Shown here one piece after another: positions 1-64,000 of a stretch of DNA of 64,000 nt. Position numbers and translations under genes: made by a program. Where the stretch lies: assembly GCA_035530615.1 (NCBI GenBank), contig DATKUL010000002.1, positions 868,001 through 932,000 on the forward strand, in the 5' to 3' direction. Position 1 is the stretch's first letter. Each line of letters opens with the position of its first letter. The stretch is from Candidatus Paceibacterota bacterium (GTDB lineage: Bacteria > Actinomycetota > Actinomycetes > Nanopelagicales > Nanopelagicaceae). The notes under the pieces are model-generated. The model saw nothing but the letters and a program-made list of their open reading frames with translations, was not told the origin of the DNA and searched no databases.

Positions 1-545
1 TCGTCAGATTCAACAAAACCGCGCTCGTGCGCCTGATCCACTAAATCGCGAAGCTCGGCTTCGTTGGCAAAGGGGCCTTGTCTGAATCCTTTGCCGGGCG
101 TAATTGCATTGCCAAGAGCAATGAGCAGGCGGGTGATCGGTGTGAGAATGCTTGCCAAGTAGAAGGTGACAATCGCACCGCTGCGTGCCCAAAAATGTGG
201 ATTCTGCCTGCCTAGGGTGCGGGGTCCGACACCAACAATGACGTATGAGACAACGACCATGATGACAACCGTGAGGAAGAGCGCCTGCCCCCCATCAAAT
301 ATTTCAAGGAGCACAACAGAGAGAAGAACGGTCGCAGAGAGTTCGCACGTCTTTCGAACCAGAAGGGCGACATTGAGATAGCGGGCTAGATCTTGTGTCA
401 CCCGTCGCAAGATGGGACCGCCACTGAGGCGTTCCAACTCTTCGATCTTGACGCGGGATATCGTCGTGAGAGCGGTTTCACTTCCGGCCAAGAAACCAGC
501 AAAGGCTAGTAAGAAAACGATGGCAACAAGGAATAACGGGGTCAC
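1..545 (-). CDS. CNNM/DUF21-domain membrane protein (CorC/hemolysin family), N-terminal part
   Basis: The gene is cut by the window edge; about 181 N-terminal residues are visible. It starts at a GTG whose last bases overlap the ybeY stop (GTGA, 542-545). A first membrane segment (LFLVAIVFLLAFAGFLAG) is followed by SETAL, the usual opening of the CNNM transmembrane domain. Two or three more hydrophobic segments follow, then an acidic stretch (EAELRDLVDQAHERGFVESD) typical of the start of the CBS-pair region. Members of the family are linked to Mg2+/Co2+ efflux. The position beside ybeY and phoH is the usual actinobacterial one. The CBS and CorC_HlyC domains would lie beyond base 1. Confidence 0.9.
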   Translation of the reverse strand, partial: MTPLFLVAIVFLLAFAGFLAGSETALTTISRVKIEELERLSGGPILRRVTQDLARYLNVALLVRKTCELSATVLLSVVLLEIFDGGQALFLTVVIMVVVSYVIVGVGPRTLGRQNPHFWARSGAIVTFYLASILTPITRLLIALGNAITPGKGFRQGPFANEAELRDLVDQAHERGFVESD

Positions 546-976
546 TTCATCCACCGATCAACTATTGATTCTTGGAGTGTAAACATCTCTTTTTCATCCT
601 CGGCCGTAGCATGGTCATAACCCACAATATGCAAGAGACCGTGAACACTCAAGATTGACAATTCGCGATCAAAGTCATTTCCAGCGTCCTTGGCTTGAGC
701 CTGGGCAATCGTTGGACAGAGGACGATATCGCCGAGTATTCCAATCTCTTCTGACCCTGGTTCGATCTCATCCATAGGGAAGGAGAGCACATCTGTAGGA
801 CCTGGTTCGCCCATCCATTTGATGTGAAGCGCCGTCATTTCTGCTTCGTCCACGAGAAGAACGTTGAGATCGCACTCTGGGTTTAAATCAAGTTCCGAGA
901 TTCCAAAGGCGAGTAGCGAGATTAATCTTTCCTCTGGGAAATCGACACCGGAGCGATTCTGTATATCTATCGCCAT
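542..976 (-). CDS. ybeY: endoribonuclease YbeY
   Basis: A 144-residue single-domain metalloprotein of normal family length. The zinc-binding signature HGLLHIVGYDH is at residues 112-122, supplying the three metal-binding histidines. YbeY acts in 16S rRNA 3'-end maturation and ribosome quality control. The gene lies 2 bases downstream of phoH and overlaps the start of the CNNM gene by 4 bases, so the three are probably co-translated. The start ATG is preceded by a purine-rich stretch at the phoH 3' end. Confidence 0.97.
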   Translation of the reverse strand: MAIDIQNRSGVDFPEERLISLLAFGISELDLNPECDLNVLLVDEAEMTALHIKWMGEPGPTDVLSFPMDEIEPGSEEIGILGDIVLCPTIAQAQAKDAGNDFDRELSILSVHGLLHIVGYDHATAEDEKEMFTLQESIVDRWMK

Positions 977-978
977 AT

Positions 979-1986
979 TTAGTTGCCGGGACGAAGTTGG
1001 CGAGGAACTCGATCCTGCTGCAACTGCGCCTGGCGTTCATCACCATACTTGCCGTAGGCCTCAACAATCTCTCCGACCAAACTATTTCGGACAACATCTT
1101 GCGAACTCAAATCAATGAAAGCAATGTCATCGATACCGACCAAGATATCGCGGATGACTTTAAGTCCCGATTTCGCCCCAGAAGGTAGATCCATCTGGGT
1201 AACATCACCCGTTATTACCATTCTTGAACCAAATCCAAGACGCGTGAGGAACATCTTCATTTGCTCAGGTGAAGTGTTCTGGGCTTCGTCCAAAATAATG
1301 AAGGCATCATTAAGTGTTCGCCCACGCATATAAGCAAGCGGGGCAACTTCTATGACTCCAGTCTGCATCAGGCGCGGAATGGACTCTTGGTCAATCATGT
1401 CGTGAAGCGCATCGAAAAGCGGACGAAGATACGGATCTATTTTCTCCGACAAGGTTCCGGGTAGGAATCCGAGGTGCTCCCCCGCCTCAACTGCAGGGCG
1501 GGTAAGAATAATTCGATTGACTTCCTTAGCTTGCAATGCAGCGACGGCTTTTGCCATTGCGAGATAGGTTTTGCCCGTCCCTGCCGGGCCAATTCCAAAA
1601 GTAATTGTGTTCTGGTCGATCGCGTCCACATAGTGCTTCTGGTTGGCAGTCTTGGGACGAATTGATCGTCCGCGGTTACTTAAAATATTGAGCGATAGGA
1701 CTTCAGCAGGATGATCTTGCGGAACTTGGCGCATCATGGAGATAGCGCGAACAACGAGTTCGCTTGAGAGCATCTGACCCGATCGGATGACAACGAGCAA
1801 TTCATTCAGGAGAGCCTCAAGGCGGCGACCCTCTTCGGAATCGCCTTGGAAAGTAATCTCATTTCCGCGGACAGTAATGGTCAGGGTCGGAAAACCAGCC
1901 TCAATAATTCTTAGGTGAGAATCGGTAACACCAAGCAGGGCGACCATAGGAATGGCGCTGGGCACCGCAAATAGGGTTCTTTCCAT
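979..1986 (-). CDS. PhoH-like P-loop ATPase
   Basis: A PhoH family ATPase, 335 residues from the ATG at 1986. An upstream in-frame start at 2040 would overlap the HIT gene and adds residues atypical of the family. The Walker A motif GPAGTGKT is near residue 133, the Walker B ILDEAQN near 220, and the family block TRPAVEAGEHLGFLPG lies between them. An N-terminal KH-like or oligomerisation region precedes the ATPase. PhoH proteins are NTPases thought to act with YbeY in RNA metabolism; the adjacency here fits. The exact substrate is not known. Confidence 0.93.
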   Translation of the reverse strand: MERTLFAVPSAIPMVALLGVTDSHLRIIEAGFPTLTITVRGNEITFQGDSEEGRRLEALLNELLVVIRSGQMLSSELVVRAISMMRQVPQDHPAEVLSLNILSNRGRSIRPKTANQKHYVDAIDQNTITFGIGPAGTGKTYLAMAKAVAALQAKEVNRIILTRPAVEAGEHLGFLPGTLSEKIDPYLRPLFDALHDMIDQESIPRLMQTGVIEVAPLAYMRGRTLNDAFIILDEAQNTSPEQMKMFLTRLGFGSRMVITGDVTQMDLPSGAKSGLKVIRDILVGIDDIAFIDLSSQDVVRNSLVGEIVEAYGKYGDERQAQLQQDRVPRQLRPGN

Positions 1987-2024
1987 TGGACTTATTCTAC
2001 GGGCAATGGTGAGTGAATGCTGAA

Positions 2025-2372
2025 CTAACCGGGAGGCCAACCGAATGGTCGACCACCAAGCAGGTGCAAATGAGCGTGAAAAACACTCTGACCGACCGAT
2101 TCGCCAGTATTGAAAACGCTCCGATACCCATCTAATCCTTCGGATTGCGCAATCTCTGCTGCTGCGCTGAGAAGTGCGGCGGCGATGACAGAGGAGATTT
2201 TCGCAAGCTTGCCCGCATTCTCCACATGAACGGTCGGAACGATAATCACGTGCGTTGGTGCTTGAGGAGCAATATCGCGAAACGCAACAACATTTTCGTT
2301 TCGATAGACGATTGTTGCCGGAATTTCACCCTCAATTATTTTACAGAAGAGACAGGTTGAATCTAGTGCCAT
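2025..2372 (-). CDS. HIT family (histidine triad) nucleotide hydrolase
   Basis: A 115-residue HINT-type protein. The catalytic histidine triad HAHLHLL is at residues 99-105, and the N-terminal FCKIIEGEIP block (residues 9-18) is characteristic of the family. HIT proteins hydrolyse purine nucleoside phosphoramidates and related adducts. The gene sits between rsmE and phoH and its stop is 36 bases upstream of the preferred phoH start. The C-terminus (GGRPFGWPPG) is the usual family ending, so the gene appears intact. Confidence 0.95.
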   Translation of the reverse strand: MALDSTCLFCKIIEGEIPATIVYRNENVVAFRDIAPQAPTHVIIVPTVHVENAGKLAKISSVIAAALLSAAAEIAQSEGLDGYRSVFNTGESVGQSVFHAHLHLLGGRPFGWPPG

Positions 2373-2397
2373 GGATCATGCATCTTTCTACTAAGTG

Positions 2398-3120
2398 TTA
2401 CCAGAGACCGAGGGCGACACTGGCTGCAGAGACAGCAGCAATACCAGCATGCGCCGATCGGAAGATCGGGCGACCCAGTCTGACCAACTTCGCGCCTTCC
2501 TTACTCATGTCCAATAATTCCTCATCGGTCAGTCCGCCTTCAGGACCGACGACAAGAACCACAGATTGAATACGTGCGACTTTCGAAACAATTTCCGTAA
2601 GTTTCTCTGTAGCATGCACATCCAGAACCAAAGCCAGATCCGCACTCCTGATGATTGCGAGCACGCGCGCCATATCAGCGACATCGGCCACCTCAGGAAG
2701 GTAATATCGGCGCGACTGCTTGCCCGCTTCAATGACCGCTGCCTGCAACTTGCCGACACCATCGGGAAGCCGTCCGATGGATCGCGCTGCTTGCCATGGA
2801 ACGATTCGGTCGACGCCTGATTCGACAAGAAGCTCGATGTTTTCTCGAGTTCGCTCACCCTTGGTGACGGCTTGAATAACTGTGATAGTTATTTCGCGTT
2901 GTGGTTGGTATCCAGATTCCAAGACCGCTAAATCAACAGAGGTCTTATCTACTTCAGTAACACATGCTCGCGACCAGTGACCGTGACCATCTGAGAGAAG
3001 CAACTCTTCGCCCGGAGTTGCGCGAAGTACACGAGAAAGGTGATGACCTACCTGGCCCACCAAACGAATTCGCTCGTTGATTTCGGTCGGAAGTTCTGCG
3101 ACATAGAAAAGTGGCAACAT
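2398..3120 (-). CDS. rsmE: 16S rRNA (uracil(1498)-N3)-methyltransferase
   Basis: A 240-residue SPOUT-class RNA methyltransferase with an N-terminal PUA-like domain (residues 1-70) and the knotted SAM-binding domain after it. The diagnostic pieces are EAGKQSRR (about 131-138) and the SAM-loop VGPEGGLTDEE (191-201). RsmE methylates U1498 of 16S rRNA in the 30S subunit. Its ATG shares one base with the dnaJ stop (TGATG), so translation is coupled to dnaJ, an arrangement seen widely in actinobacteria. Confidence 0.96.
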   Translation of the reverse strand: MLPLFYVAELPTEINERIRLVGQVGHHLSRVLRATPGEELLLSDGHGHWSRACVTEVDKTSVDLAVLESGYQPQREITITVIQAVTKGERTRENIELLVESGVDRIVPWQAARSIGRLPDGVGKLQAAVIEAGKQSRRYYLPEVADVADMARVLAIIRSADLALVLDVHATEKLTEIVSKVARIQSVVLVVGPEGGLTDEELLDMSKEGAKLVRLGRPIFRSAHAGIAAVSAASVALGLW

Positions 3121-4217
3121 CAGCGAAACGCATCCCGGAACTTATTGAAGAAGCCCCCGTCGTGACGCTGCATCTGAGATTCGCCTTCTTTCTCTCCTCG
3201 CAGACGAGCAAATTTGCCCAACAACTCCTCCTGCTCCTTATTAAGTTTAGTCGGAGTATGCACATCTACATGAACTATCAAATCGCCACGCCCACCACCT
3301 CTTAAGTGAGTGACTCCCTTTGCCCTTACCGTGATAGTCGATCCACTTTGAGTGCCGGCCTTGATTACAACAGGGATCGGTCCATCCAGAGATTCAACCG
3401 TGAGCGTCGTTCCGAGAGCAGCAGCGACCATCGTGATGCCAAGAGATACATGCAAGGTATCGCCTTCGCGAGCTAGGAATTCATGCGGGGTCTGCACAAT
3501 TTCAACGTACAAGTCACCGGCAGGTCCACCGCCTGGTCCCACCTCGCCGCGACCAGACATCTGAATGCGATTGCCAGTTTCGACTCCAGGGGGAACCTTC
3601 ACGGTGATCGTCTGCCGTGTCCGTACGCGACCGTCTCCCGCGCATTCATTGCAAGGATTTCTAATCACGCTGCCATAGCCCTGACAATTGGCACAGGGTC
3701 TGCTTGTCATTACCTGCCCAATGAAGGATCGAGTGATCTGTTGGGTTTCGCCTCGGCCTCGACAGATTTCGCAGATCTGGGGCTTTTCGCCTTCGGCACA
3801 ACCAGAGCCAGCGCACTTGGTGCAAACAACTGCGCTCTCGACCGCTATTTCTCGTTCGGTTCCGAAGCATGCTTCGTTGAGATCAACCTCAATGCGAATG
3901 AGCGCATCTTGACCGGCACGTACACGAGGTCGAGGGCCACGATTTCCGCCGCCGCCGAAAAATGCATCCATAATGTCGCCAAAACCAAAACCAGCTCCCC
4001 CAAAACCGTTGGATGAGCCACCATGGTCGTAGTCCTGCCGCTTCGCAACATCGCTGAGAACTTCGTAGGCAGCGGTAATCTCTTTAAACTGATCTTGAAC
4101 TGCAGGATCCGGATTAACGTCAGGATGCAATTCACGGACGAGTTTGCGATACGCGCGTTTTATCTGGTCTTGTGTGGCATCGCGCTCGACGCCCAAGACT
4201 TCGTATAAATCTGCCAT
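3120..4217 (-). CDS. dnaJ: chaperone DnaJ (DnaJ2 type)
   Basis: A 365-residue type I J-protein. The J domain carries HPD at residues 31-33. A Gly/Phe-rich linker follows (GFGGAGFGFGD, about 71-81). Four CxxCxGxG zinc repeats are visible (CTKCAGSG, CEICRGRG, CANCQGYG, CNECAGDG), then the C-terminal substrate-binding domains. It stimulates DnaK ATPase during protein folding. Placement directly after hrcA is the standard actinobacterial dnaJ2 locus; this stop/start pair and the next both overlap by one base. Confidence 0.97.
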   Translation of the reverse strand: MADLYEVLGVERDATQDQIKRAYRKLVRELHPDVNPDPAVQDQFKEITAAYEVLSDVAKRQDYDHGGSSNGFGGAGFGFGDIMDAFFGGGGNRGPRPRVRAGQDALIRIEVDLNEACFGTEREIAVESAVVCTKCAGSGCAEGEKPQICEICRGRGETQQITRSFIGQVMTSRPCANCQGYGSVIRNPCNECAGDGRVRTRQTITVKVPPGVETGNRIQMSGRGEVGPGGGPAGDLYVEIVQTPHEFLAREGDTLHVSLGITMVAAALGTTLTVESLDGPIPVVIKAGTQSGSTITVRAKGVTHLRGGGRGDLIVHVDVHTPTKLNKEQEELLGKFARLRGEKEGESQMQRHDGGFFNKFRDAFR

Positions 4218-5239
4218 TACGATCCTTCATTCATGTAGCGACCTATGTAACGAGCAACAGCCGAAACGGCTGCGATCGAACCCGCATAATCCATGCGGGT
4301 CGGCCCGATAATTCCGAGGGCGCCAAGTGGGGACTTATCACTGCCATAGCCAACCGAAATAAGACTGGTCTGACGCAAATTTTCTTCCGTCTGCTCTTCA
4401 CCAATTCGAACATGCACCGTATCGCTAACGTCACCAAGAAGACGCAACAGTACAACTTGTTCTTCTAGCGCCTCAAGAATCGGATGGATCTGGGCGGAGA
4501 AATCCTCGCGGAAGCGAGCTAAATTCGCTGTGCCCGCAAGCACAACTCTCTCCTCCGGTTTTTCAAGTGCCATTTCAGTCAAAGTCGTAATGATAATTCC
4601 AACGTCGCCTCGGTTTGGATCGGTATATGTCTTGAAAAGGAGATTCATTTTTTCGGAAATGTCTAGCAATCGCTGCCCAATAACACTCTGATTAAGTCTG
4701 GTGCGAAGCGTCGTTACGAAGTTCTCGTGGAGATCATGACCAAAATCAATAACACGTTGTTCAACTCGACCCGCATCGGTAATAAGAATGACCATCAACC
4801 GTGAAGGAGTAAGTAGGACCAATTCAAGGTGACGGACTCTAGATTTCACAATGGAGGGATATTGGACTACAGCAACCTGCTTAGTCACATCGGCCAATAG
4901 TCGGACGGTACGCATCACTACATCATCAAGGTCATGAGCACCTTCGAGAAAACTTTCAATTGCTCGTCGCTCTGGAGCAGAAAGTGGTTTGACGGTTGCC
5001 AATTTATCTACGAAGACTCGATAACCCCGGTCAGTTGGAATGCGACCTGCACTCGTATGAGGGTGAGTAATAAGACCTTGCTCCTCGAGGAGGGCCATCT
5101 CATTGCGGATGGTCGCGGGTGAAATTCCCAAACTATGTCTGTCAGCAATCGCCTTAGAGCCAACAGGTTCTTGGGTGGCGACATACTCATCCACGATTGC
5201 GCGGAGGATTTCTAAACGACGTGATTCCATGAATACCAA
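4217..5239 (-). CDS. hrcA: heat-inducible transcription repressor HrcA
   Basis: A 340-residue HrcA. The N-terminal winged helix (SRRLEILRAIVDEYVATQEP, residues 6-25, and SPATIRNEMALLEEQG) is followed by the GAF-like dimerisation domain ending in GIIGPTRMDYAGSIAAVSAV. HrcA represses heat-shock genes through the CIRCE inverted repeat. I searched by eye for CIRCE (TTAGCACTC and its complement) upstream of hrcA and dnaJ and did not see it, so its targets may lie elsewhere. An alternative start is the second Met (residue 4). Confidence 0.96.
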   Translation of the reverse strand: MVFMESRRLEILRAIVDEYVATQEPVGSKAIADRHSLGISPATIRNEMALLEEQGLITHPHTSAGRIPTDRGYRVFVDKLATVKPLSAPERRAIESFLEGAHDLDDVVMRTVRLLADVTKQVAVVQYPSIVKSRVRHLELVLLTPSRLMVILITDAGRVEQRVIDFGHDLHENFVTTLRTRLNQSVIGQRLLDISEKMNLLFKTYTDPNRGDVGIIITTLTEMALEKPEERVVLAGTANLARFREDFSAQIHPILEALEEQVVLLRLLGDVSDTVHVRIGEEQTEENLRQTSLISVGYGSDKSPLGALGIIGPTRMDYAGSIAAVSAVARYIGRYMNEGS

Positions 5240-5578
5240 CTAAATAGTTACGAGGGCGATTGAAATCAAGGTCAACAGGAAGAATGATGGAAAGGATGCG
5301 CGAATCTTCTCAGCCCTGAAATGGAAATACATCGCACCGCTCATATCTACCCAAAGAATGACGAGAGCACACCACTGAATAAATACGTTTCGGAGTCCAA
5401 TAATGAGTCCGAGTGCAGCAAGGGCTTCAATAACACCAATAAAACGGGCAAGTCCGTCCTTGACATTCACCTCACGGGTAACAGCAAGTCCGCGCTCGTT
5501 GCCACTGGCCTTCATGAGGCCGGAAATGACAAAAACAAGCGCTAGAAGAGAGGAAATGATGACGTGATAGGTATGCAT
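5240..5578 (-). CDS. small DoxX-like membrane protein
   Basis: About 112 residues from the ATG at 5578. A longer reading frame extends upstream into hemW but its extra residues are hydrophilic and unrelated. There are four hydrophobic segments, the second half with a GxIEALAALGLIIG pattern like the DoxX/DoxD_2 fold. The function is not known; related proteins are associated with thiosulfate or redox membrane proteins. It sits between hemW and hrcA with a single base between its stop and the hrcA start. Confidence 0.7.
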   Translation of the reverse strand: MHTYHVIISSLLALVFVISGLMKASGNERGLAVTREVNVKDGLARFIGVIEALAALGLIIGLRNVFIQWCALVILWVDMSGAMYFHFRAEKIRASFPSFFLLTLISIALVTI

Positions 5579-5592
5579 AGGACTACAAGGTA

Positions 5593-6750
5593 CTACACAA
5601 CTAATTCGCGTACGATTCGGTCTGCAATGAGGCGCCCCTGAGGCGTTAATTGCAGGGATCCCTCGCTCCATCGCGATTTATCAAGGTGGCCGCTTTCACG
5701 GTACCCCTCAACTCTGGAAATCTGCTCCGCCGTTAGGTCACTCAGAAGGATTCCGTAGTGCATACGGATAGAGAGCATCACTTTCTCATCGCTTATTTGT
5801 TGAGGGGTGAGAGTCTCTCGTTCTTGCACAGGTGATTGAGAATTGATAAGAGCGTTCTTGTATGCAGTTGGGTGCTTGACGTTCCACCAACGTTCTCCAT
5901 ATAGATGGGAGTGTGCGCCTGGTCCCAACCCCCACCAATTCGCATTCTTCCAATAGGCAACGTTATGTCGGGATTCATGACCGGACTTTGCCCAGTTGCT
6001 CAACTCGTACCAAGTCAGACCGGATGCTTCACACATTTCATCAACGAGTAAATACATATCTGCCATGAGGTCGTCGCTTGGCATGGAAAGATCTCCGCGC
6101 TTGATCTGAGCCGCGAGTTTCGTCCCTGTCTCAACGATCAATGCATAAGCACTCAGATGATCGACTCCTAGAGAAAGGGCAGACTCAACTGAAGTCTTCC
6201 AATCTTCCAGACTCTCGCCCGGTGTCCCGTAAATGAGATCCAAACTAACGCTTTCGAATCCAGCATCCCGCGCCGCTTGCACAACACGGGCGATGCTTTC
6301 GGGATTGTGGGTTCGGTCCAAGACCTTCAATACATGAGGTACTGCAGATTGCATTCCGAACGAAATTCGATTAAATCCGACTTCACGTAACTCTTTGAGT
6401 TTCTGAACGTCGACCGTATCGGGATTCGCCTCCAAGGTAATCTCACACTCGGATGAGACATTCCATCGCTCTCTTATCGAGGAGATAACCCGTCCAAGAT
6501 CACGCGCCGGAAGCAGGCTCGGAGTGCCTCCCCCAAAGAAGATGGTGGGGACAGCACCTGGGGCTTCTGTATGAGCAATATCGAGTTCTCGCAAAACTGC
6601 ATCAATGTAATCAAAGGAGACGGTTTCTAAAGTGCCACCTTCGCGTAATTCACTTGGAGTGTAGGTATTGAAATCGCAGTACCCACAACGTTTCACGCAG
6701 TAAGGGATGTGAACGTAAAACGAGATATCTCCAGACTGGGTCGGAGCCAT
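5593..6750 (-). CDS. hemW: heme chaperone HemW (radical SAM, HemN-like)
   Basis: A 385-residue radical SAM protein. The iron-sulfur motif CVKRCGYC places cysteines at 18, 22 and 25, followed by the SAM-binding FFGGGTPSLL. The C-terminal HemN domain includes LGPGAHSHL. HemW binds heme and inserts it into respiratory proteins; it differs from coproporphyrinogen dehydrogenase HemN by its shorter N-terminus, as here. It lies 2 bases downstream of lepA, the classic lepA-hemW pair. Confidence 0.95.
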   Translation of the reverse strand: MAPTQSGDISFYVHIPYCVKRCGYCDFNTYTPSELREGGTLETVSFDYIDAVLRELDIAHTEAPGAVPTIFFGGGTPSLLPARDLGRVISSIRERWNVSSECEITLEANPDTVDVQKLKELREVGFNRISFGMQSAVPHVLKVLDRTHNPESIARVVQAARDAGFESVSLDLIYGTPGESLEDWKTSVESALSLGVDHLSAYALIVETGTKLAAQIKRGDLSMPSDDLMADMYLLVDEMCEASGLTWYELSNWAKSGHESRHNVAYWKNANWWGLGPGAHSHLYGERWWNVKHPTAYKNALINSQSPVQERETLTPQQISDEKVMLSIRMHYGILLSDLTAEQISRVEGYRESGHLDKSRWSEGSLQLTPQGRLIADRIVRELVV

Positions 6751-6752
6751 GA

Positions 6753-8624
6753 TTACTTCCGCGCGGCCTTCGCCTTATCAATATCGGCGTCCGTGGCAAG
6801 GGCTGCAACAAAGGCTTCCTGCGGAACTTCAACGCGTCCCACCATCTTCATCCGCTTCTTGCCCTCCTTCTGCTTCTCAAGAAGCTTGCGCTTACGAGAA
6901 ATATCTCCACCGTAGCATTTTGCAAGAACGTCCTTACGGATGGCACGGATATTCTCACGGGCAATAATTCGTGAACCGATTGCTGCCTGGATTGGAACCT
7001 CAAATTGTTGACGCGGAATCAGAGCGTGCAATTTGGCAGTCATCATCAACCCATAGGCATATGCCTTATCGCGATGAACGATGGCGCTAAATGCGTCAAC
7101 CGCTTCACCCTGCAGCAAAATATCGACCTTGACGAGATCACCTTCGGCATCGCCAATTGCTTCGTAATCTAGGGATGCGTAACCACGAGTACTGGACTTC
7201 AATTTATCGAAGAAATCGAAAACAATTTCCGCGAGTGGAAGCGTGTAACGGATTTCCACACGATCTTCAGAGAGGTAATCCATGCCGAGCAAGACTCCAC
7301 GTCGTTGTTGGCAGAGTTCCATAATTGCGCCGATAAATTCACTGGGAGCAAGAATGGTCGAACGGACAATTGGCTCCTCAACGCTCAGGATCTTGCCGGA
7401 AGGAAACTCACTTGGGTTGGTCACAATGACGTCTTTGCCATCATCGAGTTTCACTTTGTACACAACGTTCGGCGCGGTTGAGATCAGACTGAGATTGGAT
7501 TCACGCTCAAGTCTTTCGCGGACAATTTCCATGTGCAGCAGACCGAGGAATCCACAACGGAAACCAAAACCAAGTGCGGCAGAGGACTCTGGTTCGTAAA
7601 CCAGTGCGGCGTCATTGAGTTGAAGCTTGTCGAGTGCTTCGCGCAAGAGTGGATAATCCGCACCGTCGAGTGGGTAGAGGCCGGAGAAAACCATTGGCTT
7701 TGGGTCTTTGTAGCCCGCAAGTGGCGTCTTTGTGGGGTTGTTGTAATTAGTGACCGTGTCACCGACGCGTGATTGGCGAACATCCTTCACACCCGTAATG
7801 AGGTATCCAACTTCGCCAACACCTAAACCTTTGCTTGGAAGTGGCTCCGGAGAAATCACGCCAACTTCAAGCATCTCATGACGGACACCAGTTGAGAACA
7901 TTTGAATCTGATCGCGGGCAGTCAGATGCCCATCCACAACACGGACGTACGTGACCACTCCGCGGTAGACGTCATAGACCGAGTCGAAAATTAGTGCGCG
8001 TGCAGGTGCATTTGGATCGCCTTGGGGCGGTGGAATCTGCGCAATGATCTGGTCAAGAAGTTCGGGAACACCCGCACCGGTTTTTCCAGAGACCAGCAAG
8101 CAATCACTTGGTTCGCATCCGATGAGTTTGGCGAGTTCGGCCGCAAACTTTTCTGGCTGAGCAGCAGGAAGATCAATTTTATTCAAAACAGGAATTATTT
8201 TGAGATTGTTCTCCATCGCGAGATAAAGATTTGCAAGCGTCTGCGCTTCGATTCCCTGTGCGCAATCCACCAACAAGATCGCACCTTCACTCGCAGCGAG
8301 CGAGCGCGAAACTTCGTATGTGAAATCGACATGGCCGGGTGTATCGATCATGTTCAAGATGTATTCCTTGCCATCGATACCTGAGCGCCACGGAAGGCGG
8401 ACGGCCTGGCTCTTGATAGTGATTCCGCGTTCGCGTTCGATATCCATGCGATCGAGGTACTGCTCGCGCATATTGCGGGGATCGACAACCTCTGTGATGC
8501 CGAGCATGCGGTCAGCTAAAGTGGATTTACCGTGATCGATATGCGCAATGATCGCAAAGTTACGGATCTGTGCGGGATCGGTAGAGGCAGGTTGAGGTGC
8601 CTTTGCAATTGATATGGCCGGCAT
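6753..8624 (-). CDS. lepA: elongation factor 4 (LepA), ribosome-associated GTPase
   Basis: A 623-residue translational GTPase with G1 AHIDHGKST (about 29-37), G3 DTPGH, G4 NKID and the LepA-specific C-terminal domain ending in a basic tail rich in [16 protein letters not shown]4 acts on stalled or misassembled ribosomes and in 30S biogenesis. The length and domain order are normal. The first coding residues [11 protein letters not shown] are a poorly conserved leader. It follows rpsT, a common arrangement. Confidence 0.97.
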
Positions 8625-8659
8625 GAACCTAGCCTCGCGCTGTCGTCTGTATTAGAAAA

Positions 8660-8929
8660 TTAACGAACGCCAGCTTTTGTAGCCGACTTAGCCATGGAAG
8701 ACTTCTTGTTGGCTGCTGCATTCTTGTGAATAACGCCTTTGGCAACTGCGACATCAAGTGCCTGTGAGGCGGTGCGGAGTTCGGTGGTGATAACTGCCGA
8801 GTCCCCGGAGGCAAGGGAGTCACGAAACTTGCGCACGGCGGTCTTGATGGATGACCGGACCGACTTGTTACGAAGGCGAGCCTTCTCGTTGGTCTTGATC
8901 CGCTTAATCTGGGACTTGATATTTGCCAC
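8660..8929 (-). CDS. rpsT: 30S ribosomal protein S20
   Basis: An 89-residue, strongly basic S20. The start [20 protein letters not shown] and the end [14 protein letters not shown] are typical. S20 is a primary 16S rRNA-binding protein of the small subunit. It lies alone between holA (127-base gap, with a pyrimidine-rich stretch near its start) and lepA, and is probably transcribed from its own promoter in that gap, although I could not assign the promoter boxes with certainty. Confidence 0.97.
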
Positions 8930-9056
8930 GCGCGCTACTCCGACTCTGAAAGAACGATTTTCAACTGGTCCAAATGGATCAGGTAAGAGGGGAAGGCTAC
9001 CAGCGAGAGCACTCCAGGCTCAAATTAGCCCAAGCGTTAACCGAAGTGGGCTCAGA

Positions 9057-9995
9057 TTAGCGCCTAGAACGGGCAATCTCGGTGACCGCTTTCTCCAGGG
9101 CATAGATCGGGTCCACCGAGGCACCCTTTACCTGGGCATCGGCCTGAGCAATAGCAATCACCGCCTTCGCGATCCCCTGGGGCGACCAATGGGCTAGTTG
9201 GCGCCGGGCCTTGTCGATCTGCCACGGCGACATACCTAATGCCCCCGCCAGTTCGAAGGATTTAGCACCACGGTTGGTTCCAGAAACCTTTGCGAGTCCT
9301 CGCAAGGAGGAGGCGATCGCGCTAGTGACCATGACTGGATCGGTCCCAGTGGCAATGGCATTTCTCAATGTGAGCAGGGCTCGAGAGACATCTCCCTCAA
9401 GTGCAGCTTCGGCAACATCAAAACCGGTCGTCTCAATTTTTCCTTGGTGATATTTATCTACCACTTGCTCATCGATAACGCCTGTTGTATCCGATGCAAT
9501 CTGAGTGCATGCCGAAGTTAATTCTCGAAGGTCATTACCTGTGGCATTGACCAGCGCATTGACAGCACCGGGTGTGATTTTCCGACCGAGATCGAGGAGG
9601 ACATTCTTTACAAACTCTTGCTTCTCGCTCTCTTTCTTCAATTGATCACAGGCGATTACCTCAGTTTTTGACTTCTTAATCTGATCGAGAAGCGCTTTCC
9701 CTTTGACTCCGCCCTTATGAATGAAGATGACGGAGATTGTGGGATCTGAAACCTCAAGAAAGCGAGTGATCTCACCTTTGCTCTCCTCAGGTAGATCCTG
9801 CAGATCGCGGATGACGAGAGCACGTCTCTCAGAGAAAAGTGAAGGGGCAAGGGCATCGGAAATATCTCCGGGCAATGCCTCTGCACCAAAAATTGTCCGG
9901 ACCTCTGCATTTTCCTCACTCATCGCAACCAAAATCTTGGCAAGTGCGCGGTCGGCAAGGGCGGGCTCTGCTCCCAGGAGCAGGTAGTTGCTCAT
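9057..9995 (-). CDS. holA: DNA polymerase III subunit delta
   Basis: About 312 residues from the ATG at 9995, which overlaps the comEC stop in an ATGA. A start 24 bases upstream is possible but lies further inside comEC. The sequence MSNYLLLGAEPALADRAL opens an AAA+-like delta subunit without Walker motifs, as usual for HolA. It loads the beta clamp as part of the gamma/delta complex. The comEC-holA-rpsT order is conserved in actinobacteria. Confidence 0.93.
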   Translation of the reverse strand: MSNYLLLGAEPALADRALAKILVAMSEENAEVRTIFGAEALPGDISDALAPSLFSERRALVIRDLQDLPEESKGEITRFLEVSDPTISVIFIHKGGVKGKALLDQIKKSKTEVIACDQLKKESEKQEFVKNVLLDLGRKITPGAVNALVNATGNDLRELTSACTQIASDTTGVIDEQVVDKYHQGKIETTGFDVAEAALEGDVSRALLTLRNAIATGTDPVMVTSAIASSLRGLAKVSGTNRGAKSFELAGALGMSPWQIDKARRQLAHWSPQGIAKAVIAIAQADAQVKGASVDPIYALEKAVTEIARSRR

Positions 9996-12220
9996 GCCAA
10001 CCTCACTTTCTGCCACCACGATCCTGCACTTGTATGAACGGTTAGACGGTGGGATCGGGCAACTATAGCGATCGCACCATTCTTATCTGTCCGGTAAATT
10101 CTGCTTCGCAGTCTATCCAGCGTGGCAAGCGTCTGCGCCGCGGGGTGGCCGTAGGGATTGCCTTCTCCGACGCTGATGATTGAAAGATCTGGGGAGAGTC
10201 TTTCCATAAATTCTTTCACTTGGCGGGCTGAGCCGTGATGACTGACCTTGTAGATATCGACATGACGAAGCAAAGGAAGGATCTGGGACTGTGCCTCGGG
10301 TTCTACATCACCCGCGGCAAGCAAAGAAAAGTCGGGACTCACAATTTCGAGTACCACACTTGAGTTATTGATAACTGAACCCGCTGCGCCACCAACCGCG
10401 CTCGTTTCAGAGCTATTTAACGGCCATAAGACCTTGATTGTGATCAGACCGCGCGAACTTGGAAGAGAGAAGATTGCCCCCTTCTTCGGCTCGACCAACG
10501 CTCGATCCCCTAACCACTTTCCAACCTGGCCACTTTCAAAAAGCGGATCCTTATTGTTGCTCACCCATACCTGACCAACCGTGCGGCCGCGCATCAAGCC
10601 TGCCAAACCCTCTACATGGTCGGCATGGAAGTGAGTGAGTACGAGAAGCGGGATGCTCCGAATTCCCAGTTGCGTCAAGCATCGATCTTCCACAGTTGGA
10701 TCGGGTCCTGTATCAATGACAAAGCCCCGATGGTTGCCCAAATTAATGACGAGCGAATCACCCTGGCCGACATTGCAATGTGCGATTTGCCAATCCCCTC
10801 TGGGCCATTGCGAGTTCCACGTGAGAAATAGGATTATTGAAACCGATACCGCGATCATTATTCGATGAGTACGCCAGAGAAAAACAAGTGCAACCAGGAT
10901 GAGGATTACTACCAATCCGCCGATGAAACCCCCGAGCCCCGTGGAGATTTGCAGAACGGGGAATTTCGCCGCCCAATGCGCGACTCCCACGATCCACTCC
11001 GACGGGTATGCAATGACTAAGAGCAACGCACTACTCACTCCGGGAAGTACAGGTGAGAGGAGTGCCGCGATGAATCCAAAGACAGTAATCGGTGCGACAA
11101 CAGGTGCGACAAGCAAGTTGGCAATTACAGTCATCAGACCCAAATACCCGGAAAGCGCAACCAAAACTGGAGCACACATGAGTACTGCTGCTGTCGGCAG
11201 ACTCATGGCGTTAGCAAGACGTGCAGGGATGAATCGTCCAAGCCAAGTGGCAATTCGAGGAGCGAGTAAAAGTAATCCAGCTGTTGCCAATACAGAGAGC
11301 GCAAATCCTGGATCGCGCGCCTGCCAGGGATCGCCAATAACTACTGCGGCCATCGCGAAGCCAAGTGCCGGTATGGCATCGCTGCGTTTACCGATTCCGC
11401 GCGCGACCAATACAACACTGGCCATTGCCGCCGCTCTCAAGACCGATGGTGATGGACGGACCAAGGCAATAAAACTAGCCAGAACCAAGGAAGTAAGAAC
11501 GAGTCGGATGCGCAGGGATCGGAAGAACCACTGCATGCACCAGAGAGCGAAGAGAGAGATGATGGCAAAATTGGCCCCACTCACGGCAACCAAGTGAGTA
11601 AGCCCCGAGCGGCGCATGTCATCGCGCAGTTGCTGCGATTGCAAAGATGTATCGCCCAGGACCATTCCAGGAACCAGTGCGCCCGCATCGTCACCACGTG
11701 CGAGTGCGCGAAAATCAGCTCGAATCGCACCGAGAGTTCGCGCCCAACGCGATGCCGCAGTATCAACCGTGAGTTTCCCACGAAGAATAAAAAGTCCTGC
11801 AACTCGGGCTTCTCTGCTCTTTATCAACGTTCCGAAGGAGGAAATCATCTGACCCGGAAGAACCGCTGTGATTTCTTTATCCGTCGTCATGACACGTATG
11901 GGCACTCGGAGCCGATATTTCTTTCCTTCCGCCTCAACCCTGAGAGCCGTTGCCAGAAAGGAATAATTCGTGGGTGCTTGGGCAGTGCCGAAGACTTTTG
12001 CCTTAGTTTTCGTGGGATCGGTGGAGACCTGAAATTGGATTGTCGAGACCGTCCCAATTAACTTCTGAGTTATTGAATTGGTCAGCGCCATCTGGCGAAG
12101 TGACATAACACCAGATCCCAGAAGGATGGTGATAGCCAGCAGGCAGATTAAATTCTTGCCGCTTGCATAAGCCAATAGCGCCAACAGAGTTGCGGCAATG
12201 GAAATCCACCACGGAGTCAT
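9992..12220 (-). CDS. comEC: ComEC/Rec2 family competence protein
   Basis: A 742-residue multi-pass membrane protein. It has N-terminal membrane helices, a competence-domain core (LVAVSGANFAIISLFALW) and a C-terminal metallo-beta-lactamase domain with LTHFHADHVEGL and a second HHGS motif (SHHGSARQVKEF). ComEC forms the channel through which single-stranded DNA enters during transformation. The length is normal and there is no frameshift. Together with comEA this argues that DNA uptake is at least genetically possible; no pilus genes are in the window. Confidence 0.95.
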   Translation of the reverse strand: MTPWWISIAATLLALLAYASGKNLICLLAITILLGSGVMSLRQMALTNSITQKLIGTVSTIQFQVSTDPTKTKAKVFGTAQAPTNYSFLATALRVEAEGKKYRLRVPIRVMTTDKEITAVLPGQMISSFGTLIKSREARVAGLFILRGKLTVDTAASRWARTLGAIRADFRALARGDDAGALVPGMVLGDTSLQSQQLRDDMRRSGLTHLVAVSGANFAIISLFALWCMQWFFRSLRIRLVLTSLVLASFIALVRPSPSVLRAAAMASVVLVARGIGKRSDAIPALGFAMAAVVIGDPWQARDPGFALSVLATAGLLLLAPRIATWLGRFIPARLANAMSLPTAAVLMCAPVLVALSGYLGLMTVIANLLVAPVVAPITVFGFIAALLSPVLPGVSSALLLVIAYPSEWIVGVAHWAAKFPVLQISTGLGGFIGGLVVILILVALVFLWRTHRIMIAVSVSIILFLTWNSQWPRGDWQIAHCNVGQGDSLVINLGNHRGFVIDTGPDPTVEDRCLTQLGIRSIPLLVLTHFHADHVEGLAGLMRGRTVGQVWVSNNKDPLFESGQVGKWLGDRALVEPKKGAIFSLPSSRGLITIKVLWPLNSSETSAVGGAAGSVINNSSVVLEIVSPDFSLLAAGDVEPEAQSQILPLLRHVDIYKVSHHGSARQVKEFMERLSPDLSIISVGEGNPYGHPAAQTLATLDRLRSRIYRTDKNGAIAIVARSHRLTVHTSAGSWWQKVRLA

Positions 12221-12282
12221 CCAACTTTGGAGAAGTGCTCCGATCCAGATTGTCGCGCCAATAAGGAAGGCGCGATAATCCC

Positions 12283-12900
12283 TTATACCCTTATTTTGCT
12301 TTTGATCTGCGCGAATTTGGAGGGGCCAATACCTGAAACCTTCTGCAAATCTTCCAAAAGAATGAAGGGTCCATTCACTTTTCTATAACTCACTATTCTT
12401 GCGGCGAGAACTGGACCAATTCCGGTAAGCGTCTCTAGCTCACCTACCGTCGCGCGGTTGAGATTGATCGGTCCGCTCCGTCTTTTCACAACCCTTGGGC
12501 TTCTGGTGCTCTTGTAAGTACCAGTGACAACGAGTGGTTCGACATATATCTGTTCGCCATCTCGGAGCATTCGAGCCAGATTTATCTCGCTCATGTCCAT
12601 CCCCTGTTCGGCCCCACCTGCAGCTTTGATCGCATCCATGACACGGGCCTCTGCAGGAAGTGAATAGACGCCGGGGCGCTTCACTCCACCTGCGACATCG
12701 ACGACGAGAGGTGGTGGCGCAATAACTATGGGAGCGGTCTCCACAATCTGTTCGGGTTGTCCACGAGTCACAACCCCGACAGAGATGAGACAGATGATCA
12801 GGAAGACGCCGAAAAGCGCACGTCTTTGAGTGGTAGAGAAGTGCAGGTCGCTGAGTCGATCGTGTAATCGTTCGCGGATGTTGTTATAGAAATCATTCAT
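12283..12900 (-). CDS. comEA: ComEA family DNA-binding protein
   Basis: 205 residues with one N-terminal membrane anchor (FGVFLIICLISVGVVT, about 30-45). A SLBB-like domain (VDVAGGVKRPGVYSLPAEARV) follows, then a C-terminal helix-hairpin-helix pair (LNRATVGELETLTGIGPVLA and ISGIGPSKFAQIKSKI-type). ComEA binds incoming double-stranded DNA at the cell surface and hands it to ComEC, encoded 62 bases downstream. Confidence 0.93.
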   Translation of the reverse strand: MNDFYNNIRERLHDRLSDLHFSTTQRRALFGVFLIICLISVGVVTRGQPEQIVETAPIVIAPPPLVVDVAGGVKRPGVYSLPAEARVMDAIKAAGGAEQGMDMSEINLARMLRDGEQIYVEPLVVTGTYKSTRSPRVVKRRSGPINLNRATVGELETLTGIGPVLAARIVSYRKVNGPFILLEDLQKVSGIGPSKFAQIKSKIRV

Positions 12901-12960
12901 GCCCTAAGTGAAAAGGGCGCAACGACGCCACTTTCGCAGAGGAGTTTGCGCTGTTTAGGG

Positions 12961-15459
12961 CTAGGCGTTGTTGATAACGATATTGACGATTTTAGGAGCG
13001 CGAGTGATGATCTTGCCGATCGTTGCACCTGCTAGCGCCTCGATGATCGTTGGATGAGCCAGTGCCGCATGCTCCAAATCGGTATCAGAGATTAAAGGTG
13101 AGACTTTGATCCGCTCCTTGATCTTGCCGTTGATTTGAATGACAGCAATCACTGAGTCGGCCACCAACAAAGACTCATCGACTGCTGGCCAACCAACCAA
13201 GGCAACTCCTGGCTTATGTCCCAACCGCTCCCACATTTCTTCGGCCATAAACGGCGCAACCAACGAGAGCATGATGGCAATCGCCTCGACTGCTTCACGG
13301 GCAGCAGGATCTGCTGGACCGCACCCTGAATCAATGGCTTTACGTGCTGCATTCACAAGTTCCATAATGCGCGCGATAGCAACATTGAACCGAAGAGACT
13401 CGACCGCAAAACCAGCGTCATGCACCGCTTTATGCGTCGCCTTGCGTAGTGAAATATCACCCGCCATGAAATCAACTCCGGGAGCACTTGAGATATCTCC
13501 AGATAATCTCCATGCGCGGTTGAGGAACTTCACCGACCCTTGCGGTGAAACATCTGCCCAGTCGATGTCATCCTCTGGTGGTCCAGAGAAGACAAGCGAG
13601 AGACGGACAGCATCGACACCATGGGTCGCCAACTCATCGGAGAGACGGACAAGATTGCCCCGGCTCTTGCTCATCGCCGATCCATCCATCACGACCATGC
13701 CCTGATTGAGCAATCGCGAGAATGGTTCGTCAAAGGAGAGAAGGTCCATATCGTGCAAGACCTTGGTTAAGAAGCGCGCATATAAGAGGTGCAAGATCGC
13801 GTGGGTGACGCCACCGACATACTGATCAACCGGCATCCACGTATCAACAGCTTCGCGGCTAAACGCTTGAGTGTGATCGTCATGGCTTGGGTAGCGCAAG
13901 AAGTACCAGGATGAATCCACGAATGTGTCCATCGTGTCGGTATCGCGCTTGGCAGGCTTTGCGCACTTAGGGCAATCAACATTGACCCAGTCGGTGGCAG
14001 CGCCCAAAGGTGAAGTTCCTTTGGGCTTGAGATCCAATCCCTGCGCATCAGGCAATTTCACCGGCAATTGATCCAGTGGGACAGCAACTTCACCGCAGGA
14101 TGGGCAGTGAATAATCGGAATCGGGGTTCCCCAATAACGCTGCCGTGATATCAGCCAATCGCGCAGGCGGTAATTGCGCGCAGCCTTGCCAAGTCCGTCG
14201 CGTTCCAACTGCTCATTGATAAATGCGATCGCCTCATCTTTTGGCTTGCCGTTGAGGGTCCCAGAGTTAATGAGTTTGCCTTCACCTGGCGTTGCAATTC
14301 CCGTGACAGATGGATCTTCTTCGCCCGTCTCAACGACTACGCGGATCGGCAGTCCCATCGCACGCGCGAAATCCAAGTCGCGTTGATCGTGGGCAGGAAC
14401 GGCCATAATCGCACCAGTTCCGTAATCAGCAAGAACGTAATCACTGGCCCAAATCTGGAGTTTCTCGCCGTTGACTGGATTGATTGCATAACGATCTAAG
14501 AAAACACCGGTCTTTGGTCGATCAGTTGCCAGGCGATCAATATCAGAATCAGCCTTGATCGTCTCAAGGTATTCCTTGAATTTACCCTCAACCGAAGTTC
14601 CTAATGCCAACTCAGCAGCAAGATCACTATCGGCAGCGACGACAAAGAAAGTCGCCCCATACAAAGTATCCGGACGAGTCGTGTAAATGGTGACGGGCTC
14701 TCCCCGTCCTTCGATCACAAAACTCACATTCGCGCCCGTGGATCGCCCAATCCAGTTGCGCTGCATCGTCAAGACTTTGTCGGGCCAATTGCCTTCGAGT
14801 TGTGACATGTCATCAAGCAAGCGATCTGCATAGTCAGTGATCTTGAAATACCACTGCGTCAATTTCTTCTTGGTTACTGGCGTATCGCAGCGCTCGCACA
14901 GACCTGCCACAACTTGCTCGTTGGCAAGGACGGTCTGGCACGAAGGACACCAGTTAACTTTTGATGCTTTGCGGTAGGCGAGCCCACGTTCAAACATCTG
15001 AATAAAGAGCCACTGATTCCAACGATAGAACTCTGGGTCGCAGGTATTGAACGTTCGATCCCAATCAAATGAACATGCATACCGTCGCATCGACGCCTTC
15101 TGCACGGCGATGTTCTCATACGTCCAAATCGCAGGATCAATCCCCCGCTTGATCGCGGCGTTCTCTGCTGGCAAGCCAAAGGCATCCCACCCCATCGGGT
15201 GCAAAACATTGAAGCCTTTCTGAACCCAATAACGAGCGATCACATCGCCTAGGGCATATGCCTCGGCATGGCCCATATGAAGATCCCCCGACGGATACGG
15301 GAACATGTCCAACACATACTTCTTGGGCCGATTGTCGCCCGGGCGACCGGAACGGAAGGGGGCTAGCTCGTCCCAGACCGGCAGCCACTTCTCCTGGACA
15401 TAGGCAACGTCGTACCCCTCGTGGACAAAATCACGTGTGTTCTCGGTCGACATGTGCAT
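12961..15459 (-). CDS. leuS: leucyl-tRNA synthetase
   Basis: An 832-residue class I synthetase. The HIGH signature appears as HMGH (residues 61-64) after FPYPSGDL, and the KMSKS signature as AMSKS within [11 protein letters not shown]. The CP1 editing domain, with its T-rich motif [12 protein letters not shown], is present, so mischarged tRNA can be proofread. The gene starts at [11 protein letters not shown]; the third residue is an alternative start. It precedes comEA with a 60-base gap. Confidence 0.98.
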
Positions 15460-15529
15460 AGGTTACAGGGAACCCATGGCCGCCGACTCTCCCTTTAACT
15501 TTGCCCACCGTAAGAGTCTCCATCGTGGG

Positions 15530-15811
15530 CTACAAACTTAACTGCGAATGTGAACCAAGTCGTACAACCTGAAGAACCCTGGATCCGTGCTGACGGTAAA
15601 TCAGAATGAGGTCTGGGCGAATGTGGCAATCTCGAAAACTTTTCCATTCTCCGGATAATGGGTGATCTCCATATTTGGCTGCTAACGGTAGATCTTTTAA
15701 CAATAACTCGAGAACGATCGTCAAGTCTTTATCTAGGTTCTTACCGCGCGGGCTTCGCTTCTCGCGCTTATAATCCTTTTTGAATTGCGCAGTCCGTTCA
15801 ATCGTCCGCAT
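15530..15811 (-). CDS. yafQ: YafQ/RelE-type mRNA interferase toxin
   Basis: A 93-residue RelE-superfamily toxin. FKKDYKRE near the N-terminus, DHPLSGEWKSFRDCHIRPDL in the middle and the ending VRLGSHSQL match the YafQ branch; the histidine of RLGSH corresponds to the catalytic residue of that family. These toxins cleave mRNA on the ribosome. The reading frame overlaps the 3' end of the antitoxin gene by 14 bases, as usual for the pair. Confidence 0.88.
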   Translation of the reverse strand: MRTIERTAQFKKDYKREKRSPRGKNLDKDLTIVLELLLKDLPLAAKYGDHPLSGEWKSFRDCHIRPDLILIYRQHGSRVLQVVRLGSHSQLSL

Positions 15812-16061
15812 TGAGTTCGCTCAATAAAGACCCAACATTCCGAGCGCGAATTAAACGTCCCTTTCGAGCTTCACGCATTGCGGCGATCGTCTTCTCGTTG
15901 GGTATCAATGGGTCGAATGGAAGAGCTCGATCTTCTACCACGCGTATCAAGAGCATTCGATATGCGTCTGAAAGCGTCAGGCCAGTCGCCGCAAGAATAT
16001 CGGCTGCCTCCTCTTTGACCTTTCCATTCACTCGTGCGCGAACGACAGCATCAGCCACCAT
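15798..16061 (-). CDS. dinJ: RelB/DinJ-type antitoxin
   Basis: 87 residues from the ATG at 16061, chosen because GGGGTGG lies just upstream and the residues from there (VVRARVNGKVKEEAADILAATGLTLSDAYRMLL) form the ribbon-helix-helix domain of RelB/DinJ. A longer frame would run through a run of direct repeats. The antitoxin binds YafQ and represses its own promoter. The C-terminal half (NEKTIAAMREARKG) is the toxin-wrapping part. Confidence 0.87.
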   Translation of the reverse strand: MVADAVVRARVNGKVKEEAADILAATGLTLSDAYRMLLIRVVEDRALPFDPLIPNEKTIAAMREARKGRLIRARNVGSLLSELNADD

Positions 16062-16082
16062 ATAAACCACCCCTTTATGTAT

Positions 16083-16115
16083 GTAGCCACATTGTAGCCA
16101 CATTGTAGCCACATT
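16083..16115 (-). promoter_or_regulatory. three direct 11-bp repeats before dinJ (putative operator)
   Basis: The unit AATGTGGCTAC (read on the minus strand) occurs three times without spacer, ending about 22 bases before the dinJ start. One repeat per helical turn puts all three on the same DNA face, suitable for a ribbon-helix-helix antitoxin. This is an inference from position and spacing only. Confidence 0.5.
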
Positions 16116-16230
16116 GTGTAACCAACCACAATCCCTGGCACTCAATCAAAGACCACCATAAGTGGTCAGAACTGCTCATTCTGATGTGCCTGTGAATAAT
16201 CGGAGCGGGTAAAGGTTTCCCATTCAAAAG

Positions 16231-16263
16231 TTGTGGGGCCCGAGAAATGCTCGGACCCCACAA
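16231..16263 (-). terminator. hairpin after yceI
   Basis: The arms TTGTGGGG(C)CCGAG and CTCGG(A)CCCCACAA pair almost perfectly around a 5-base loop. On the minus strand the stem is followed by CTTTTG. It lies about 30 bases after the yceI stop and is a plausible intrinsic terminator. Confidence 0.7.
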
Positions 16264-16292
16264 TTCCTTATTACTTGGCTAGATGCTGTGTA

Positions 16293-16856
16293 TTAAGCAG
16301 CTTCCGTGCTGCGGACTGCTGAGATTTCGAACTCGAGGTTGACCTTTTCGCTCACGAGAACTCCGCCTGCTTCAAGCGCCGCGTTCCAGTTGACTCCCCA
16401 GTCCTTGCGGTTGATGGTGGCCTTTCCTTCAAAGCCGATTCGGGTGTTTCCCCATGGATCTACGGCAGTGCCGGTGAAATCCAAGTCAACGGTGATGGGC
16501 TTGGTGGTGCCCTTGATCGTCAGGTCGCCGATGAGCTTGTAGGAATCTTCGGCGGCCTTCTCGAAAGCGGTTGAAACGAATGTGATCTCTGGAAATTCAC
16601 CCATCCCAAAGAAGTCATTGCTTTTGAGGTGAGTATCGCGGTCAGCGCTGCGGGTATCGATGCTGGCGGCCTTGATGGTGACCTTAAGGTGCGAGTTAGC
16701 TGGATTCTCTGCATCGAAGTATCCGCTGCCTTCGAATTCGTTGAATGCGCCGCGAACTTTTGTGACCATGGCGTAACGGGCTGTGAAGCCGATCTGGCTG
16801 TGGGATGCGTCGATTGAATAGGTGCCGGTGAGGGACTGGACTGTTTGAGTAGACAT
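16293..16856 (-). CDS. yceI: YceI family polyisoprenoid-binding protein
   Basis: 187 residues from the ATG at 16856, selected because AAGGAG lies 10 bases upstream. An earlier in-frame ATG has no such site. The lipocalin-like YceI fold is shown by GTYSIDASHSQIGFTARYAMV near the start, and by TIKGTTKPITVDLDF and the ending NLEFEISA. There is no signal peptide, so this is the cytoplasmic form common in actinobacteria. Members bind isoprenoid-like lipids; the cellular role is unclear. It has its own well-marked promoter region with three palindromes and a terminator, so it is likely monocistronic and tightly regulated. Confidence 0.92.
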   Translation of the reverse strand: MSTQTVQSLTGTYSIDASHSQIGFTARYAMVTKVRGAFNEFEGSGYFDAENPANSHLKVTIKAASIDTRSADRDTHLKSNDFFGMGEFPEITFVSTAFEKAAEDSYKLIGDLTIKGTTKPITVDLDFTGTAVDPWGNTRIGFEGKATINRKDWGVNWNAALEAGGVLVSEKVNLEFEISAVRSTEAA

Positions 16857-16897
16857 GGATTGAGCTCCTTCATAAAGTGCGGGCATTTCCCGTTACT

Positions 16898-16982
16898 TAG
16901 TTGAAATTTCAACTACTTATGAAGTGTAACATGATTGAAGTTTCAATTATTCCCAAAATGGCGATATTTATTGAAATTTCAA
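16898..16982. promoter_or_regulatory. three TTGAAATTTCAA-type palindromes upstream of yceI
   Basis: Site 1 is the perfect 18-base palindrome TAGTTGAAATTTCAACTA (16898-16915). Site 2 is ATTGAAGTTTCAAT (16934-16947). Site 3 has the core TTGAAATTTCAA (16971-16982). Centres are about 34 bases apart. Palindromes of this size and composition are typical of MarR-family operators. No MarR gene lies next to it, so the regulator is encoded elsewhere. Confidence 0.75.
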
Positions 16983-17052
16983 CTACCTGAGAATTACCCG
17001 AGCACAGATGTGATGATGCACGTGGAAAATACGCGATAAGTTGGCGTTTATT

Positions 17053-17811
17053 TTAGGAAGTGACTAACTTCGTAAATGCAATGAGTCCGACGACCACGAT
17101 GACCGCGCGATAAACGCGTTCGGGTAGGCGACGGCCAATGCTGGCACCTAGATGGCCGCCGATCAGGGCGCCAGCCGCAATAACTCCCGCGGCGGGCCAA
17201 TTGATTCCGCCTCGAAAAATGAAGACCACAGCTGCTGCCGTGTTTGCAGACAGACCCAGCATCATTTTGATTGAGTTGAGTTTTTGAATTGATTCGTCAA
17301 TGACTGCGCCAAGGATCGACATCAAGAGAATCCCCTGGGCGGCGCCGAAATAGCCGCCATAGACACCGGTGAGGAAAATACCGCCGTCACGGATGATGGC
17401 GTTGCGACGTGGTCTGGTTTCGCGCCTAGCCGCTCGCTTTTTGAGCCACGGCTGAAGGATGACGAGGATGATTGCAAGCAGGACCAGGACCGGCACGATC
17501 TGATCGAACGCAGTTGCAGGAAGACGCAAGAGGAGAAGAGCGCCACCGAGTCCACCCACCAAAGAGAGCGAAACAAGTTGACGAACATGCGACCACTGAG
17601 TTTTTAGTTCGCTGCGATAGGCATAGGCACCAGTGATCGCACCTGGCAGTACCCCAACGTTGTTAGTCATATTGGCAGTCAGGGGTGAATAGCCGAATGC
17701 GAGCAGGGCCGGAAAGGTAATGAGAGAGCCTGATCCAACGACTGTATTTATTGTGCCTGCTGCAACACCCGCCAGAAAAAGCATCGCGGCTTCGAAGAGT
17801 CCCATACTCAA
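17053..17811 (-). CDS. TSUP (TauE/SafE) family permease
   Basis: A 252-residue integral membrane protein with about eight hydrophobic segments. The two family-typical halves are visible: AGTINTVVGSGSLITFPALLAFG near the N-terminus and GVYGGYFGAAQGILLM in the middle. TSUP proteins export or import sulfur compounds such as sulfite or sulfoacetate, among other small anions; the substrate cannot be read here. The start may be the first or the third residue (both Met). No neighbouring sulfur genes are seen. Confidence 0.88.
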   Translation of the reverse strand: MSMGLFEAAMLFLAGVAAGTINTVVGSGSLITFPALLAFGYSPLTANMTNNVGVLPGAITGAYAYRSELKTQWSHVRQLVSLSLVGGLGGALLLLRLPATAFDQIVPVLVLLAIILVILQPWLKKRAARRETRPRRNAIIRDGGIFLTGVYGGYFGAAQGILLMSILGAVIDESIQKLNSIKMMLGLSANTAAAVVFIFRGGINWPAAGVIAAGALIGGHLGASIGRRLPERVYRAVIVVVGLIAFTKLVTS

Positions 17812-17895
17812 GTATGTCTTGAAATCGAGACATTTCCGCCGAGGTTTTCGGCGTGGCTAAATTTCAAAGTCCTACTACAATTTTTGATGCCATCA

Positions 17896-18522
17896 TCACT
17901 TCCTTTTCCCACGCACTTGGCGAAGTAAGTCTGGCAGTGACGGACCTGAGAGACAGATAGAGTCTTTCTTCCATTGGGCGATAATGGGTTCAGATGCGCG
18001 CATTGACCTCCTCAATTCAGTCATTGAAATATCAAACCATGACACGGGATTGCCAATCTTGGCCGTGAGACGTACTCCGCTTGTGTATTTCTGTTCCTCC
18101 CAGTCTTCCTCGGGTTCACCCGTCGGGCGAACGAGAAGCAGATCTAAATCACTGTTCGTGTCCCCCTCGCCACGGGCCGCGGAACCAAAAAAACTTGCGT
18201 GCAACGGCGCGATCTTCCAGGAAGCTATTTCATCTTCGATAGCGTGCAGCATCCGTTCACGGATCGTTACCAATTCGAGGATGGCACCGGCCGCAAGATG
18301 CTCGCTATTGAACCGACACATTCGGGAACGCCCGCCCTGTTCTACAAGGATGAGCCCTCGTTCACTTGCACGGTTGACAATTTCGACCGCGCGAGGGGCA
18401 GAGACACCAGCAATGCGTGCGAGTTGCCTAATGGAAAATGATGCATCCGCACCAACAAGAACACGAAAAACTGCCGCAGTTGCACGAGGCAAAACGATGT
18501 CAGTTGGTTCGCCTGTATTCAC
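17896..18522 (-). CDS. HTH plus MNT-like nucleotidyltransferase domain protein
   Basis: 208 residues. The N-terminal winged helix (SIRQLARIAGVSAPRAVEIV, about 34-53, then ERGLILVEQGGRS) is fused to a minimal nucleotidyltransferase domain with GSAARGEGDTNSDLDLLLV, the GS...DxD metal-binding signature. Such proteins occur as MntA-like AMPylating antitoxins or as stand-alone regulators. No HEPN toxin gene is adjacent, so the partner is unknown. Confidence 0.8.
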   Translation of the reverse strand: MNTGEPTDIVLPRATAAVFRVLVGADASFSIRQLARIAGVSAPRAVEIVNRASERGLILVEQGGRSRMCRFNSEHLAAGAILELVTIRERMLHAIEDEIASWKIAPLHASFFGSAARGEGDTNSDLDLLLVRPTGEPEEDWEEQKYTSGVRLTAKIGNPVSWFDISMTELRRSMRASEPIIAQWKKDSICLSGPSLPDLLRQVRGKRK

Positions 18523-18586
18523 TGAACGATCCCTCTGTAAGGTGTAAAACTGACGAAGGTTGATGAAAGGCGGATTTCATCCTTGG

Positions 18587-18865
18587 TTAATTTCGAAATT
18601 CTTGCCCGTCAATAAAAGATTTGCGCGCCCCAACTTTGACAATAAGCCCGGAAACTGCGGGGTAAGTCTCCTCGCCATGACGTACGACAATATCTACAAG
18701 TTTTCCCAGATCGTGTCCTTCGTCATCACGCACCGGACATCCGATAAGTCCTGCAACGGAGACCAACGAATCCCTGATGTTCTTCCGTGCCAGAACGGAA
18801 ACTGAGTCCCGACGCCCAACAATGCGCTTAGCGACATTGATGGCTGGGACTGCAGGGGTTTTCAC
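18587..18865 (-). pseudogene. truncated PRC-barrel protein (MgtE-like N-terminus)
   Basis: 92 residues. The segment VAGLIGCPVRDDEGHDLGKLVDIVV through VSGLIVKVGARKSF matches the PRC-barrel region found at the N-terminus of actinobacterial MgtE-like magnesium transporter proteins. The reading frame stops shortly after this domain, and no CBS or membrane part follows before the next gene at 18522. It is therefore most likely a gene remnant, though a free-standing small PRC protein cannot be excluded. Confidence 0.55.
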
Positions 18866-19035
18866 TCTTGGATTTTAGCCGTCCAGCCCTCCGACCCGAC
18901 TCACATATCCATGAATATCAAATGCGAGTTCTCAATTAAAGACCCCCGCGGCACTCTCTTCTGCATAGTTCTTCCACGCCATTCGCTTGGATAGTCGGCC
19001 CTCTCAGCTTCAATAAATGTAGCGTCGATTTTCCT

Positions 19036-20022
19036 TCAGGATTGGATTTCTATAGTCTGATTTATCCTTGCACTTTCAATTACTGCTTCAGCCACAAGGA
19101 TGGTGGCGAGTCCTTGCTCCATTGTCACAATATCTGCTGACTTTCCTAACACCGCATCCCGAAAATTCTCGTGCTCCACGCGTAGCGGTTCGTGTTTAGA
19201 TATCGCGTATCGGATTACATCGCCTTCGCTGACTCCACGAAATTGCGTAATCCCTTCCCACTCCGAAGTAACAGTCCCGTTTGCGTAGAACGTCAAATCT
19301 GCAGTCAAAGTATCTGCAACAAACGCTCCCTTTTCGCCAGTGATAATCGTGACGCGCTCCTTTAAGGGGCTGAGCCAATTCACCAAGTGGTTAGTAATTG
19401 TGCCGTCTTGTAAAGTACCAATTATCGCTACAAGATCTTCATGTTCATGACCAGTGCGTAACGCGGTGCGGGCCGACACAGATGAATATCGTTGGCGTGT
19501 TATCCATGCAGTTAGGTCAATGTCGTGTGTTGCCAAATCTATAACCACGCCAACATCAGCGATGCGAGTAGGAAATGACCCTTGGCGCCGCGTGACAACT
19601 TGATAGAGCGAACCGAGTTGTCCAAGCCGACGTCGTGCTTCTTGCAGAGCTGGATTGTAACGTTCGATGTGACCAACTGCGCCTACTAGACCAGCTTTAT
19701 CAAAGGCTCTTGCGAGCGCCTTTGATGTGACCGTGTCTTGCGATATTGGTTTTTCTACCATCGCATGAATTCCTGCGGTGGCAAGTTCTGTGCCAACTTC
19801 TAAATGAAAAATAGTCGGAACTGCCACTATTGCATAATCAATATCCAGCGCAATTAGTTCGGCGACAGATTTAAAGACAGGACGACCTTGCGCAACTCCA
19901 TCAATATCGCCGGCTGGATCAGAAACTCCAACAAAATCCACACCAGGAAGAGATGCAAGAACTCGCGCGTGATGGCGACCCATCATCCCTAAGCCAACAA
20001 GACCGGCACGCAAGTTCTTCAC
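19036..20022 (-). CDS. Gfo/Idh/MocA family nucleotide-sugar dehydrogenase
   Basis: 328 residues. The N-terminal Rossmann motif GLVGLGMMGRHHARVL (8-23) binds NAD(P); MVEKPIS (family EKP) follows near 110, and the C-terminal alpha/beta domain has VIDLATHDIDL with the catalytic histidine region. With the next two genes it resembles the WbpB/WlbA, WbpE/WlbC and WbpD/WlbB enzymes that make UDP-2,3-diacetamido-uronic acids for surface polysaccharide. It probably oxidises the C3 hydroxyl of UDP-N-acetylglucosaminuronate. The substrate is inferred from neighbours. Confidence 0.88.
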   Translation of the reverse strand: MKNLRAGLVGLGMMGRHHARVLASLPGVDFVGVSDPAGDIDGVAQGRPVFKSVAELIALDIDYAIVAVPTIFHLEVGTELATAGIHAMVEKPISQDTVTSKALARAFDKAGLVGAVGHIERYNPALQEARRRLGQLGSLYQVVTRRQGSFPTRIADVGVVIDLATHDIDLTAWITRQRYSSVSARTALRTGHEHEDLVAIIGTLQDGTITNHLVNWLSPLKERVTIITGEKGAFVADTLTADLTFYANGTVTSEWEGITQFRGVSEGDVIRYAISKHEPLRVEHENFRDAVLGKSADIVTMEQGLATILVAEAVIESARINQTIEIQS

Positions 20023-20025
20023 GAG

Positions 20026-21111
20026 TTATGCTCCCGCAGCAGCGATTGAATTAATTACCGAAACAACTGTTTCAAGATCCTCTTGCGTAAGTGCCGGGTG
20101 CACAGGAATTGAAAGAACTTCCTTACATGCGCGTGTTGTTTCGGGTAAATCAAAAGTGAGACCGAAAGATTGTAACTTGTGCACTGGAATTGGATAGTAC
20201 ACACCATTGCCGACTCCCCGCTTAGTCATCTCGGCCGCAAATGCATCACGATCATGCCCGATGATACGAATTGTGTACTGGTGATAGACATGGAACGCGC
20301 CCGGTGCAACATAAGGAATAGCTACACCCTTAAGATTTTCGTCAAGGAATTTGGCATTAGTGCGTCGCTGCGTTGTCCATCCGGTCAATTTAGTGAGTTG
20401 TACTCGACCAATCGCTGCGTGAATATCAGTCATTCGGGTGTTAAACCCCACAATTTCATTCGCGTAGCGCTTTTCCATACCTTGATTGCGCAACAGGCGA
20501 CACTGGCGTGCAATTTCATCGGACGCGGTTGAGATCATGCCACCCTCACCCGATGTCATGTTCTTTGTCGGATAGAACGAGAAAACGCCAGCCGTCCCAA
20601 ACGAACCAACAGGCGCCCCATCAAGCGAGGCCATGTGTGCCTGCGCGGCATCCTCAATAACGAGTAAATTGTGGCTTGCAGCAATTGCCATAATTTCCTT
20701 CATTGCAGCTGGTTGGCCATATAGATGCACAGGTTGAATTGCACGGGTGCGGGATGTGATTGCAGCTTCTATCCCAAGGGGATCAATATTGAAAGTTTGA
20801 GGATCGATATCTACAAATACAGGGGTTGCCCCTGTTAACGCCACCGCGTTCGCAGTCGCAGCAAAGGTAAACGAAGGAACGATCACTTCATCACCTTGCT
20901 TAATTCCTACCGCAACCAGCGCCATATGTAGACCCGATGTTCCCGAGTTAACAGCGATGCAGTGTCGGTCGGCAACAATCGTTGAAAATTCATTTTCGAA
21001 GGCGGCAACTTCAGGGCCTTGCGCCATCATCCCTGATTGCAGAACACGATCTACTGCCGTACGTTCCTCTTCACCGATAAGAGGCCTCGCGGCTGGAATG
21101 AACGCGCTCAT
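20026..21111 (-). CDS. DegT/DnrJ/EryC1 family sugar aminotransferase
   Basis: A 361-residue PLP-dependent aminotransferase. The cofactor site is shown by NSGTSGLHMAL (about 55-65), VIEDAAQAHMA (around 155) and SFYPTKNMTSGEGGM, which carries the Schiff-base lysine. It would aminate a 3-keto sugar nucleotide using glutamate. It lies 3 bases upstream of the dehydrogenase gene and its start overlaps the acetyltransferase stop by 4 bases, so the three form one operon. Confidence 0.93.
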   Translation of the reverse strand: MSAFIPAARPLIGEEERTAVDRVLQSGMMAQGPEVAAFENEFSTIVADRHCIAVNSGTSGLHMALVAVGIKQGDEVIVPSFTFAATANAVALTGATPVFVDIDPQTFNIDPLGIEAAITSRTRAIQPVHLYGQPAAMKEIMAIAASHNLLVIEDAAQAHMASLDGAPVGSFGTAGVFSFYPTKNMTSGEGGMISTASDEIARQCRLLRNQGMEKRYANEIVGFNTRMTDIHAAIGRVQLTKLTGWTTQRRTNAKFLDENLKGVAIPYVAPGAFHVYHQYTIRIIGHDRDAFAAEMTKRGVGNGVYYPIPVHKLQSFGLTFDLPETTRACKEVLSIPVHPALTQEDLETVVSVINSIAAAGA

Positions 21112-21704
21112 CTTTCGACTTCCACAAGTGTGTCAGTATCACTTTCCAGGTACCGAGTTCGGGTCTTGGGACAAAGAAAATAGCCAGCACCTTCAAAAAG
21201 TAAAGGTACGCCCGCCTTTCCTACCCAACCAATTCGCTTTGCTGGGACACCAGCCATGAGAGCAAATGCAGGAACATTCTTAACAACCGTTGATCCTGCC
21301 GCGACAAGAGCCCAGGCGCCGATTACCACCGGTGCTACACATATACTTCCAGCACCGATGGATGCGCCCTCGCGAACTATTACGCCAATTGCTTCCCAAT
21401 CGCCAGAATTCTTCTGAGTTCCATCTGGGTTGACCGCACGAGGATATTCATCGTTGGTGAGAATAACGCCAGGTCCAATGAACACTCCCGCCTCGAGCAT
21501 CGCTGGCTCGTAAACAAGTGCATTGTTTTGAATTTTGCAGTTGGCATCAATGCGTACGCCATTCCCTACATAAACGCCACGTCCAATAATGACATTTTCT
21601 CCAAGAACGCAGTTCTCACGTATTTTTGCGTATTCCCAGATAGCAACCCCTTCACCTACCTGCGCGCTGGCAGCAACATCTGCGGTGGGATGAATATGCG
21701 GCAT
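21108..21704 (-). CDS. left-handed beta-helix N-acetyltransferase (WbpD/WlbB-like)
   Basis: 198 residues dominated by hexapeptide repeats (for example IGRGVYVGNGVRIDANCKIQ). GPGVILTNDEYPRA and ASIGAGSICVAPVVIGAWALVAAGSTVV match the sugar-nucleotide 3-N-acetyltransferases. It would acetylate the amino group installed by the aminotransferase. Immediately upstream lies IS debris, so any further operon genes (a UDP-sugar 6-dehydrogenase or epimerase) have been lost or separated. Confidence 0.9.
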   Translation of the reverse strand: MPHIHPTADVAASAQVGEGVAIWEYAKIRENCVLGENVIIGRGVYVGNGVRIDANCKIQNNALVYEPAMLEAGVFIGPGVILTNDEYPRAVNPDGTQKNSGDWEAIGVIVREGASIGAGSICVAPVVIGAWALVAAGSTVVKNVPAFALMAGVPAKRIGWVGKAGVPLLFEGAGYFLCPKTRTRYLESDTDTLVEVER

Positions 21705-21763
21705 GGCCCAACCCTACCTTTTGGCTTGCTTAAATCGTCCCATTGCCTGATGTCTCCCTGGGC

Positions 21764-21910
21764 TGTGTCAAGAAACTTGGAAAGTTCTCCGTTCATTGTT
21801 TGGTTTAACTTTGCCACGAAGGTCGCAGCAAATCTTGCCCGTGCTTGTGTTGTGAATCGGTATCGGTAGTACATCTCGTTTTTTAGCGTGGCGAAGAAAC
21901 TCTCTGCTGC
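21764..21910 (-). pseudogene. IS3-family transposase 3' fragment with internal deletion
   Basis: The minus strand encodes AAESFFATLKNEMYYRYRFT as in the right copy, then ATTTGC is joined directly to the sequence just before the inverted repeat (CTGCGACCTTCG). About 80 bases of orfB, covering the end of the catalytic domain after the DDE glutamate, are deleted. The frame runs on through the terminal repeat. Confidence 0.8.
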
Positions 21911-21916
21911 GATGTT

Positions 21917-22258
21917 GATTCACTCGTCAAGAACTATCTCAACAACCCAAAGACGCATTCACTTCAAAATGATCGCGCCTCCGTGAGCACAATGGAGCAC
22001 CACGTTCTTGTGATGCACCCAAGTGACAAGGACGAGATCACTACGCAGATCGCATCACGCGATCGTGTTTATCCCAAGTTCACCGATGTCCGTCCACACC
22101 ATGCAGAATTGGTATCCATCACCGGCTCCAAAGAACCCAGCGGGATTGCATACATTGCACCCATCGTGGATAAACCCAAATTCGGTGGTCGCAAGCCACG
22201 CCCAGGACAAGACCAGAGATTGAGGTGTACTAAGGATCTTGGACAGATTCTCCTCTAG
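21917..22258 (+). pseudogene. unrecognised coding remnant trapped between IS ends
   Basis: An open frame of about 113 codons without an obvious start (first candidate GTG at 21983) and with coding-like composition, for example EHHVLVMHPSDKDEITTQIA and AYIAPIVDKPKFGGRKPRPG. It stops inside the right IS fragment. I do not recognise the family. It is probably the interior of a gene broken on both sides by IS-mediated rearrangement. Confidence 0.4.
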
Positions 22259-22763
22259 CGAGAGGATAGGTCCGTTAGTTGGCGACATCACCTACTTGCG
22301 CACCGATCAGGGATGGCTCTATTTGGCAGTTGTGCTCGACCTTGCCACTCGAATGATCATCGGCTGGCAGATGGCAACGCACATGCGCACCTCCTTGATA
22401 ACGGATGCCCTGGAGATGGCACGCCTGCATGGCCACGTGAAGGCGGAGGCAATATTTCATTCAGATAGAGGAGCCCAATACACCTCTGATGAATTCGCAA
22501 AATACTGTCGTCGCTCCCGCATCACCCCGAGCATGGGCAGGACTGGAGTGTGTTGGGATAATGCCGCAGCGGAGTCTTTCTTCGCCACGCTAAAAAACGA
22601 GATGTACTACCGATATAGGTTCACAACACAAGCACGGGCACGCTTTGCCGTGGCCGAATACATCGAGGTGTTCTACAACCGCAAGAGGCTGCACTCAACT
22701 CTTGGTTACCAAACCCCTAGTGAAGTGCTTGCTCATTATTATGCTGCGACCTTCGCGGCATAA
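22239..22763 (+). pseudogene. IS3-family transposase (orfB) C-terminal part
   Basis: 174 residues containing the rve integrase core with all three catalytic acids: D in LVGDITYL, D in HSDRGAQYTS and E in DNAAAESFFATLK. The ending RKRLHSTLGYQTPSEV is typical of the family. The N-terminal half of orfB (HTH_21 region) is missing: homology begins near 22272 and the preceding residues are unrelated. It is inactive as a transposase. Confidence 0.88.
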
Positions 22764-22808
22764 TTAAACCAAACAACGAACGGAGAACTGTCCAGGTTTC
22801 TTGACACA
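22764..22808 (+). repeat. right terminal inverted repeat of the IS3 scar
   Basis: It begins just after the orfB stop and ends TTCTTGACACA. It matches the reverse complement of 21764-21808 at about nine positions in ten (differences such as CTGGACAG against TTGGAAAG). Confidence 0.8.
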
Positions 22809-22811
22809 GCC

Positions 22812-23116
22812 CATCTCGCTTAATTGAGACAGAACGAAATTAGCATAGGTATTGATGTGCCGCTAAGGCGACTGCACTTACGCGACAGAAGGAGCAAACG
22901 GACTGCATACTAAGTAATTACCCCTAGTGGAATATGCGCGAGCCTCTCTCAAACACAAGGGTAAACACATCGCAAAGTGGTGTGGGGCACCGATGTTTGG
23001 CGCTCAACCGATGGGCAGAGTGTGGACATGGCAACAGAAAGCCACAGCCGTGGCATGAGAATTCAAAACCGGCACGCCAAACTGTCCGAGGAACGTTAGT
23101 CAGATCAATGAACTCA
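22812..23116. other. intergenic stretch without recognisable genes
   Basis: No reading frame here has convincing coding character or a matching ribosome-binding site; a 70-codon frame at 22934 looks spurious. It separates the IS scar from the tandem repeat before the small secreted-leader ORF. Confidence 0.6.
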
Positions 23117-23186
23117 ATACGTCTTACAATTAGCCTTTACAGATAGTAAAGATACGTCTTACAATCAGCCTTTACAGATAGTAAAG
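23117..23186 (+). repeat. tandem 35-bp repeat with internal hairpin
   Basis: Two adjacent copies (23117-23151 and 23152-23186) differ at one base. Each contains CTTTACAGATAGTAAAG, a stem with a 5-base loop; in the second copy the stem extends to GCCTTTAC/GTAAAGGC. The pair ends 18 bases before a small ORF and may be an operator or a decayed recombination site. Confidence 0.7.
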
Positions 23187-23204
23187 GCTAACAAGGGGGA
23201 ATTT

Positions 23205-23282
23205 ATGAAGAAATTAACTGCATTAGTTCTGACCGGTGCCTTTCTTACCGTAATAAGCGCGGCGCCTTCAGGAACAGCATGA
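23205..23282 (+). pseudogene. 25-residue signal-peptide-only ORF
   Basis: ATG at 23205, with AAGGGGG 9 bases upstream, encodes a perfect Sec signal: MKK, then a hydrophobic core LTALVLTGAFLTVISA, then APSGTA, and stops with TGA. A mature part is missing. It is most likely the 5' end of a secreted protein gene truncated by deletion; a short secreted peptide is less likely. Confidence 0.45.
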
Positions 23283-23397
23283 GTTAGGGCTTTCTTTTTG
23301 GTGGGCGGGGCATTACAGCATTTACCAACTGACACAGATATACGTTTGTGTGAGTTTCAATACCGAATGTATGTAGTAATAGAAGGATGGCGTAATT

Positions 23398-24174
23398 ATG
23401 TTGGTAGAAAACGAGTCGAACATTGAAGAGTCAAAAAGTATTGATACTGCTGACTATTTATGGTCCATCTACTTTCAAACTCGTTCGCTTGAGGATAGAA
23501 ATCGCTTGGTTCTCTTTTATGCCCCGTTAGTAAGAGTGGTGGCCAATCGCATTGCACGACGGATGCATTCATTTCAATCAGTTCAAGAACTCTGCTCTTG
23601 CGGTCAATTCGGACTCATTAACGCCATCGAACGCTTTGACCCCATTGGCGGTTTCCAGTTTGCAACCTACGCAACGATTCGCATTCAAGGCGCCATCATT
23701 GACGAATTACGCCGAGATGACATGCTGCCCAAGAGGATGCGCGCGCGCGTGCGTGAATATCAGGTGACTCGCGAAGCCCTTGAACTCAAACTGCGCCGCA
23801 CCCCAACATTTGGCGAAATGGCCCAGCACCTTGGAACAACCTTGGTAGACATCGTGGAACTTGACGATCTGTCCACCATATCCAATTACATGGTCCCTCT
23901 GTCCATGGTCGATGATGGACCGGGCGGATTATCGGCCTCCACATGGATTGATCCAAACCAGAGTTCCGATCTAGCATCAATGCACGAAGAGGTAAAAGCT
24001 GCCCTCCTTCGCATCACCGAACGCCAACGCCAGGTGTTGGTTCTGCACTTTCTCGAAGGATTCCAAAATAGTGAAATAGCAGAGGCTCTCGGGATAGACC
24101 GCTCCAGGGTCACACAACTCATTCAACAAGGGTTGCGAAATCTCCGTACCGAACTAGGAAACCGCCAGATCTAA
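23398..24174 (+). CDS. fliA: flagellar sigma factor (FliA/WhiG type, sigma-28)
   Basis: A 258-residue group 3 sigma factor. Region 2 (LVLFYAPLVRVVANRIARRM, about 38-57, to GGFQFATYATIRIQGAIIDELR) binds the -10 element; region 3 has RTPTFGEMAQHLG; region 4 ends with EIAEALGIDRSRVTQLIQQG and recognises the -35. AGAAGGA lies upstream of the ATG. It is the only flagellar gene on the plus strand and ends tail to tail with csrA, the two stop codons overlapping. The matching promoters in the cluster (TNAA-N16-GCCG-like) fit this factor. No FlgM anti-sigma gene is present. Confidence 0.93.
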   Translation: MLVENESNIEESKSIDTADYLWSIYFQTRSLEDRNRLVLFYAPLVRVVANRIARRMHSFQSVQELCSCGQFGLINAIERFDPIGGFQFATYATIRIQGAIIDELRRDDMLPKRMRARVREYQVTREALELKLRRTPTFGEMAQHLGTTLVDIVELDDLSTISNYMVPLSMVDDGPGGLSASTWIDPNQSSDLASMHEEVKAALLRITERQRQVLVLHFLEGFQNSEIAEALGIDRSRVTQLIQQGLRNLRTELGNRQI

Positions 24175-24452
24175 CTCTCCGTAGGTTTGACCCCTCGTGC
24201 ATTTGCTCGTCGCGCACCGTACGAGGCCCATGCTGCGATATCAGAGGCAATATCTGATGAGGGTATCGCGTTGGCCGAATCCACGTTCTCCTGACGAATC
24301 CGATCCAGTACTTCCATTCGATCAATGCGAACTTGCTTCGGTGCCTCAATGCCAAGTTTGACCCGGCCGTTCGAGGACACAGAGACGACAGTGAGAACGA
24401 TGTCCTCTCCGATGAGGATCTTCTGTCCGACTTCACGAGTTAGCGTCAACAT
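24171..24452 (-). CDS. csrA: carbon storage regulator CsrA
   Basis: 93 residues, longer than the usual 60-75. The core MLTLTREVGQKILIGEDIVL through GIEAPKQVRIDRMEVLDRI is canonical and includes the RNA-binding strand with the arginine after the first strand and the IEAP region. About 30 extra C-terminal residues (SDIAAWASYGARRANARG) follow. CsrA represses translation by binding GGA-bearing hairpins; such hairpins are visible in the fliC, flgB and flhA leaders. FliW is encoded just upstream. Confidence 0.94.
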   Translation of the reverse strand: MLTLTREVGQKILIGEDIVLTVVSVSSNGRVKLGIEAPKQVRIDRMEVLDRIRQENVDSANAIPSSDIASDIAAWASYGARRANARGVKPTES

Positions 24453-24458
24453 GGGAGT

Positions 24459-24926
24459 TCAGTCGTCCCGATCAAGGGGAAACGGGGCCCTCACGGGCCA
24501 ACCGAATTCCCGCTCGCTCACATTGGGAACCAACTGATCGGCCAGGCCGGTCCGGCGGTTGACGACAATGGGAGAATACAAATTCGCCGTGGATTTCCAT
24601 AGCGGATCGCGGGGATGAATGATCGCGAGCAGTGCCAAGTCATCAGGATCGAACAAGCCGAGTTCTTCGATCATCGCATCGTCGATCTTAATGTCGTAGT
24701 CCTGCCACAGGAACTTAGGCGACATGACCAACAAGGTGAGATCATTTAACAACTCGCCGCCGTGTAAATGAAGCGAGTCAGTGCAGCGAAGGCGCGCAAA
24801 AATCGCCGGTGTCTCCTCGACCAACGGTTCGACGACGAAATGACGCGCGCCCTTGAAACCTGGCATGTCGTGTTGGAGAGTCAAGTCCATCCGTGTAATC
24901 GAGATTGGGGAACTAGCGGTTTTCAT
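24459..24926 (-). CDS. fliW: flagellar assembly factor FliW
   Basis: 155 residues, family length. LGLFDPDDLALLAIIHP and SPIVVNRRTGLADQLV are the typical FliW blocks. In Bacillus, FliW binds either flagellin or CsrA, so that free flagellin releases CsrA to block fliC translation. The gene is 6 bases upstream of csrA, the conserved pair, and follows flgL. Confidence 0.94.
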   Translation of the reverse strand: MKTASSPISITRMDLTLQHDMPGFKGARHFVVEPLVEETPAIFARLRCTDSLHLHGGELLNDLTLLVMSPKFLWQDYDIKIDDAMIEELGLFDPDDLALLAIIHPRDPLWKSTANLYSPIVVNRRTGLADQLVPNVSEREFGWPVRAPFPLDRDD

Positions 24927-24959
24927 GTAGCGCTCCCTTTAGTCAGTAATTGTTGAACA

Positions 24960-25856
24960 TTACAAGAACTTTACGAGGGTTTCGGGAATAGCTCGCGACA
25001 CCGCCCAAAGAGCGGCTTGGTAGCTAGTTGTCTCCAAGGAAAGTTGCGTCGCAGCAGTTGCTACATTCACATTTTCAAGATTGGCCTGGTTGGATTGAAC
25101 GTTGGCAATCTGAATGGTAAGGGCCGAAGAAGCACTGGACACCATTTGCGAGGCACTGCCCAAGGCGGCGGCGCTCTGTTGTGCACCCGAGATCACATTC
25201 TCCAAGGCGTTGAGTGCCGACGAAATATTCGCCGACGTCGGCGCTCCAGAGAGGAGGGCGGCGACGGCGCTTGACAAGGTGGCGAAGGCATTTGATGCGC
25301 CAACTCCAAAGATCGCTGTCCCCACCACCGAAAGGTTGACGCTCTGACCTACACCCGACCCCGGCCCGATCACCGTTGACGGGCTATCGTTATTGCCTAG
25401 GAAGTTACCGGTTGCATCGTAAGCCTGGGGGGAAGCCGAAGTCCCAGCAAAGATCGCCCGACCCGCATATTGCGTATTAGACAGCGAGAGCAGATTGGCG
25501 GAGATTCCCTTCAACTCGGTACCCAGAGCCGAGTAAGTGATGGGACTCTGAACACCTTGGTTGGCCGCCTGAAGCAGAATTGAACGTGCTGACTGTAGGG
25601 CCCCGAGCACATTATTGGCCGTGCTATTCGCGATACCAAGCCATGACGTGGCGGCGTCCACATTGGTCTGCCAACTCGTCAACTGCTTTGCCTGACTCGA
25701 GAGCATCAACACGTGGGTGACCGCAGCGGGATTATCGGAGGGCTTGTTGAGCACCCGACCCGACGCGAGTTGCATCTGCAATTCGGCAATATTGTTAGCC
25801 TGCGCCGTTATTTGTCCCGTGAGAGTCTGAATGAGCGCATCGTTTGAAATGAACAT
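24960..25856 (-). CDS. flgL: flagellar hook-associated protein 3 (hook-filament junction)
   Basis: 298 residues with the flagellin-like N-terminal helix (IQTLTGQITAQANNIAELQM, then SGRVLNKPSDNPAAVTHVL) and a C-terminal flagellin-type helix (NLENVNVATAATQLSLETTS). FlgL sits between the hook cap and filament. The short variable middle is as in Gram-positive proteins. It follows flgK by 2 bases. Confidence 0.93.
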   Translation of the reverse strand: MFISNDALIQTLTGQITAQANNIAELQMQLASGRVLNKPSDNPAAVTHVLMLSSQAKQLTSWQTNVDAATSWLGIANSTANNVLGALQSARSILLQAANQGVQSPITYSALGTELKGISANLLSLSNTQYAGRAIFAGTSASPQAYDATGNFLGNNDSPSTVIGPGSGVGQSVNLSVVGTAIFGVGASNAFATLSSAVAALLSGAPTSANISSALNALENVISGAQQSAAALGSASQMVSSASSALTIQIANVQSNQANLENVNVATAATQLSLETTSYQAALWAVSRAIPETLVKFL

Positions 25857-25858
25857 TT

Positions 25859-27316
25859 TTAGACCGCCGCAAGTAGGGATTGGAAAGTGATCGTGATGGC
25901 GCTCACGACCTTGGCCATCGCTTGGAAGGCATTCTGCGCAGCCAGAATGTCTATCTCCTGAGCGTTCTGATTGACTCCCGAAATCGAGGAGAGGCTGTTC
26001 GCTGCAGTCGTCGCCATTTTGGATGCTGCCGAAGAGGTCGCCGATGCATTGGTCGCCTCAGTGCCGAGCACCCCGATCATCTTCCGATAGTTGATGTCGG
26101 GACCGGTCGCAGATGAGGCAAGTGCCGCCATCGCCTGAGCGTTCGTGCCATCGAAGGTCGGCGTCCCTATGACGTTTGAGTTCCCTGGCCCAGGTGCCGA
26201 GGCAGTAGCGATGAGCGAAGGATCAGTCAATAAAGCTGGAGAGACTGCAATGGTGGCTGCGGAGTTGAAGCCGCCGGAACTGGTGGTGTAGGTGCCCGAG
26301 GATCCACCACTTACGAAAATGTTAGGCAAGATCGTGCCCGCCCACGCCCCCGCGATGGCCGACCCGGGGTCGCCCTTCGCGTTCATACCGTTCGCCTGCA
26401 GCGCATTAATGCCGGTGGCCAGCGAGTCCGCCACCGAATTGAGTTGATTCTCATATGAGGGAATCACAAAATTAACCGCCGCCACGTTGGCGCCGATGAG
26501 ACCTCGTGCATTCACGGTGACTCCATTGCCCGTCACAATACTCAGATTGGCACTCGCCGCTGAACCAGTGGCCGTAAGGGTCTGGGCAATGTTGCCTCCC
26601 ACTAACTCCACACCATTGAGATGAACCGAAAGGGCACCGTGGGCGCCCGCTGATGCAGTGACCCCGAGCAAGCCAGCCAACTGGTCGACCGCGGCAGTCC
26701 TCGTGCCGATCAGTGCGTTCACATTCTGTCCGCCCGTCGTACCAGCAACAATGCCGACATTGAGTTGCGCCACCTGACCCAAGAGGCTATTCACCTGAGC
26801 GAGCGCTCCTCCATCATTAGCACCCGAACCAAGTTGATTCTGCAGCGAGGACGACAATTGGCCCAACCTGCTGAAACTCCCGCTGATTGTCTGTGCCAGA
26901 GTCTGGGCAGCACCAATGACCGCTTGCTGGGATCCGATCTGATTCGCGTTGGTGGCCAGGGTCGACAGATCCGACCAGAGCGTAGCCAACTGTGAGGCGA
27001 TCCCAGTCGCGCTGGGCTCAGGAAAGATTGATTCGATAGAGCCCATAATCTGGTTAGCCTGCGTGGCCCCTCCCAGAATCCCTTGCGCCGCCACATTGGC
27101 CGCGGCGTACACCGGGTCGGTCTGTTGACTGACCGACAAGATGGTGACCCCTTGGCCAACACCCAATGGTCCAGCAGCGAATTGGGCGGAAAGATTGACC
27201 TTCTGGGCGGCATAACCAGGCGTCGTGGCGTTGGCCAAGTTGTTCGACGCGGTATTGATCTTCGCAAGAGCGGCAGCAAGTCCGCTGGCTGCGATCGACA
27301 GACCCATGTCACTCAT
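25859..27316 (-). CDS. flgK: flagellar hook-associated protein 1
   Basis: 485 residues. The N-terminus has the rod/hook motif SNNLANATTPGYAAQKVNLS (about 24-43), and the C-terminus SGVNQNAQEIDILAAQNAFQAMAKVV is the classic FlgK ending. It forms the first hook-filament junction ring with FlgL. The start overlaps the preceding chaperone gene by 4 bases; a second Met at residue 4 is an alternative start. Confidence 0.95.
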   Translation of the reverse strand: MSDMGLSIAASGLAAALAKINTASNNLANATTPGYAAQKVNLSAQFAAGPLGVGQGVTILSVSQQTDPVYAAANVAAQGILGGATQANQIMGSIESIFPEPSATGIASQLATLWSDLSTLATNANQIGSQQAVIGAAQTLAQTISGSFSRLGQLSSSLQNQLGSGANDGGALAQVNSLLGQVAQLNVGIVAGTTGGQNVNALIGTRTAAVDQLAGLLGVTASAGAHGALSVHLNGVELVGGNIAQTLTATGSAASANLSIVTGNGVTVNARGLIGANVAAVNFVIPSYENQLNSVADSLATGINALQANGMNAKGDPGSAIAGAWAGTILPNIFVSGGSSGTYTTSSGGFNSAATIAVSPALLTDPSLIATASAPGPGNSNVIGTPTFDGTNAQAMAALASSATGPDINYRKMIGVLGTEATNASATSSAASKMATTAANSLSSISGVNQNAQEIDILAAQNAFQAMAKVVSAITITFQSLLAAV

Positions 27317-27825
27317 AGCGCACCCTCCACGAGCACTCCGCTCCTAGACATACTTCGACCGTAAGTCGCGCCACCATCGGCACGCAGGAACGCCAGAGCC
27401 TCGCCCGTCAGTACGACGCGTCGGCCCAGAGCCTCGTTCATGGAGTTGGCCAAGGTCTGAATCTCCGTCACAGCCCCTATAAGTGCCCGACGCAGGTCCA
27501 GTAACACTTCGCTCCACCCTCCGCTGGTGTGTGTCGCCAACTCTTCAAGACGAAGCGCCGGGTCCAATTCAAAGTGGTCGGCTACCAAAACCATGGCCGA
27601 TGAACGGACCAACTCTTCAAGGCGCAGAGATTCGTAGGCGATCTCTATTTCTCGGACGGCGGTAAGGATGGACGGACTCTGATCGGCCGTAGCCAGTGCT
27701 CCCAGCACGGTCAACCGATAACGAAGCACGGCCAATAACTCAAGGTCACGTTCAAGCGCCTCCACCAATGCAGAAAGAAGATCATCTAGGTCCACTTGAA
27801 GAATTAACGACCCCAACGGGTTCAA
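27313..27825 (-). CDS. flgN: FlgN-like flagellar export chaperone
   Basis: 170 residues, mostly helical and acidic. It shows no strong sequence motif, but the location directly before flgK and flgL, with overlapping stop and start, is where FlgN is encoded. FlgN escorts FlgK and FlgL to the export gate. The first ATG overlaps the upstream ORF. A sigma-28 promoter lies over this start, so transcripts from it would begin near a GTG at 27795 (residue 11). Confidence 0.7.
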   Translation of the reverse strand: MNPLGSLILQVDLDDLLSALVEALERDLELLAVLRYRLTVLGALATADQSPSILTAVREIEIAYESLRLEELVRSSAMVLVADHFELDPALRLEELATHTSGGWSEVLLDLRRALIGAVTEIQTLANSMNEALGRRVVLTGEALAFLRADGGATYGRSMSRSGVLVEGAL

Positions 27826-27831
27826 AATTGA
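27804..27831 (-). promoter_or_regulatory. sigma-28 promoter over the flgN start
   Basis: Minus strand TCAA (27831-27828), 16 bases, then GTCGTTAA (27811-27804). It has the same spacing and boxes as the other flagellar promoters in this window. Predicted transcription would start near 27797. Confidence 0.6.
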
Positions 27832-28076
27832 GGGTCGGACTGACTATCTTCGCTCCCCTTCTCCCCTCCAGCCAGAGCCTGAATTCGCGCATAGTGGAGC
27901 GCGACTCCTGATACCAACCAGACCAATGTGCCGATCAGGCCAAGAGCCATGGCAAGACGGGCAAGAACCACGATCGGAGATAGACCCTGAGTGAGCATCT
28001 CTATAAAGCTGGGCAAGAGGATGATGAAAGCCAGTACTACGATGATGAGCGGCCGGAGTCTGCGAACGTCAATCAC
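27822..28076 (-). CDS. small two-helix membrane protein in flagellar cluster
   Basis: 84 residues starting at a GTG. Two hydrophobic segments (LIIVVLAFIILLPSFIEML and ALGLIGTLVWLVSGVAL) and a charged tail (GGEKGSEDSQSD). I do not recognise the family. It lies between the FlhF-like gene and flgN, tightly spaced to both, so it is presumably co-transcribed and flagellum-related. Confidence 0.6.
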   Translation of the reverse strand: MIDVRRLRPLIIVVLAFIILLPSFIEMLTQGLSPIVVLARLAMALGLIGTLVWLVSGVALHYARIQALAGGEKGSEDSQSDPQF

Positions 28077-28099
28077 GAAAGCGAGATAATCGTGGCCTT

Positions 28100-29125
28100 T
28101 CAGCGCTCGCCCTCCAACTTCGAGTTAAGCAAAAGCGCCACCCATTGCAGAGTCGAGGCCGGCGCACCATCCAGCAGAGCAATGGGCAAAGTCCCCATCA
28201 GTTCGCCTACCGAAGTAGTGCTGGTGAAACGAGACAAGGCCAGGGCGTCGATCCGACCCAACTGACCGTGCCATCGCTCGAAGTCCGCGCGCTTCGACGT
28301 CGCCGGTACGGCGCCAAGCACATAATCTGGCTCCAATTGGTCAATCCAGGTCGCCACCTGGTCTAGGTCACGCGAACGGAGCGAAGCCTCCACGACGAGC
28401 ACGGTCATTTTCTTTGCGCTCCGACGTCGCAGAACTCGGGCCCGCAACGAAGCGGTCCGTTCGCCAACAATGAGATCAGAGGCAGTCAAGTCCAGATTTG
28501 CCACGACGTGCCCAGCCGCGGCAAGGGCTTCACGTCGTGAACCCACCACAACAACAAGTGAATCTGCCGCCATGGGAGCAGCAGCTGGCAATGTGGCCAG
28601 TGAACTGACCAATGCATCCAGGGTCTGGGCCTCGGGCAGGTAGTCACTAGGGACACCCAGAGCGGCAAGGCTCGCAGAGAGCCCCTCAACCTCTGCGACA
28701 GGGACGTCAATGGGCTGGACACTTGGCGTCGGAGGCGGTGTCCGCTCCGTCGCTACTGCATCCACTAGGACCGCCTCAGCCTCAGCGAGCACTTTACTGA
28801 AATCACTTTCAAGGGCTAGATCGGATCCGAGCGTCACCTCGTCCGTCGTCGCCTCAACCAAGTCGTCGAGGTGCGATAGGACCTCAGGTGTCGACTGCTC
28901 CTTTCGTCGTCTACGCAGATTCAAAGGTTCGGCACCCTCGGGCACGGTAAGACCAGCGACAAAGCTCTCTCTGGCAAAAAAGCCAAAGACCCCTCCGCGC
29001 CGTACCCTCCAACATCGGATGACCACTTCGGTGCCGAGCTCCTGACGAGCCAGTTGTAGCGCCTCATCGTAAGTACGACCCTCGAACTCTTCAGAAGTGG
29101 CTTCAGGCCACGGTAGTAACTTCAC
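28100..29125 (-). CDS. FlhF-like protein with degenerate GTPase domain
   Basis: 341 residues directly after flhA, overlapping it by 23 bases, the position of flhF in other bacteria. The N-terminus EGRTYDEALQLARQELGTEV resembles the FlhF opening, followed by a variable linker. The SRP-type GTPase region has a hydrophobic strand (DSLVVVVGSRREALAA), but the P-loop GxxxxGKT is absent, and no DTAG or TKxD motifs are seen. FlhF normally sets flagellar number and position by GTP-dependent dimerisation. This version probably cannot bind GTP in the usual way. Confidence 0.65.
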   Translation of the reverse strand: MKLLPWPEATSEEFEGRTYDEALQLARQELGTEVVIRCWRVRRGGVFGFFARESFVAGLTVPEGAEPLNLRRRRKEQSTPEVLSHLDDLVEATTDEVTLGSDLALESDFSKVLAEAEAVLVDAVATERTPPPTPSVQPIDVPVAEVEGLSASLAALGVPSDYLPEAQTLDALVSSLATLPAAAPMAADSLVVVVGSRREALAAAGHVVANLDLTASDLIVGERTASLRARVLRRRSAKKMTVLVVEASLRSRDLDQVATWIDQLEPDYVLGAVPATSKRADFERWHGQLGRIDALALSRFTSTTSVGELMGTLPIALLDGAPASTLQWVALLLNSKLEGER

Positions 29126-31187
29126 GGTTCACACTCCCCACTAACGAGATCACCACACCAGATCCGATTTCACCCACGCCGACGACACCCATTCGCGGCA
29201 GGCTCGGCTTAAATAGCCGCCACACAGCCGGACGTAGCCGCGTTGCGCACAGCAGGACGGGAATGTGAGCCGTGGCCTCCGCCTCAGAGAAAAGACCTCC
29301 GACATCACGCACAATAGCTTCGGCCTCGCCGGCAGGTATTCCCAAGCTTCGTCGGCCTCGCTCTCCGATGCGCAGGGAACCCAACAGACTCTGTTCAAGC
29401 GCGGGCGAGAACGTGATCACGGACAACTCGCCCTCCTTGTTGTATAGCGACCCAATCGTGGTAGCAAGAGCCAGGCGTGCAGCCTCCAATAGGCTATCGG
29501 CGTCCTTCTGCTGACTCCGCGCCTGTTCGGTCAGCGCCTCGATAATACGCACGAGATCGCGAACAGGGACCCCTTCGTCGAGCAACCCTCGCAGTACTCC
29601 CTGAACATCGCCTAATGTGAGATTTACGGCAGCCATCTCCTCGAGCACGACGGGATTGGTCGCCTTCAAGGCGTCCAGCAGCAGCTTGGTGTCCTGACGA
29701 GATACCAGTTCTCCCGCGTGCTCACGCACGATTTCGGCAAGGTGGGTCGTGACGACAGCTGAACGGTCGACGACCGTGACCCCAGCCACCGCTGCCTGAT
29801 GGCTCAGCCCAACCGGGATCCATTTGGCTCGACCACCGAAGGCGGGGTCTCGCGTGTCTGTACCCGCGAGTCCTTCCAAGTTTTCACCGATGGCCAGTAG
29901 TTTTCCGCGCGGCGCTTGGCCCCTCGCCACCTCGATCCCATGAACTTTAATGGCATATTCAGCATTGGGCAGATCGAGATTATCTCTAGTGTGAACCCGG
30001 GGCATGACTACACCGAGTTCCATGGCGACGTTGCGACGGAGCACCTTCACCCGATCCAGCAGATCGCCACCTCGTTCGGACTGAACTAGATCGATAAGGT
30101 CGATGCCGAGTTCCAGACTGAGTGGTTCCACTGCCATCCCCGCCGCCAGCGCGTCGGGAGACTCTTCGATCGCGGGCGGAGTCGTTGCCGGAGTTGATTG
30201 GCCCTCCGGCACGCCCTCCGCGACGTCCTTCGGCAGTCGACTGCCGAAAGTGAATACCAGGCCACCGACGAGAAGAAAGGGAAGTGCCGGCAAACCGGGA
30301 ATAATCGCCAGTATCGCCATAATCAGACCGGTCGCCCGCACAATTCTTCGGAAACGCGAAAGTTGCTTCACGACGTCGTAGCCCAGACCGTGCTCAGTGG
30401 CGCCCCGTGTCACGATGATGCCAGTTGCCAGTGAGAGCAGAAGGGCTGGGATCTGCGACACCAGACCATCTCCCACTGACAAAAGACTGTATGTGCTGAT
30501 CGCCTCGGCGGGTGAAAGGTGGCGCTGGAAGACTCCGATAGCAAAGCCGCCGACCAGGTTGATCATCGTGATTACGATCGCGGCAATAGCATCACCTCGA
30601 ACAAACTTGGAGGCTCCGTCCATGGCACCGTAAAAGTCCGCTTCATCGGCGATCTCACGCCGGCGTCGATGGGCTTCATGTTCGTCGATGGCCCCCGAAG
30701 CGCGATCCGCGTCGATGGCCATCTGCTTGCCCGGCATCGCATCAAGGGTGAAACGCGCCGCCACTTCGGCGACCCGACCCGAGCCCGAGGTGATTACCAC
30801 AAACTGGATGATGATCAGAATGAAGAAGACCACCAGACCCACAACGATCGAACCACCAATGACGAAGTGGCCAAAACTCGACACCACGATCCCTGCATAT
30901 CCATTCAACAGGACCTGACGAGTCACTGCGACGTTGAGCGCCAGACGGAACATGGTCGCCAACAGCACCAAAGTGGGAAAGACCGAAAATTCGAGGGGTT
31001 TCTTCACCTGCATGGCCGTCAACAGGACCAACACAGATCCGGTGATGTTCGCTGTAATGAGCATATCAATCACGAAAGTTGGCAGGGGAATAATCAGCAC
31101 CACCACGATGGCGACGACGGAGAGAGGAACCGCCGTGTAGGTGAACTGCTCCCACCGACTTGATTTAATCATCAGAGGTTTAGCCAT
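29103..31187 (-). CDS. flhA: flagellar type III export gate protein FlhA
   Basis: 694 residues. About eight membrane helices occupy residues 20-310, with the conserved cytoplasmic loop FTLDAMPGKQMAIDADR; the C-terminal cytoplasmic domain carries the export platform (for example TRLRPAVWRLFKPSLP). FlhA forms the nonameric ring that energises flagellar export. No ribosome-binding site precedes its ATG; instead a 14-codon leader ORF with a strong site ends inside its first codons. Met at residues 5 or 6 is an alternative start. Confidence 0.96.
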   Translation of the reverse strand: MAKPLMIKSSRWEQFTYTAVPLSVVAIVVVLIIPLPTFVIDMLITANITGSVLVLLTAMQVKKPLEFSVFPTLVLLATMFRLALNVAVTRQVLLNGYAGIVVSSFGHFVIGGSIVVGLVVFFILIIIQFVVITSGSGRVAEVAARFTLDAMPGKQMAIDADRASGAIDEHEAHRRRREIADEADFYGAMDGASKFVRGDAIAAIVITMINLVGGFAIGVFQRHLSPAEAISTYSLLSVGDGLVSQIPALLLSLATGIIVTRGATEHGLGYDVVKQLSRFRRIVRATGLIMAILAIIPGLPALPFLLVGGLVFTFGSRLPKDVAEGVPEGQSTPATTPPAIEESPDALAAGMAVEPLSLELGIDLIDLVQSERGGDLLDRVKVLRRNVAMELGVVMPRVHTRDNLDLPNAEYAIKVHGIEVARGQAPRGKLLAIGENLEGLAGTDTRDPAFGGRAKWIPVGLSHQAAVAGVTVVDRSAVVTTHLAEIVREHAGELVSRQDTKLLLDALKATNPVVLEEMAAVNLTLGDVQGVLRGLLDEGVPVRDLVRIIEALTEQARSQQKDADSLLEAARLALATTIGSLYNKEGELSVITFSPALEQSLLGSLRIGERGRRSLGIPAGEAEAIVRDVGGLFSEAEATAHIPVLLCATRLRPAVWRLFKPSLPRMGVVGVGEIGSGVVISLVGSVNREVTTVA

Positions 31188-31224
31188 GTAATAATCCGAC
31201 AGGACGGACAGGATAGAACTTCAT
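31180..31224 (-). CDS. 14-residue leader ORF overlapping the flhA start
   Basis: ATG at 31224, preceded by GGAGG at 5 bases, encodes MKFYPVRPVGLLHG and stops at TAA (31180-31182), 8 bases inside flhA in another frame. flhA itself has no Shine-Dalgarno. The arrangement suggests that ribosomes finishing the leader reinitiate at flhA. It is too short to judge by conservation from one sequence. Confidence 0.5.
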   Translation of the reverse strand: MKFYPVRPVGLLHG

Positions 31225-31276
31225 GGGATCCTCCATGGACTTTTCTCGTACATCACGTCCGTCCATGGACTTGCCA

Positions 31277-31291
31277 GCGCCTTCCTGGCGC
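31277..31291 (-). promoter_or_regulatory. GGA-loop hairpin in flhA leader (putative CsrA site)
   Basis: On the minus strand GCGCC-AGGAA-GGCGC forms a perfect 5-pair stem with GGA in the loop, at the predicted 5' end of the transcript. This is the structure CsrA recognises. Confidence 0.5.
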
Positions 31292-31299
31292 ACACTACT

Positions 31300-31327
31300 T
31301 CTACGTCCCAGGCATCAATTAAGTTGA
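31300..31327 (-). promoter_or_regulatory. sigma-28 promoter of flhA
   Basis: Minus strand TCAA (31327-31324), 16 bases, GACGTAGA (31307-31300). The leader to flhA would be about 105 bases. It contains two copies of TCCATGGA (near 31232 and 31262), a self-complementary word; the second copy overlaps the leader ORF Shine-Dalgarno. Confidence 0.65.
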
Positions 31328-31352
31328 GAGGCCGCGGGAGTAAAGTTCACCA

Positions 31353-32438
31353 TCAACCAACCATCTGATGCACGTCGCGATAGACCCGCGCCGTCGGCGA
31401 GAGTGAATAAACGAAGGCCAACAACTGAGCCACCGCCGTGTAAAGCCCAGGCGGAACGACATCGTCCACCTCACACGAGGCGTGCAGTGCACGGGCGAGG
31501 ATCGGATTCTCTACAAGAACCACCCCGCACCGACGCGCGTGTTCGCGGATCGCGATGGCGTTGAAATCAGCACCCTTAGCCACCACCCGTGGTGCGCGGT
31601 CCCTCTGGCGATCGTACGCGATTGCCACCGCGAAGTGTGTGGGATTGGTTACCACTGCGTCAGCGCGAGCTACTGCGGCCATCATATGCATGCGAGAAAG
31701 TTGCCGAGCCTTGTTGCGAAGAGTCTGGCGAACCTCGGGGTTTCCGTCGCTCTCGCGGCGTTCATTCCTCACCTCTTGCTTGGTCATGCGCAGATCCTGG
31801 TTATGTGTGCGCCGCAGGAAGAAGTAGTCAGCCCCGGCGATCACCAATGACAATCCCCCGATAAAACGCATGAGCCGCGACACCGTCGACTCCGTTGCGA
31901 GCAAGGTCGTCTGCAAGGGAAGAGTCGCACCACCAAGCACGCTGTGCACCAAATGATTCAAGATGCCATAGGAGACGACGGCGAGCACAGCTATCTTCAG
32001 TAACGTCTTGCCAAGCGTCCAGAACCCTTGGCTCGAGAAAAGGCGGTGCAGTCCGTTCTTCGGGGAGATACGTGAGAGTTGGAAGTTCAGGGCTTTGGGC
32101 GTGATGCGCAGACCCACCTGGGCGACGGCGAGGGCTAAACCGACCGCACTACCGACTAGCAATGTCGGCAGTGCCGCAAACGCAGCGGTTAGGAGTCCCT
32201 GACCCAGAATTGCGACCGCTCTGGCAGGATCGGGATGAGCCATCGCCTGGACCACATCCTGGACAAAGCCGTTGATGCGATTGACTGCCAGAGTTCCCAT
32301 CCAAGGCAGCAGTAAAACCACCGCCAACAGCGCAGCCCACCCGCCGATCTCAGGGGAACGGGCCACGCTGCCCTTCTCCCGCATCTCCTTTCGGTGTTTG
32401 GCAGTGCCCTTCTCTGTACGCGAAGACTTGTCGGCCAT
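31353..32438 (-). CDS. flhB: flagellar export switch protein FlhB
   Basis: 361 residues from the ATG at 32438, which shares a base with the fliR stop; the longer frame upstream is inside fliR. SRTEKGTAKHRKEMREKGSV opens the protein, then four membrane helices, then the cytoplasmic domain with the autocleavage site NPTH at 265-268. FlhB switches export from hook to filament substrates after cleavage between N and P. Confidence 0.95.
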   Translation of the reverse strand: MADKSSRTEKGTAKHRKEMREKGSVARSPEIGGWAALLAVVLLLPWMGTLAVNRINGFVQDVVQAMAHPDPARAVAILGQGLLTAAFAALPTLLVGSAVGLALAVAQVGLRITPKALNFQLSRISPKNGLHRLFSSQGFWTLGKTLLKIAVLAVVSYGILNHLVHSVLGGATLPLQTTLLATESTVSRLMRFIGGLSLVIAGADYFFLRRTHNQDLRMTKQEVRNERRESDGNPEVRQTLRNKARQLSRMHMMAAVARADAVVTNPTHFAVAIAYDRQRDRAPRVVAKGADFNAIAIREHARRCGVVLVENPILARALHASCEVDDVVPPGLYTAVAQLLAFVYSLSPTARVYRDVHQMVG

Positions 32439-33199
32439 TATCGCCCTCCGACTAGTTGGCTCATCGCCCGTCCGACCAGAGTCACAATGTCGTTGGGAAG
32501 AGCCACAATGGCGACGCTGACGCCGATGAGCGCCATGACGATTTGTAGTGGCATTCCAAAGACAAAGACATTGATCTGGGGGGCGGCTTTGGACAATAGG
32601 GCGAGCACGATCTGAGTACAAAAGAGTACGGCGATAAGGGGTGCCGCGATCTCCACCGCTGCCGCGAAGAAGATGACCACGTCGTCGGTGACAACCTGAG
32701 CCAGTGAACTCATCGTGGTCGGCGGAAGGCTCGTGCCCACTGCTTTGAATGAGGTCATGAAACCCTGCACGATGACATGGACGGCTCCGGTGGTGAAGAG
32801 GAGCGCGGTGAGCACCAGATTGTAGAACTGACCGAAAATCGATGCCTGTATCTGCGAGAGTGGGTCAATGGCCGGGGGAAGATTTATCCCCGAAAATAGG
32901 TCGATCAATCTTCCGGCGGCAACCACCGTCGTCACGAAAAGTGAGACCACGTACCCAAGCACTATTCCCACCAACGCCTGGACAACGATCGCCACGAGAA
33001 CCTGGGCGTTGGTCTCGGGCAGTCGATCGTGCTGCAACGTCCCCGCAGCATAGAAAGCCAACGCTCCCGCGAAGCCGATCTTCACCATCTTTGGAATCGA
33101 GGAGTTCGAGAACGGCGGGCAGATCGTCACCCACGCGATGGAGCGGACGAAGGCCAACACGAGCGCGACTATGAAATCAGCCGAGAGGGTGAAACTCAT
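32438..33199 (-). CDS. fliR: flagellar export protein FliR
   Basis: 253 residues from the ATG at 33199 (overlapping the fliQ stop in ATGA); an upstream in-frame start lies inside fliQ. It has about six hydrophobic segments, with VRSIAWVTICPPFSNSSIP and the C-terminal QIVMALIGVSVAIVALP typical of FliR. It forms the export gate with FliP and FliQ. Confidence 0.94.
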   Translation of the reverse strand: MSFTLSADFIVALVLAFVRSIAWVTICPPFSNSSIPKMVKIGFAGALAFYAAGTLQHDRLPETNAQVLVAIVVQALVGIVLGYVVSLFVTTVVAAGRLIDLFSGINLPPAIDPLSQIQASIFGQFYNLVLTALLFTTGAVHVIVQGFMTSFKAVGTSLPPTTMSSLAQVVTDDVVIFFAAAVEIAAPLIAVLFCTQIVLALLSKAAPQINVFVFGMPLQIVMALIGVSVAIVALPNDIVTLVGRAMSQLVGGR

Positions 33200-33477
33200 C
33201 CCTGCCCCGAAAGGATCTGAGGGATCGAATTGTAAAGATTCTCGGTGTACCCCACCATAAGGCCCAACATCCAATGACCAAGCAAGAGCAGAACGAGGCC
33301 GATCGCCACGAGTTTGGGCAGGAACGTCAGGGTGGACTCCTGGATAGAGGTGACCACCTGAAAAAGTGAGATGGCCAGCCCCACGAGCAGACTCACCACC
33401 AGCACCGGGCCCGCTAGTTTGGTGATCAGGACCAGCGCCTGGGAGGCAAGGTTGAGAACAGTGGTGTCGGTCATCAA
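33196..33477 (-). CDS. fliQ: flagellar export protein FliQ
   Basis: 93 residues with two membrane helices (VLVVSLLVGLAISLFQVVTS and VAIGLVLLLLGHWMLGLMV) and the conserved TSIQESTLTFLPKL between them. Normal family length. Part of the FliPQR gate; tightly packed between fliP and fliR. Confidence 0.95.
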   Translation of the reverse strand: MMTDTTVLNLASQALVLITKLAGPVLVVSLLVGLAISLFQVVTSIQESTLTFLPKLVAIGLVLLLLGHWMLGLMVGYTENLYNSIPQILSGQG

Positions 33478-33478
33478 C

Positions 33479-34165
33479 TCAACGGTTGAACGAGATTAAG
33501 AGGGAATGAACCACCAGCGACCACCCGTTGACCAGTACGAAAAGGAGAATCTTGAACGGAAGGGCAATCAGAGTTGGCGGCAACATATACATACCCATCG
33601 ACATCATGATCGCCGACACCACCAGATCGATGACCATGAAGGGAATGAAGATCATAAATCCGATTAGAAAAGCCGTCTGAATCTCCGAGAGCACGAATGC
33701 TGGGATAATGGTGGTCAGAGGCAACGACTCGGGATCCTTGGCGTTCTCGCGACTGTAGGACGTGAAGAGAGCAAGTTCCTTCTTATGGGTCTGCTTGAGC
33801 ATCCACTCTTTAAGTGGAACCTCACCGAGTGCGATCGCCTGGGTGGCCGAGATCTTTCCGTGCGTGTAGGGCTGAATGGCCACACGATCAATTGCCGCTG
33901 TCACCGGAGCCATAATGAAGAGCGTGAGAATCAAGGCCAGACCGGCAAGTACCTGGTTCGGAGGAACGGCCTGTGTTCCCAGCGCGTTACGGGTGAGGGA
34001 GAGCACGATGAACACACGGGGAAATGCCGTCATCAGCACCAGCACTGACGGCGCTATGGACAGAACCGTCAGCGTGATGATGATGAGCACCGAGGTCGAG
34101 GGATCGCTCAACCCACTGATGTCCACATTCAGGTCCGAGCCCGCAGCCACCAACCCCTGCGTCAT
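33479..34165 (-). CDS. fliP: flagellar export protein FliP
   Basis: 228 residues. SIAPSVLVLMTAFPRVFIVL, the conserved RNALGTQAVPPNQVLAGLAL and the C-terminal SIMMSMGMYMLPPTLIALP identify FliP. The cleavable signal peptide present in proteobacterial FliP is not evident; the N-terminus (GSDLNVDISGLSDPSTSVL) is short and polar, as in many Gram-positive members. Confidence 0.95.
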   Translation of the reverse strand: MTQGLVAAGSDLNVDISGLSDPSTSVLIIITLTVLSIAPSVLVLMTAFPRVFIVLSLTRNALGTQAVPPNQVLAGLALILTLFIMAPVTAAIDRVAIQPYTHGKISATQAIALGEVPLKEWMLKQTHKKELALFTSYSRENAKDPESLPLTTIIPAFVLSEIQTAFLIGFMIFIPFMVIDLVVSAIMMSMGMYMLPPTLIALPFKILLFVLVNGWSLVVHSLLISFNR

Positions 34166-34234
34166 GCTTCAAACCTGGAAGATTCTGAAAACTTTAACGG
34201 CATGTGCACTCTCGATCGGAGCACCCGAGCACTC

Positions 34235-34642
34235 TTAGTGTCGGACAGTGATCTCCCGTAGATGGTCTATGAAGGCATCCCATGCCCTAGGAGCGTCTCC
34301 CCTAATACCTGGCACCGTCCCTGGTGCGAGGAGTTGATCCTTGTCCTGACCCACAATTTCGGTTCTGCCGGTTAGCCACTCATCCTCATTAAGTTCGGCC
34401 AGCATGGTCATCTGCGCAGCAGTCTGGCCCAGCAGGAACGTCCGTTGCGCCACCTGAACAACGACCAACGAGACGTTTTTGCCCAGAGAGCGGCGTGAAA
34501 CCACGTCAATGCGGCCCGCCTTTGAACCGAACTGTGGGCTGCCCTGCCACTTGCGGCCAAATCGAGCCAATACGATGAGCAGGCCGATGATCAGGCCGAG
34601 AACTAAGAGCATGCGCCCAAAGGCCAAGAACGTAGCCCCCAT
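34235..34642 (-). CDS. fliO: flagellar biosynthesis protein FliO
   Basis: 135 residues with a single N-terminal membrane helix (MLLVLGLIIGLLIVLARFG) and a cytoplasmic domain with VSRRSLGKNVSLVVVQVAQRTFLLGQT, typical of FliO/FliZ. FliO assists FliP complex assembly. It starts 3 bases after the fliN stop and is followed by a 69-base gap before fliP. Confidence 0.9.
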   Translation of the reverse strand: MGATFLAFGRMLLVLGLIIGLLIVLARFGRKWQGSPQFGSKAGRIDVVSRRSLGKNVSLVVVQVAQRTFLLGQTAAQMTMLAELNEDEWLTGRTEIVGQDKDQLLAPGTVPGIRGDAPRAWDAFIDHLREITVRH

Positions 34643-34645
34643 AGA

Positions 34646-34954
34646 CTAGATGGCCTTGTCCGAGACGATCTCGGTGATACGTACGCCGTACTCGTCGCCG
34701 ACTTCGACCACCTCTCCACGGGCAAGCACAACCTCTCGATTCAATACAATCTCGATCGGCGCACCGACCGCCTGGTCGAGTTCAATGACATGTCCCGGGC
34801 GTAGCGCGCTCAACTCGCCAAAAGAGAGCCGGGTCTTACCGATCCACGCCGACACCTCGACCGACACGTTGCGAAATTGAGCTTCGCGCACACGCAAACT
34901 CGCGTCATCAGAAATCTCGACCGTCGGCGGTGTGGGTTCGTTCGCAGTCTTCAC
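34646..34954 (-). CDS. fliN: flagellar motor switch protein FliN
   Basis: 102 residues forming one SpoA domain: VEVSAWIGKTRLSFGELSAL, RPGHVIELDQAVGAPIEIVL and the end GVRITEIVS. FliN builds the C-ring with FliM and FliG. There is no CheC/FliY phosphatase extension, so this is the short form. Its start overlaps the fliM stop. Confidence 0.94.
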   Translation of the reverse strand: MKTANEPTPPTVEISDDASLRVREAQFRNVSVEVSAWIGKTRLSFGELSALRPGHVIELDQAVGAPIEIVLNREVVLARGEVVEVGDEYGVRITEIVSDKAI

Positions 34955-35841
34955 TTGGTGACCTCTTCTTTAATTTGGCACGCCTTGTGCACTCCTGAAC
35001 TACACATGTCCGCCAGAGCGACAAGAAGTCCCTCCGCACGAACCTCCAGCGGTCGACCCTTGGGATGACCAAGGCCCAGGCTGTCACCCACTCGAAGGGT
35101 AAGCAACTCCGCAGGAGTAGTCACGAAACTCGGAAACTGAAACACGACATCCAGGGGAACTTCCAACAGACGGCGACGGGTGGCGCTTGCGAGGATACTC
35201 TCCTGGCCATCGTCACCAGGCATGCCCCTAGCCTGCAGACCGTCGATGAGCATCCGCACCATGGGAAACGGCAGGCAGATCAACGCTTCACGAATGGGTC
35301 GGGTCGCCACTGCGAGGGACATGCGTACCGCCATGCACATCTCCGACGGCGATGCCACCGAGACAAACTGGATGTTGCCCTCTTGTGCCTCAAGTAACGG
35401 ATAGGTGGTGTGGATTCGCGCCAACGCCCGACTCAATTCACCGATGAGATCCTCGATGATGGAGGCAAAGAAGGCCTTATCGATCTCGGTGGGAATGCGA
35501 CCGGAGAAATCATCTTCACCCGAGCCGGCTAGGCGCAGATCAACCAAGGCTAGGGCTTCCTCAGTTGGAATCGTCACAAGGGCTCGACCGACGAGAGGAG
35601 GCAAGGAGAACGTGAAAAAATACATGTCGTGTTCAAGCTCTGTGACCAGATCCCGCCAGGTCACCTGGTCCAACTTCACCAACTCGAAGGTACAAGGCTG
35701 GCGTAGTGTCGAGGTGAGTTTCTGGGTCGCCGAGCGGGTGAACGCCTCCAGCAACCCTTCTATAGCCTGAAGATCGACGCGCTCGAGCAGGTCGGTGCGT
35801 CGAAAGTCATGGCTTCGTACGACTTTGGCAGACTCGGGCAT
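34951..35841 (-). CDS. fliM: flagellar motor switch protein FliM
   Basis: 296 residues from the ATG at 35841, chosen because GGAGAGG lies 7 bases upstream; the longer frame runs into motB. VVRSHDFRRTDLLERVDLQA opens the protein and a C-terminal SpoA domain ends it. The canonical N-terminal CheY-binding peptide (LSQxEIDAL) is absent; instead the protein begins PESAKVVRSHDF, so CheY coupling, if any, differs. No che genes are in the window. Confidence 0.9.
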   Translation of the reverse strand: MPESAKVVRSHDFRRTDLLERVDLQAIEGLLEAFTRSATQKLTSTLRQPCTFELVKLDQVTWRDLVTELEHDMYFFTFSLPPLVGRALVTIPTEEALALVDLRLAGSGEDDFSGRIPTEIDKAFFASIIEDLIGELSRALARIHTTYPLLEAQEGNIQFVSVASPSEMCMAVRMSLAVATRPIREALICLPFPMVRMLIDGLQARGMPGDDGQESILASATRRRLLEVPLDVVFQFPSFVTTPAELLTLRVGDSLGLGHPKGRPLEVRAEGLLVALADMCSSGVHKACQIKEEVTK

Positions 35842-35869
35842 TACATCCTCTCCTGCGGCAGCACAGGGT

Positions 35870-36604
35870 TCACTGCCTAAACTTGCTGGTGGGTTTAATA
35901 ACGATGTTGATGCGTCGATTCTGAGCCCGTCCTGCAGACGTGGCGTTGGAGACCAGCGGATGATACTGGCCATAGCCCACGAGAATGACCCTATTCGGGT
36001 CCACGCCATCGACCTCGGTCATGCGCACCACGACCGTACTGGCCCGAGCAGCCGACAGGGCCCAATTGTTCGCGTAGAGTCCCGAGATGGGCCGGTTATC
36101 CGTGTAGCCGGCGACCTCGATCGCATTGGGAAATCTTTTGAGCACCTGCGCCGAAGTATCGACGATCTGAGCGCCGACCGGTGATAGATCCGCCGAAGCC
36201 GTCTCAAAGAAGGTGGAGTCAGAGACTAGACCCTCCACCAATCCTGATGAATTGATGGCGAAAGTGACGTTGCCGAGTAGCCCCTGAGCATCGAGCGCGG
36301 AACTCAATTCGCGCTCTAGCTGTTGGAATCCACTGGTGGACATCACGCCCGGAGCCGGCTTGTCGTGGACCTTGGTAGTTCCGTGCGGCACGTCCGAGCG
36401 AACAGCACGTGTCACGGACTGCTTAAATTCCTCATATTTGGCCTCGTTAACCTTTGACAGGGCGAAGAGCACAATGAAGAGAACAAGCAGCAGGGTGATC
36501 ATGTCCGCATAGGTGAGAAGCCATCTCTCCGAATTATCCAATTGGTGCACTCCCTCGCGAATCCTCTGACCGTCGTTTGGCTCGGCAATATTCAGTTTTT
36601 CCAT
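35870..36604 (-). CDS. motB: flagellar motor stator protein MotB
   Basis: 244 residues. A single membrane helix follows WLLTYADMITLLLVLFIV, with the proton-channel aspartate at residue 34; the C-terminal OmpA-like peptidoglycan-binding domain has VAGYTDNRPISG and NNWALSAARA. The aspartate context fits an ion-conducting stator; the coupling ion cannot be fixed from sequence alone. It is paired with motA 18 bases upstream. fliL, often next, is absent. Confidence 0.95.
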   Translation of the reverse strand: MEKLNIAEPNDGQRIREGVHQLDNSERWLLTYADMITLLLVLFIVLFALSKVNEAKYEEFKQSVTRAVRSDVPHGTTKVHDKPAPGVMSTSGFQQLERELSSALDAQGLLGNVTFAINSSGLVEGLVSDSTFFETASADLSPVGAQIVDTSAQVLKRFPNAIEVAGYTDNRPISGLYANNWALSAARASTVVVRMTEVDGVDPNRVILVGYGQYHPLVSNATSAGRAQNRRINIVIKPTSKFRQ

Positions 36605-36622
36605 TGTCCTCCCCTGAGCTAC

Positions 36623-37408
36623 TCACGCCGCAGCTTCGGAATCTTCTACCGCAGGCCGAGGTGCCACCTCTTCACGCTCGGACGGTGCCAAATATGCCTC
36701 CAAGCGGTCCTTCAACTCCCGCGTCGAGGCGTTCAGTTGCATGGTAAGAAGTCCCACCACCACCATCTCTCGATAGGTGATCTCCTCTTCGGTGAGACGA
36801 TGGAGTTTGTTGGAAATTGGCAGCCATACAGAGTTGGCCAACAATACGCCCCAGAGCGTGGCGGTGAAGGCGGTTGCGATGTGCGAACCGAGTTTGTCCG
36901 GCTCACTCAATTGACCGAGCACTCCGATCAAGCCAATGACCGTCCCAATGATGCCAAAAGTTGGGGAGTATCCGGCCATATCGGAAAAAAACTTAGTCGC
37001 CGTCCGGTGGCGGTCACGGAGCCCGTCGATCTCGGCGACCAGTAGTACACGCACCCGCTCGGAATCCGACGTCGAGATGATGAGCTGGATCCCCTTTTTC
37101 ATGAAGGCATCATCAGTTTGAAGCTCTTCAAGAATGAGGGGGTTCGAGCGAGCTTCCTTCGCCATAGCCAGCAGCGTCTCAATCGTCTCGCGCGTTTTGG
37201 GCCCCTTATTGGGCTTGAATACGATCAGCAATGCCTTGGGAAGTGGTCGCAACTGGCGCAACCCAAACCCGGCCATCGCGGCACCCATCGACCCGCCCAC
37301 AACAATGATCATCGACGAGAGTTTGAAGAGCGATCCAATATCGCCGCGATCCATCGCCATCGAGCCAATAATCGCGAAGAGAGAGGCGAGAATTCCAATC
37401 GGGGTCAT
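36623..37408 (-). CDS. motA: flagellar motor stator protein MotA
   Basis: 261 residues with four membrane segments. SMIIVVGGSMGAAMAGFGLR, MAGYSPTFGIIGTVIGLIGV and ATLWGVLLANSVWLPISNKL are the conserved MotA/TolQ/ExbB blocks, including the helix-3 and helix-4 polar residues of the ion path. The C-terminus is acidic and extended (REEVAPRPAVEDSEAAA). It overlaps flbD by 4 bases. Confidence 0.95.
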   Translation of the reverse strand: MTPIGILASLFAIIGSMAMDRGDIGSLFKLSSMIIVVGGSMGAAMAGFGLRQLRPLPKALLIVFKPNKGPKTRETIETLLAMAKEARSNPLILEELQTDDAFMKKGIQLIISTSDSERVRVLLVAEIDGLRDRHRTATKFFSDMAGYSPTFGIIGTVIGLIGVLGQLSEPDKLGSHIATAFTATLWGVLLANSVWLPISNKLHRLTEEEITYREMVVVGLLTMQLNASTRELKDRLEAYLAPSEREEVAPRPAVEDSEAAA

Positions 37409-37677
37409 TGTTCTCTCACCTGAGTCAATCTCGTCACGCCTGGTGACGACCCATCCGGACGCGGTGTCGCGCTCGGACCCTGAAAGACGCGACGGAACAA
37501 CTCCACCTTCTCGGCACGAATCATTTCAACAACACTGAGCGGGTCGTTAGCTACGACAATATGACCGCCATCCAGCATGTAGATCGCGGACTGCTCCCCT
37601 GCGGCATGTTCCACCCGAGCAAGCAAGTCCTCGTTGAGGTGCATCATCGACCCATCAAGTCGCTTGACTTCGATCAC
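37405..37677 (-). CDS. flbD: FlbD/SwrD family flagellar protein
   Basis: 90 residues beginning MIEVKRLDGSMMHLNEDLLA and containing GGHIVVANDPLSVVEMI, the FlbD/SwrD signature. In Bacillus the homolog increases stator torque. The usual location between flgE and motA supports this. The C-terminal tail (GPSATPRPDGSSPGVTR) is longer than normal. Confidence 0.9.
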   Translation of the reverse strand: MIEVKRLDGSMMHLNEDLLARVEHAAGEQSAIYMLDGGHIVVANDPLSVVEMIRAEKVELFRRVFQGPSATPRPDGSSPGVTRLTQVREQ

Positions 37678-37717
37678 GCTGGCTCCGCTCTCGCACGGTA
37701 CGGGAGGATAAGGAAAA

Positions 37718-38992
37718 CTACGGCATCCGCATCAGGGATTGCAGCGTGGAGTCAGTAGTGGCGATCACCTTGGTATTGGCCTGATACGCGGTCTGCGCCT
37801 GGATCAAATGGGTGAGTTCGGTGGCCAGGTCGACGTTGGAGCCAATGACTGCCCCGCCCTGCAGCGTGGCAAAACCGTTGGAACCGGGCTGACCGTACTG
37901 GGCGATGCCCGAGGCGACCGTGGAGGTGAAGTACGTCTGACCCATATTAGCCAAACCTTCAATATTGGCGAAGCGGGCCAGAGCTACCGTCCCCAAAGCT
38001 TTGCTTCCTCCATTGGAGTAAGCCCCAGTGATCACGCCATTTGACCCGATGGAGTAGGAGTTAAGAGTTCCGGCTGCATTCCCATCTTGAGAAGTCACCA
38101 TCAACGACTGACTGCTAGCGAACTGAGTGACCGCCATCGTCGACCCTACTGGCGGGAAATCGATGGCGGGCTTGGTGGCACCCGACCACGTGTAGTTGCT
38201 CGGGTTGTTGTCAATGGCCAAACTCGTCTGGGTGGTGCCCACCGCAGTTCCATTCACCGTTGAGAGCTGACCACTGCTGGAGAACACCAGTATCTTGTCA
38301 GCGGCCCATAAATTCGCCGCCGCCCCAGTAACAGTTCCATTCATCGCCCAACTAGTTGCATTTCCGTTGGCATCGACGGTCGGTGTGAACGTCAAGGTGA
38401 CGGGAACCGGAGAACCGAGTGAGTCATAAATTGTCGTGGTGATCGTCGCCGGACCCGCTGGGTTCGATGGAAGATTCCCCGTGAGTACGACATTCTGCGT
38501 CTGCGTGGCTGGCCCTGTTGACCCGAGTTGGATACTCACTGGAGTAAGCGGCGCCGACGTCGGTTGCCCGGGAGTCCATCCCATCACCAGCCCTCCGCTA
38601 TTGGTTGCCAGGTGACCGTTGGCGTCGAGTTGCAGATCACCATTCAAGGTGTAAAAGGTCTGACCTTGTTGGCTCACTGTAAGTAGGCCATTTCCCTCAA
38701 CGGCCACATTGCTGGGGACGCCAGTTTGAATCACTGAACCTGGTGCGAAATTCATCCTGATTGCTGCGACCTCGACGCCAGAGCCGATCGCCGACGGATT
38801 CGTGCTAGCAAGCGTATTGCCGACTGCTCCCCCGGCGGGCTGAAGTTGCTCGGTCAGCAAGTCGGAAAACTGGATCGTCTGTGAAACATATCCATTGGTC
38901 TGCGAGTTTGCGACGTTGTTTGCGATCGTGTCGAGATAGGTCTGCATAGTGCTGATACCCGAAGCAGCGGCTCCGAGAGAGCGATTGGACAT
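37718..38992 (-). CDS. flgE: flagellar hook protein FlgE
   Basis: 424 residues. The N-terminal MSNRSLGAAASGISTMQTYL with DTIANNVANSQTNGYVSQTI and the C-terminal VDLATELTHLIQAQTAYQAN are the rod/hook family ends; the middle contains the FlgE insert. It is the only long hook-type gene in the cluster. No flgF or flgG gene accompanies it, so distal-rod function may rest on other genes. Confidence 0.95.
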   Translation of the reverse strand: MSNRSLGAAASGISTMQTYLDTIANNVANSQTNGYVSQTIQFSDLLTEQLQPAGGAVGNTLASTNPSAIGSGVEVAAIRMNFAPGSVIQTGVPSNVAVEGNGLLTVSQQGQTFYTLNGDLQLDANGHLATNSGGLVMGWTPGQPTSAPLTPVSIQLGSTGPATQTQNVVLTGNLPSNPAGPATITTTIYDSLGSPVPVTLTFTPTVDANGNATSWAMNGTVTGAAANLWAADKILVFSSSGQLSTVNGTAVGTTQTSLAIDNNPSNYTWSGATKPAIDFPPVGSTMAVTQFASSQSLMVTSQDGNAAGTLNSYSIGSNGVITGAYSNGGSKALGTVALARFANIEGLANMGQTYFTSTVASGIAQYGQPGSNGFATLQGGAVIGSNVDLATELTHLIQAQTAYQANTKVIATTDSTLQSLMRMP

Positions 38993-39083
38993 GATGGCTC
39001 CTTGGTATTAGTTAGGTAATTTTGCGGATCGAGTGATTCGGCTATGACATTGGTCGAGAGGGGGATATGAGATCATCGACGAC

Positions 39084-39497
39084 CTAGACGGTCCCAATTT
39101 GGGTGACATTAGAAAGGTCCATGAGATTTCCGCCAACGTTCAACATGGGACCGGTAGACCCATTGGTGACGCCCGTCACGGTACCGCTGAGCATGCTCCC
39201 GTTCGCAGCGATACCCGTTACTGGCCGGCCGATAAGGGAAGCAGCGGCACCGATCCTTGACGACAGAGTCATGGTTTGCAGTTGCTGCACCTGCGAGAGT
39301 TGGGCAAGCTGGCTCATGAAGTTTGCCGAGTTGGTCGGATCCATCGGATCTTGATACCGCAGTTCTGCGACGAGCAGACTGAGAAAGGTGTTGGGGTCCA
39401 AAAGACTGGCGCTACCAGTCGAGCTGCCGCTGCTTAAAGCAGCAGTATTCCCAATGGGAACTGTGGAACTATTGACAGGACTGGCCGATATGGTCAT
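39084..39497 (-). CDS. flgD: flagellar hook capping protein FlgD
   Basis: 137 residues, the short form. LDPNTFLSLLVAELRYQDPM and SANFMSQLAQLSQVQQLQTM are the conserved N-terminal block; a small SLIGRPVTGI segment follows, and the large C-terminal capping domains are missing. FlgD caps the growing hook. It is separated from fliK by a promoter-containing gap. Confidence 0.93.
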   Translation of the reverse strand: MTISASPVNSSTVPIGNTAALSSGSSTGSASLLDPNTFLSLLVAELRYQDPMDPTNSANFMSQLAQLSQVQQLQTMTLSSRIGAAASLIGRPVTGIAANGSMLSGTVTGVTNGSTGPMLNVGGNLMDLSNVTQIGTV

Positions 39498-39579
39498 AGA
39501 AAAGATCCCTTCGAACTTCTTCCTTCTTCACTGCGATAACAAGGACTCCAGTCCTGCAGGGGAGATTCGCTCGTTCTCC

Positions 39580-39607
39580 ATAACGACCCATACCCTTCCA
39601 AAATTGA
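39580..39607 (-). promoter_or_regulatory. sigma-28 promoter of flgD
   Basis: Minus strand TCAA (39607-39604), 16 bases, GTCGTTAT (39587-39580). Transcription would start near 39573, about 75 bases before flgD. Confidence 0.65.
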
Positions 39608-39621
39608 GGGGTGCACGACGT

Positions 39622-40977
39622 TCATAGGACGAGGTGGATCTGACTTGCGGTGAGAACAGGTGAAGGAGGCGGCATCGTGGCCGGTTCGTCCGACAAGAAT
39701 GCTTCACCACGCACTGCGGTGGTCGCAGGCCGACCATCTCCCCCAGGTTGAGAACCGGGATCATGGAGCGTGACGTTCACGTTCACACCACCGTGGGATA
39801 GCTTCTCCTTGAGTGTGTCAACCGCGTTGGCGAGTGCCTCATGCCCCACATGGGTCTGGGGCGTGATCGAAACCTGAAGATCGTTGCCATGCACCGTGAC
39901 CACCGCTTGAAGTTGACCCAGTTCGGCCGGTCGCATGGCGATCAGTACCGTGTAACCTCCAGTCCCCTCTGATAACGGTCGCGAAATGGCCCCAGCCAAC
40001 TCACTCACATCCAGGGAATGAGGTGTCGATTGAGCCAGGCGAGGGGAGGCACCGAGCACGCCAGCACTCGAGACCAACGCGGAGGTAGGCGAAGCTGGCA
40101 ATACCGGAGTGTCTAAGAGTTGAGAGTGTGCCAGGGGCGAGGAGGCCGGCTCGCTCACCGGCTCGGCCAATCGGGATGTGACGCGGACAGATCCGTCACG
40201 AAGATGGTGCATCGCGTCAACATCGAGCCCCGTGAGCATCGATTGGGATGCGTGAACCTCTGACACCACTTTAGCAACGTCGTCGTTCTCTGATAGTCCA
40301 GAACGTACATGGGTCACCCCCTGGTCTCTGGTGGAATTCATTAACCTCGTGGTCGAGTTCAATGGCGCAGGTCGATCCTGCGCGCCGACATGCCCCGCCG
40401 TTTCACCGACCGCCACCATTTTCGCCTCAGGAGTCCCCAATGCAACCCCTTGTGTTGACGCCACAGGGGAAAGGGCCATCGTCTGGACCAAGCCAGAGTG
40501 CCCCACATCAGGAAGTCTGGAGGTGTCCACCCCAAGGGGCGAGACCGATAACTTCACATCTTCCTTCCCGACATCAATGGCCACGGCAACCATGGTCTGA
40601 GTCGCGCCAGATGGCACCTCAATCACTGAGTGAACCGTCATAACAGGAGCAACTGGCGCGGCGTTGGTCATAACCACCGGGACTACCACCGGGACTACCA
40701 CCGGGACTACCAGCGGCACCACCGCCAATGCATCGGCGAGAACAATCTTTTTTGAGCTTGACGCAGGGCGCCCCTGAGAAGATGGCGTGAGGTCATTCGT
40801 CGACTTCCCTTTGTCGGAGGTGTCTGGCGATGTCGACGTCTGCTCGGAGAGAACGTCGGTGAAGGGTTGAGCCGGAGAACTCTGATCGGTGACAGCGGAT
40901 GTCTGCCCGGGCACAGCCTGCCGAGTCGGTGTCGCATTCGAGGATGCCGCCAGGACCATGTTAGTTACTGCATTCAT
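39622..40977 (-). CDS. fliK: FliK-like hook-length control protein
   Basis: 451 residues from the ATG at 40977 (GGAG 10 bases upstream). The long N-terminal region is low-complexity, rich in Thr, Pro, Val and Ser; the C-terminal globular part has GGYTVLIAMRPAELGQLQAV and DTLKEKLSHGGVNVNVTL, the Flg_hook domain (PAxLGxVxV). FliK measures the hook and triggers the FlhB switch. A run of 12-base repeats encodes a (V)VPVV tract around 40678-40722. Confidence 0.87.
   Translation of the reverse strand: MNAVTNMVLAASSNATPTRQAVPGQTSAVTDQSSPAQPFTDVLSEQTSTSPDTSDKGKSTNDLTPSSQGRPASSSKKIVLADALAVVPLVVPVVVPVVVPVVMTNAAPVAPVMTVHSVIEVPSGATQTMVAVAIDVGKEDVKLSVSPLGVDTSRLPDVGHSGLVQTMALSPVASTQGVALGTPEAKMVAVGETAGHVGAQDRPAPLNSTTRLMNSTRDQGVTHVRSGLSENDDVAKVVSEVHASQSMLTGLDVDAMHHLRDGSVRVTSRLAEPVSEPASSPLAHSQLLDTPVLPASPTSALVSSAGVLGASPRLAQSTPHSLDVSELAGAISRPLSEGTGGYTVLIAMRPAELGQLQAVVTVHGNDLQVSITPQTHVGHEALANAVDTLKEKLSHGGVNVNVTLHDPGSQPGGDGRPATTAVRGEAFLSDEPATMPPPSPVLTASQIHLVL
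40676..40722 (-). repeat. 12-bp tandem repeats inside fliK
   Basis: The plus-strand unit ACTACCACCGGG recurs three times, with a degenerate fourth copy, encoding repeated VVVP units. Slippage here would lengthen or shorten the FliK ruler by four residues per unit without frameshift. Confidence 0.65.
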
Positions 40978-41008
40978 GCGTACATCTCCACTATCAGGTG
41001 ATTGCCCA

Positions 41009-41737
41009 TTACAGCCCCGCCAGCACACGACGAATAGCCACGATCGTTCCGGCACTCGAGACCGAATGCACTTGGACGGAGGTTCCCGTATACGGGGCGT
41101 CAATCATTTCTCCATTGCCGACATAGATACCCACATGACCTGGAGCGCCGGCCGTGCCGTCGGAGCCGGCAAAAAAGATTAAGTCGCCCGATCGGGCGTT
41201 ACTCAATGATGCCACGGGGGTACCGCCCACCGCCTGCACTTGGCTCGTACGAGGCACGGTGATTCCCAACTGGGCGTAGACGTATTGGACAAAGCCCGAA
41301 CAGTCGAAACCCCTCGGCGTGCTGCCACCCCAAACGTAAGGAGTTCCTTCAAAGCGAAGTGCCGTGTTCACCACATCTGCCCCGGTGGTTCCATCGGCTA
41401 TAGATCCCATCGTGTTCGGGGTGGGAATACTGGTCAAGGTGCTAGGTAAACCAGCACTCTGATGGGTGGAGAGGAGAAGAGCGATCTGGCTAATCTCTGC
41501 CGCCGAACCATCAGTCGGCAAGAGCGCGCCGTTCACAGTGGGAGTCCCACTGCCGAGATAGCCGATGAAAAGACCACCGCCGGCCGTCGAGAGATCGTTC
41601 CTCGCCCGAGTCAAAGTTGTGGCGAACGAATCTGCCTGAAGACCTGATGAAGGGCGAGCGGCTGGCAACGCAGCGGCGATCTGCATCTGGCTCAGGATCT
41701 GCTGGATCGCGGCCAACTCCACCGAACCGCTTGTCAT
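41009..41737 (-). CDS. NlpC/P60 cell-wall hydrolase in flagellar operon
   Basis: 242 residues. The C-terminal NlpC/P60 domain has the catalytic Cys in RGFDCSGFVQYVY, the His in PGHVGIYVGNG and the polar third residue after it (MIDAPYTG). The N-terminal 100 residues are helical and Ala-rich with no signal peptide, so the enzyme is probably exported through the flagellar apparatus. It likely opens peptidoglycan for the rod, a role filled by FlgJ in proteobacteria. It lies between fliJ and fliK. Confidence 0.88.
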   Translation of the reverse strand: MTSGSVELAAIQQILSQMQIAAALPAARPSSGLQADSFATTLTRARNDLSTAGGGLFIGYLGSGTPTVNGALLPTDGSAAEISQIALLLSTHQSAGLPSTLTSIPTPNTMGSIADGTTGADVVNTALRFEGTPYVWGGSTPRGFDCSGFVQYVYAQLGITVPRTSQVQAVGGTPVASLSNARSGDLIFFAGSDGTAGAPGHVGIYVGNGEMIDAPYTGTSVQVHSVSSAGTIVAIRRVLAGL

Positions 41738-42171
41738 GATCGTGCCCCAATTAAACCGTGACGGGCGTTGGCTAGATCATCCAGTTCGGCCACCTCGTGG
41801 CGTTGGATCTCGCGCTTCCACTGCGCACGGCCCTCGGAGTCAAGCCGCTCGAGAGTACCTAAACGCTTGCGCGTCTCATGCCACAGATGACTGACCTCGT
41901 CATGCGTAGACGCTGCGGCGACCAGCTCTTCACCACTTACTCTGACCTCTTCAGAGAGGCGCGTCGCCTGATCACCGATCCAACAAATCTTATCCATCGT
42001 GGTCTGCCCAGTCGGTGCCGCGAGCGCCTCCAAAGAGGCTTCGGCTTGCCGATACGCATCCTGCGCAAGGCGAAGGTCGCGCTGGACAAGGATCAACCGT
42101 TCGCGCACGAGGCGCTCCTCCAAGGCACGAATGCGCATGACGGTATCAAGGGAGAAGCGGTAAGCCTTCAC
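41734..42171 (-). CDS. fliJ: flagellar export chaperone FliJ
   Basis: 145 residues, a long charged coiled coil (RIRALEERLVRERLILVQRD near the start). Position after fliI with overlapping stop and start, and length, identify FliJ, the stalk-like partner of the FliI ATPase. Sequence alone is weakly diagnostic. Confidence 0.85.
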   Translation of the reverse strand: MKAYRFSLDTVMRIRALEERLVRERLILVQRDLRLAQDAYRQAEASLEALAAPTGQTTMDKICWIGDQATRLSEEVRVSGEELVAAASTHDEVSHLWHETRKRLGTLERLDSEGRAQWKREIQRHEVAELDDLANARHGLIGARS

Positions 42172-43487
42172 GATTGGACCTCCTGCGTCGAGACCATCGC
42201 AACCAGGGCGTCCCGTGCAGTAGCCAAATCGGTCACTTCATCCATTGGTTGCCTGCAGAAGGCGTCGATAGTGGACTTCAGGGCCACCGCCCGGTCGACC
42301 ACTGGGTTTGTCCCGGCAACGTAAGCGCCGATCTCGATCAAATCCTTGGCATCGCGCCAGGCTGCCAGCAACTCGCGGACGATGCCCCCAGCCCGCACCT
42401 GTTCATCCGAAGCCACCATCGAAGCCACTCGCGAGATCGAACCCAACACATCCACTGCCGGATAATGGTTCGATTCTGCCAGAGTCCTCGATAGTTGGAT
42501 GTGGCCGTCAAGAATAGAACGGGCGGTATCGGCGATCGGCTCATTCATGTCATCGCCCTCGACCAACACTGTGTAAAGACCAGTGATCGACCCTCGCTCG
42601 CCAAGACCGGTGCGTTCGAGCAGACGCGGCAGCAGTCCGAAAACGCTAGGCGGATACCCCCGTGTCGCCGGCGGCTCCCCTGCTGCAAGGCCTACTTCCC
42701 GTTGGGCCATGGCGAAACGCGTGATGGAGTCCATCATCAGCACCACGTCGTTGCCCTGGTCTCGGAACCACTCGGCGATCCGAGTTGCCGTGAAGGCAGC
42801 TCGGATGCGCATTACCGCTGGGGCGTCGGAAGTCGCAACCACCACTACCGATCGCGCTAGCCCCTCGGGACCGAGATCTCGTTCGATGAACTCAGCAACC
42901 TCGCGTCCCCGTTCGCCGATCAGAGCCACCACGGACACATCAGCCGAAGTACCCCGAGCAATCATCGACATCAACGACGACTTACCAACACCTGATCCGG
43001 CGAAAATCCCGAGGCGCTGACCCTTCCCGCAGGGAATAAGGCCATCAAGAACCCTCACTCCAAGTGGCAATTGTTCGGCTACCATCCCCCGTCGCAAGGG
43101 GTGCGGGGGCTCTCCCCCAACCGACACATCGGTTCCCACGATCCCAGGTCCCTCGTCGATTGGCTGGCCTCTCCCGTCAAGAATTCGACCCAGCAAATCT
43201 GGACCCACGCGTATTGGCAAGGGACCACCCATGTCGAGCACGCGCGTTCCAGACCGCAAACCAGTCGTGTCGGCGAGAGCCAGACACACAACGCGGTCCT
43301 CGCGCAGTGCGACAACCTCAGCGAAAATCTGATCGTCGCCAGGCAACAGTATGAGACCGTCACCAATGGCCGCGGAGATGCCAACCACTTCAATGGACAT
43401 ACCCACCATCTGCGTTACTCGACCATAGCGCTGCGGGCGTGCAGCGGTGAAAGCCGCCTGACTCACCTCGTCAAACAGCCTGGTCAT
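42168..43487 (-). CDS. fliI: flagellar export ATPase FliI
   Basis: 439 residues. Walker A GSGVGKS is at 164-170, the catalytic glutamate lies in GERGREVAEFIE, and Walker B is VVLMMDSITRFA. FliI is the hexameric ATPase that unloads export substrates. It overlaps fliH by 17 bases and fliJ by 4. Confidence 0.97.
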   Translation of the reverse strand: MTRLFDEVSQAAFTAARPQRYGRVTQMVGMSIEVVGISAAIGDGLILLPGDDQIFAEVVALREDRVVCLALADTTGLRSGTRVLDMGGPLPIRVGPDLLGRILDGRGQPIDEGPGIVGTDVSVGGEPPHPLRRGMVAEQLPLGVRVLDGLIPCGKGQRLGIFAGSGVGKSSLMSMIARGTSADVSVVALIGERGREVAEFIERDLGPEGLARSVVVVATSDAPAVMRIRAAFTATRIAEWFRDQGNDVVLMMDSITRFAMAQREVGLAAGEPPATRGYPPSVFGLLPRLLERTGLGERGSITGLYTVLVEGDDMNEPIADTARSILDGHIQLSRTLAESNHYPAVDVLGSISRVASMVASDEQVRAGGIVRELLAAWRDAKDLIEIGAYVAGTNPVVDRAVALKSTIDAFCRQPMDEVTDLATARDALVAMVSTQEVQS

Positions 43488-44133
43488 AGCCCACCTCCGA
43501 CTTCGACGATCCGAAAAGGACTTTCCTCACCCGTTCGAGGGCGGTATTCAACTGCCCGTCAAGAGTGGTATTGCCAATCTCCACCAACACTCCGCCGGCT
43601 ACGACGGCAGGGTCGGATACCAGGAGGATCTTTCGACCAAGATCGAGGTCGGAGATCTCACCCAGTTTGTTAACATCCGCGGGGTTCATCCGGACCGTCG
43701 CCGGCAGGGTCCCCTCGTCGAAGGCGAGAGCCCGGATAATGGCCTCGCGCCCGGGGTTGACCGTCAACTCCAATTCACGAGCTAAGAGCTGCTCCAGCAG
43801 GGCGAAGGCAAGTCTGGGAGCTGTCCTTTGAATTTCAGTCCGCAAACGTAGGTCCCCCTCGCCCACATCGGTGATGGCCTGAGCGAGTGCCGCCATGGCA
43901 GTCTCAACCCGTCGAGATTCCTCGACCTTGATCCGGTCGGCGTCAGCGAGCGCTCTGGCCATTCCCTCGGCATATCCGTCCTCATAGCCTTGGCGCAGAG
44001 CCTGGACCTGACGTACCTCCATCAAACCTGCCTCAGTATCACGGTTCGCGTAGGTGGTCGGCACTGCAGGCAAATGAGCTAATCGCCGTAACTCTCGCGA
44101 CCCCAGAAGATCCGCGCGTTTGAAGGTGCTCAT
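43471..44133 (-). CDS. fliH: FliH-like ATPase regulator
   Basis: 220 residues with a charged helical N-terminal half (LRQGYEDGYAEGMARALADA) and a C-terminal domain containing VSDPAVVAGGVLVEIGNTTL, which matches the FliH/HrpE/V-ATPase-E type. FliH anchors and inhibits FliI at the C-ring. Position between fliG and fliI supports the call. Confidence 0.9.
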   Translation of the reverse strand: MSTFKRADLLGSRELRRLAHLPAVPTTYANRDTEAGLMEVRQVQALRQGYEDGYAEGMARALADADRIKVEESRRVETAMAALAQAITDVGEGDLRLRTEIQRTAPRLAFALLEQLLARELELTVNPGREAIIRALAFDEGTLPATVRMNPADVNKLGEISDLDLGRKILLVSDPAVVAGGVLVEIGNTTLDGQLNTALERVRKVLFGSSKSEVGYDQAV

Positions 44134-45182
44134 ATAACCGCCTCATCCTCGCGCGCGATGACAATGACCCCTTCAGCATCAAGCTGACGAGCGGTGCGAA
44201 CGATGGTTGCTTGGGCGGCATTAATCTGGGAACCGCGCACCGTGCCCATCGCCTCCAGCTCTTCATCGACCATAGCGGTGACCCGCTCGGAGAGATTGCT
44301 GCGAATCTTGGCCAGAGCCTCGGGCGACAGGCGCGGCTCCTTCATAGCCAGCGCTAAGGTCGGCGCATCCAACGTGCGGAAGATCTGCTGCAAAGACTTG
44401 TCCTCGAGCTTGATCACGTCGTCAAAGGTAAAGAGTTTGGCCCGGATCTGCTCGACGAGCGCCTGATCCTCCTCCTCAAGTGCCCCTAATACCTGCTGTT
44501 CGATTGAGCGATCTGAATGATTCAAAATCTCGGCCATGGTCGCAGTCCCGCCTGCCATAGTGGTGGACCCGCCAAGCTGGGCACCGCGTAACTTCTCCGC
44601 AAACAATGAGGTCGCCTGTCGAATAGCAACCGGGTCCACACGGGTGAGTTGGGCAATCCGCTTGGCGACCTTCACCCGAAAGGCCGGATCAAGGACGCTT
44701 AGTAAGTTGGCTGCTTCCCCCGGGGGTAGGTAGGCAAGCAAGACCGCCACCACCTGCGGCTGTTGTCCGCCGAGCACCATAAGAGCCTGCTGCGGGTCGA
44801 TACGCAACAGACCCGAAAGCGGACTAGCCGCCCGCTGGCCCTCAATCTGGTCTATGACCTCTTGAGCTCGGGTCTGTCCCAAACGCTCTTGCAAGAACGC
44901 TCTCGCCAATTCGAGACCGCCCTGGCCCATCAACTCCGACCGACCGGCCCGCTCCATAAACTCAGCAAAAACCTCAACGATCATGGCCGATGTGAGTGGT
45001 GGCAGTCCGACCATCTCCTTGGTAAGGCCGATCGCTTCCTCATCACTCATCTCTTTCAACACCGGTGCCGCCCGATGGGTTCCCAGATGGGCCAGCAGAA
45101 CAGCAATCTTCTGTCGGCCAGTAAGTAGTGTCACCGATACGCCCTGGGTGTCGCCGGCGGTGGCCCATCCCGTCTGCTCCAT
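44130..45182 (-). CDS. fliG: flagellar motor switch protein FliG
   Basis: 350 residues from the ATG at 45182 (sharing a base with the fliF stop). LLTGRQKIAVLLAHLGTHRA opens it; QVVAVLLAYLPPGEAANLLS is the middle armadillo block; the C-terminal torque domain contains FTFDDVIKLEDKSLQQIF with the charged residues that meet MotA. Normal length and order. Confidence 0.96.
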   Translation of the reverse strand: MEQTGWATAGDTQGVSVTLLTGRQKIAVLLAHLGTHRAAPVLKEMSDEEAIGLTKEMVGLPPLTSAMIVEVFAEFMERAGRSELMGQGGLELARAFLQERLGQTRAQEVIDQIEGQRAASPLSGLLRIDPQQALMVLGGQQPQVVAVLLAYLPPGEAANLLSVLDPAFRVKVAKRIAQLTRVDPVAIRQATSLFAEKLRGAQLGGSTTMAGGTATMAEILNHSDRSIEQQVLGALEEEDQALVEQIRAKLFTFDDVIKLEDKSLQQIFRTLDAPTLALAMKEPRLSPEALAKIRSNLSERVTAMVDEELEAMGTVRGSQINAAQATIVRTARQLDAEGVIVIAREDEAVI

Positions 45183-46777
45183 CACACTGGCTCCGTGTGC
45201 TGTTCGGCGGCCCATGTTCGAAGCAGACGCGCGACCTCAGCCGGACGCGCTTCGATATAACTGCTCACCTGCGAGAGCGCCACGTCGGACGCAACTTCCA
45301 TGCCCGGAGGTCCTGCAATAACCGGCAATTCAATAACGGGACGGGGCGCATCCTCGCGCGCAAGTACCCGTGGCCCTGTTTGGGTGAATCCCGGGACCTG
45401 AATCTCGTCGTAACGTGGGCGACGTGCCGCGCGAAGAGCAAAGAACATCATCGCCATAATCAGCAGAGCCAACACAACAACCTCTGCTGCGTGCTCCAGA
45501 GGCAGACGCGACCTGGAACCAGTCGTAGCGGGAGATGTCAGGTTGGTTGAGGCAAACCGCGTCACGGTCACCGCCACCTGGTCGCCGCTGGTCGTATCCA
45601 AACCAGCAGCCGCAGTGACCAAGGAGGTCACAGCAGCCTGACTGATCTTGGTCTTGGCCGCGGAATTCAACAAGACGGCAATGGAGGTCTTTACTACTTG
45701 ACCCGGAGCTTGTTTCACGGTCTGGGTCACCTGACCCACGGCGTTGGTCACCTGGCTGCTGGTCGAGGTGTAATTGCCGCTGGACGATGTCGCCACTGGC
45801 GGCGTGCCCGACCCCAGAACTCCCGATGGGGGCGCTCCAGTACCGGTGTAGGTCTGACTTGAGGTGGTCTGACCCGTGGGGACCACGATCGGCTTTCCCT
45901 CGGCGTCCACCTGAAACCCCACGGTCGTCGTACTCTGCTGATCGAAGTTCAATAGGGCGTGAACCTGGACCACGGCATTACCCGCACCCACGACTCGATT
46001 CAACAGAGCCTCGATAGCCTTTGCCAGTTGGTTGTTATAGGCAATGGTCTGCGCACTCTCCGATGAACCCGTTCCGCCTGATGTATCCCCCATCGTCGAC
46101 AATACGTCGCCGTGGTTGTCCACAACGGTGACATCGGAGGCGGAGAGTCCGGGTGTCGCTGATGCCGCCAAATGCACTATGGCAGTCACCTGTCCAGACG
46201 TTAACGTGGCACCCGGGAGTAGATTAACAAGGATCGAAGCGGTCGGCGTCGGTTGGTCGCCAATGGCAAAGGAACTCTGCGCGGGGATGACAAGGATCAC
46301 CCGAGCCGACGCAATTCCCTGGATGGACTCGATGGTCTGTTGGAGTTGTTCCTCTAATGCCTGCTGATATTCAACCTGTTGCACGAACTGCGACGTGGTG
46401 ATTCCGCTCTTGGCAAGATTGGAGAAACCCACGGTGCCCGAACTAGGTAGGCCTTGCTCAGCCAGGGTGACTCGCTCCTGATCCACCAGTTGTGCGGGGA
46501 CCAGAACCGTAGTACCTCCGCTGCTCAACTTGTAGGGAACATTCGCGGCGGTCAATGCAGTGGTCACCGCCCCAGCGTCCGAGGCCCGGAGGTTAGTGAA
46601 AAGCGGTTGGAAATTAGGTTGGGACTCTATGCGCATGAAAGCCACCCCTGCTATGACCAGACCGATCACCGACAGACCGGTCATCACCTTCTGACCGGCC
46701 GTGAAGCCTGAGAGCACAGACGCTGTACGGCTACGTACAGCGTTCAAGGTGTCGGTAGCGAGAGGGGATAAGACCAT
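45182..46777 (-). CDS. fliF: flagellar MS-ring protein FliF
   Basis: 531 residues with two membrane helices, one near residue 30 (VMTGLSVIGLVIAGVAFM) and one near 440 (AAEVVVLALLIMAMMFFAL). The ring-building motif between them includes VEYQQALEEQLQQTIESI and ASARVILVIPAQSSF. FliF forms the membrane base of the flagellum. The C-terminal tail contacts FliG, encoded next. Confidence 0.96.
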   Translation of the reverse strand: MVLSPLATDTLNAVRSRTASVLSGFTAGQKVMTGLSVIGLVIAGVAFMRIESQPNFQPLFTNLRASDAGAVTTALTAANVPYKLSSGGTTVLVPAQLVDQERVTLAEQGLPSSGTVGFSNLAKSGITTSQFVQQVEYQQALEEQLQQTIESIQGIASARVILVIPAQSSFAIGDQPTPTASILVNLLPGATLTSGQVTAIVHLAASATPGLSASDVTVVDNHGDVLSTMGDTSGGTGSSESAQTIAYNNQLAKAIEALLNRVVGAGNAVVQVHALLNFDQQSTTTVGFQVDAEGKPIVVPTGQTTSSQTYTGTGAPPSGVLGSGTPPVATSSSGNYTSTSSQVTNAVGQVTQTVKQAPGQVVKTSIAVLLNSAAKTKISQAAVTSLVTAAAGLDTTSGDQVAVTVTRFASTNLTSPATTGSRSRLPLEHAAEVVVLALLIMAMMFFALRAARRPRYDEIQVPGFTQTGPRVLAREDAPRPVIELPVIAGPPGMEVASDVALSQVSSYIEARPAEVARLLRTWAAEQHTEPV

Positions 46778-46781
46778 AGAT

Positions 46782-47096
46782 TTAGAGCTGCATGTTCATG
46801 ATCGTGTTCAAGGAAGTAACCGCTCTGCTGGCCAGGGCGCTGGCCAGTTGCGTGTCCAGAGTGGCAACAATGGAAGCCACCGTGGCATCCACCACCGTGG
46901 CATTGCCTGCCACCGCTTGGAGTGAGAGGTTTGTGGCGTTGTTGGTGACCTCGTTCAGCGAATCAATAGCCTGACCGAGGATGTTCTGGAAAGAACCCGA
47001 TGTCGCTGCGCCAGAGGCTCCCAGAGCTTGCGCGGCACCCGAGCCCGCTGTGGCAGAGATCGAAGGAATTGCGGGGATAGAGGAAATTATCATCAT
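46782..47096 (-). CDS. fliE: flagellar MS-ring/rod adaptor FliE
   Basis: 104 residues. SFQNILGQAIDSLNEVTNNA and the end LDTQLASALASRAVTSLNTIM correspond to FliE. It joins the MS ring to the rod. Four bases upstream of fliF and overlapping flgC by one base. Confidence 0.92.
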   Translation of the reverse strand: MMIISSIPAIPSISATAGSGAAQALGASGAATSGSFQNILGQAIDSLNEVTNNATNLSLQAVAGNATVVDATVASIVATLDTQLASALASRAVTSLNTIMNMQL

Positions 47097-47518
47097 CAGG
47101 CCTTGATGTTAAGAATAGCCTGATAGGCATCTTTGGCGTTGGACATAACTTTGGCGTTGGCTTGATAGGAGGTCTGAGCCTGGATGAGACTTGTCATCTG
47201 GGTCGCAAGGTCAACTGCCGGATATTCCACCAACCCTTCGGCATTAGCCAAAGGGTTGTTCGGTTCGTACTGCATTCGACCCTTCGCAGAGCCGAGTTCA
47301 ATGGCGTTGACCTGAACTCCTGAGTCTGCTCCGGGGCCCCACGGACCCGACGGCCCGACCCGCTGACCAGCATTGACAGACTGCGCTCGGTAGACGGGTT
47401 GACCTGGGGTCACCGCGTCATTCATGTTGGCGACGTTGCTAGAGATGGTGTCAATCCATGTCTGGTTGACAGTGACTCCGGTACCGGCGGTATTCACGGC
47501 ACTCCATGTTGAACTCAT
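47096..47518 (-). CDS. flgC: proximal rod protein FlgC
   Basis: 140 residues. The N-terminal DTISSNVANMNDAVTPGQPV and C-terminal VDLATQMTSLIQAQTSYQAN are the rod-family ends, with the FlgC-specific EPNNPLANAEGLVEYPAVDL. Second gene of the flgB operon. Confidence 0.95.
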   Translation of the reverse strand: MSSTWSAVNTAGTGVTVNQTWIDTISSNVANMNDAVTPGQPVYRAQSVNAGQRVGPSGPWGPGADSGVQVNAIELGSAKGRMQYEPNNPLANAEGLVEYPAVDLATQMTSLIQAQTSYQANAKVMSNAKDAYQAILNIKA

Positions 47519-47526
47519 GTGACCTC

Positions 47527-47865
47527 CTAGGCAGAAAGAGCGGCGGAAAGGATCGCGAATTGGGCACTGAGGGCATTGGCCACCAACTTGTTCTCGAGAT
47601 TGTTCTCCTGCAACAGGGTCATCTCGGCCGCGATAGAGACGTTGTTGCCGTTGACCCCCGCTGGCAGGCCCTCAGGGATGAGCGTCATCGTGGCACTTCC
47701 ACCTTGTTGTAATGCCGCAGCCAGCGAGTCTTGGAAAGTGACCTGATTGGCTTGGTAGCCCGGGGTGTCCTGGTTGGCAATATTGTTCGCGATTGTCTGC
47801 TGTTGACTGACAACGGCGTTAAGCGCAAACTGCAAAACACCGATGGACTGAGTGGCGTCGGCCAT
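47527..47865 (-). CDS. flgB: proximal rod protein FlgB
   Basis: 112 residues. QQQTIANNIANQDTPGYQAN is the rod signature; the C-terminus EMTLLQENNLENKLVANALS is typical of FlgB. It heads the large basal-body operon and is preceded by a sigma-28 promoter and a leader with GGA motifs. GAGGAG lies upstream of the ATG. Confidence 0.95.
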   Translation of the reverse strand: MADATQSIGVLQFALNAVVSQQQTIANNIANQDTPGYQANQVTFQDSLAAALQQGGSATMTLIPEGLPAGVNGNNVSIAAEMTLLQENNLENKLVANALSAQFAILSAALSA

Positions 47866-47915
47866 GACGGCTCCTCGCTCTAACTATGGGGATTCAACCA
47901 TCCTGGCCCTATGTC

Positions 47916-47930
47916 GAGCGATCCTTGCTC
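47916..47930 (-). promoter_or_regulatory. GGA-loop hairpin in flgB leader (putative CsrA site)
   Basis: On the minus strand GAGC-AAGGATC-GCTC places GGA in the loop. The core GCAAGGAT is identical to that of the fliC leader hairpin and close to the known CsrA consensus (ACARGGAUGU). Another AGGATG follows 17 bases on. Confidence 0.55.
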
Positions 47931-47937
47931 AGGGGTA

Positions 47938-47965
47938 TCTACGGCCTACAGGTGGCAGAAGTTGA
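47938..47965 (-). promoter_or_regulatory. sigma-28 promoter of the flgB operon
   Basis: Minus strand TCAA (47965-47962), 16 bases, GCCGTAGA (47945-47938). The word CTCAACTTCTG around the -35 is nearly the same as at fliC (CTCAACTTTTG). Start of transcription is predicted near 47931. Confidence 0.7.
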
Positions 47966-47987
47966 GGGGGCGGTCAAAAAGTTCCCT

Positions 47988-48275
47988 TCACATATCTGTC
48001 TCGAGATAACTTGCTAATCGATCCGCCTGGTGGGGACTCTGCCGCGCCGAAGGAGGCCGATTGGCAATCACCCTCATACGGGCGCTCACCTCCACCGCCA
48101 CCTGATCACAGGCATCGCGAAGTCGACGCGCTTGGTCACGGTAGTCATCAGGAATGGGATCTGTCGGTCGGGTAGGTGGCTCCGCAGGAAAATCAGATCC
48201 GACCTGCGCGGCCTGGCGGATGGCCAACACATAGTTGGTCATCTCCGCCAGATATTCATCCCACGTCCGGGCCAT
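47988..48275 (-). CDS. small flagellar protein downstream of fliS (FliT-like position)
   Basis: About 95 residues from the ATG at 48275; earlier in-frame starts (48290, 48320) overlap fliS more. The sequence is helical and charged (TWDEYLAEMTNYVLAIRQAA, DQARRLRDACDQVAVEVSAR). No family motif is recognised; fliD-fliS-this order is that of fliDST, so a FliT-like chaperone is possible. Confidence 0.55.
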   Translation of the reverse strand: MARTWDEYLAEMTNYVLAIRQAAQVGSDFPAEPPTRPTDPIPDDYRDQARRLRDACDQVAVEVSARMRVIANRPPSARQSPHQADRLASYLETDM

Positions 48276-48657
48276 GGTCGCTCTGTCCATTGGCATCGAC
48301 TGCGCCACGCCAGGCTTCATGAATCGGTTGGAACAATCTGGCGCACTCGCGCACTAACTCAAGATTCTTCTCCAGATTGGCCTTGATGAGATGGCCTTCA
48401 ATGAATGCGTACACCGAGAGCAACTCGTGCCCACCCTCGAATCCATCGGGATTAAGCGCCCAGCGCAGCATTCGGATGCTGCGCTGGGCATGTTGCAGAT
48501 TCCGATCCACAACCTCATAGTCACTCTCCTGGATGCCGACTTCAGCTCGAGCAATGTCGGCCGCCAAGCGATCACAAATCATGATGAGAAGATGTGGACC
48601 GTCTGCGGTTTTAACCGATTGATCCTGATAGGCAAGGGCGGGGTTGCGAACTGACAC
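48256..48657 (-). CDS. fliS: flagellin export chaperone FliS
   Basis: 133 residues. AYQDQSVKTADGPHLLIMIC near the start, and the four-helix body with NLQHAQRSIRMLRWALNPDG and LLSVYAFIEGHLIKANLEKN, match FliS. It binds the C-terminus of flagellin and prevents premature polymerisation. Lies 12 bases after fliD. Confidence 0.93.
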   Translation of the reverse strand: MSVRNPALAYQDQSVKTADGPHLLIMICDRLAADIARAEVGIQESDYEVVDRNLQHAQRSIRMLRWALNPDGFEGGHELLSVYAFIEGHLIKANLEKNLELVRECARLFQPIHEAWRGAVDANGQSDHGPDVG

Positions 48658-48669
48658 TCTCCAGATTCC

Positions 48670-51183
48670 TTAACCGATGCTCAACGTGGAGCCGGAGGAG
48701 AACAATGACGTCGATGTTGCGGCGGCCGAAGACAACGACAAAAACTTGCTCTCTGACGTGAGTCGAGCTAACACCCTCTCCATATTGACGAACTCCCGGG
48801 TCAGCATCTCCTGCTGAATGCTGATCAGTTGCTTCCGTTGGACGATTTCGTTCATCACGTTGGCCAAAGTGTTGGTCAGGCCAGTGATTGTGGCTGGTAT
48901 CTGTCCACCGGGCGATGCTGTTACCTGATAGGCCACATTAGCCAGACTCTGGGCGAAACCGGGGTTGTAGTTGACTGTGCCAAGTGAGGTGGCTGTGACG
49001 ATACCCGGTGTGCCCACTTGGAGAAAGAGTCCATTGGCGGGATCGGCCTGGTTGGCCAGGGAGAGCATCTGACCCGATCCTGTGGCTGCCTGACCGTTAA
49101 TAGTTCCAGCCACATCAATGCCGGTATAGGTCGCACCTGATGTGAGGAGTCCCAACTGATCGGTGCCCGAGGCGCCGACCGTAAAAGTGGCCGTCGAACC
49201 GTAATCGGCGGAGGTAAGTTGCATTTGGTAGGACCCAGGCACGCCAGTCAGGGAGGCCGACGCACCGATCCCTGCCGCGGCCAACGCCGCGTTGATACCG
49301 CTGGCCACGGCGGCAATACTCTGACCAGCACCGATCGTATAGGTGACGGTGCTCGTGCCCGACGTGATTGTGTAGGTTTCTGCAGCAGCCAGAGTTGAGG
49401 TAGTCGCAGCGAATGCAGCCGAACCAACATCAAGAGCCTGGGACGCCGACTGACTGATCGACACCGCGTAACTACCCGGCGTTGTCATGTCTGTAGCACC
49501 CACGACGCTGACTTGACCGGCGTAGGCTGCATTCGCAGGGGAGAATGTCCCGCCTACGGTGAACATAGACCGAACTGCAGTGGGGTTTGCGTTGTAGGCC
49601 GATACAAACGCACTCTCATTAAAGGTGATGGTGCCCGTCGAGGTGATCGCCAACCCAGCAGATTCTCCGGGTGTGCCACTAGATCCAGCCGCCGAGGTGC
49701 CAATAGCGTTGCCCACAACGGACAAGATCCGCTGAGCCAGCGCGCCAATCGAAGTCTGACCGTTGAGAGGGCCTGCGACGCGGGTCGCCGGGTTGTAAGC
49801 GGTTTCGGTCGAAATGAACGAGAGAATCTTATTAGCCGCATCGACCAGCGCCGATACCTGACTGGCCATCTTGGAGCCGTCAGGTGCGATCGTGAGTGTC
49901 ACTGGAGTCGCACTCACCTGCGAAAGCGTCGCCGTCAGGCCGGGAAGCAGTCCTGTCACCGTGTTGGCGGAAGAAACCACCTGCAGACCACCCACTCCAC
50001 CCACCGAAATGATGGAATTCTGGGCAGCGGTCGTGGTCTGCATGATCCCGAGCGATGAGGTCGAGAACGCCTGGGTGTCGATTGTCGCCGCCCCTGTCAA
50101 TCCAGTCTTTAAGGATGTGATCTCCAGGACGTACTGGTTCGTGCCAACCTGCAGAGCGGTTGCGCTCACCCCGACATTTGCTCCGTTAATGGCGTTCACC
50201 ACTGATGCTAGAGACCCGTTGCCCACCGACACGTTCTGGGCGCTCATGCTCCCCAGATTCAAACTGCCGGAGAGATTGGCCGTTATCGATCCCCCACTCC
50301 CGGAGGCAAGAACAACCTGTGTCGTGCCGGTGGCGGCAATGCTTGTCACCGTCGTGGCCGTACCGTCAACGTTGATGATCCCGTCTGTGCCCGCGACAAT
50401 CGGACTGGTCGCCAACCCCACCGTGGCAAGTGCGCTACCTCCGGTGATTTGTAACGAGGCGGTCGAACCCTGATGAGCGGTAGCGATCGACAGAGCCCCG
50501 CCCGCCCCAACCGAGGCATTAAGCGTGCCACCTGAGGCTTGGGTGATTGCCTGGGTCAACTGCGTTGGAGTGTAGTTCCCCGTCGCGATGGTGAGGGTCG
50601 AAGCGACGCCGTCGACGCTCACGTCGATCGTGTTATTGGCCGATGTGATCGAGGTACTTCCCGCGAGCGCAGTACTGCCCGCCACCGTTGCACCGGTAGA
50701 GGCTTGAGTCACACTAATTGTATGAGCCCCCGCTAAAAGCGCAGCCTGACCACCAAAAGAGGCAACTCCTATGGCGGCGCCACCTGATCCGACCAGGTAA
50801 TTCCCAGAGGCCACCACGTTACTCGTCGCGGAAACCGTGCCCGCCGATATCTGGGTTGATCCCGTAGCTAACTGGTTCACGGCAAAGGTAATCGACCCGG
50901 CCTGGCTACCCGAAGTAATTGCACCAGTGGCGGCAAAGGAGTTGGACGAACCAACCGAGAAGGCTTGCGCAAAAGCCAATGGGTTGGACAGAGCATCACC
51001 AGCCTGTTTCATGGCAAGCAGGCCAGAGTTGATGGTCTGGTAGTCGGAAATCTGGGTATTCAGCATGGCCTGCCGCGACTGCAGTACCTGCAGCGGATAT
51101 TGGAAGATTGCCATCTGCGCATTGATAATCTGGCTGGTGTTGAGTCCCGATAACAGTCCACCAAAACTTACTGGTCCTGACAT
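48670..51183 (-). CDS. fliD: flagellar filament cap protein FliD
   Basis: 837 residues from the ATG at 51183 (GGAGAG upstream), much longer than the usual 450-600. The N-terminal SFGGLLSGLNTSQIINAQM and C-terminal IQQEMLTREFVNMERVLARL are FliD ends. The long middle has repeated Ala/Ser/Thr/Gly-rich flagellin-hook units (ITSGSQAGSITFAVNQLATG; ITSGTSTVTYTIGAGQSI), probably surface-exposed domains. Length and composition suggest extra cap domains. Confidence 0.92.
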   Translation of the reverse strand: MSGPVSFGGLLSGLNTSQIINAQMAIFQYPLQVLQSRQAMLNTQISDYQTINSGLLAMKQAGDALSNPLAFAQAFSVGSSNSFAATGAITSGSQAGSITFAVNQLATGSTQISAGTVSATSNVVASGNYLVGSGGAAIGVASFGGQAALLAGAHTISVTQASTGATVAGSTALAGSTSITSANNTIDVSVDGVASTLTIATGNYTPTQLTQAITQASGGTLNASVGAGGALSIATAHQGSTASLQITGGSALATVGLATSPIVAGTDGIINVDGTATTVTSIAATGTTQVVLASGSGGSITANLSGSLNLGSMSAQNVSVGNGSLASVVNAINGANVGVSATALQVGTNQYVLEITSLKTGLTGAATIDTQAFSTSSLGIMQTTTAAQNSIISVGGVGGLQVVSSANTVTGLLPGLTATLSQVSATPVTLTIAPDGSKMASQVSALVDAANKILSFISTETAYNPATRVAGPLNGQTSIGALAQRILSVVGNAIGTSAAGSSGTPGESAGLAITSTGTITFNESAFVSAYNANPTAVRSMFTVGGTFSPANAAYAGQVSVVGATDMTTPGSYAVSISQSASQALDVGSAAFAATTSTLAAAETYTITSGTSTVTYTIGAGQSIAAVASGINAALAAAGIGASASLTGVPGSYQMQLTSADYGSTATFTVGASGTDQLGLLTSGATYTGIDVAGTINGQAATGSGQMLSLANQADPANGLFLQVGTPGIVTATSLGTVNYNPGFAQSLANVAYQVTASPGGQIPATITGLTNTLANVMNEIVQRKQLISIQQEMLTREFVNMERVLARLTSESKFLSLSSAAATSTSLFSSGSTLSIG

Positions 51184-51216
51184 GAGCGTCACTCTCCATT
51201 CTTGACCTTGTACTTT

Positions 51217-51245
51217 TCGATGGCGTGATGGTTTCCTAATCTTGA
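51217..51245 (-). promoter_or_regulatory. possible weak sigma-28 promoter of fliD
   Basis: Minus strand TCAA (51245-51242), 17 bases, GCCATCGA (51224-51217). Spacing differs by one base from the other flagellar promoters and the -10 box is poorer. Confidence 0.3.
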
Positions 51246-51295
51246 TGGGGGAACCTGCTCTCACGTCTCACAGACGTATCCCATGAATAAAATCC

Positions 51296-51330
51296 GTCAC
51301 ACTCCGGGAAGTGAAGGCCCGGAGTGTGAC
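51296..51330 (-). terminator. fliC terminator
   Basis: A perfect 13-base inverted repeat (GTCACACTCCGGG and its complement) with a 9-base loop lies 8 bases past the fliC stop, followed on the minus strand by GGATTTTATT. A strong intrinsic terminator that would isolate fliC from fliD. Confidence 0.85.
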
Positions 51331-51337
51331 GGTTCGA

Positions 51338-52174
51338 TTACTGGAGTAGTTTCTGCGCCAAACTTGGTAGGTTCTGGGCTTGGTACAGAACCGACATACC
51401 CGCCTGTTGGAGAATCTGCAACGAGGCAAACCTGGTCGTCGCTTCCGCAACGTCCACGTTCACCAGGTTGGCATGAGCCGCGTCGATGTTCTCCTTCGCG
51501 GTCACCAGGTTGGAAGACAGTGATGTCATCCGGTTCTGGGTGGCACCGACGTTGGCCGCCTGGAGCGCAACCGAGGAAATCGCCGCCTGTACGGCAGTCA
51601 TCGCTGCCTGAGCTGCCGCTACCGTTCCAACACTGACCGAAGCGGAACTCACAGCCAACGCGCTCGAACTCGAATCAGCGATCGAAAGCGAAACTTGGTT
51701 ACTCGTAGTGTTATACGGACCAACCTGGAAAATCTGAGCAGTGTACGAACCATCCAGCAGAGAAGTTCCACCGAAGTTCGTACTTGCGGCAATCTGATCC
51801 AATTGGGCCTGCAGTGACGCAAACTGCGCCTGAGTTGCCGCCATTGTGGTGGCGGTCTGGGTACCACCGTTGGCAACCTGGGTAGCAAGAATGTTCATGG
51901 TCTGGAGGATAGAGGCTTCCTGACCCAGCGCGCCCTGTGCCGTTTGGAGCACCGACACAGCGCTCTGCACGTTGCTGATCGCCTGGGTGTAACCATTGCC
52001 TTGTTGTTCCAGATACTGCCCGATCACATACCCCGCAGGATTGTCGGAAGCCGATTGAATCTGTAAGCCTGACGAGAGCTGGCTGACGACTTTAGAAAGT
52101 GCAGTATACGTATTGGCAAGACTGTTGTATGAATTTACAGCCGAGGCGTTGTAATTGATATCGATACCCGCCAT
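51338..52174 (-). CDS. fliC: flagellin
   Basis: 278 residues from the ATG at 52174, chosen for the CAGGAGGAC site 10 bases upstream. The N-terminal helices (LSSGLQIQSASDNPAGYVIG) and C-terminal helices (ENIDAAHANLVNVDVAEATT, ending QNLPSLAQKLLQ) are the D0/D1 core; the central D2/D3 domain is almost absent, so the filament surface is mostly D1. The C-terminal hydrophobic residues bind FliS. Serines and threonines in the centre (SIADSSSSALAVSSASVSVG) are candidate glycosylation sites for the nearby glycosyltransferase. Confidence 0.95.
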   Translation of the reverse strand: MAGIDINYNASAVNSYNSLANTYTALSKVVSQLSSGLQIQSASDNPAGYVIGQYLEQQGNGYTQAISNVQSAVSVLQTAQGALGQEASILQTMNILATQVANGGTQTATTMAATQAQFASLQAQLDQIAASTNFGGTSLLDGSYTAQIFQVGPYNTTSNQVSLSIADSSSSALAVSSASVSVGTVAAAQAAMTAVQAAISSVALQAANVGATQNRMTSLSSNLVTAKENIDAAHANLVNVDVAEATTRFASLQILQQAGMSVLYQAQNLPSLAQKLLQ

Positions 52175-52199
52175 GGGATTTGTCCTCCTGTTGACTAGA

Positions 52200-52232
52200 T
52201 CTTTCCGAAGAAAGACGGGGCATCCTTGCCCC
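52200..52232 (-). promoter_or_regulatory. fliC leader hairpins (putative CsrA site)
   Basis: Right after the predicted transcript start, GGGGCA-AGGA-TGCCCC (52217-52232) is a perfect stem with an AGGA tetraloop. Next comes TCTTTC-TTCG-GAAAGA (52200-52215), a stem with the stable UUCG loop. The Shine-Dalgarno CAGGAGGA further on offers a second GGA. Two GGA sites, one in a hairpin, is the standard CsrA repression layout. Confidence 0.65.
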
Positions 52233-52239
52233 ACACTCA

Positions 52240-52267
52240 CATACGGACCATGAGGGCCAAAAGTTGA
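52240..52267 (-). promoter_or_regulatory. sigma-28 promoter of fliC
   Basis: Minus strand TCAA (52267-52264), 16 bases, TCCGTATG (52247-52240). Transcription is predicted to begin near 52233, at the foot of the leader hairpin. Confidence 0.65.
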
Positions 52268-52301
52268 GTGGGCTACAAAACTTCTTTACCTGGCCGAGGC
52301 A

Positions 52302-55088
52302 CTACGCATGATGTAGTAGTTCTTCCGCCCGGGCATTGCCGTGGCGAAGGTGATCGATAACCGCCAACCTGTCCCGCACTGCCTTAGCCGAGGCGCCTGT
52401 CGAGAAGAGCCGACGCCCTCGATCCTTTGCCCTCGCTGCCTTCGCAGTAGCCAATTTCGGTTGCTCAAAGACCAAGCGCATCGCCTTGGCCGCCTCATCA
52501 AGATCTGGCTCGGCCCATCGCCCGTCAGCGGCACCCTGGCGTTCACTCTCAGAAATCGGGACACGATTGCATGGGATCAGAAAACCCTCACGTCCGTCCT
52601 GCAGTTCCGCACTGAACGAATGACGTGTCACGATTGTCGGAATTCCCAGAGAGATCGCACGCGCCAGCACACGACCGGTCCCCTCGCTTCGATGAAGCGA
52701 GACATAGCACGATTGCCCCGCTACCCGACTGTTGAGGATCCGCCCGGAAATACCGTGAGAGTCACTCAACACGACCATGTCAGATCGGCCCGCAAGGGCG
52801 GCGACGAGCCGAGCGTGATCGGCGGGATAATGCTCCGCGTGAGCCGTCTCGATCACGAGCCTGGGTCCTTCGCCGGGTCGAAACGCCTTGCCGAAAGCCT
52901 CCACGATACCTAGAGGATTCTGCCGCTCAAACCCGATGTCGTAATCGACACTGGCCAAAAAAGTGAATCCAGCGGCAGCGGGACTTTCTCGTAACGGTGG
53001 TTGCTCGTGGCTCACAGGAAGAAACATTCGCATCACCGGTCGGTCGGTCGCTTGAGCGACCGCGTCGGCGGTAAATGTCGACGGTACCCAAATTTCGTGG
53101 ACCATGCGGGCAGCCGTACTCATCATCTGCGAGGGCCGCTCAAAGTCCCAGAGCCACAGACCGATCATGTAACGATTCTCAAAGGCGGAAGCACCATTGT
53201 CCATCACGAAATTGGCCAGTTCTTCCGGCGAGATCACCAGAATCGTCGTGTCAAAAGGGTAATCTCCGTCGTCACCATGAGTCCACTCCTCTGAACCCGG
53301 TCGACCGTTCGACTGGTAGCTGGTCGTCGACACCTTCACGCCATGGCTGGCCAATGCCGAAGCCAACGTACGAGCCACGTGAGCTGCGGCGGTCGTGCCC
53401 TCAAATGAGCCCACCACGTTAACACCGCCACGACGAGCGCGTGCGGCAACCTTCGGCACCGGCGCCACCCCAATAGACCGTCCACGCTCGATGAAACTCG
53501 GAATCATCGCTGGTGTCATCTCATTCACTGCAACGCTGTCGACGTGATGAGCTTCAAGCAGGCCCGGTGCCAACCGACCAATCTGTTCATCCGCCTCGAC
53601 ACGTGCTGCCGAATCAAGTCGACTACGCGCCTCGTGCACAGCATTGATGACCCCATGGTCGCCGAAACTTCCAAATGCCGCCGCGCCAGCGAGAATACGC
53701 AACCTCGGATCTACGTCAGTATTGCGAGCCATCAACAGCAAGGGACAGGCCCGCTCCAGCCCCCGCGCACGAAGCCGCGCCGACCAGACAAGCGCCCTAG
53801 CCACCGGCAAGCGCGGTCCGAGCCTGCCGGCGGCGGCCAGTGGTTCGAGCTGATCTGGAAACCTCACCCAGATCGCCTCCAATAACGCATCAGCGACATC
53901 CATTGGTTGACTTAGCATCCGCCCGAGCACCCCCACCAGGTCGGCAACATCCAATACCTCAACTATCTCCAATACTGACCTATCCGCCGTAATGAGCCAG
54001 GAGATAAGTTCACCTAGATCCGCAGCGAACAGACCTTCGCCGCGAATTGCCTCAAGCACAACGTCAGCTGCCTCAGCAAATCTTCCAAGAGAGGCCAAAG
54101 CCTCACCTCGCACGGCTGCGAGCATATGGGCGGTGTACTCCATACCGTCATCGTCGCGACCACGCGGAGGAACGCGGGCCAATAGGGACAGCCCTGCCTC
54201 GGTCTCACCCATGGAGATCCTCATACGGCCTTCGGCGATGTCGGCCGCAATCTGAAGAACAGAGATTCTGCGCAATTCCTCCACCTGAGCAAGAGCTTCG
54301 TCGAATCGGCCCAGGCGGCCCAGAATGTAGATGAGGTTCTTCAGGGCCATCCCGTGGGTGATCGAACTCTCTGAGATCGAAACCGCCTCTTTCAAGGCCT
54401 GGACCGCCTCCTCGCTGCGGTTAGCCGTCTCAAGGGCTCGGCCGTAGTTCATCAAGCCGTAGGCCCGACTCTGACCCTTATCACCGAGAGCGGCCTTCGC
54501 GAGTTCGAGGTTGCGCTCGGCCTTATTTTTGCCTTGAAACACCTCGGCGACATAGCCGTAGTGGATAACACGTGCCCCACTCAAGTAACTGGTTCGCAAG
54601 GGCCGATCTGGATCGTCGATGGCAACCACTTGCTCGTGGAGACGGTGGCGATAGACAGCCACGCTGCGGCGGAAGAGACGGGTCGATGTATGGACCATGC
54701 GAGCATTCCCCGCCCCCTGGAGGTTCTCGACTGCTACCAAAAACGCCTCAACTTCTGAACCCTGGCTCTCTAGCAGAGTTCGCAAGGCCTGCCGATCGCC
54801 AAGAAATCTCTCGTCGGCATCGATCACAAGAACCCACTCGCCGAGTGCCTGTTCTAGTGCGGCGTTGCGAGCGCGAGCGAAGGAGCCATCCCAATAACCC
54901 TCAAAGACTCGAGCCCCCATACTCCGCGCAATCTCGACAGTACTGTCACTCGACCCGGTGTCATACACAACGATCTCGTCAACGACATCGGCCACCGACT
55001 CAAGACACGACCGAAGCATCGCCTCCTCATCTTTGACGATGAGGCAGACCGAGAGCAGAGGTGCGACGGTGGCCGTAGGGTGTGTCAT
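52302..55088 (-). CDS. giant two-domain glycosyltransferase with TPR region (putative flagellin glycosyltransferase)
   Basis: About 928 residues from the ATG at 55088 (AGGTGA upstream; a GTG at 55100 is an alternative). The N-terminal GT2 domain has SVCLIVKDEEAMLRSCLESV and VYDTGSSDSTVEIA with the acidic VIDADERFL. A middle region of TPR-like helices follows (NRSEEAVQALKEAVSISESS), then a C-terminal GT4/GT-B-like domain (VNVVGSFEGTTAAAHVARTL; LHRSEGTGRVLARAISLGIP). It is transcribed from a sigma-28-type promoter next to fliC. Transfer of sugar to flagellin is inferred from context. Confidence 0.82.
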   Translation of the reverse strand: MTHPTATVAPLLSVCLIVKDEEAMLRSCLESVADVVDEIVVYDTGSSDSTVEIARSMGARVFEGYWDGSFARARNAALEQALGEWVLVIDADERFLGDRQALRTLLESQGSEVEAFLVAVENLQGAGNARMVHTSTRLFRRSVAVYRHRLHEQVVAIDDPDRPLRTSYLSGARVIHYGYVAEVFQGKNKAERNLELAKAALGDKGQSRAYGLMNYGRALETANRSEEAVQALKEAVSISESSITHGMALKNLIYILGRLGRFDEALAQVEELRRISVLQIAADIAEGRMRISMGETEAGLSLLARVPPRGRDDDGMEYTAHMLAAVRGEALASLGRFAEAADVVLEAIRGEGLFAADLGELISWLITADRSVLEIVEVLDVADLVGVLGRMLSQPMDVADALLEAIWVRFPDQLEPLAAAGRLGPRLPVARALVWSARLRARGLERACPLLLMARNTDVDPRLRILAGAAAFGSFGDHGVINAVHEARSRLDSAARVEADEQIGRLAPGLLEAHHVDSVAVNEMTPAMIPSFIERGRSIGVAPVPKVAARARRGGVNVVGSFEGTTAAAHVARTLASALASHGVKVSTTSYQSNGRPGSEEWTHGDDGDYPFDTTILVISPEELANFVMDNGASAFENRYMIGLWLWDFERPSQMMSTAARMVHEIWVPSTFTADAVAQATDRPVMRMFLPVSHEQPPLRESPAAAGFTFLASVDYDIGFERQNPLGIVEAFGKAFRPGEGPRLVIETAHAEHYPADHARLVAALAGRSDMVVLSDSHGISGRILNSRVAGQSCYVSLHRSEGTGRVLARAISLGIPTIVTRHSFSAELQDGREGFLIPCNRVPISESERQGAADGRWAEPDLDEAAKAMRLVFEQPKLATAKAARAKDRGRRLFSTGASAKAVRDRLAVIDHLRHGNARAEELLHHA

Positions 55089-55107
55089 TTGAGGATTCAC
55101 CTAACGT

Positions 55108-55135
55108 ATAACGGCCCGTACTTAGCCTAAATTTA
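55108..55135 (-). promoter_or_regulatory. sigma-28 promoter of the glycosyltransferase gene
   Basis: Minus strand TAAA (55135-55132), 16 bases, GCCGTTAT (55115-55108). This is the closest match in the window to the classical TAAA-N15-GCCGATAA. The leader would be only about 14 bases to the ATG at 55088. Confidence 0.7.
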
Positions 55136-55140
55136 CCTCT

Positions 55141-55168
55141 CTATCTATTCAAACCTATCTATTCAAAC
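55141..55168. repeat. 14-bp tandem repeat between divergent genes
   Basis: CTATCTATTCAAAC occurs twice in a row between the glycosyltransferase and the plus-strand gene at 55223. It may be a regulator site; nothing more can be said. Confidence 0.5.
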
Positions 55169-55222
55169 CCGCCAGTAACATTCCTTGACTGACATTCATA
55201 GATTAAGTCTATCCTCAATACC

Positions 55223-55732
55223 ATGGCAGGCTCTCTCCATCAAATTGACTTCCTACTCACCAGTACAGAGTCGGTCGATGAAGCCACCCCCACCGCGATC
55301 CTGCGGCAGTGGCGGACTGACCTGGTGCGGGCTTCGGTCTCCGTTTCCTACGCCATCGGCGTGTTATCTCTTGACATCGAAGTTCTCAATCACAGCCTTA
55401 CGTCATCAAGTGAGGATGTCCTACAAGTAATCGTGGATGACCTCCCTCGGATACTCGCCTCTGGATGGATAGAAGGAGGATGGTCGATCTCTCCCGTCAC
55501 CGAATTTGCGATAGATCAGGCAGAGGCCTTGCTGGGTCTCCACGCTGAAATGGTCACCAGCAACCTAAGTGATCACGCTGCGGTGCACGATCTCCTGGCT
55601 CGCACAAAGCAGGAACGACAGGTGTTTTACAAACTGCGAGGTCAACTTAACGACCGACTCAGTCAAATCCAGGACGTCGTGCGCAAACAATATGCAGCGG
55701 GTGTTGCCTCGATCGATGACTGGCTCAAATAA
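55223..55732 (+). CDS. helical protein of unknown function, divergent from flagellar cluster
   Basis: 169 residues, no membrane segment, acidic, mainly helical. The C-terminal third has a long amphipathic helix (ARTKQERQVFYKLRGQLNDR). I do not recognise the family. This helix vaguely recalls the RsiG-type anti-sigma factors that bind c-di-GMP and WhiG, but the RsiG motif E(x3)S(x2)R(x3)Q(x3)D is not satisfied. A plausible -35 TTGACT lies upstream near 55183. The location beside the glycosyltransferase promoter suggests a link to motility, not proven. Confidence 0.6.
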   Translation: MAGSLHQIDFLLTSTESVDEATPTAILRQWRTDLVRASVSVSYAIGVLSLDIEVLNHSLTSSSEDVLQVIVDDLPRILASGWIEGGWSISPVTEFAIDQAEALLGLHAEMVTSNLSDHAAVHDLLARTKQERQVFYKLRGQLNDRLSQIQDVVRKQYAAGVASIDDWLK

Positions 55733-56101
55733 AGTAATCACCACTAGACAAAGCATTAATAGTGATTGATGGATCGACGCATCTTCGTAACATGCATATG
55801 CAGTTGGCAGGACAGCCCAGTTTGCTTTTCAAATAATGATCACACCGTGGCCCTATCCGCTGCCGACACAAACAAATGGCCAACATTGCCTTGCGTCATA
55901 CCGCTTCGCTAGTCGGTTTCCTTTGGATGACTAAGGGACACGGCCGTAATCCACACCGTACGGTTTTGCGATCAGGGCAATACCAAACCCTCCCGGAACT
56001 GGTGATTTCTTGTTGCCATTGTTCGAACGCGTCATCCCACTGTTTGCGGGCTTTAGATGAAGCTGGCTTTATCGTCCATCCCATTGTGTTGGCGGGAACC
56101 C
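55733..56101. other. intergenic stretch without recognisable genes
   Basis: No convincing coding frame. Short open frames on both strands lack ribosome-binding sites and show no conserved motif. Confidence 0.6.
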
Positions 56102-56566
56102 TTAGAGCACAACGTCAGAAAGAGGGCTGTCTAGATCCCCTGTTAGCTCATCGCGCAGTTCCTCGTCGGAATGCACCAGCGCAGTTGCCTTCCAGTCCCC
56201 GATAAAGTCTTCCAATTCGCTGGTAGAGCCACTGCTATGACTAACCAGAACCTGATCAAGAAGATCCTGGAGAAACTCTCGCTGATCTTCCTCAGCGAGC
56301 ATGGATACCCAGGCAAAAGTCCCATAACTACTGATGTCACGATCAGACGGTGGACGACGCAAAGCCTTGCCCAGTCGAATGGAGTTCCCCATTAGGTCGG
56401 AAATGAGTGACATTTGTTGAGCCACATCGGCGGGCTGAATTATGAGCATCAGGCCATCTTTATCCCTGATAAGGGCACTAGAGTCACGAGCCTCATCAAT
56501 CACGGTACGGGCATCCCTCTGGAGGTCAGTTACCTGATAGGCACTCCCCGAAAGTAGCAAACTCAT
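56102..56566 (-). CDS. Phd/YefM-like antitoxin-type protein without visible toxin
   Basis: 154 residues. The first 55 residues (YQVTDLQRDARTVIDEARDS, SALIRDKDGLMLIIQPADV) fit the Phd/YefM fold; the remainder (LLDQVLVSHSSGSTSELEDF) is an unusual, long acidic extension. No toxin gene follows. An inverted repeat lies just upstream. It may be an orphan antitoxin or a transcription factor of this fold. Confidence 0.6.
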   Translation of the reverse strand: MSLLLSGSAYQVTDLQRDARTVIDEARDSSALIRDKDGLMLIIQPADVAQQMSLISDLMGNSIRLGKALRRPPSDRDISSYGTFAWVSMLAEEDQREFLQDLLDQVLVSHSSGSTSELEDFIGDWKATALVHSDEELRDELTGDLDSPLSDVVL

Positions 56567-56589
56567 AATACCCCCCTTGTATGATTATA

Positions 56590-56611
56590 TGTAGGATTAT
56601 ACATATAAATA
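56590..56611 (-). promoter_or_regulatory. inverted repeat before the Phd-like gene (putative operator)
   Basis: TATATGTA and TACATATA are separated by 6 bases in an AT-rich stretch about 25 bases upstream of the start at 56566. Autoregulatory operators of Phd-type proteins look like this. Confidence 0.5.
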
Positions 56612-56729
56612 CAATCTGCGCAAGCATCCAGGGCAACGTCCGGCAAATCATCCCAATACTTCATATTGCCACGCTCACCAAGGCTCAAACCACTGGTGAA
56701 CAACCCCCAAAACCTTGGTATCACCTGAG

Positions 56730-56803
56730 TGATCTGCCCAACGTTCTTCCGACACCTATCTGGATGTCTAGATTAGGAGGTGTCCGAAGAACGTTGGGCA
56801 GAT
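56730..56803. repeat. 27-bp inverted repeat, 20-base loop
   Basis: Arms 56730-56756 and 56777-56803 match at 26 of 27 positions (GATCTGCCCAACGTTC and its complement at the outer part). It could be the tips of a deleted insertion sequence, a MITE, or a transcribed hairpin. No gene flanks it within 160 bases. Confidence 0.75.
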
Positions 56804-57047
56804 CAAAGCGGTTTCTGTAGGGCCCCGGACCAATGACTACAACACCCTTTTCTCTGAGGGTCCATCGAACCACAAGCGAGGACACTTCTGATTGGCCAAC
56901 TTGACCTCAGTGGTTACACGCTCTCGGATGTCAGGCTGATCGATTCGAGCATGCGATTCCATATGAGTGAAGTCCTGCCGGGCATCTTCGCAATATAAGG
57001 CAAATGAAATGACCCTCGTTGACGAAGCGAAGGTCACTCCACCGTTA

Positions 57048-57120
57048 TGCGACTGGTGAGAGTCGAACTCACCGCCTGCCCTACGTCATGAGGCTGCTCT
57101 ATCCGCTGAGCTACAGCCGC
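57048..57120 (-). tRNA. tRNA-Val(GAC), atypical anticodon arm
   Basis: A 73-base cloverleaf reads on the minus strand. The acceptor GCGGCTG pairs with CAGTCGC, the D arm is GCTC/GAGC, the T arm is GTGAG-TTCGACT-CTCAC, and the discriminator is A. The anticodon loop ATGACGT gives GAC (valine). The anticodon stem GCCTC/AGGGC has a C-A mismatch next to the loop and a T-G pair, and position 37 is G where valine tRNAs usually have A. CCA is not encoded. It may be a diverged functional tRNA or a decaying copy. Confidence 0.75.
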
Positions 57121-57232
57121 ATGAGTCGAAGGTAGTTCGCAAGACTCTTGTTCCTAAGCATGAAAGTTTGGAGTGTTAATAAGTAACGCATGTGAGTGGT
57201 GCTAAGGTTTAGTTACCTACGTCATTGGGCAT

Positions 57233-57264
57233 AAAACCCCTTGGTTAATCTCCAAGGGGTTTTT
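57233..57264. terminator. bidirectional terminator
   Basis: AAAACCCCTTGG and CCAAGGGGTTTTT pair around a 7-base loop with T-runs on both sides. It would end transcripts from the ubiquitin-like operon (minus strand) before the tRNA. Confidence 0.85.
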
Positions 57265-57279
57265 CTTTGCAAAAAAATA

Positions 57280-57323
57280 TTCACTATGTCTGGAGACATC
57301 TGTTCACTATGTCTCGACACATC
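57280..57323. repeat. 21-bp direct repeat
   Basis: TTCACTATGTCT followed by GGAGACATC or CGACACATC occurs at 57280-57300 and 57303-57323. It resembles terminal repeats of some integrase-type elements; no transposase is nearby. Confidence 0.55.
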
Positions 57324-57424
57324 ACATGGTGGCCCTTAGCACTGCTAATACAAACAAATGTTTAACCCTGGTCGAGTGGCGAATGTGTAGATAGTCGGTG
57401 CCGATAAGGCCGGGCCCATCTGGA

Positions 57425-57820
57425 TTATCGAGAGAACTTTCGCCACAGCCGAAGCAAGATACCCGGCTTGCGTTGACCCGGTTGTCTAATCGCATAGTAA
57501 TCCGACCGTCGCGAGACCTCTCTCTCTCGCCCCATCTGAATCTGATCTTCTGTCCATCGACCACTCCAGATGACCTCACCCCTAGTAATCAAGTAGTGGG
57601 AACGACAGGGAAGTTGCCAGTTTCCAATAGATGGGTGCAGTGAAACGCCCTGCGACCCTTCGTCGACGCTCCACTCCGTTGGCCCGATGGGTGTACGAAT
57701 TTTGGTTCCACAACCACACGCACAGAGGTGTGCAGCAGCGCCATACTCCTCAGCAAAATAGAGGACACCCGGCTCGAGGACTTTTGGCATGAAATGCACA
57801 CGCTCGAGTTTGATTCTCAC
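57425..57820 (-). CDS. DUF6527 family protein (ubiquitin-like operon)
   Basis: 131 residues beginning at a GTG that overlaps the E1-like gene stop. Cysteines at 33, 35 and 37 (HLCACGCGTKIR), then SLHPSIG (60-66) and CRSHYLITRGEVIWSG (72-87), are the DUF6527 signature and look like a metal-binding or catalytic site. Proteins of this family occur in operons with multiubiquitin-domain and ThiF proteins; a maturation or deconjugation role is suggested by that context but cannot be shown here. The basic C-terminus (RKPGILLRLWRKFSR) could contact membrane or nucleic acid. Confidence 0.8.
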   Translation of the reverse strand: MRIKLERVHFMPKVLEPGVLYFAEEYGAAAHLCACGCGTKIRTPIGPTEWSVDEGSQGVSLHPSIGNWQLPCRSHYLITRGEVIWSGRWTEDQIQMGREREVSRRSDYYAIRQPGQRKPGILLRLWRKFSR

Positions 57821-59013
57821 TCGGAACCTTCTTCGTAAGTTTTGAGTTCAGCGATGTTGAAAATGTGGTGATATGCCGGAGTGTCGTCTCGATAAAACCC
57901 GGCTCGATGCTTGTACTTAATAATCGCCATCGCAGCATTTAATGCGTTCAGCTCGGCAATCTGTATGTTCGCGCGATAGAGATTATCAGGTTCATCAACC
58001 AGTGCAGCGAATCCGCGGTCCCGTCTCTTTGATGCTTGATCTGGTGGGAAGTAAGTTGTACGGATAAGACCACTCAAACCGTCAGACTTCTTTTTCAGTC
58101 CCATGCCCACGTCCGCAAATGGGATCCCGGTGTTGATAAGGAGGTCAAATATGCGCGCCCGCGACGAACCTTTGTCCACGCACACAAACGCAAAGGTGAC
58201 ACCCTCGATTGCGTCCAGACTGGTCTCATCGATGTAGGTAGGCTCAAGCACCAACCCATGGCGGAAGTTTCCATATCGATCTTCCATGACTTGCGCTTTA
58301 GACTTGCCGAACTCTTCTTCAAGAGCTCGGCCGGGTGCGCGGAATGCGTTGTGCACATGAAAGTTGTCACCATCAAAACCGCGGATCTCCTTCACACGGG
58401 TCTTGACTAGGAAGTCCAAAACATAGGACCCAGTCCCGCCCAAGCCGATTACGGCCACTACCTCATCCTCAAACTTCGATGCGAGTGCAGCAATCTCCGC
58501 CCGGCTTGTGAGTGTATCGCGGAATTTGAAGATGGGATCGTTTGCGTCATCAGTAACCGACCTGTACGAAAGGGGTGAGACCCTGTGAGCCTCAATCGCG
58601 GGACCGCTGATGATCGCGACATAACTCTCAATTTTCGCGAAAAAGTCCACGAACCCTGTGAGAACGCCGCTAACTCTGGGCTTGTTCGAAAATGACCGCT
58701 CCACTTTGACATCGACACAAGTCTCACTTAGCGGAATGCTGGCCGGTCCGCCACCCAGGTTTGCGATGGGACTTCCGTCCAGCTCGTGAGGAGTAGATCC
58801 TGCAAAAAATATCTGGTGATCGGTCTGCTTGACGTAGTTCAGATCGATGAACTCCAACTTTGCAACGATGGCACCCCACTGCAATTCTCCAAGCGAGCCA
58901 AGATAAGGGATGTCACGAACCACTAGATGGTTCGTGACATCAAAGGCGACCGCGTAACCCTTATTGACAAGTCGCGCTAGGTCGTCGTTATGACTGACCA
59001 GTCTCTGAAACAC
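57817..59013 (-). CDS. ThiF family E1-like activating enzyme with N-terminal DUF6791-like region
   Basis: 398 residues. Residues 1-160 form an extension resembling DUF6791 (GYAVAFDVTNHLVVRDIPYL). The ThiF domain has the nucleotide loop GLGGTGS at 180-186, the acidic FDGDN at 203-207, and the N and R of HVHNAFR at 212 and 215, as expected for ATP-dependent adenylation. Only two cysteines exist (99 and 268), and neither sits where E1 enzymes carry the catalytic cysteine. The gene overlaps the ubiquitin-like gene by 26 bases and probably starts at GTG. Confidence 0.86.
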   Translation of the reverse strand: MFQRLVSHNDDLARLVNKGYAVAFDVTNHLVVRDIPYLGSLGELQWGAIVAKLEFIDLNYVKQTDHQIFFAGSTPHELDGSPIANLGGGPASIPLSETCVDVKVERSFSNKPRVSGVLTGFVDFFAKIESYVAIISGPAIEAHRVSPLSYRSVTDDANDPIFKFRDTLTSRAEIAALASKFEDEVVAVIGLGGTGSYVLDFLVKTRVKEIRGFDGDNFHVHNAFRAPGRALEEEFGKSKAQVMEDRYGNFRHGLVLEPTYIDETSLDAIEGVTFAFVCVDKGSSRARIFDLLINTGIPFADVGMGLKKKSDGLSGLIRTTYFPPDQASKRRDRGFAALVDEPDNLYRANIQIAELNALNAAMAIIKYKHRAGFYRDDTPAYHHIFNIAELKTYEEGSE

Positions 59014-59248
59014 TGAAGCTCATACCTTCCTTGACCTTAACGGACGCACCTGGCACCAATACACCTTCCGGTTTCTCCCCGTGACCATTGCGGTAAGTGA
59101 CCGCGTAGGTGATGTCCGTGTGCTGCGGATAGTCAGGCACTTCAAGGGTAACGACTTGAGCGTACGAGATGTCCTCGTTCTTGGGCCACTCGTGTGGCGT
59201 GCCTTCTACGATGATGGTTACTATTTTCGAATCTTGAGCGTGTTCCAT
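58988..59248 (-). CDS. ubiquitin-like protein of the multiubiquitin family
   Basis: 86 residues, one beta-grasp domain. TIIVEGTPHEWPKNEDISYA, the Pro-rich VPDYPQHTDITYAVTY, and GHGEKPEGVLVPG followed by VKVKEGMSFSV are the features of the bacterial multiubiquitin family, KPEG at 59-62 being the hallmark. The C-terminus is ETGQS with no Gly-Gly. CGGAGG lies upstream of the ATG. It is the first gene of the operon and the presumed modifier activated by the ThiF protein. Confidence 0.88.
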   Translation of the reverse strand: MEHAQDSKIVTIIVEGTPHEWPKNEDISYAQVVTLEVPDYPQHTDITYAVTYRNGHGEKPEGVLVPGASVKVKEGMSFSVSETGQS

Positions 59249-59914
59249 TTCTCTAACCTCCGATATCCAAGTTCGCTAACGAATGTACTATTCCCGTAAT
59301 GGCTCGCTAGCCACGACTCTTTCCTTTCGACAAAAGTCGCATACAGCGATTTTAGTAAGTGCAAAGACTCACCCCGGTAGGTGGGGTTCACTTCCACAAT
59401 GTCACGGTATCAGCGGGCACTGACAACCGGTCGATGCCTTCTGACTGGCAGGCTTCAACAGGTCGTCGGGTCACTGAATCGTCTAGAGATCTTCGCAACC
59501 ACTTGAGCTAATTTGTCAGCACCTGAGTGACCGGAGTCAACGTTAGCGCCGCAGATGACTGAACAACTATCGAAAAGGCTCTTTCAAGACCCGCAAGGAC
59601 GCCGAGACTAACAACACCCAGCGCTAGAGCAACAATTCGAGGCAAAGATTCATGGGCCTCTTCATTGCTTACATAAACGTGTGGACAGAACTGCGTTTTA
59701 AGAACCCTAGCATGGTGGGGCTCCGGTCGCGGAAAGAGCCGAGGTGCCGGAAATCGACCCCCGGGTCCTTCGGTATCAATACAGGAATTCTACGGGCGCA
59801 GTGTGTTTAACATTTTCTCAGTCCCGGATCTGACTGAGATATGTTGAGTCTATGGTTAATCTGGAGGGATTCCCGCACATCAGCCAGACGCACACGTCGC
59901 TGCGGCACTTGGCA
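59249..59914. other. intergenic stretch with tRNA/tmRNA-like 3' remnant
   Basis: No credible gene. Around 59745-59768 the minus strand reads GGACCCGGGGGTCGAT then TTCCGGCACCTC, close to the T-arm and 3' end of actinobacterial tmRNA (CCGGG-TTCGATT-CCCGG-CACCTC) but with changes in loop and acceptor. It may be a decayed attachment site. Confidence 0.35.
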
Positions 59915-61012
59915 CTACCGGTGGCGGTTCCTACGAAGCCGGACGTTCTCTTTTTTGATCTTTGCACCATCCCGTGCCAATCGTGCAACCGACAGAACAA
60001 GATTTTCCTGTACCTTGCGGTCGGTCATAGGGAGCGACACCTTTTGAGGCTCCAGCCTCTCATGGAGATTCGTCCAGGAGTCTTGGCCCATACCGCGAAT
60101 AAACGCCTTGCTCGACGCCAATTCTTCATGGTGGGCATGCGCACGCTGCGCAAACTCCCGCGAGAATGGCAGCAGGTGTGACTCGAGATACTCCTCGAGA
60201 TAGTCCACGTGAACAATGTCGATCGCCGAGGTCTCGCCATGTTCATAACTAGGCGTTGCAGCGTCCGGTTCGTTGCGCCACAGCCGTTGCCATTGAACAT
60301 TTTGCAATGTTGTCGTGCCATCGTCACTGACCACCGCCGACAGCATAGGTGCATCGATCACGCTAAGCGCGACGACGAGCTGAGCATCAAAGTAGTGGGC
60401 TGTCGAGGGTGGAGTAAGCGCGCTGCGGTAGTGGTCAACGGCACTGCGCAGAGGCAAGACAATCGATTGATAAGGATCTGATCCCGAGAGCACGATGTCC
60501 TGACCTTTGCGTTCACATCTACTGAACGTGACGCAAGAGGACGGACTGAGGATGAATTTGTGGCGGTCGAGTCCAAGGGTAAAAAGTATGGGAAGATTCC
60601 AAGTGGAACGATCATCATCAGTTTTCACGACAAGCAGTTCGCTCTTCAAACCTGAGACATGCGGAAAGTTCCCGTAAGGCGACTCCGACTCAGTGAAGAA
60701 GACATAAGGTAGGTCCGAGCGCTTACACTCAATAAGCAATGCGACCCCGGCGCGAACCCTGAATTTATTCGGATTATCATCCGCAAGATTGATCGTGGCA
60801 AGTATGTCGAGCGCCCGCATATCGCCAGTTGTCCGATCGAGGAAACCCCATTCAGGTTGCTGCTGCACGCGTTCAACCTGCCTGAGCTTGTGCGAAACGA
60901 CCGTTTGCAACGGGTAACCAGATTTCGCGACCGCCTTCAAGATCTGGTCCTCTGAGACACCCGCAGGTAGCGACAAACTTGCCTGGACCTCTGCTTGATC
61001 ATCTTGTTTCAT
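59915..61012 (-). CDS. unknown protein with PD-(D/E)XK nuclease-like N-terminal domain
   Basis: 365 residues, AAGGAG 10 bases upstream of the ATG. EWGFLDRTTGDMRALDILA with D at 69, then LLIECKRSD with E95 and K97, form a PD-(D/E)XK pattern as in restriction-type endonucleases. The rest (residues 110-365) is not recognised; it has mixed character and a basic end (RLRRNRHR). It is a single-gene unit between the ubiquitin-like operon and tRNA-Ala. A defence role is a guess from context. Confidence 0.65.
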   Translation of the reverse strand: MKQDDQAEVQASLSLPAGVSEDQILKAVAKSGYPLQTVVSHKLRQVERVQQQPEWGFLDRTTGDMRALDILATINLADDNPNKFRVRAGVALLIECKRSDLPYVFFTESESPYGNFPHVSGLKSELLVVKTDDDRSTWNLPILFTLGLDRHKFILSPSSCVTFSRCERKGQDIVLSGSDPYQSIVLPLRSAVDHYRSALTPPSTAHYFDAQLVVALSVIDAPMLSAVVSDDGTTTLQNVQWQRLWRNEPDAATPSYEHGETSAIDIVHVDYLEEYLESHLLPFSREFAQRAHAHHEELASSKAFIRGMGQDSWTNLHERLEPQKVSLPMTDRKVQENLVLSVARLARDGAKIKKENVRLRRNRHR

Positions 61013-61285
61013 ACGAATCTCCTTAGACTAAGCATTATGGAGACTGTCCCGCAAGACGGCAATCTCAGTCGCCATTCTTGGTTGCCCTATTGGCTACCGG
61101 AACATGCCACCCTTGTTAGCAATTTGCGAAAGATATGTACCGGAGCAACAGGCCATGAGGCACTCGAAACACGCTTAACCGGGGTCACGGCGGTATGAGG
61201 TCAGCCGCACTGGCGCGAGTGCATGTACCGGAACAAGCAAAGTTAACCCCTGTTACAGAGGGCATCTTTCGAACATATCTGCTAT

Positions 61286-61361
61286 TGGTGGAGCTGAGGG
61301 GATTTGAACCCCTGACCCCCTGCATGCCATGCAGGTGCGCTACCAGCTGCGCCACAGCCCC
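61286..61361 (-). tRNA. tRNA-Ala(GGC)
   Basis: A 76-base canonical cloverleaf with encoded CCA. Acceptor GGGGCTG/CAGCTCC, D arm GCGC/GCGC, anticodon stem CCTGC/GCAGG with loop ATGGCAT (anticodon GGC), T arm AGGGG-TTCAAAT-CCCCT. It is a plausible integration site for the accessory genes around it. Confidence 0.95.
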
Positions 61362-61428
61362 ATTTACTGGGTAAAACTATTACTACGAAGGCAGACCTTA
61401 CCTCACACTCACCCTCGACACGGAATCG

Positions 61429-61476
61429 CTTATTTCTCCCCGTTGGTTCCGCGCCACTCTCTTCGCCGTAAACGGG
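61429..61476. repeat. direct repeat, left copy
   Basis: 48 bases; matches 63842-63890 except for a few substitutions and one missing base. Same orientation. Confidence 0.75.
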
Positions 61477-61527
61477 TTCGTGGATTGGTTGGAAGAGGTT
61501 GATTTCTCCTGGCGCACCTGCTCCCAT
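61429..61527 (-). pseudogene. degenerate copy of a gene 3' end
   Basis: The minus strand encodes PVYGEESGAEP, as in the partial gene at the right end of the window, but one base is missing just afterward, so the frame runs past the original stop. Upstream residues (GAPGEINLFQPIHE) differ from that gene. It marks the left boundary of the two-gene module 61622-63707. Confidence 0.6.
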
Positions 61528-61621
61528 CGACGACCTCCCTCCTCATTTCGAATTTCGCGAGGCTTTTGCTTTTAATCGAAATAGTCGAGTGCGGCCAAGC
61601 ACGGACGTTCGCCCAGGCGAT

Positions 61622-63088
61622 CTAGTTATTTGGATTATCGTCGAAAAAAGGTATTTCGACAGACTCCCTGTCTATTTCATCAGAAAAGATGGTCTCGAGC
61701 GCAATATATGCATCATCTTCTAAATCAGCGAGCATCGGCACGGCCACACAAATTAAGTCAGCCATAAGAAGTTCAGAGCGTGTAATCCCCGTACCCGTCC
61801 TATTAACAAAATCAATAGAGACTCTCCCCGTCCGCGTTGAAAATGTGGATTTTTCAATATAGGGAGTCGAACTGAAAGCGGCTGCTTTGTTTTGCAGTGC
61901 AACTTTGTTGATGTTGTTGTCCTTAGTGCTGTAATCAATAATGTCTTTTTCGTCTGCAATATGCACGTCTATGACAGACATATCGCGCCATCTATGAATG
62001 AAATTCTTAACGTTAATTCCCAATTCATTATTTTTATCATTCTGACTCTTTGGGAGTTTCTTATTATGAACGTCGGGAGCCAAATCATCCTTTAGATCTC
62101 CAATTTGTGCTGTAAAGCCTGGTCCACTCAATTCCAATAATTTCCGTGTCGGCTTCCAAGAAAATAGTGCACCGTCAGAATCATCCATCCCTAAAGGATT
62201 TTCGAATACTCGACAAGCGCGGGCACCAATTGAATTCAAATTTGCGTTAACAAGGTGTTGAAAATTATCAGTATGAGAAACTGAAGAAAGTTTCGCCAAC
62301 TCGGTGATACTAATTCCTCTCCCAATCTTCCTCCAAAATGTCGGATCCGCGGACTCCATGTATTCCAGAAGAAAAAGTAAGGCTGGAGTATTCAGTTTCC
62401 CTGGCAACTCCCTTATGCCAGGAAATTGATCTATACGGCCGTTGGCTCCATCCCATACCGCATGCAGGACTTGCGTCAATCGAGAGGCTTGTGGAGCTGC
62501 GAGAAAATTTTCCATGGCGTCAAGTGCCGCGGCTGTCTCAGTTACCTTCAACTCGCCAGCACCGGAAATGCCATCCTGAATAACCTTTGCCAGATTTTCA
62601 GCTATCGGTCGTCCGATTAGAGCTCCCTTCCCACCTTGAGCAAGTGAGTTCCGAAGCATTCTCGATGTATTCCTCTGTTCGTCCTTTGGATGCATAAGAG
62701 TCTCAATAGCCAATGGCTCAGTTACAAAAATACCCGCTTCACGAGCATTCAATTCCAAACGTTTTCTTGACTGCTCGTCGCCATTAGGACTTGTAAGGCC
62801 AAACACCATGGGGTTATTCGCAACATCTAGTAGTGGAAAATCGTCGATAAGAGCCGTCAAATCGTCGGTAAAACGTAGGTAAACCTGTCTTGTTCTATTT
62901 TCGGTGGGCCAAACTAAAACCATATCTGGAGAAAAGGTGTGGTTGAAATGTTCAGTAAGTCGCACCTCCGCAGAATCATCAAAAGCCTCCAGTTCCCTAG
63001 CAACAACTTGTTTTACGCGAAATATCGATTCGCGTGGGTTCGAGTCGTCCAACGCTTCAAGAACTTGGTGAGAGTAGCCCGTTGTCAT
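61622..63088 (-). CDS. unknown 488-residue protein of a two-gene module
   Basis: No family recognised. The N-terminal 120 residues (FNHTFSPDMVLVWPTENRTR, then QVYLRFTDDLTALIDDFPLL) resemble a restriction-type beta-sheet core with weak PD...ExK-like spacing. The middle is helical (SRMLRNSLAQGGKGALIGRP), and the C-terminal third has FIHRWRDMSVIDVHIADE and VSIDFVNRTGTGITRSELLM. Codon use is more AT-rich than the flagellar genes. It starts 10 bases after the nuclease-like gene and is surely co-transcribed with it. Confidence 0.6.
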   Translation of the reverse strand: MTTGYSHQVLEALDDSNPRESIFRVKQVVARELEAFDDSAEVRLTEHFNHTFSPDMVLVWPTENRTRQVYLRFTDDLTALIDDFPLLDVANNPMVFGLTSPNGDEQSRKRLELNAREAGIFVTEPLAIETLMHPKDEQRNTSRMLRNSLAQGGKGALIGRPIAENLAKVIQDGISGAGELKVTETAAALDAMENFLAAPQASRLTQVLHAVWDGANGRIDQFPGIRELPGKLNTPALLFLLEYMESADPTFWRKIGRGISITELAKLSSVSHTDNFQHLVNANLNSIGARACRVFENPLGMDDSDGALFSWKPTRKLLELSGPGFTAQIGDLKDDLAPDVHNKKLPKSQNDKNNELGINVKNFIHRWRDMSVIDVHIADEKDIIDYSTKDNNINKVALQNKAAAFSSTPYIEKSTFSTRTGRVSIDFVNRTGTGITRSELLMADLICVAVPMLADLEDDAYIALETIFSDEIDRESVEIPFFDDNPNN

Positions 63089-63098
63089 TTTTTTGTCT

Positions 63099-63707
63099 TC
63101 ACCCCTGCCCTATTTCGTGACTGCGAATGATCCCTAAGTGTTCAAGCGAGAGAACCAATTGCTCTTGCTTTTCCGACAAAATAATCAACCACAATCTATC
63201 AGCAACAATTTTGCAGCGGTCCATGTCTATTCTTGCTCTCGCATCATCCTCCGATATACCGACATCAAAAATACGGGCTCTTTGCTCGATTACGGCCTCA
63301 GTGACCCAGGATGATGAGCACAAATCGGCCCATTGGGTGACACCATGAGGTGCCCAGGCAATCCACATAAAATGATCAGAGAATCCAGGCTGTAATTCAA
63401 TCATAACGTAGCATTTTGCCAAATATTCTTTGTACTGCTGCCCCAGAGTTGACCCACTCGCATAATTTTTAACCTCAGCAAAGAAAGTTTTACCCTCAAG
63501 ATCACCATGTCTAAAGAATCCCAACAGGTCAAAACTAAATGTTTCCCTATCAACCGGCCACGCGCCTGCTAGTTTCTCAGCTGCACCTCTATCTGGATTT
63601 ACCCAAGGTACTTCGGCTCGTGATGTTCCTTCAAGCCAACGCTTTGCTCGTCTTGCACCATCCGCACCTTTGGCGTGTAGGGCTTCACCTACAATGGTTT
63701 TTTGCAT
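63099..63707 (-). CDS. nuclease-like protein (PD-(D/E)XK pattern), first gene of the module
   Basis: 202 residues from the ATG at 63707; a TTG 27 bases upstream would add nine residues. FSFDLLGFF then KTFFAEVKNY gives D60, E78 and K80, the PD-(D/E)XK pattern of restriction-like enzymes. The remainder (HFMWIAWAPHGVTQWADLCS) is not recognised. The AT-rich composition matches its partner. Function is likely DNA cleavage or binding in a defence or mobile context, by analogy only. Confidence 0.65.
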   Translation of the reverse strand: MQKTIVGEALHAKGADGARRAKRWLEGTSRAEVPWVNPDRGAAEKLAGAWPVDRETFSFDLLGFFRHGDLEGKTFFAEVKNYASGSTLGQQYKEYLAKCYVMIELQPGFSDHFMWIAWAPHGVTQWADLCSSSWVTEAVIEQRARIFDVGISEDDARARIDMDRCKIVADRLWLIILSEKQEQLVLSLEHLGIIRSHEIGQG

Positions 63708-63841
63708 GCAAGTGACTCTAGCGTTGGCTTTCAACTTCGTCTAGGAAAATGACTGAGCAAAGCTACTTATCCAACAAATTGTTTTACAACGTGGCCCCTG
63801 CATTGCAGCAACGCGAATAATTTCGATAAAGCCAACAGCCT

Positions 63842-63890
63842 CTTATTTCTCCCCGTTCGGCTCTGCGCCACTCTCTTCGCCGTAAACCGG
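63842..63890. repeat. direct repeat, right copy
   Basis: 49 bases spanning the stop codon and last 15 codons of the partial gene at the window end. The left copy is at 61429. Confidence 0.75.
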
Positions 63891-64000
63891 CTCAGGAATT
63901 GACCCCGAATTGTGCTCGACCAGGTGCCAGCCTTTCGGACTCATTTGAAGGATGGACCACGCGGCATTGGAAAGTCCACCGATCACGCCCCAATGAGTCT
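63843..64000 (-). CDS. C-terminal part of an unknown protein (window edge)
   Basis: About 51 codons are visible on the minus strand, with TAA at 63843-63845. Visible pieces are WGVIGGLSNAAWSILQMSPK, GWHLVEHNSGS and the acidic end PVYGEESGAEPNGEK. The family is not recognised. The final segment is duplicated, with a frameshift, 2.4 kb away. Confidence 0.7.
   Translation of the reverse strand, partial: THWGVIGGLSNAAWSILQMSPKGWHLVEHNSGSIPEPVYGEESGAEPNGEK

Follow-up and report, generated by a model that had tools for sequence, protein, structure and literature searches.

How could a ubiquitin-like protein (Ubl) be activated and passed on by an operon in which no gene encodes a recognisable E2 or JAB peptidase? 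This question is raised by a locus on a 64,000-nucleotide stretch of DNA (the window, in which positions are counted unless another contig or locus is named). The initial annotation, made from the letters alone, had described a compact Ubl conjugation operon at 57425–59248, and three overlapping open reading frames were found on the minus strand at exactly these coordinates.

Gene content of the operon

The first gene (58988–59248) encodes the Ubl, a single multiubiquitin-type beta-grasp protein of 86 amino acids (Multi_ubiq, PF14452, 2.2e-14). It is followed by a gene for an E1-like protein of 398 amino acids (57817–59013) that combines DUF6791 (PF20590, 3.1e-36) with a ThiF domain (8.7e-11), and by a gene for a small, beta-rich DUF6527 protein of 131 amino acids with a Cys/His cluster (57425–57820; PF20137, 2.3e-22). 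The latter two genes start with GTG. The Ubl and E1 genes overlap by 26 nt, since the E1 gene begins at 59013, while the E1 and DUF6527 genes overlap by 4 nt. All four Pfam matches exceed the curated cut-offs, which bears out the families named at the outset, including the Cys/His-rich DUF6527 protein. NCBIfam assigned the E1-like protein to PRK06153.1-2 with 580.7 bits (cut-off 419). Compared with the nearest relative (L005), dN was far below a partly saturated dS in all three genes, with dN/dS values of 0.05/0.99 for the Ubl, 0.16/1.97 for the E1-like protein (dS near saturation) and 0.20/1.23 for DUF6527. Near its start, the E1 gene also holds a perfect 15-bp inverted repeat with a 3-nt loop (58909–58941) that is absent from relatives.

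Distribution of the triplet

A lack of co-occurrence of the three genes elsewhere had been set beforehand as a refuting condition, and it clearly does not hold. We scanned GTDB genomes with the E1-like protein and kept 80 loci. Searches with jackhmmer found the Ubl and the E1 in 80 of 80 and DUF6527 in 79, in one gene order throughout; in the 80th locus, which lacks DUF6527, the E1 match was partial (residues 1–281). The same order was present in 15 further DUF6791-type loci. Recurrence of the triplet is thus far beyond chance. One close relative (L004) carries an in-frame stop within its E1 gene (6217–6219).

The 80 loci come from at least 10 phyla, and the 12 phylum labels on the tree need 20 label changes. 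Tight pairs join Actinomycetota with Bacillota (L008 and L009) and Bacteroidota with Thermodesulfobacteriota (L013 and L017), and because many tree rows are metagenome bins, contamination may explain some of these cross-phylum pairs. The rows nearest to the window copy, at about 75%, belong to two actinobacterial bins. Relatives occurred in 114 plasmid records and in none of the phage records and viral contigs searched. Prevalence was low, with 3 of 396 actinobacterial genomes (the window's own counted) and 8 of 398 genomes in the phylum of L012. The operon is a horizontally spread, mobile accessory module.

Comparison with known systems

This kind of operon is not new: it has been catalogued since 2006 as type 6e (Iyer et al. 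2006, PMC1779556). As described there, the Ubl of type 6e has between one and three Ub-like domains, and the E1 carries JAB at its N-terminus, except in a subset where an unrelated domain X takes this place. A metal-binding protein Y is encoded as well and, optionally, an inactive RWD/E2-like protein; the spread of type 6e is sporadic, Actinobacteria included, and domain X was given no fold (PMC1779556). The window operon has a multiubiquitin-type Ubl of one domain, an E1 in which DUF6791 precedes ThiF at the place of JAB or X, and DUF6527. It thereby shares with the domain-X subset the Ubl, the E1 whose N-terminal domain replaces JAB and, probably, protein Y, but differs by its solo Ubl and by having no RWD/E2-like protein. 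We infer that DUF6791 is domain X and DUF6527 protein Y, matched by description and not by accession. The spacing C33-x3-C37-x34-C72-x2-H75 in DUF6527 is similar to C-x3-C-x35-38-H-x2-C in protein Y, with the last two ligands swapped, and DUF6527 is probably a metal-binding partner. In the literature searched, we found no publication assigning a function to DUF6791 or DUF6527.

The JAB form of type 6e was present in loci L089–L093 and L101–L111 with the order Ubl, E2 (PF14462) and JAB-ThiF, and DUF6527 was present wherever enough flank was read. At the Citrobacter plasmid locus L102, the proteins align over their full length with the solved BubA, BubB and BubCD, so that the Bub pathway (PDB 9ea4, 9ea5, 9ea8, 9eae, 9eav) represents a structurally solved, JAB-bearing sister operon. 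Both operons have a multiubiquitin-type Ubl, a homologous E1 domain and DUF6527 (downstream in L102). However, Bub carries JAB at the N-terminus of its E1 and a separate E2 (BubB), whereas the window operon has DUF6791 and neither of these. The Ubl tails differ as well: many JAB-form Ubls have Gly at or near the end and Gly229 is the last residue of the crystallised BubA construct deposited in the PDB, while the window Ubl ends in Ser. The BubCD-type adenylation domain is present, yet JAB and E2 were both looked for and not found; therefore we do not file the operon as a JAB-form Bub pathway. In a JAB-form operon on a Chroococcidiopsis plasmid (L109, 4292–5659), an IS4-family transposase gene lies directly behind a short JAB-only protein, and no ThiF is annotated in that stretch.

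Other systems are more remote. The anti-phage conjugation system Bil (BilABCD) shares the logic of a Ubl with an E1-like enzyme, but its separate E2 with a catalytic Cys and its separate JAB (PMC11354881) are both lacking in the window operon. E1-E2 fusions of CBASS and 6A-MBL (PADLOC E1-E2, NF058523) would share the logic of an E2-E1 fusion if DUF6791 is E2-like; for 6A-MBL, only the ThiF stretch matches, at 26 bits against an NCBIfam cut-off of 320. PADLOC gave no match to a system-specific model: its E1-E2 models covered the ThiF stretch in part, and the Ubl and DUF6527 stayed unmatched.

Absence of E2 and JAB

The claim that the operon has no separate E2 or JAB held. Pfam found no match to either among the three genes, and at the place of JAB on the E1 it found DUF6791, for which profile comparison gave no JAB match. 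A hidden E2 elsewhere in the genome was considered and rejected: a profile search of the whole genome for Prok-E2_E (PF14462), limited to this E2 family, gave no match, and the family was lacking in 29 of 34 genomes searched, the window's among them. The sole Prok-JAB match of the genome lies outside the operon, on another contig (L094, 1465–2186), where its neighbours are a MurI-like gene and a small CysO-like Ubl with a GG tail. We rejected it as the missing protease, since this arrangement resembles the known Mec-CysO pair.

The adenylation domain and the tail of the Ubl

The ThiF/E1 adenylation domain (57820–58512, minus strand) keeps GxGGTG, D214, D216, H221-N222, R225, K239 and D280, and the adenylation residues are retained out to distant E1 members. 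The motifs GLGGTGS and FDGDN given in the initial annotation are real. The AF2 model of the whole protein had a mean pLDDT of 89.1 and a pTM of 0.62. By Foldseek E-value, its best structural match was Citrobacter BubCD, with Z 24.1, rmsd 2.4 and 18–19% identity over 217–220 residues; this match covers residues 173–398 and therefore lies outside DUF6791. ThiF, SUMO E1 and UBA5 scored nearly as high, and MoeB, MccB and PaaA were matched as well. No catalytic Cys is conserved among near and 11 distant E1 members, the near-conserved C278 being lost in the distant ones. Judged by conservation, the adenylation site is intact and a conserved cysteine absent, in contrast to the catalytic E1 Cys of the ubiquitin-type thioester cascade.

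The Ubl comprises a single PF14452 domain, as it does in most near relatives, some of which have three. Its profile matches the C-terminal domain of a solved structure, the ZDHYS365 multiubiquitin protein (9cd2), at 1.2e-16. Only the C-terminal stretch of this 222-residue protein aligns with the 86-residue window Ubl; this homologous beta-grasp domain also ends in Ser (...TDKS). The KPEG hallmark proposed for the fold stood in part: its Gly (G62) is near-invariant (0.99), while the rest varies, with NQPEG, KKHEG and NKPAG occurring.

The Ubl ends T-G-Q-S-COOH (58991–59002, minus strand). Among 81 near sequences, the terminal Ser sits exactly at the stop codon in 80 (S86, 0.99), and Ser is the tail end in 15 of 15 further DUF6791-type Ubls; the Gly of TGQS is not retained in these. 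Residues 6–8 of the E1, read from the bases of the Ubl end, fall short of 0.9 conservation, and constraint in the overlap therefore seems to act on the Ubl frame. Because the invariant Ser is encoded directly before the stop codon, a maturation protease would not be needed, which makes doubtful the earlier statement that other parts of the operon must supply processing. Since this Ubl ends in Ser and a conserved catalytic cysteine is missing, the chemistry is probably unlike that of classical ubiquitination.

DUF6791 as candidate substitute

The initial annotation had assigned the missing functions to the N-terminal extension of the E1 and to DUF6527. We rejected DUF6527 as a stand-in for both missing parts: since it also accompanies operons with JAB and E2, it does not replace either. 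Thus only DUF6791 sets this type apart, which makes it the more likely replacement for E2, JAB or both.

The domain spans residues 10–167 (58513–58986, minus strand). DSSP on the AF2 model gave the order helix, helix, four strands, loop, strand and long helix, which by eye is compatible with a UBC/RWD fold. The residues kept are L15, G19, P36, Y37, G47, H66, G72, P75, G80, S109, K111, P112, K127 and Y131, among which His66, Ser109, Lys111, Lys127 and Tyr131 are deep-invariant. Ser109 (codon 58687–58689), in the motif F-S-x-K-P, is invariant in near members and in 11 of 11 distant ones and is our proposed nucleophile; His66 (codon 58816–58818), its candidate partner, is conserved at 0.99 overall and in 11 of 11 distant members. 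What is new here as sequence evidence are the invariant Ser tail, the E1 without a conserved Cys and these deep-invariant residues.

Aligned with HHalign, DUF6791 scored 22.1 against Prok-E2_E (P=0.006); the best of 150 column shuffles reached 20.1, and no such match was obtained with JAB, DUF6527 or the Ubl. With a deliberately diverse DUF6791 profile, the score against Prok-E2_E was 15.7 (P=0.077), and 10 of 200 shuffles were as good. Ser109 falls near the Ser of the sister-operon E2, not in exact alignment with it. The resemblance to E2 is therefore a lead rather than proof. In the sister-operon E2 itself, this Ser is invariant (20 of 20) and no Cys is conserved. For Bub, oxyester chemistry has reportedly been described by Ye and colleagues in 2026, and the invariant Ser without conserved Cys would fit it.

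Proposed mechanism and rival explanations

Taken as a whole, the locus is best explained as a type 6e operon in which the Ubl is adenylated and then transferred as an oxyester through Ser109 of DUF6791, a reading to which we give a probability of roughly one half. The ThiF domain would bind the Ubl and adenylate its C-terminal carboxylate. The activated Ubl would then be handed on with no thioester step; most likely it would form an oxyester on Ser109, helped by His66, Lys111, Lys127 and Tyr131. Fused to the E1, DUF6791 would stand in for the missing E2 and pass the Ubl to its target. DUF6527 may bind the target, bind the Ubl, or act in hydrolysis through Ser64 and His75. More tentatively, the operon may amount to a complete three-gene conjugation system that does without a catalytic cysteine, a separate E2, JAB and a maturation protease, and in which a Ser-ended Ubl forms a Ser oxyester on the UBC-like DUF6791 part of the E1 protein. 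If the oxyester reading is true, the operon would encode a ubiquitin-like conjugation system of very small size, with a bearing on the evolution of ubiquitination. The Ser tail, the Cys-free E1 and the few invariants of DUF6791 make a mechanism without E2 and JAB reducible to point mutants of three small proteins.

DUF6791 could instead replace JAB, as a serine protease or deconjugase with a Ser109-His66 dyad, and transfer would then fall to the E1 directly or together with DUF6527. Serine proteases with a Ser-His dyad are said to occur in the 'type II' pathways of the Bub study by Ye et al., and the deep invariance of His66 and Ser109 would suit such a dyad. DUF6791 moreover occupies the exact place of JAB in the sister E1, in line with what Iyer et al. 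proposed for domain X (PMC1779556). A deconjugase would, however, leave the operon with no E2, its Ubl has no removable tail, and the only profile similarity of DUF6791, a weak one, is to E2 rather than to JAB; we consider this reading possible, though clearly less probable than oxyester transfer.

Tagging of other proteins might also not occur at all, the Ubl being a modified small protein, a sulfur-type carrier or a non-covalent regulator of the E1. ThiF relatives can have biosynthetic roles in which peptides are acted on and no proteins are conjugated, and ThiF, MoeB, MccB and PaaA, some of which modify small proteins or peptides, match the E1 domain structurally; the missing conserved Cys would suit such roles, too. 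But BubCD, rather than ThiF, comes closest in structure, the terminal Ser differs from the GG tail of sulfur carriers, and biosynthetic genes do not recur near relatives, where only regulators do. This makes an explanation without conjugation improbable. Less probable still is that DUF6527 transfers or hydrolyses, through Ser64-His75 or Cys33, while DUF6791 merely positions the Ubl or substrates. C33, P63, S64 and H75 are indeed present in 50 of 50 DUF6527 sequences from both operon types. Yet DUF6527 is equally present where an operon encodes E2 and JAB itself, so that the loss of both here would go unexplained, and its Cys/His cluster looks structural. The AF2 model of DUF6527 is beta-rich (mean pLDDT 90.7) and had no significant match in a PDB structure search, which does not make its fold new.

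Regulators and genomic context

In 62 of the 80 loci, an XRE and/or ImmA/IrrE-like gene of one cluster lies upstream, mostly in divergent orientation, and a scan of 150 upstream neighbours gave 52 matches to Peptidase_M78 and 46 to HTH_3. No conserved fourth gene was found near the operon in the relatives' loci, these regulators being the only recurrent neighbours. From this context, the divergent pair probably controls expression in most relatives. It is alike, by family only, to the CapH+CapP helix-turn-helix and peptidase pairs, which are reported as DNA-damage-responsive neighbours of Bub operons (PMC13373217). The window copy has no such pair in its upstream gap of 0.67 kb (59249–59914), in which no gene was recognised. 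Some plasmid relatives adjoin genes for a UvrD-like helicase, a RecB-like nuclease or a WYL protein, or toxin-antitoxin or Tn7-like genes. From its context, a role of the operon in defence is plausible.

The operon-bearing stretch is bordered on the left by an extra copy of tRNA-Val (gac; 57047–57121) and on the right by tRNA-Ala (ggc; 61286–61361), both on the minus strand. This tRNA-Val is the third copy; with its flank, it is about 86% identical to the other two, which lie 11 kb apart on another contig (L130, 1471–1545 and 12486–12560). The G+C content of the operon DNA is 0.49–0.54, against 0.55–0.60 to the left, and in a search of 100 genomes for relatives no other genome scored above the cut-off. 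Accessory DNA between two tRNA genes, as first proposed, is thus upheld; the tRNA borders, the lower G+C and the extra tRNA-Val copy fit an acquired island. The nuclease-like neighbours fared less well: they were read from motifs, and no family library named them. By eye, the genes at 59915–61012 (365 amino acids) and 63099–63734 (211 amino acids) show PD-(D/E)XK-nuclease-like motifs (D...ECK and D...EVK). No homologue of the 365-residue gene, which adjoins the operon, occurs at the loci of the relatives.

Several smaller features were noted around the operon. A 2.4-kb segment of low G+C with the genes for 488 and 211 amino acids looks as if inserted beside the tRNA-Ala. A 50-nt repeat (61438–61487 and 63852–63901, 80% identical) corresponds to the 3' end of a histidine-phosphatase-like gene (from about 63843 onward) that is part-duplicated beside this tRNA. 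Downstream of the operon lie two 21-nt direct repeats (57280–57323), TTCACTATGTCTGGAGACATC and a 90% copy, and an inverted repeat at 56730–56805 has 28-nt arms that are 96% complementary and 20 nt apart. Left of the island (48670–55100), translations point to FliD-like and flagellin-like genes and to a long glycosyltransferase-like protein with no close relative in the genus.
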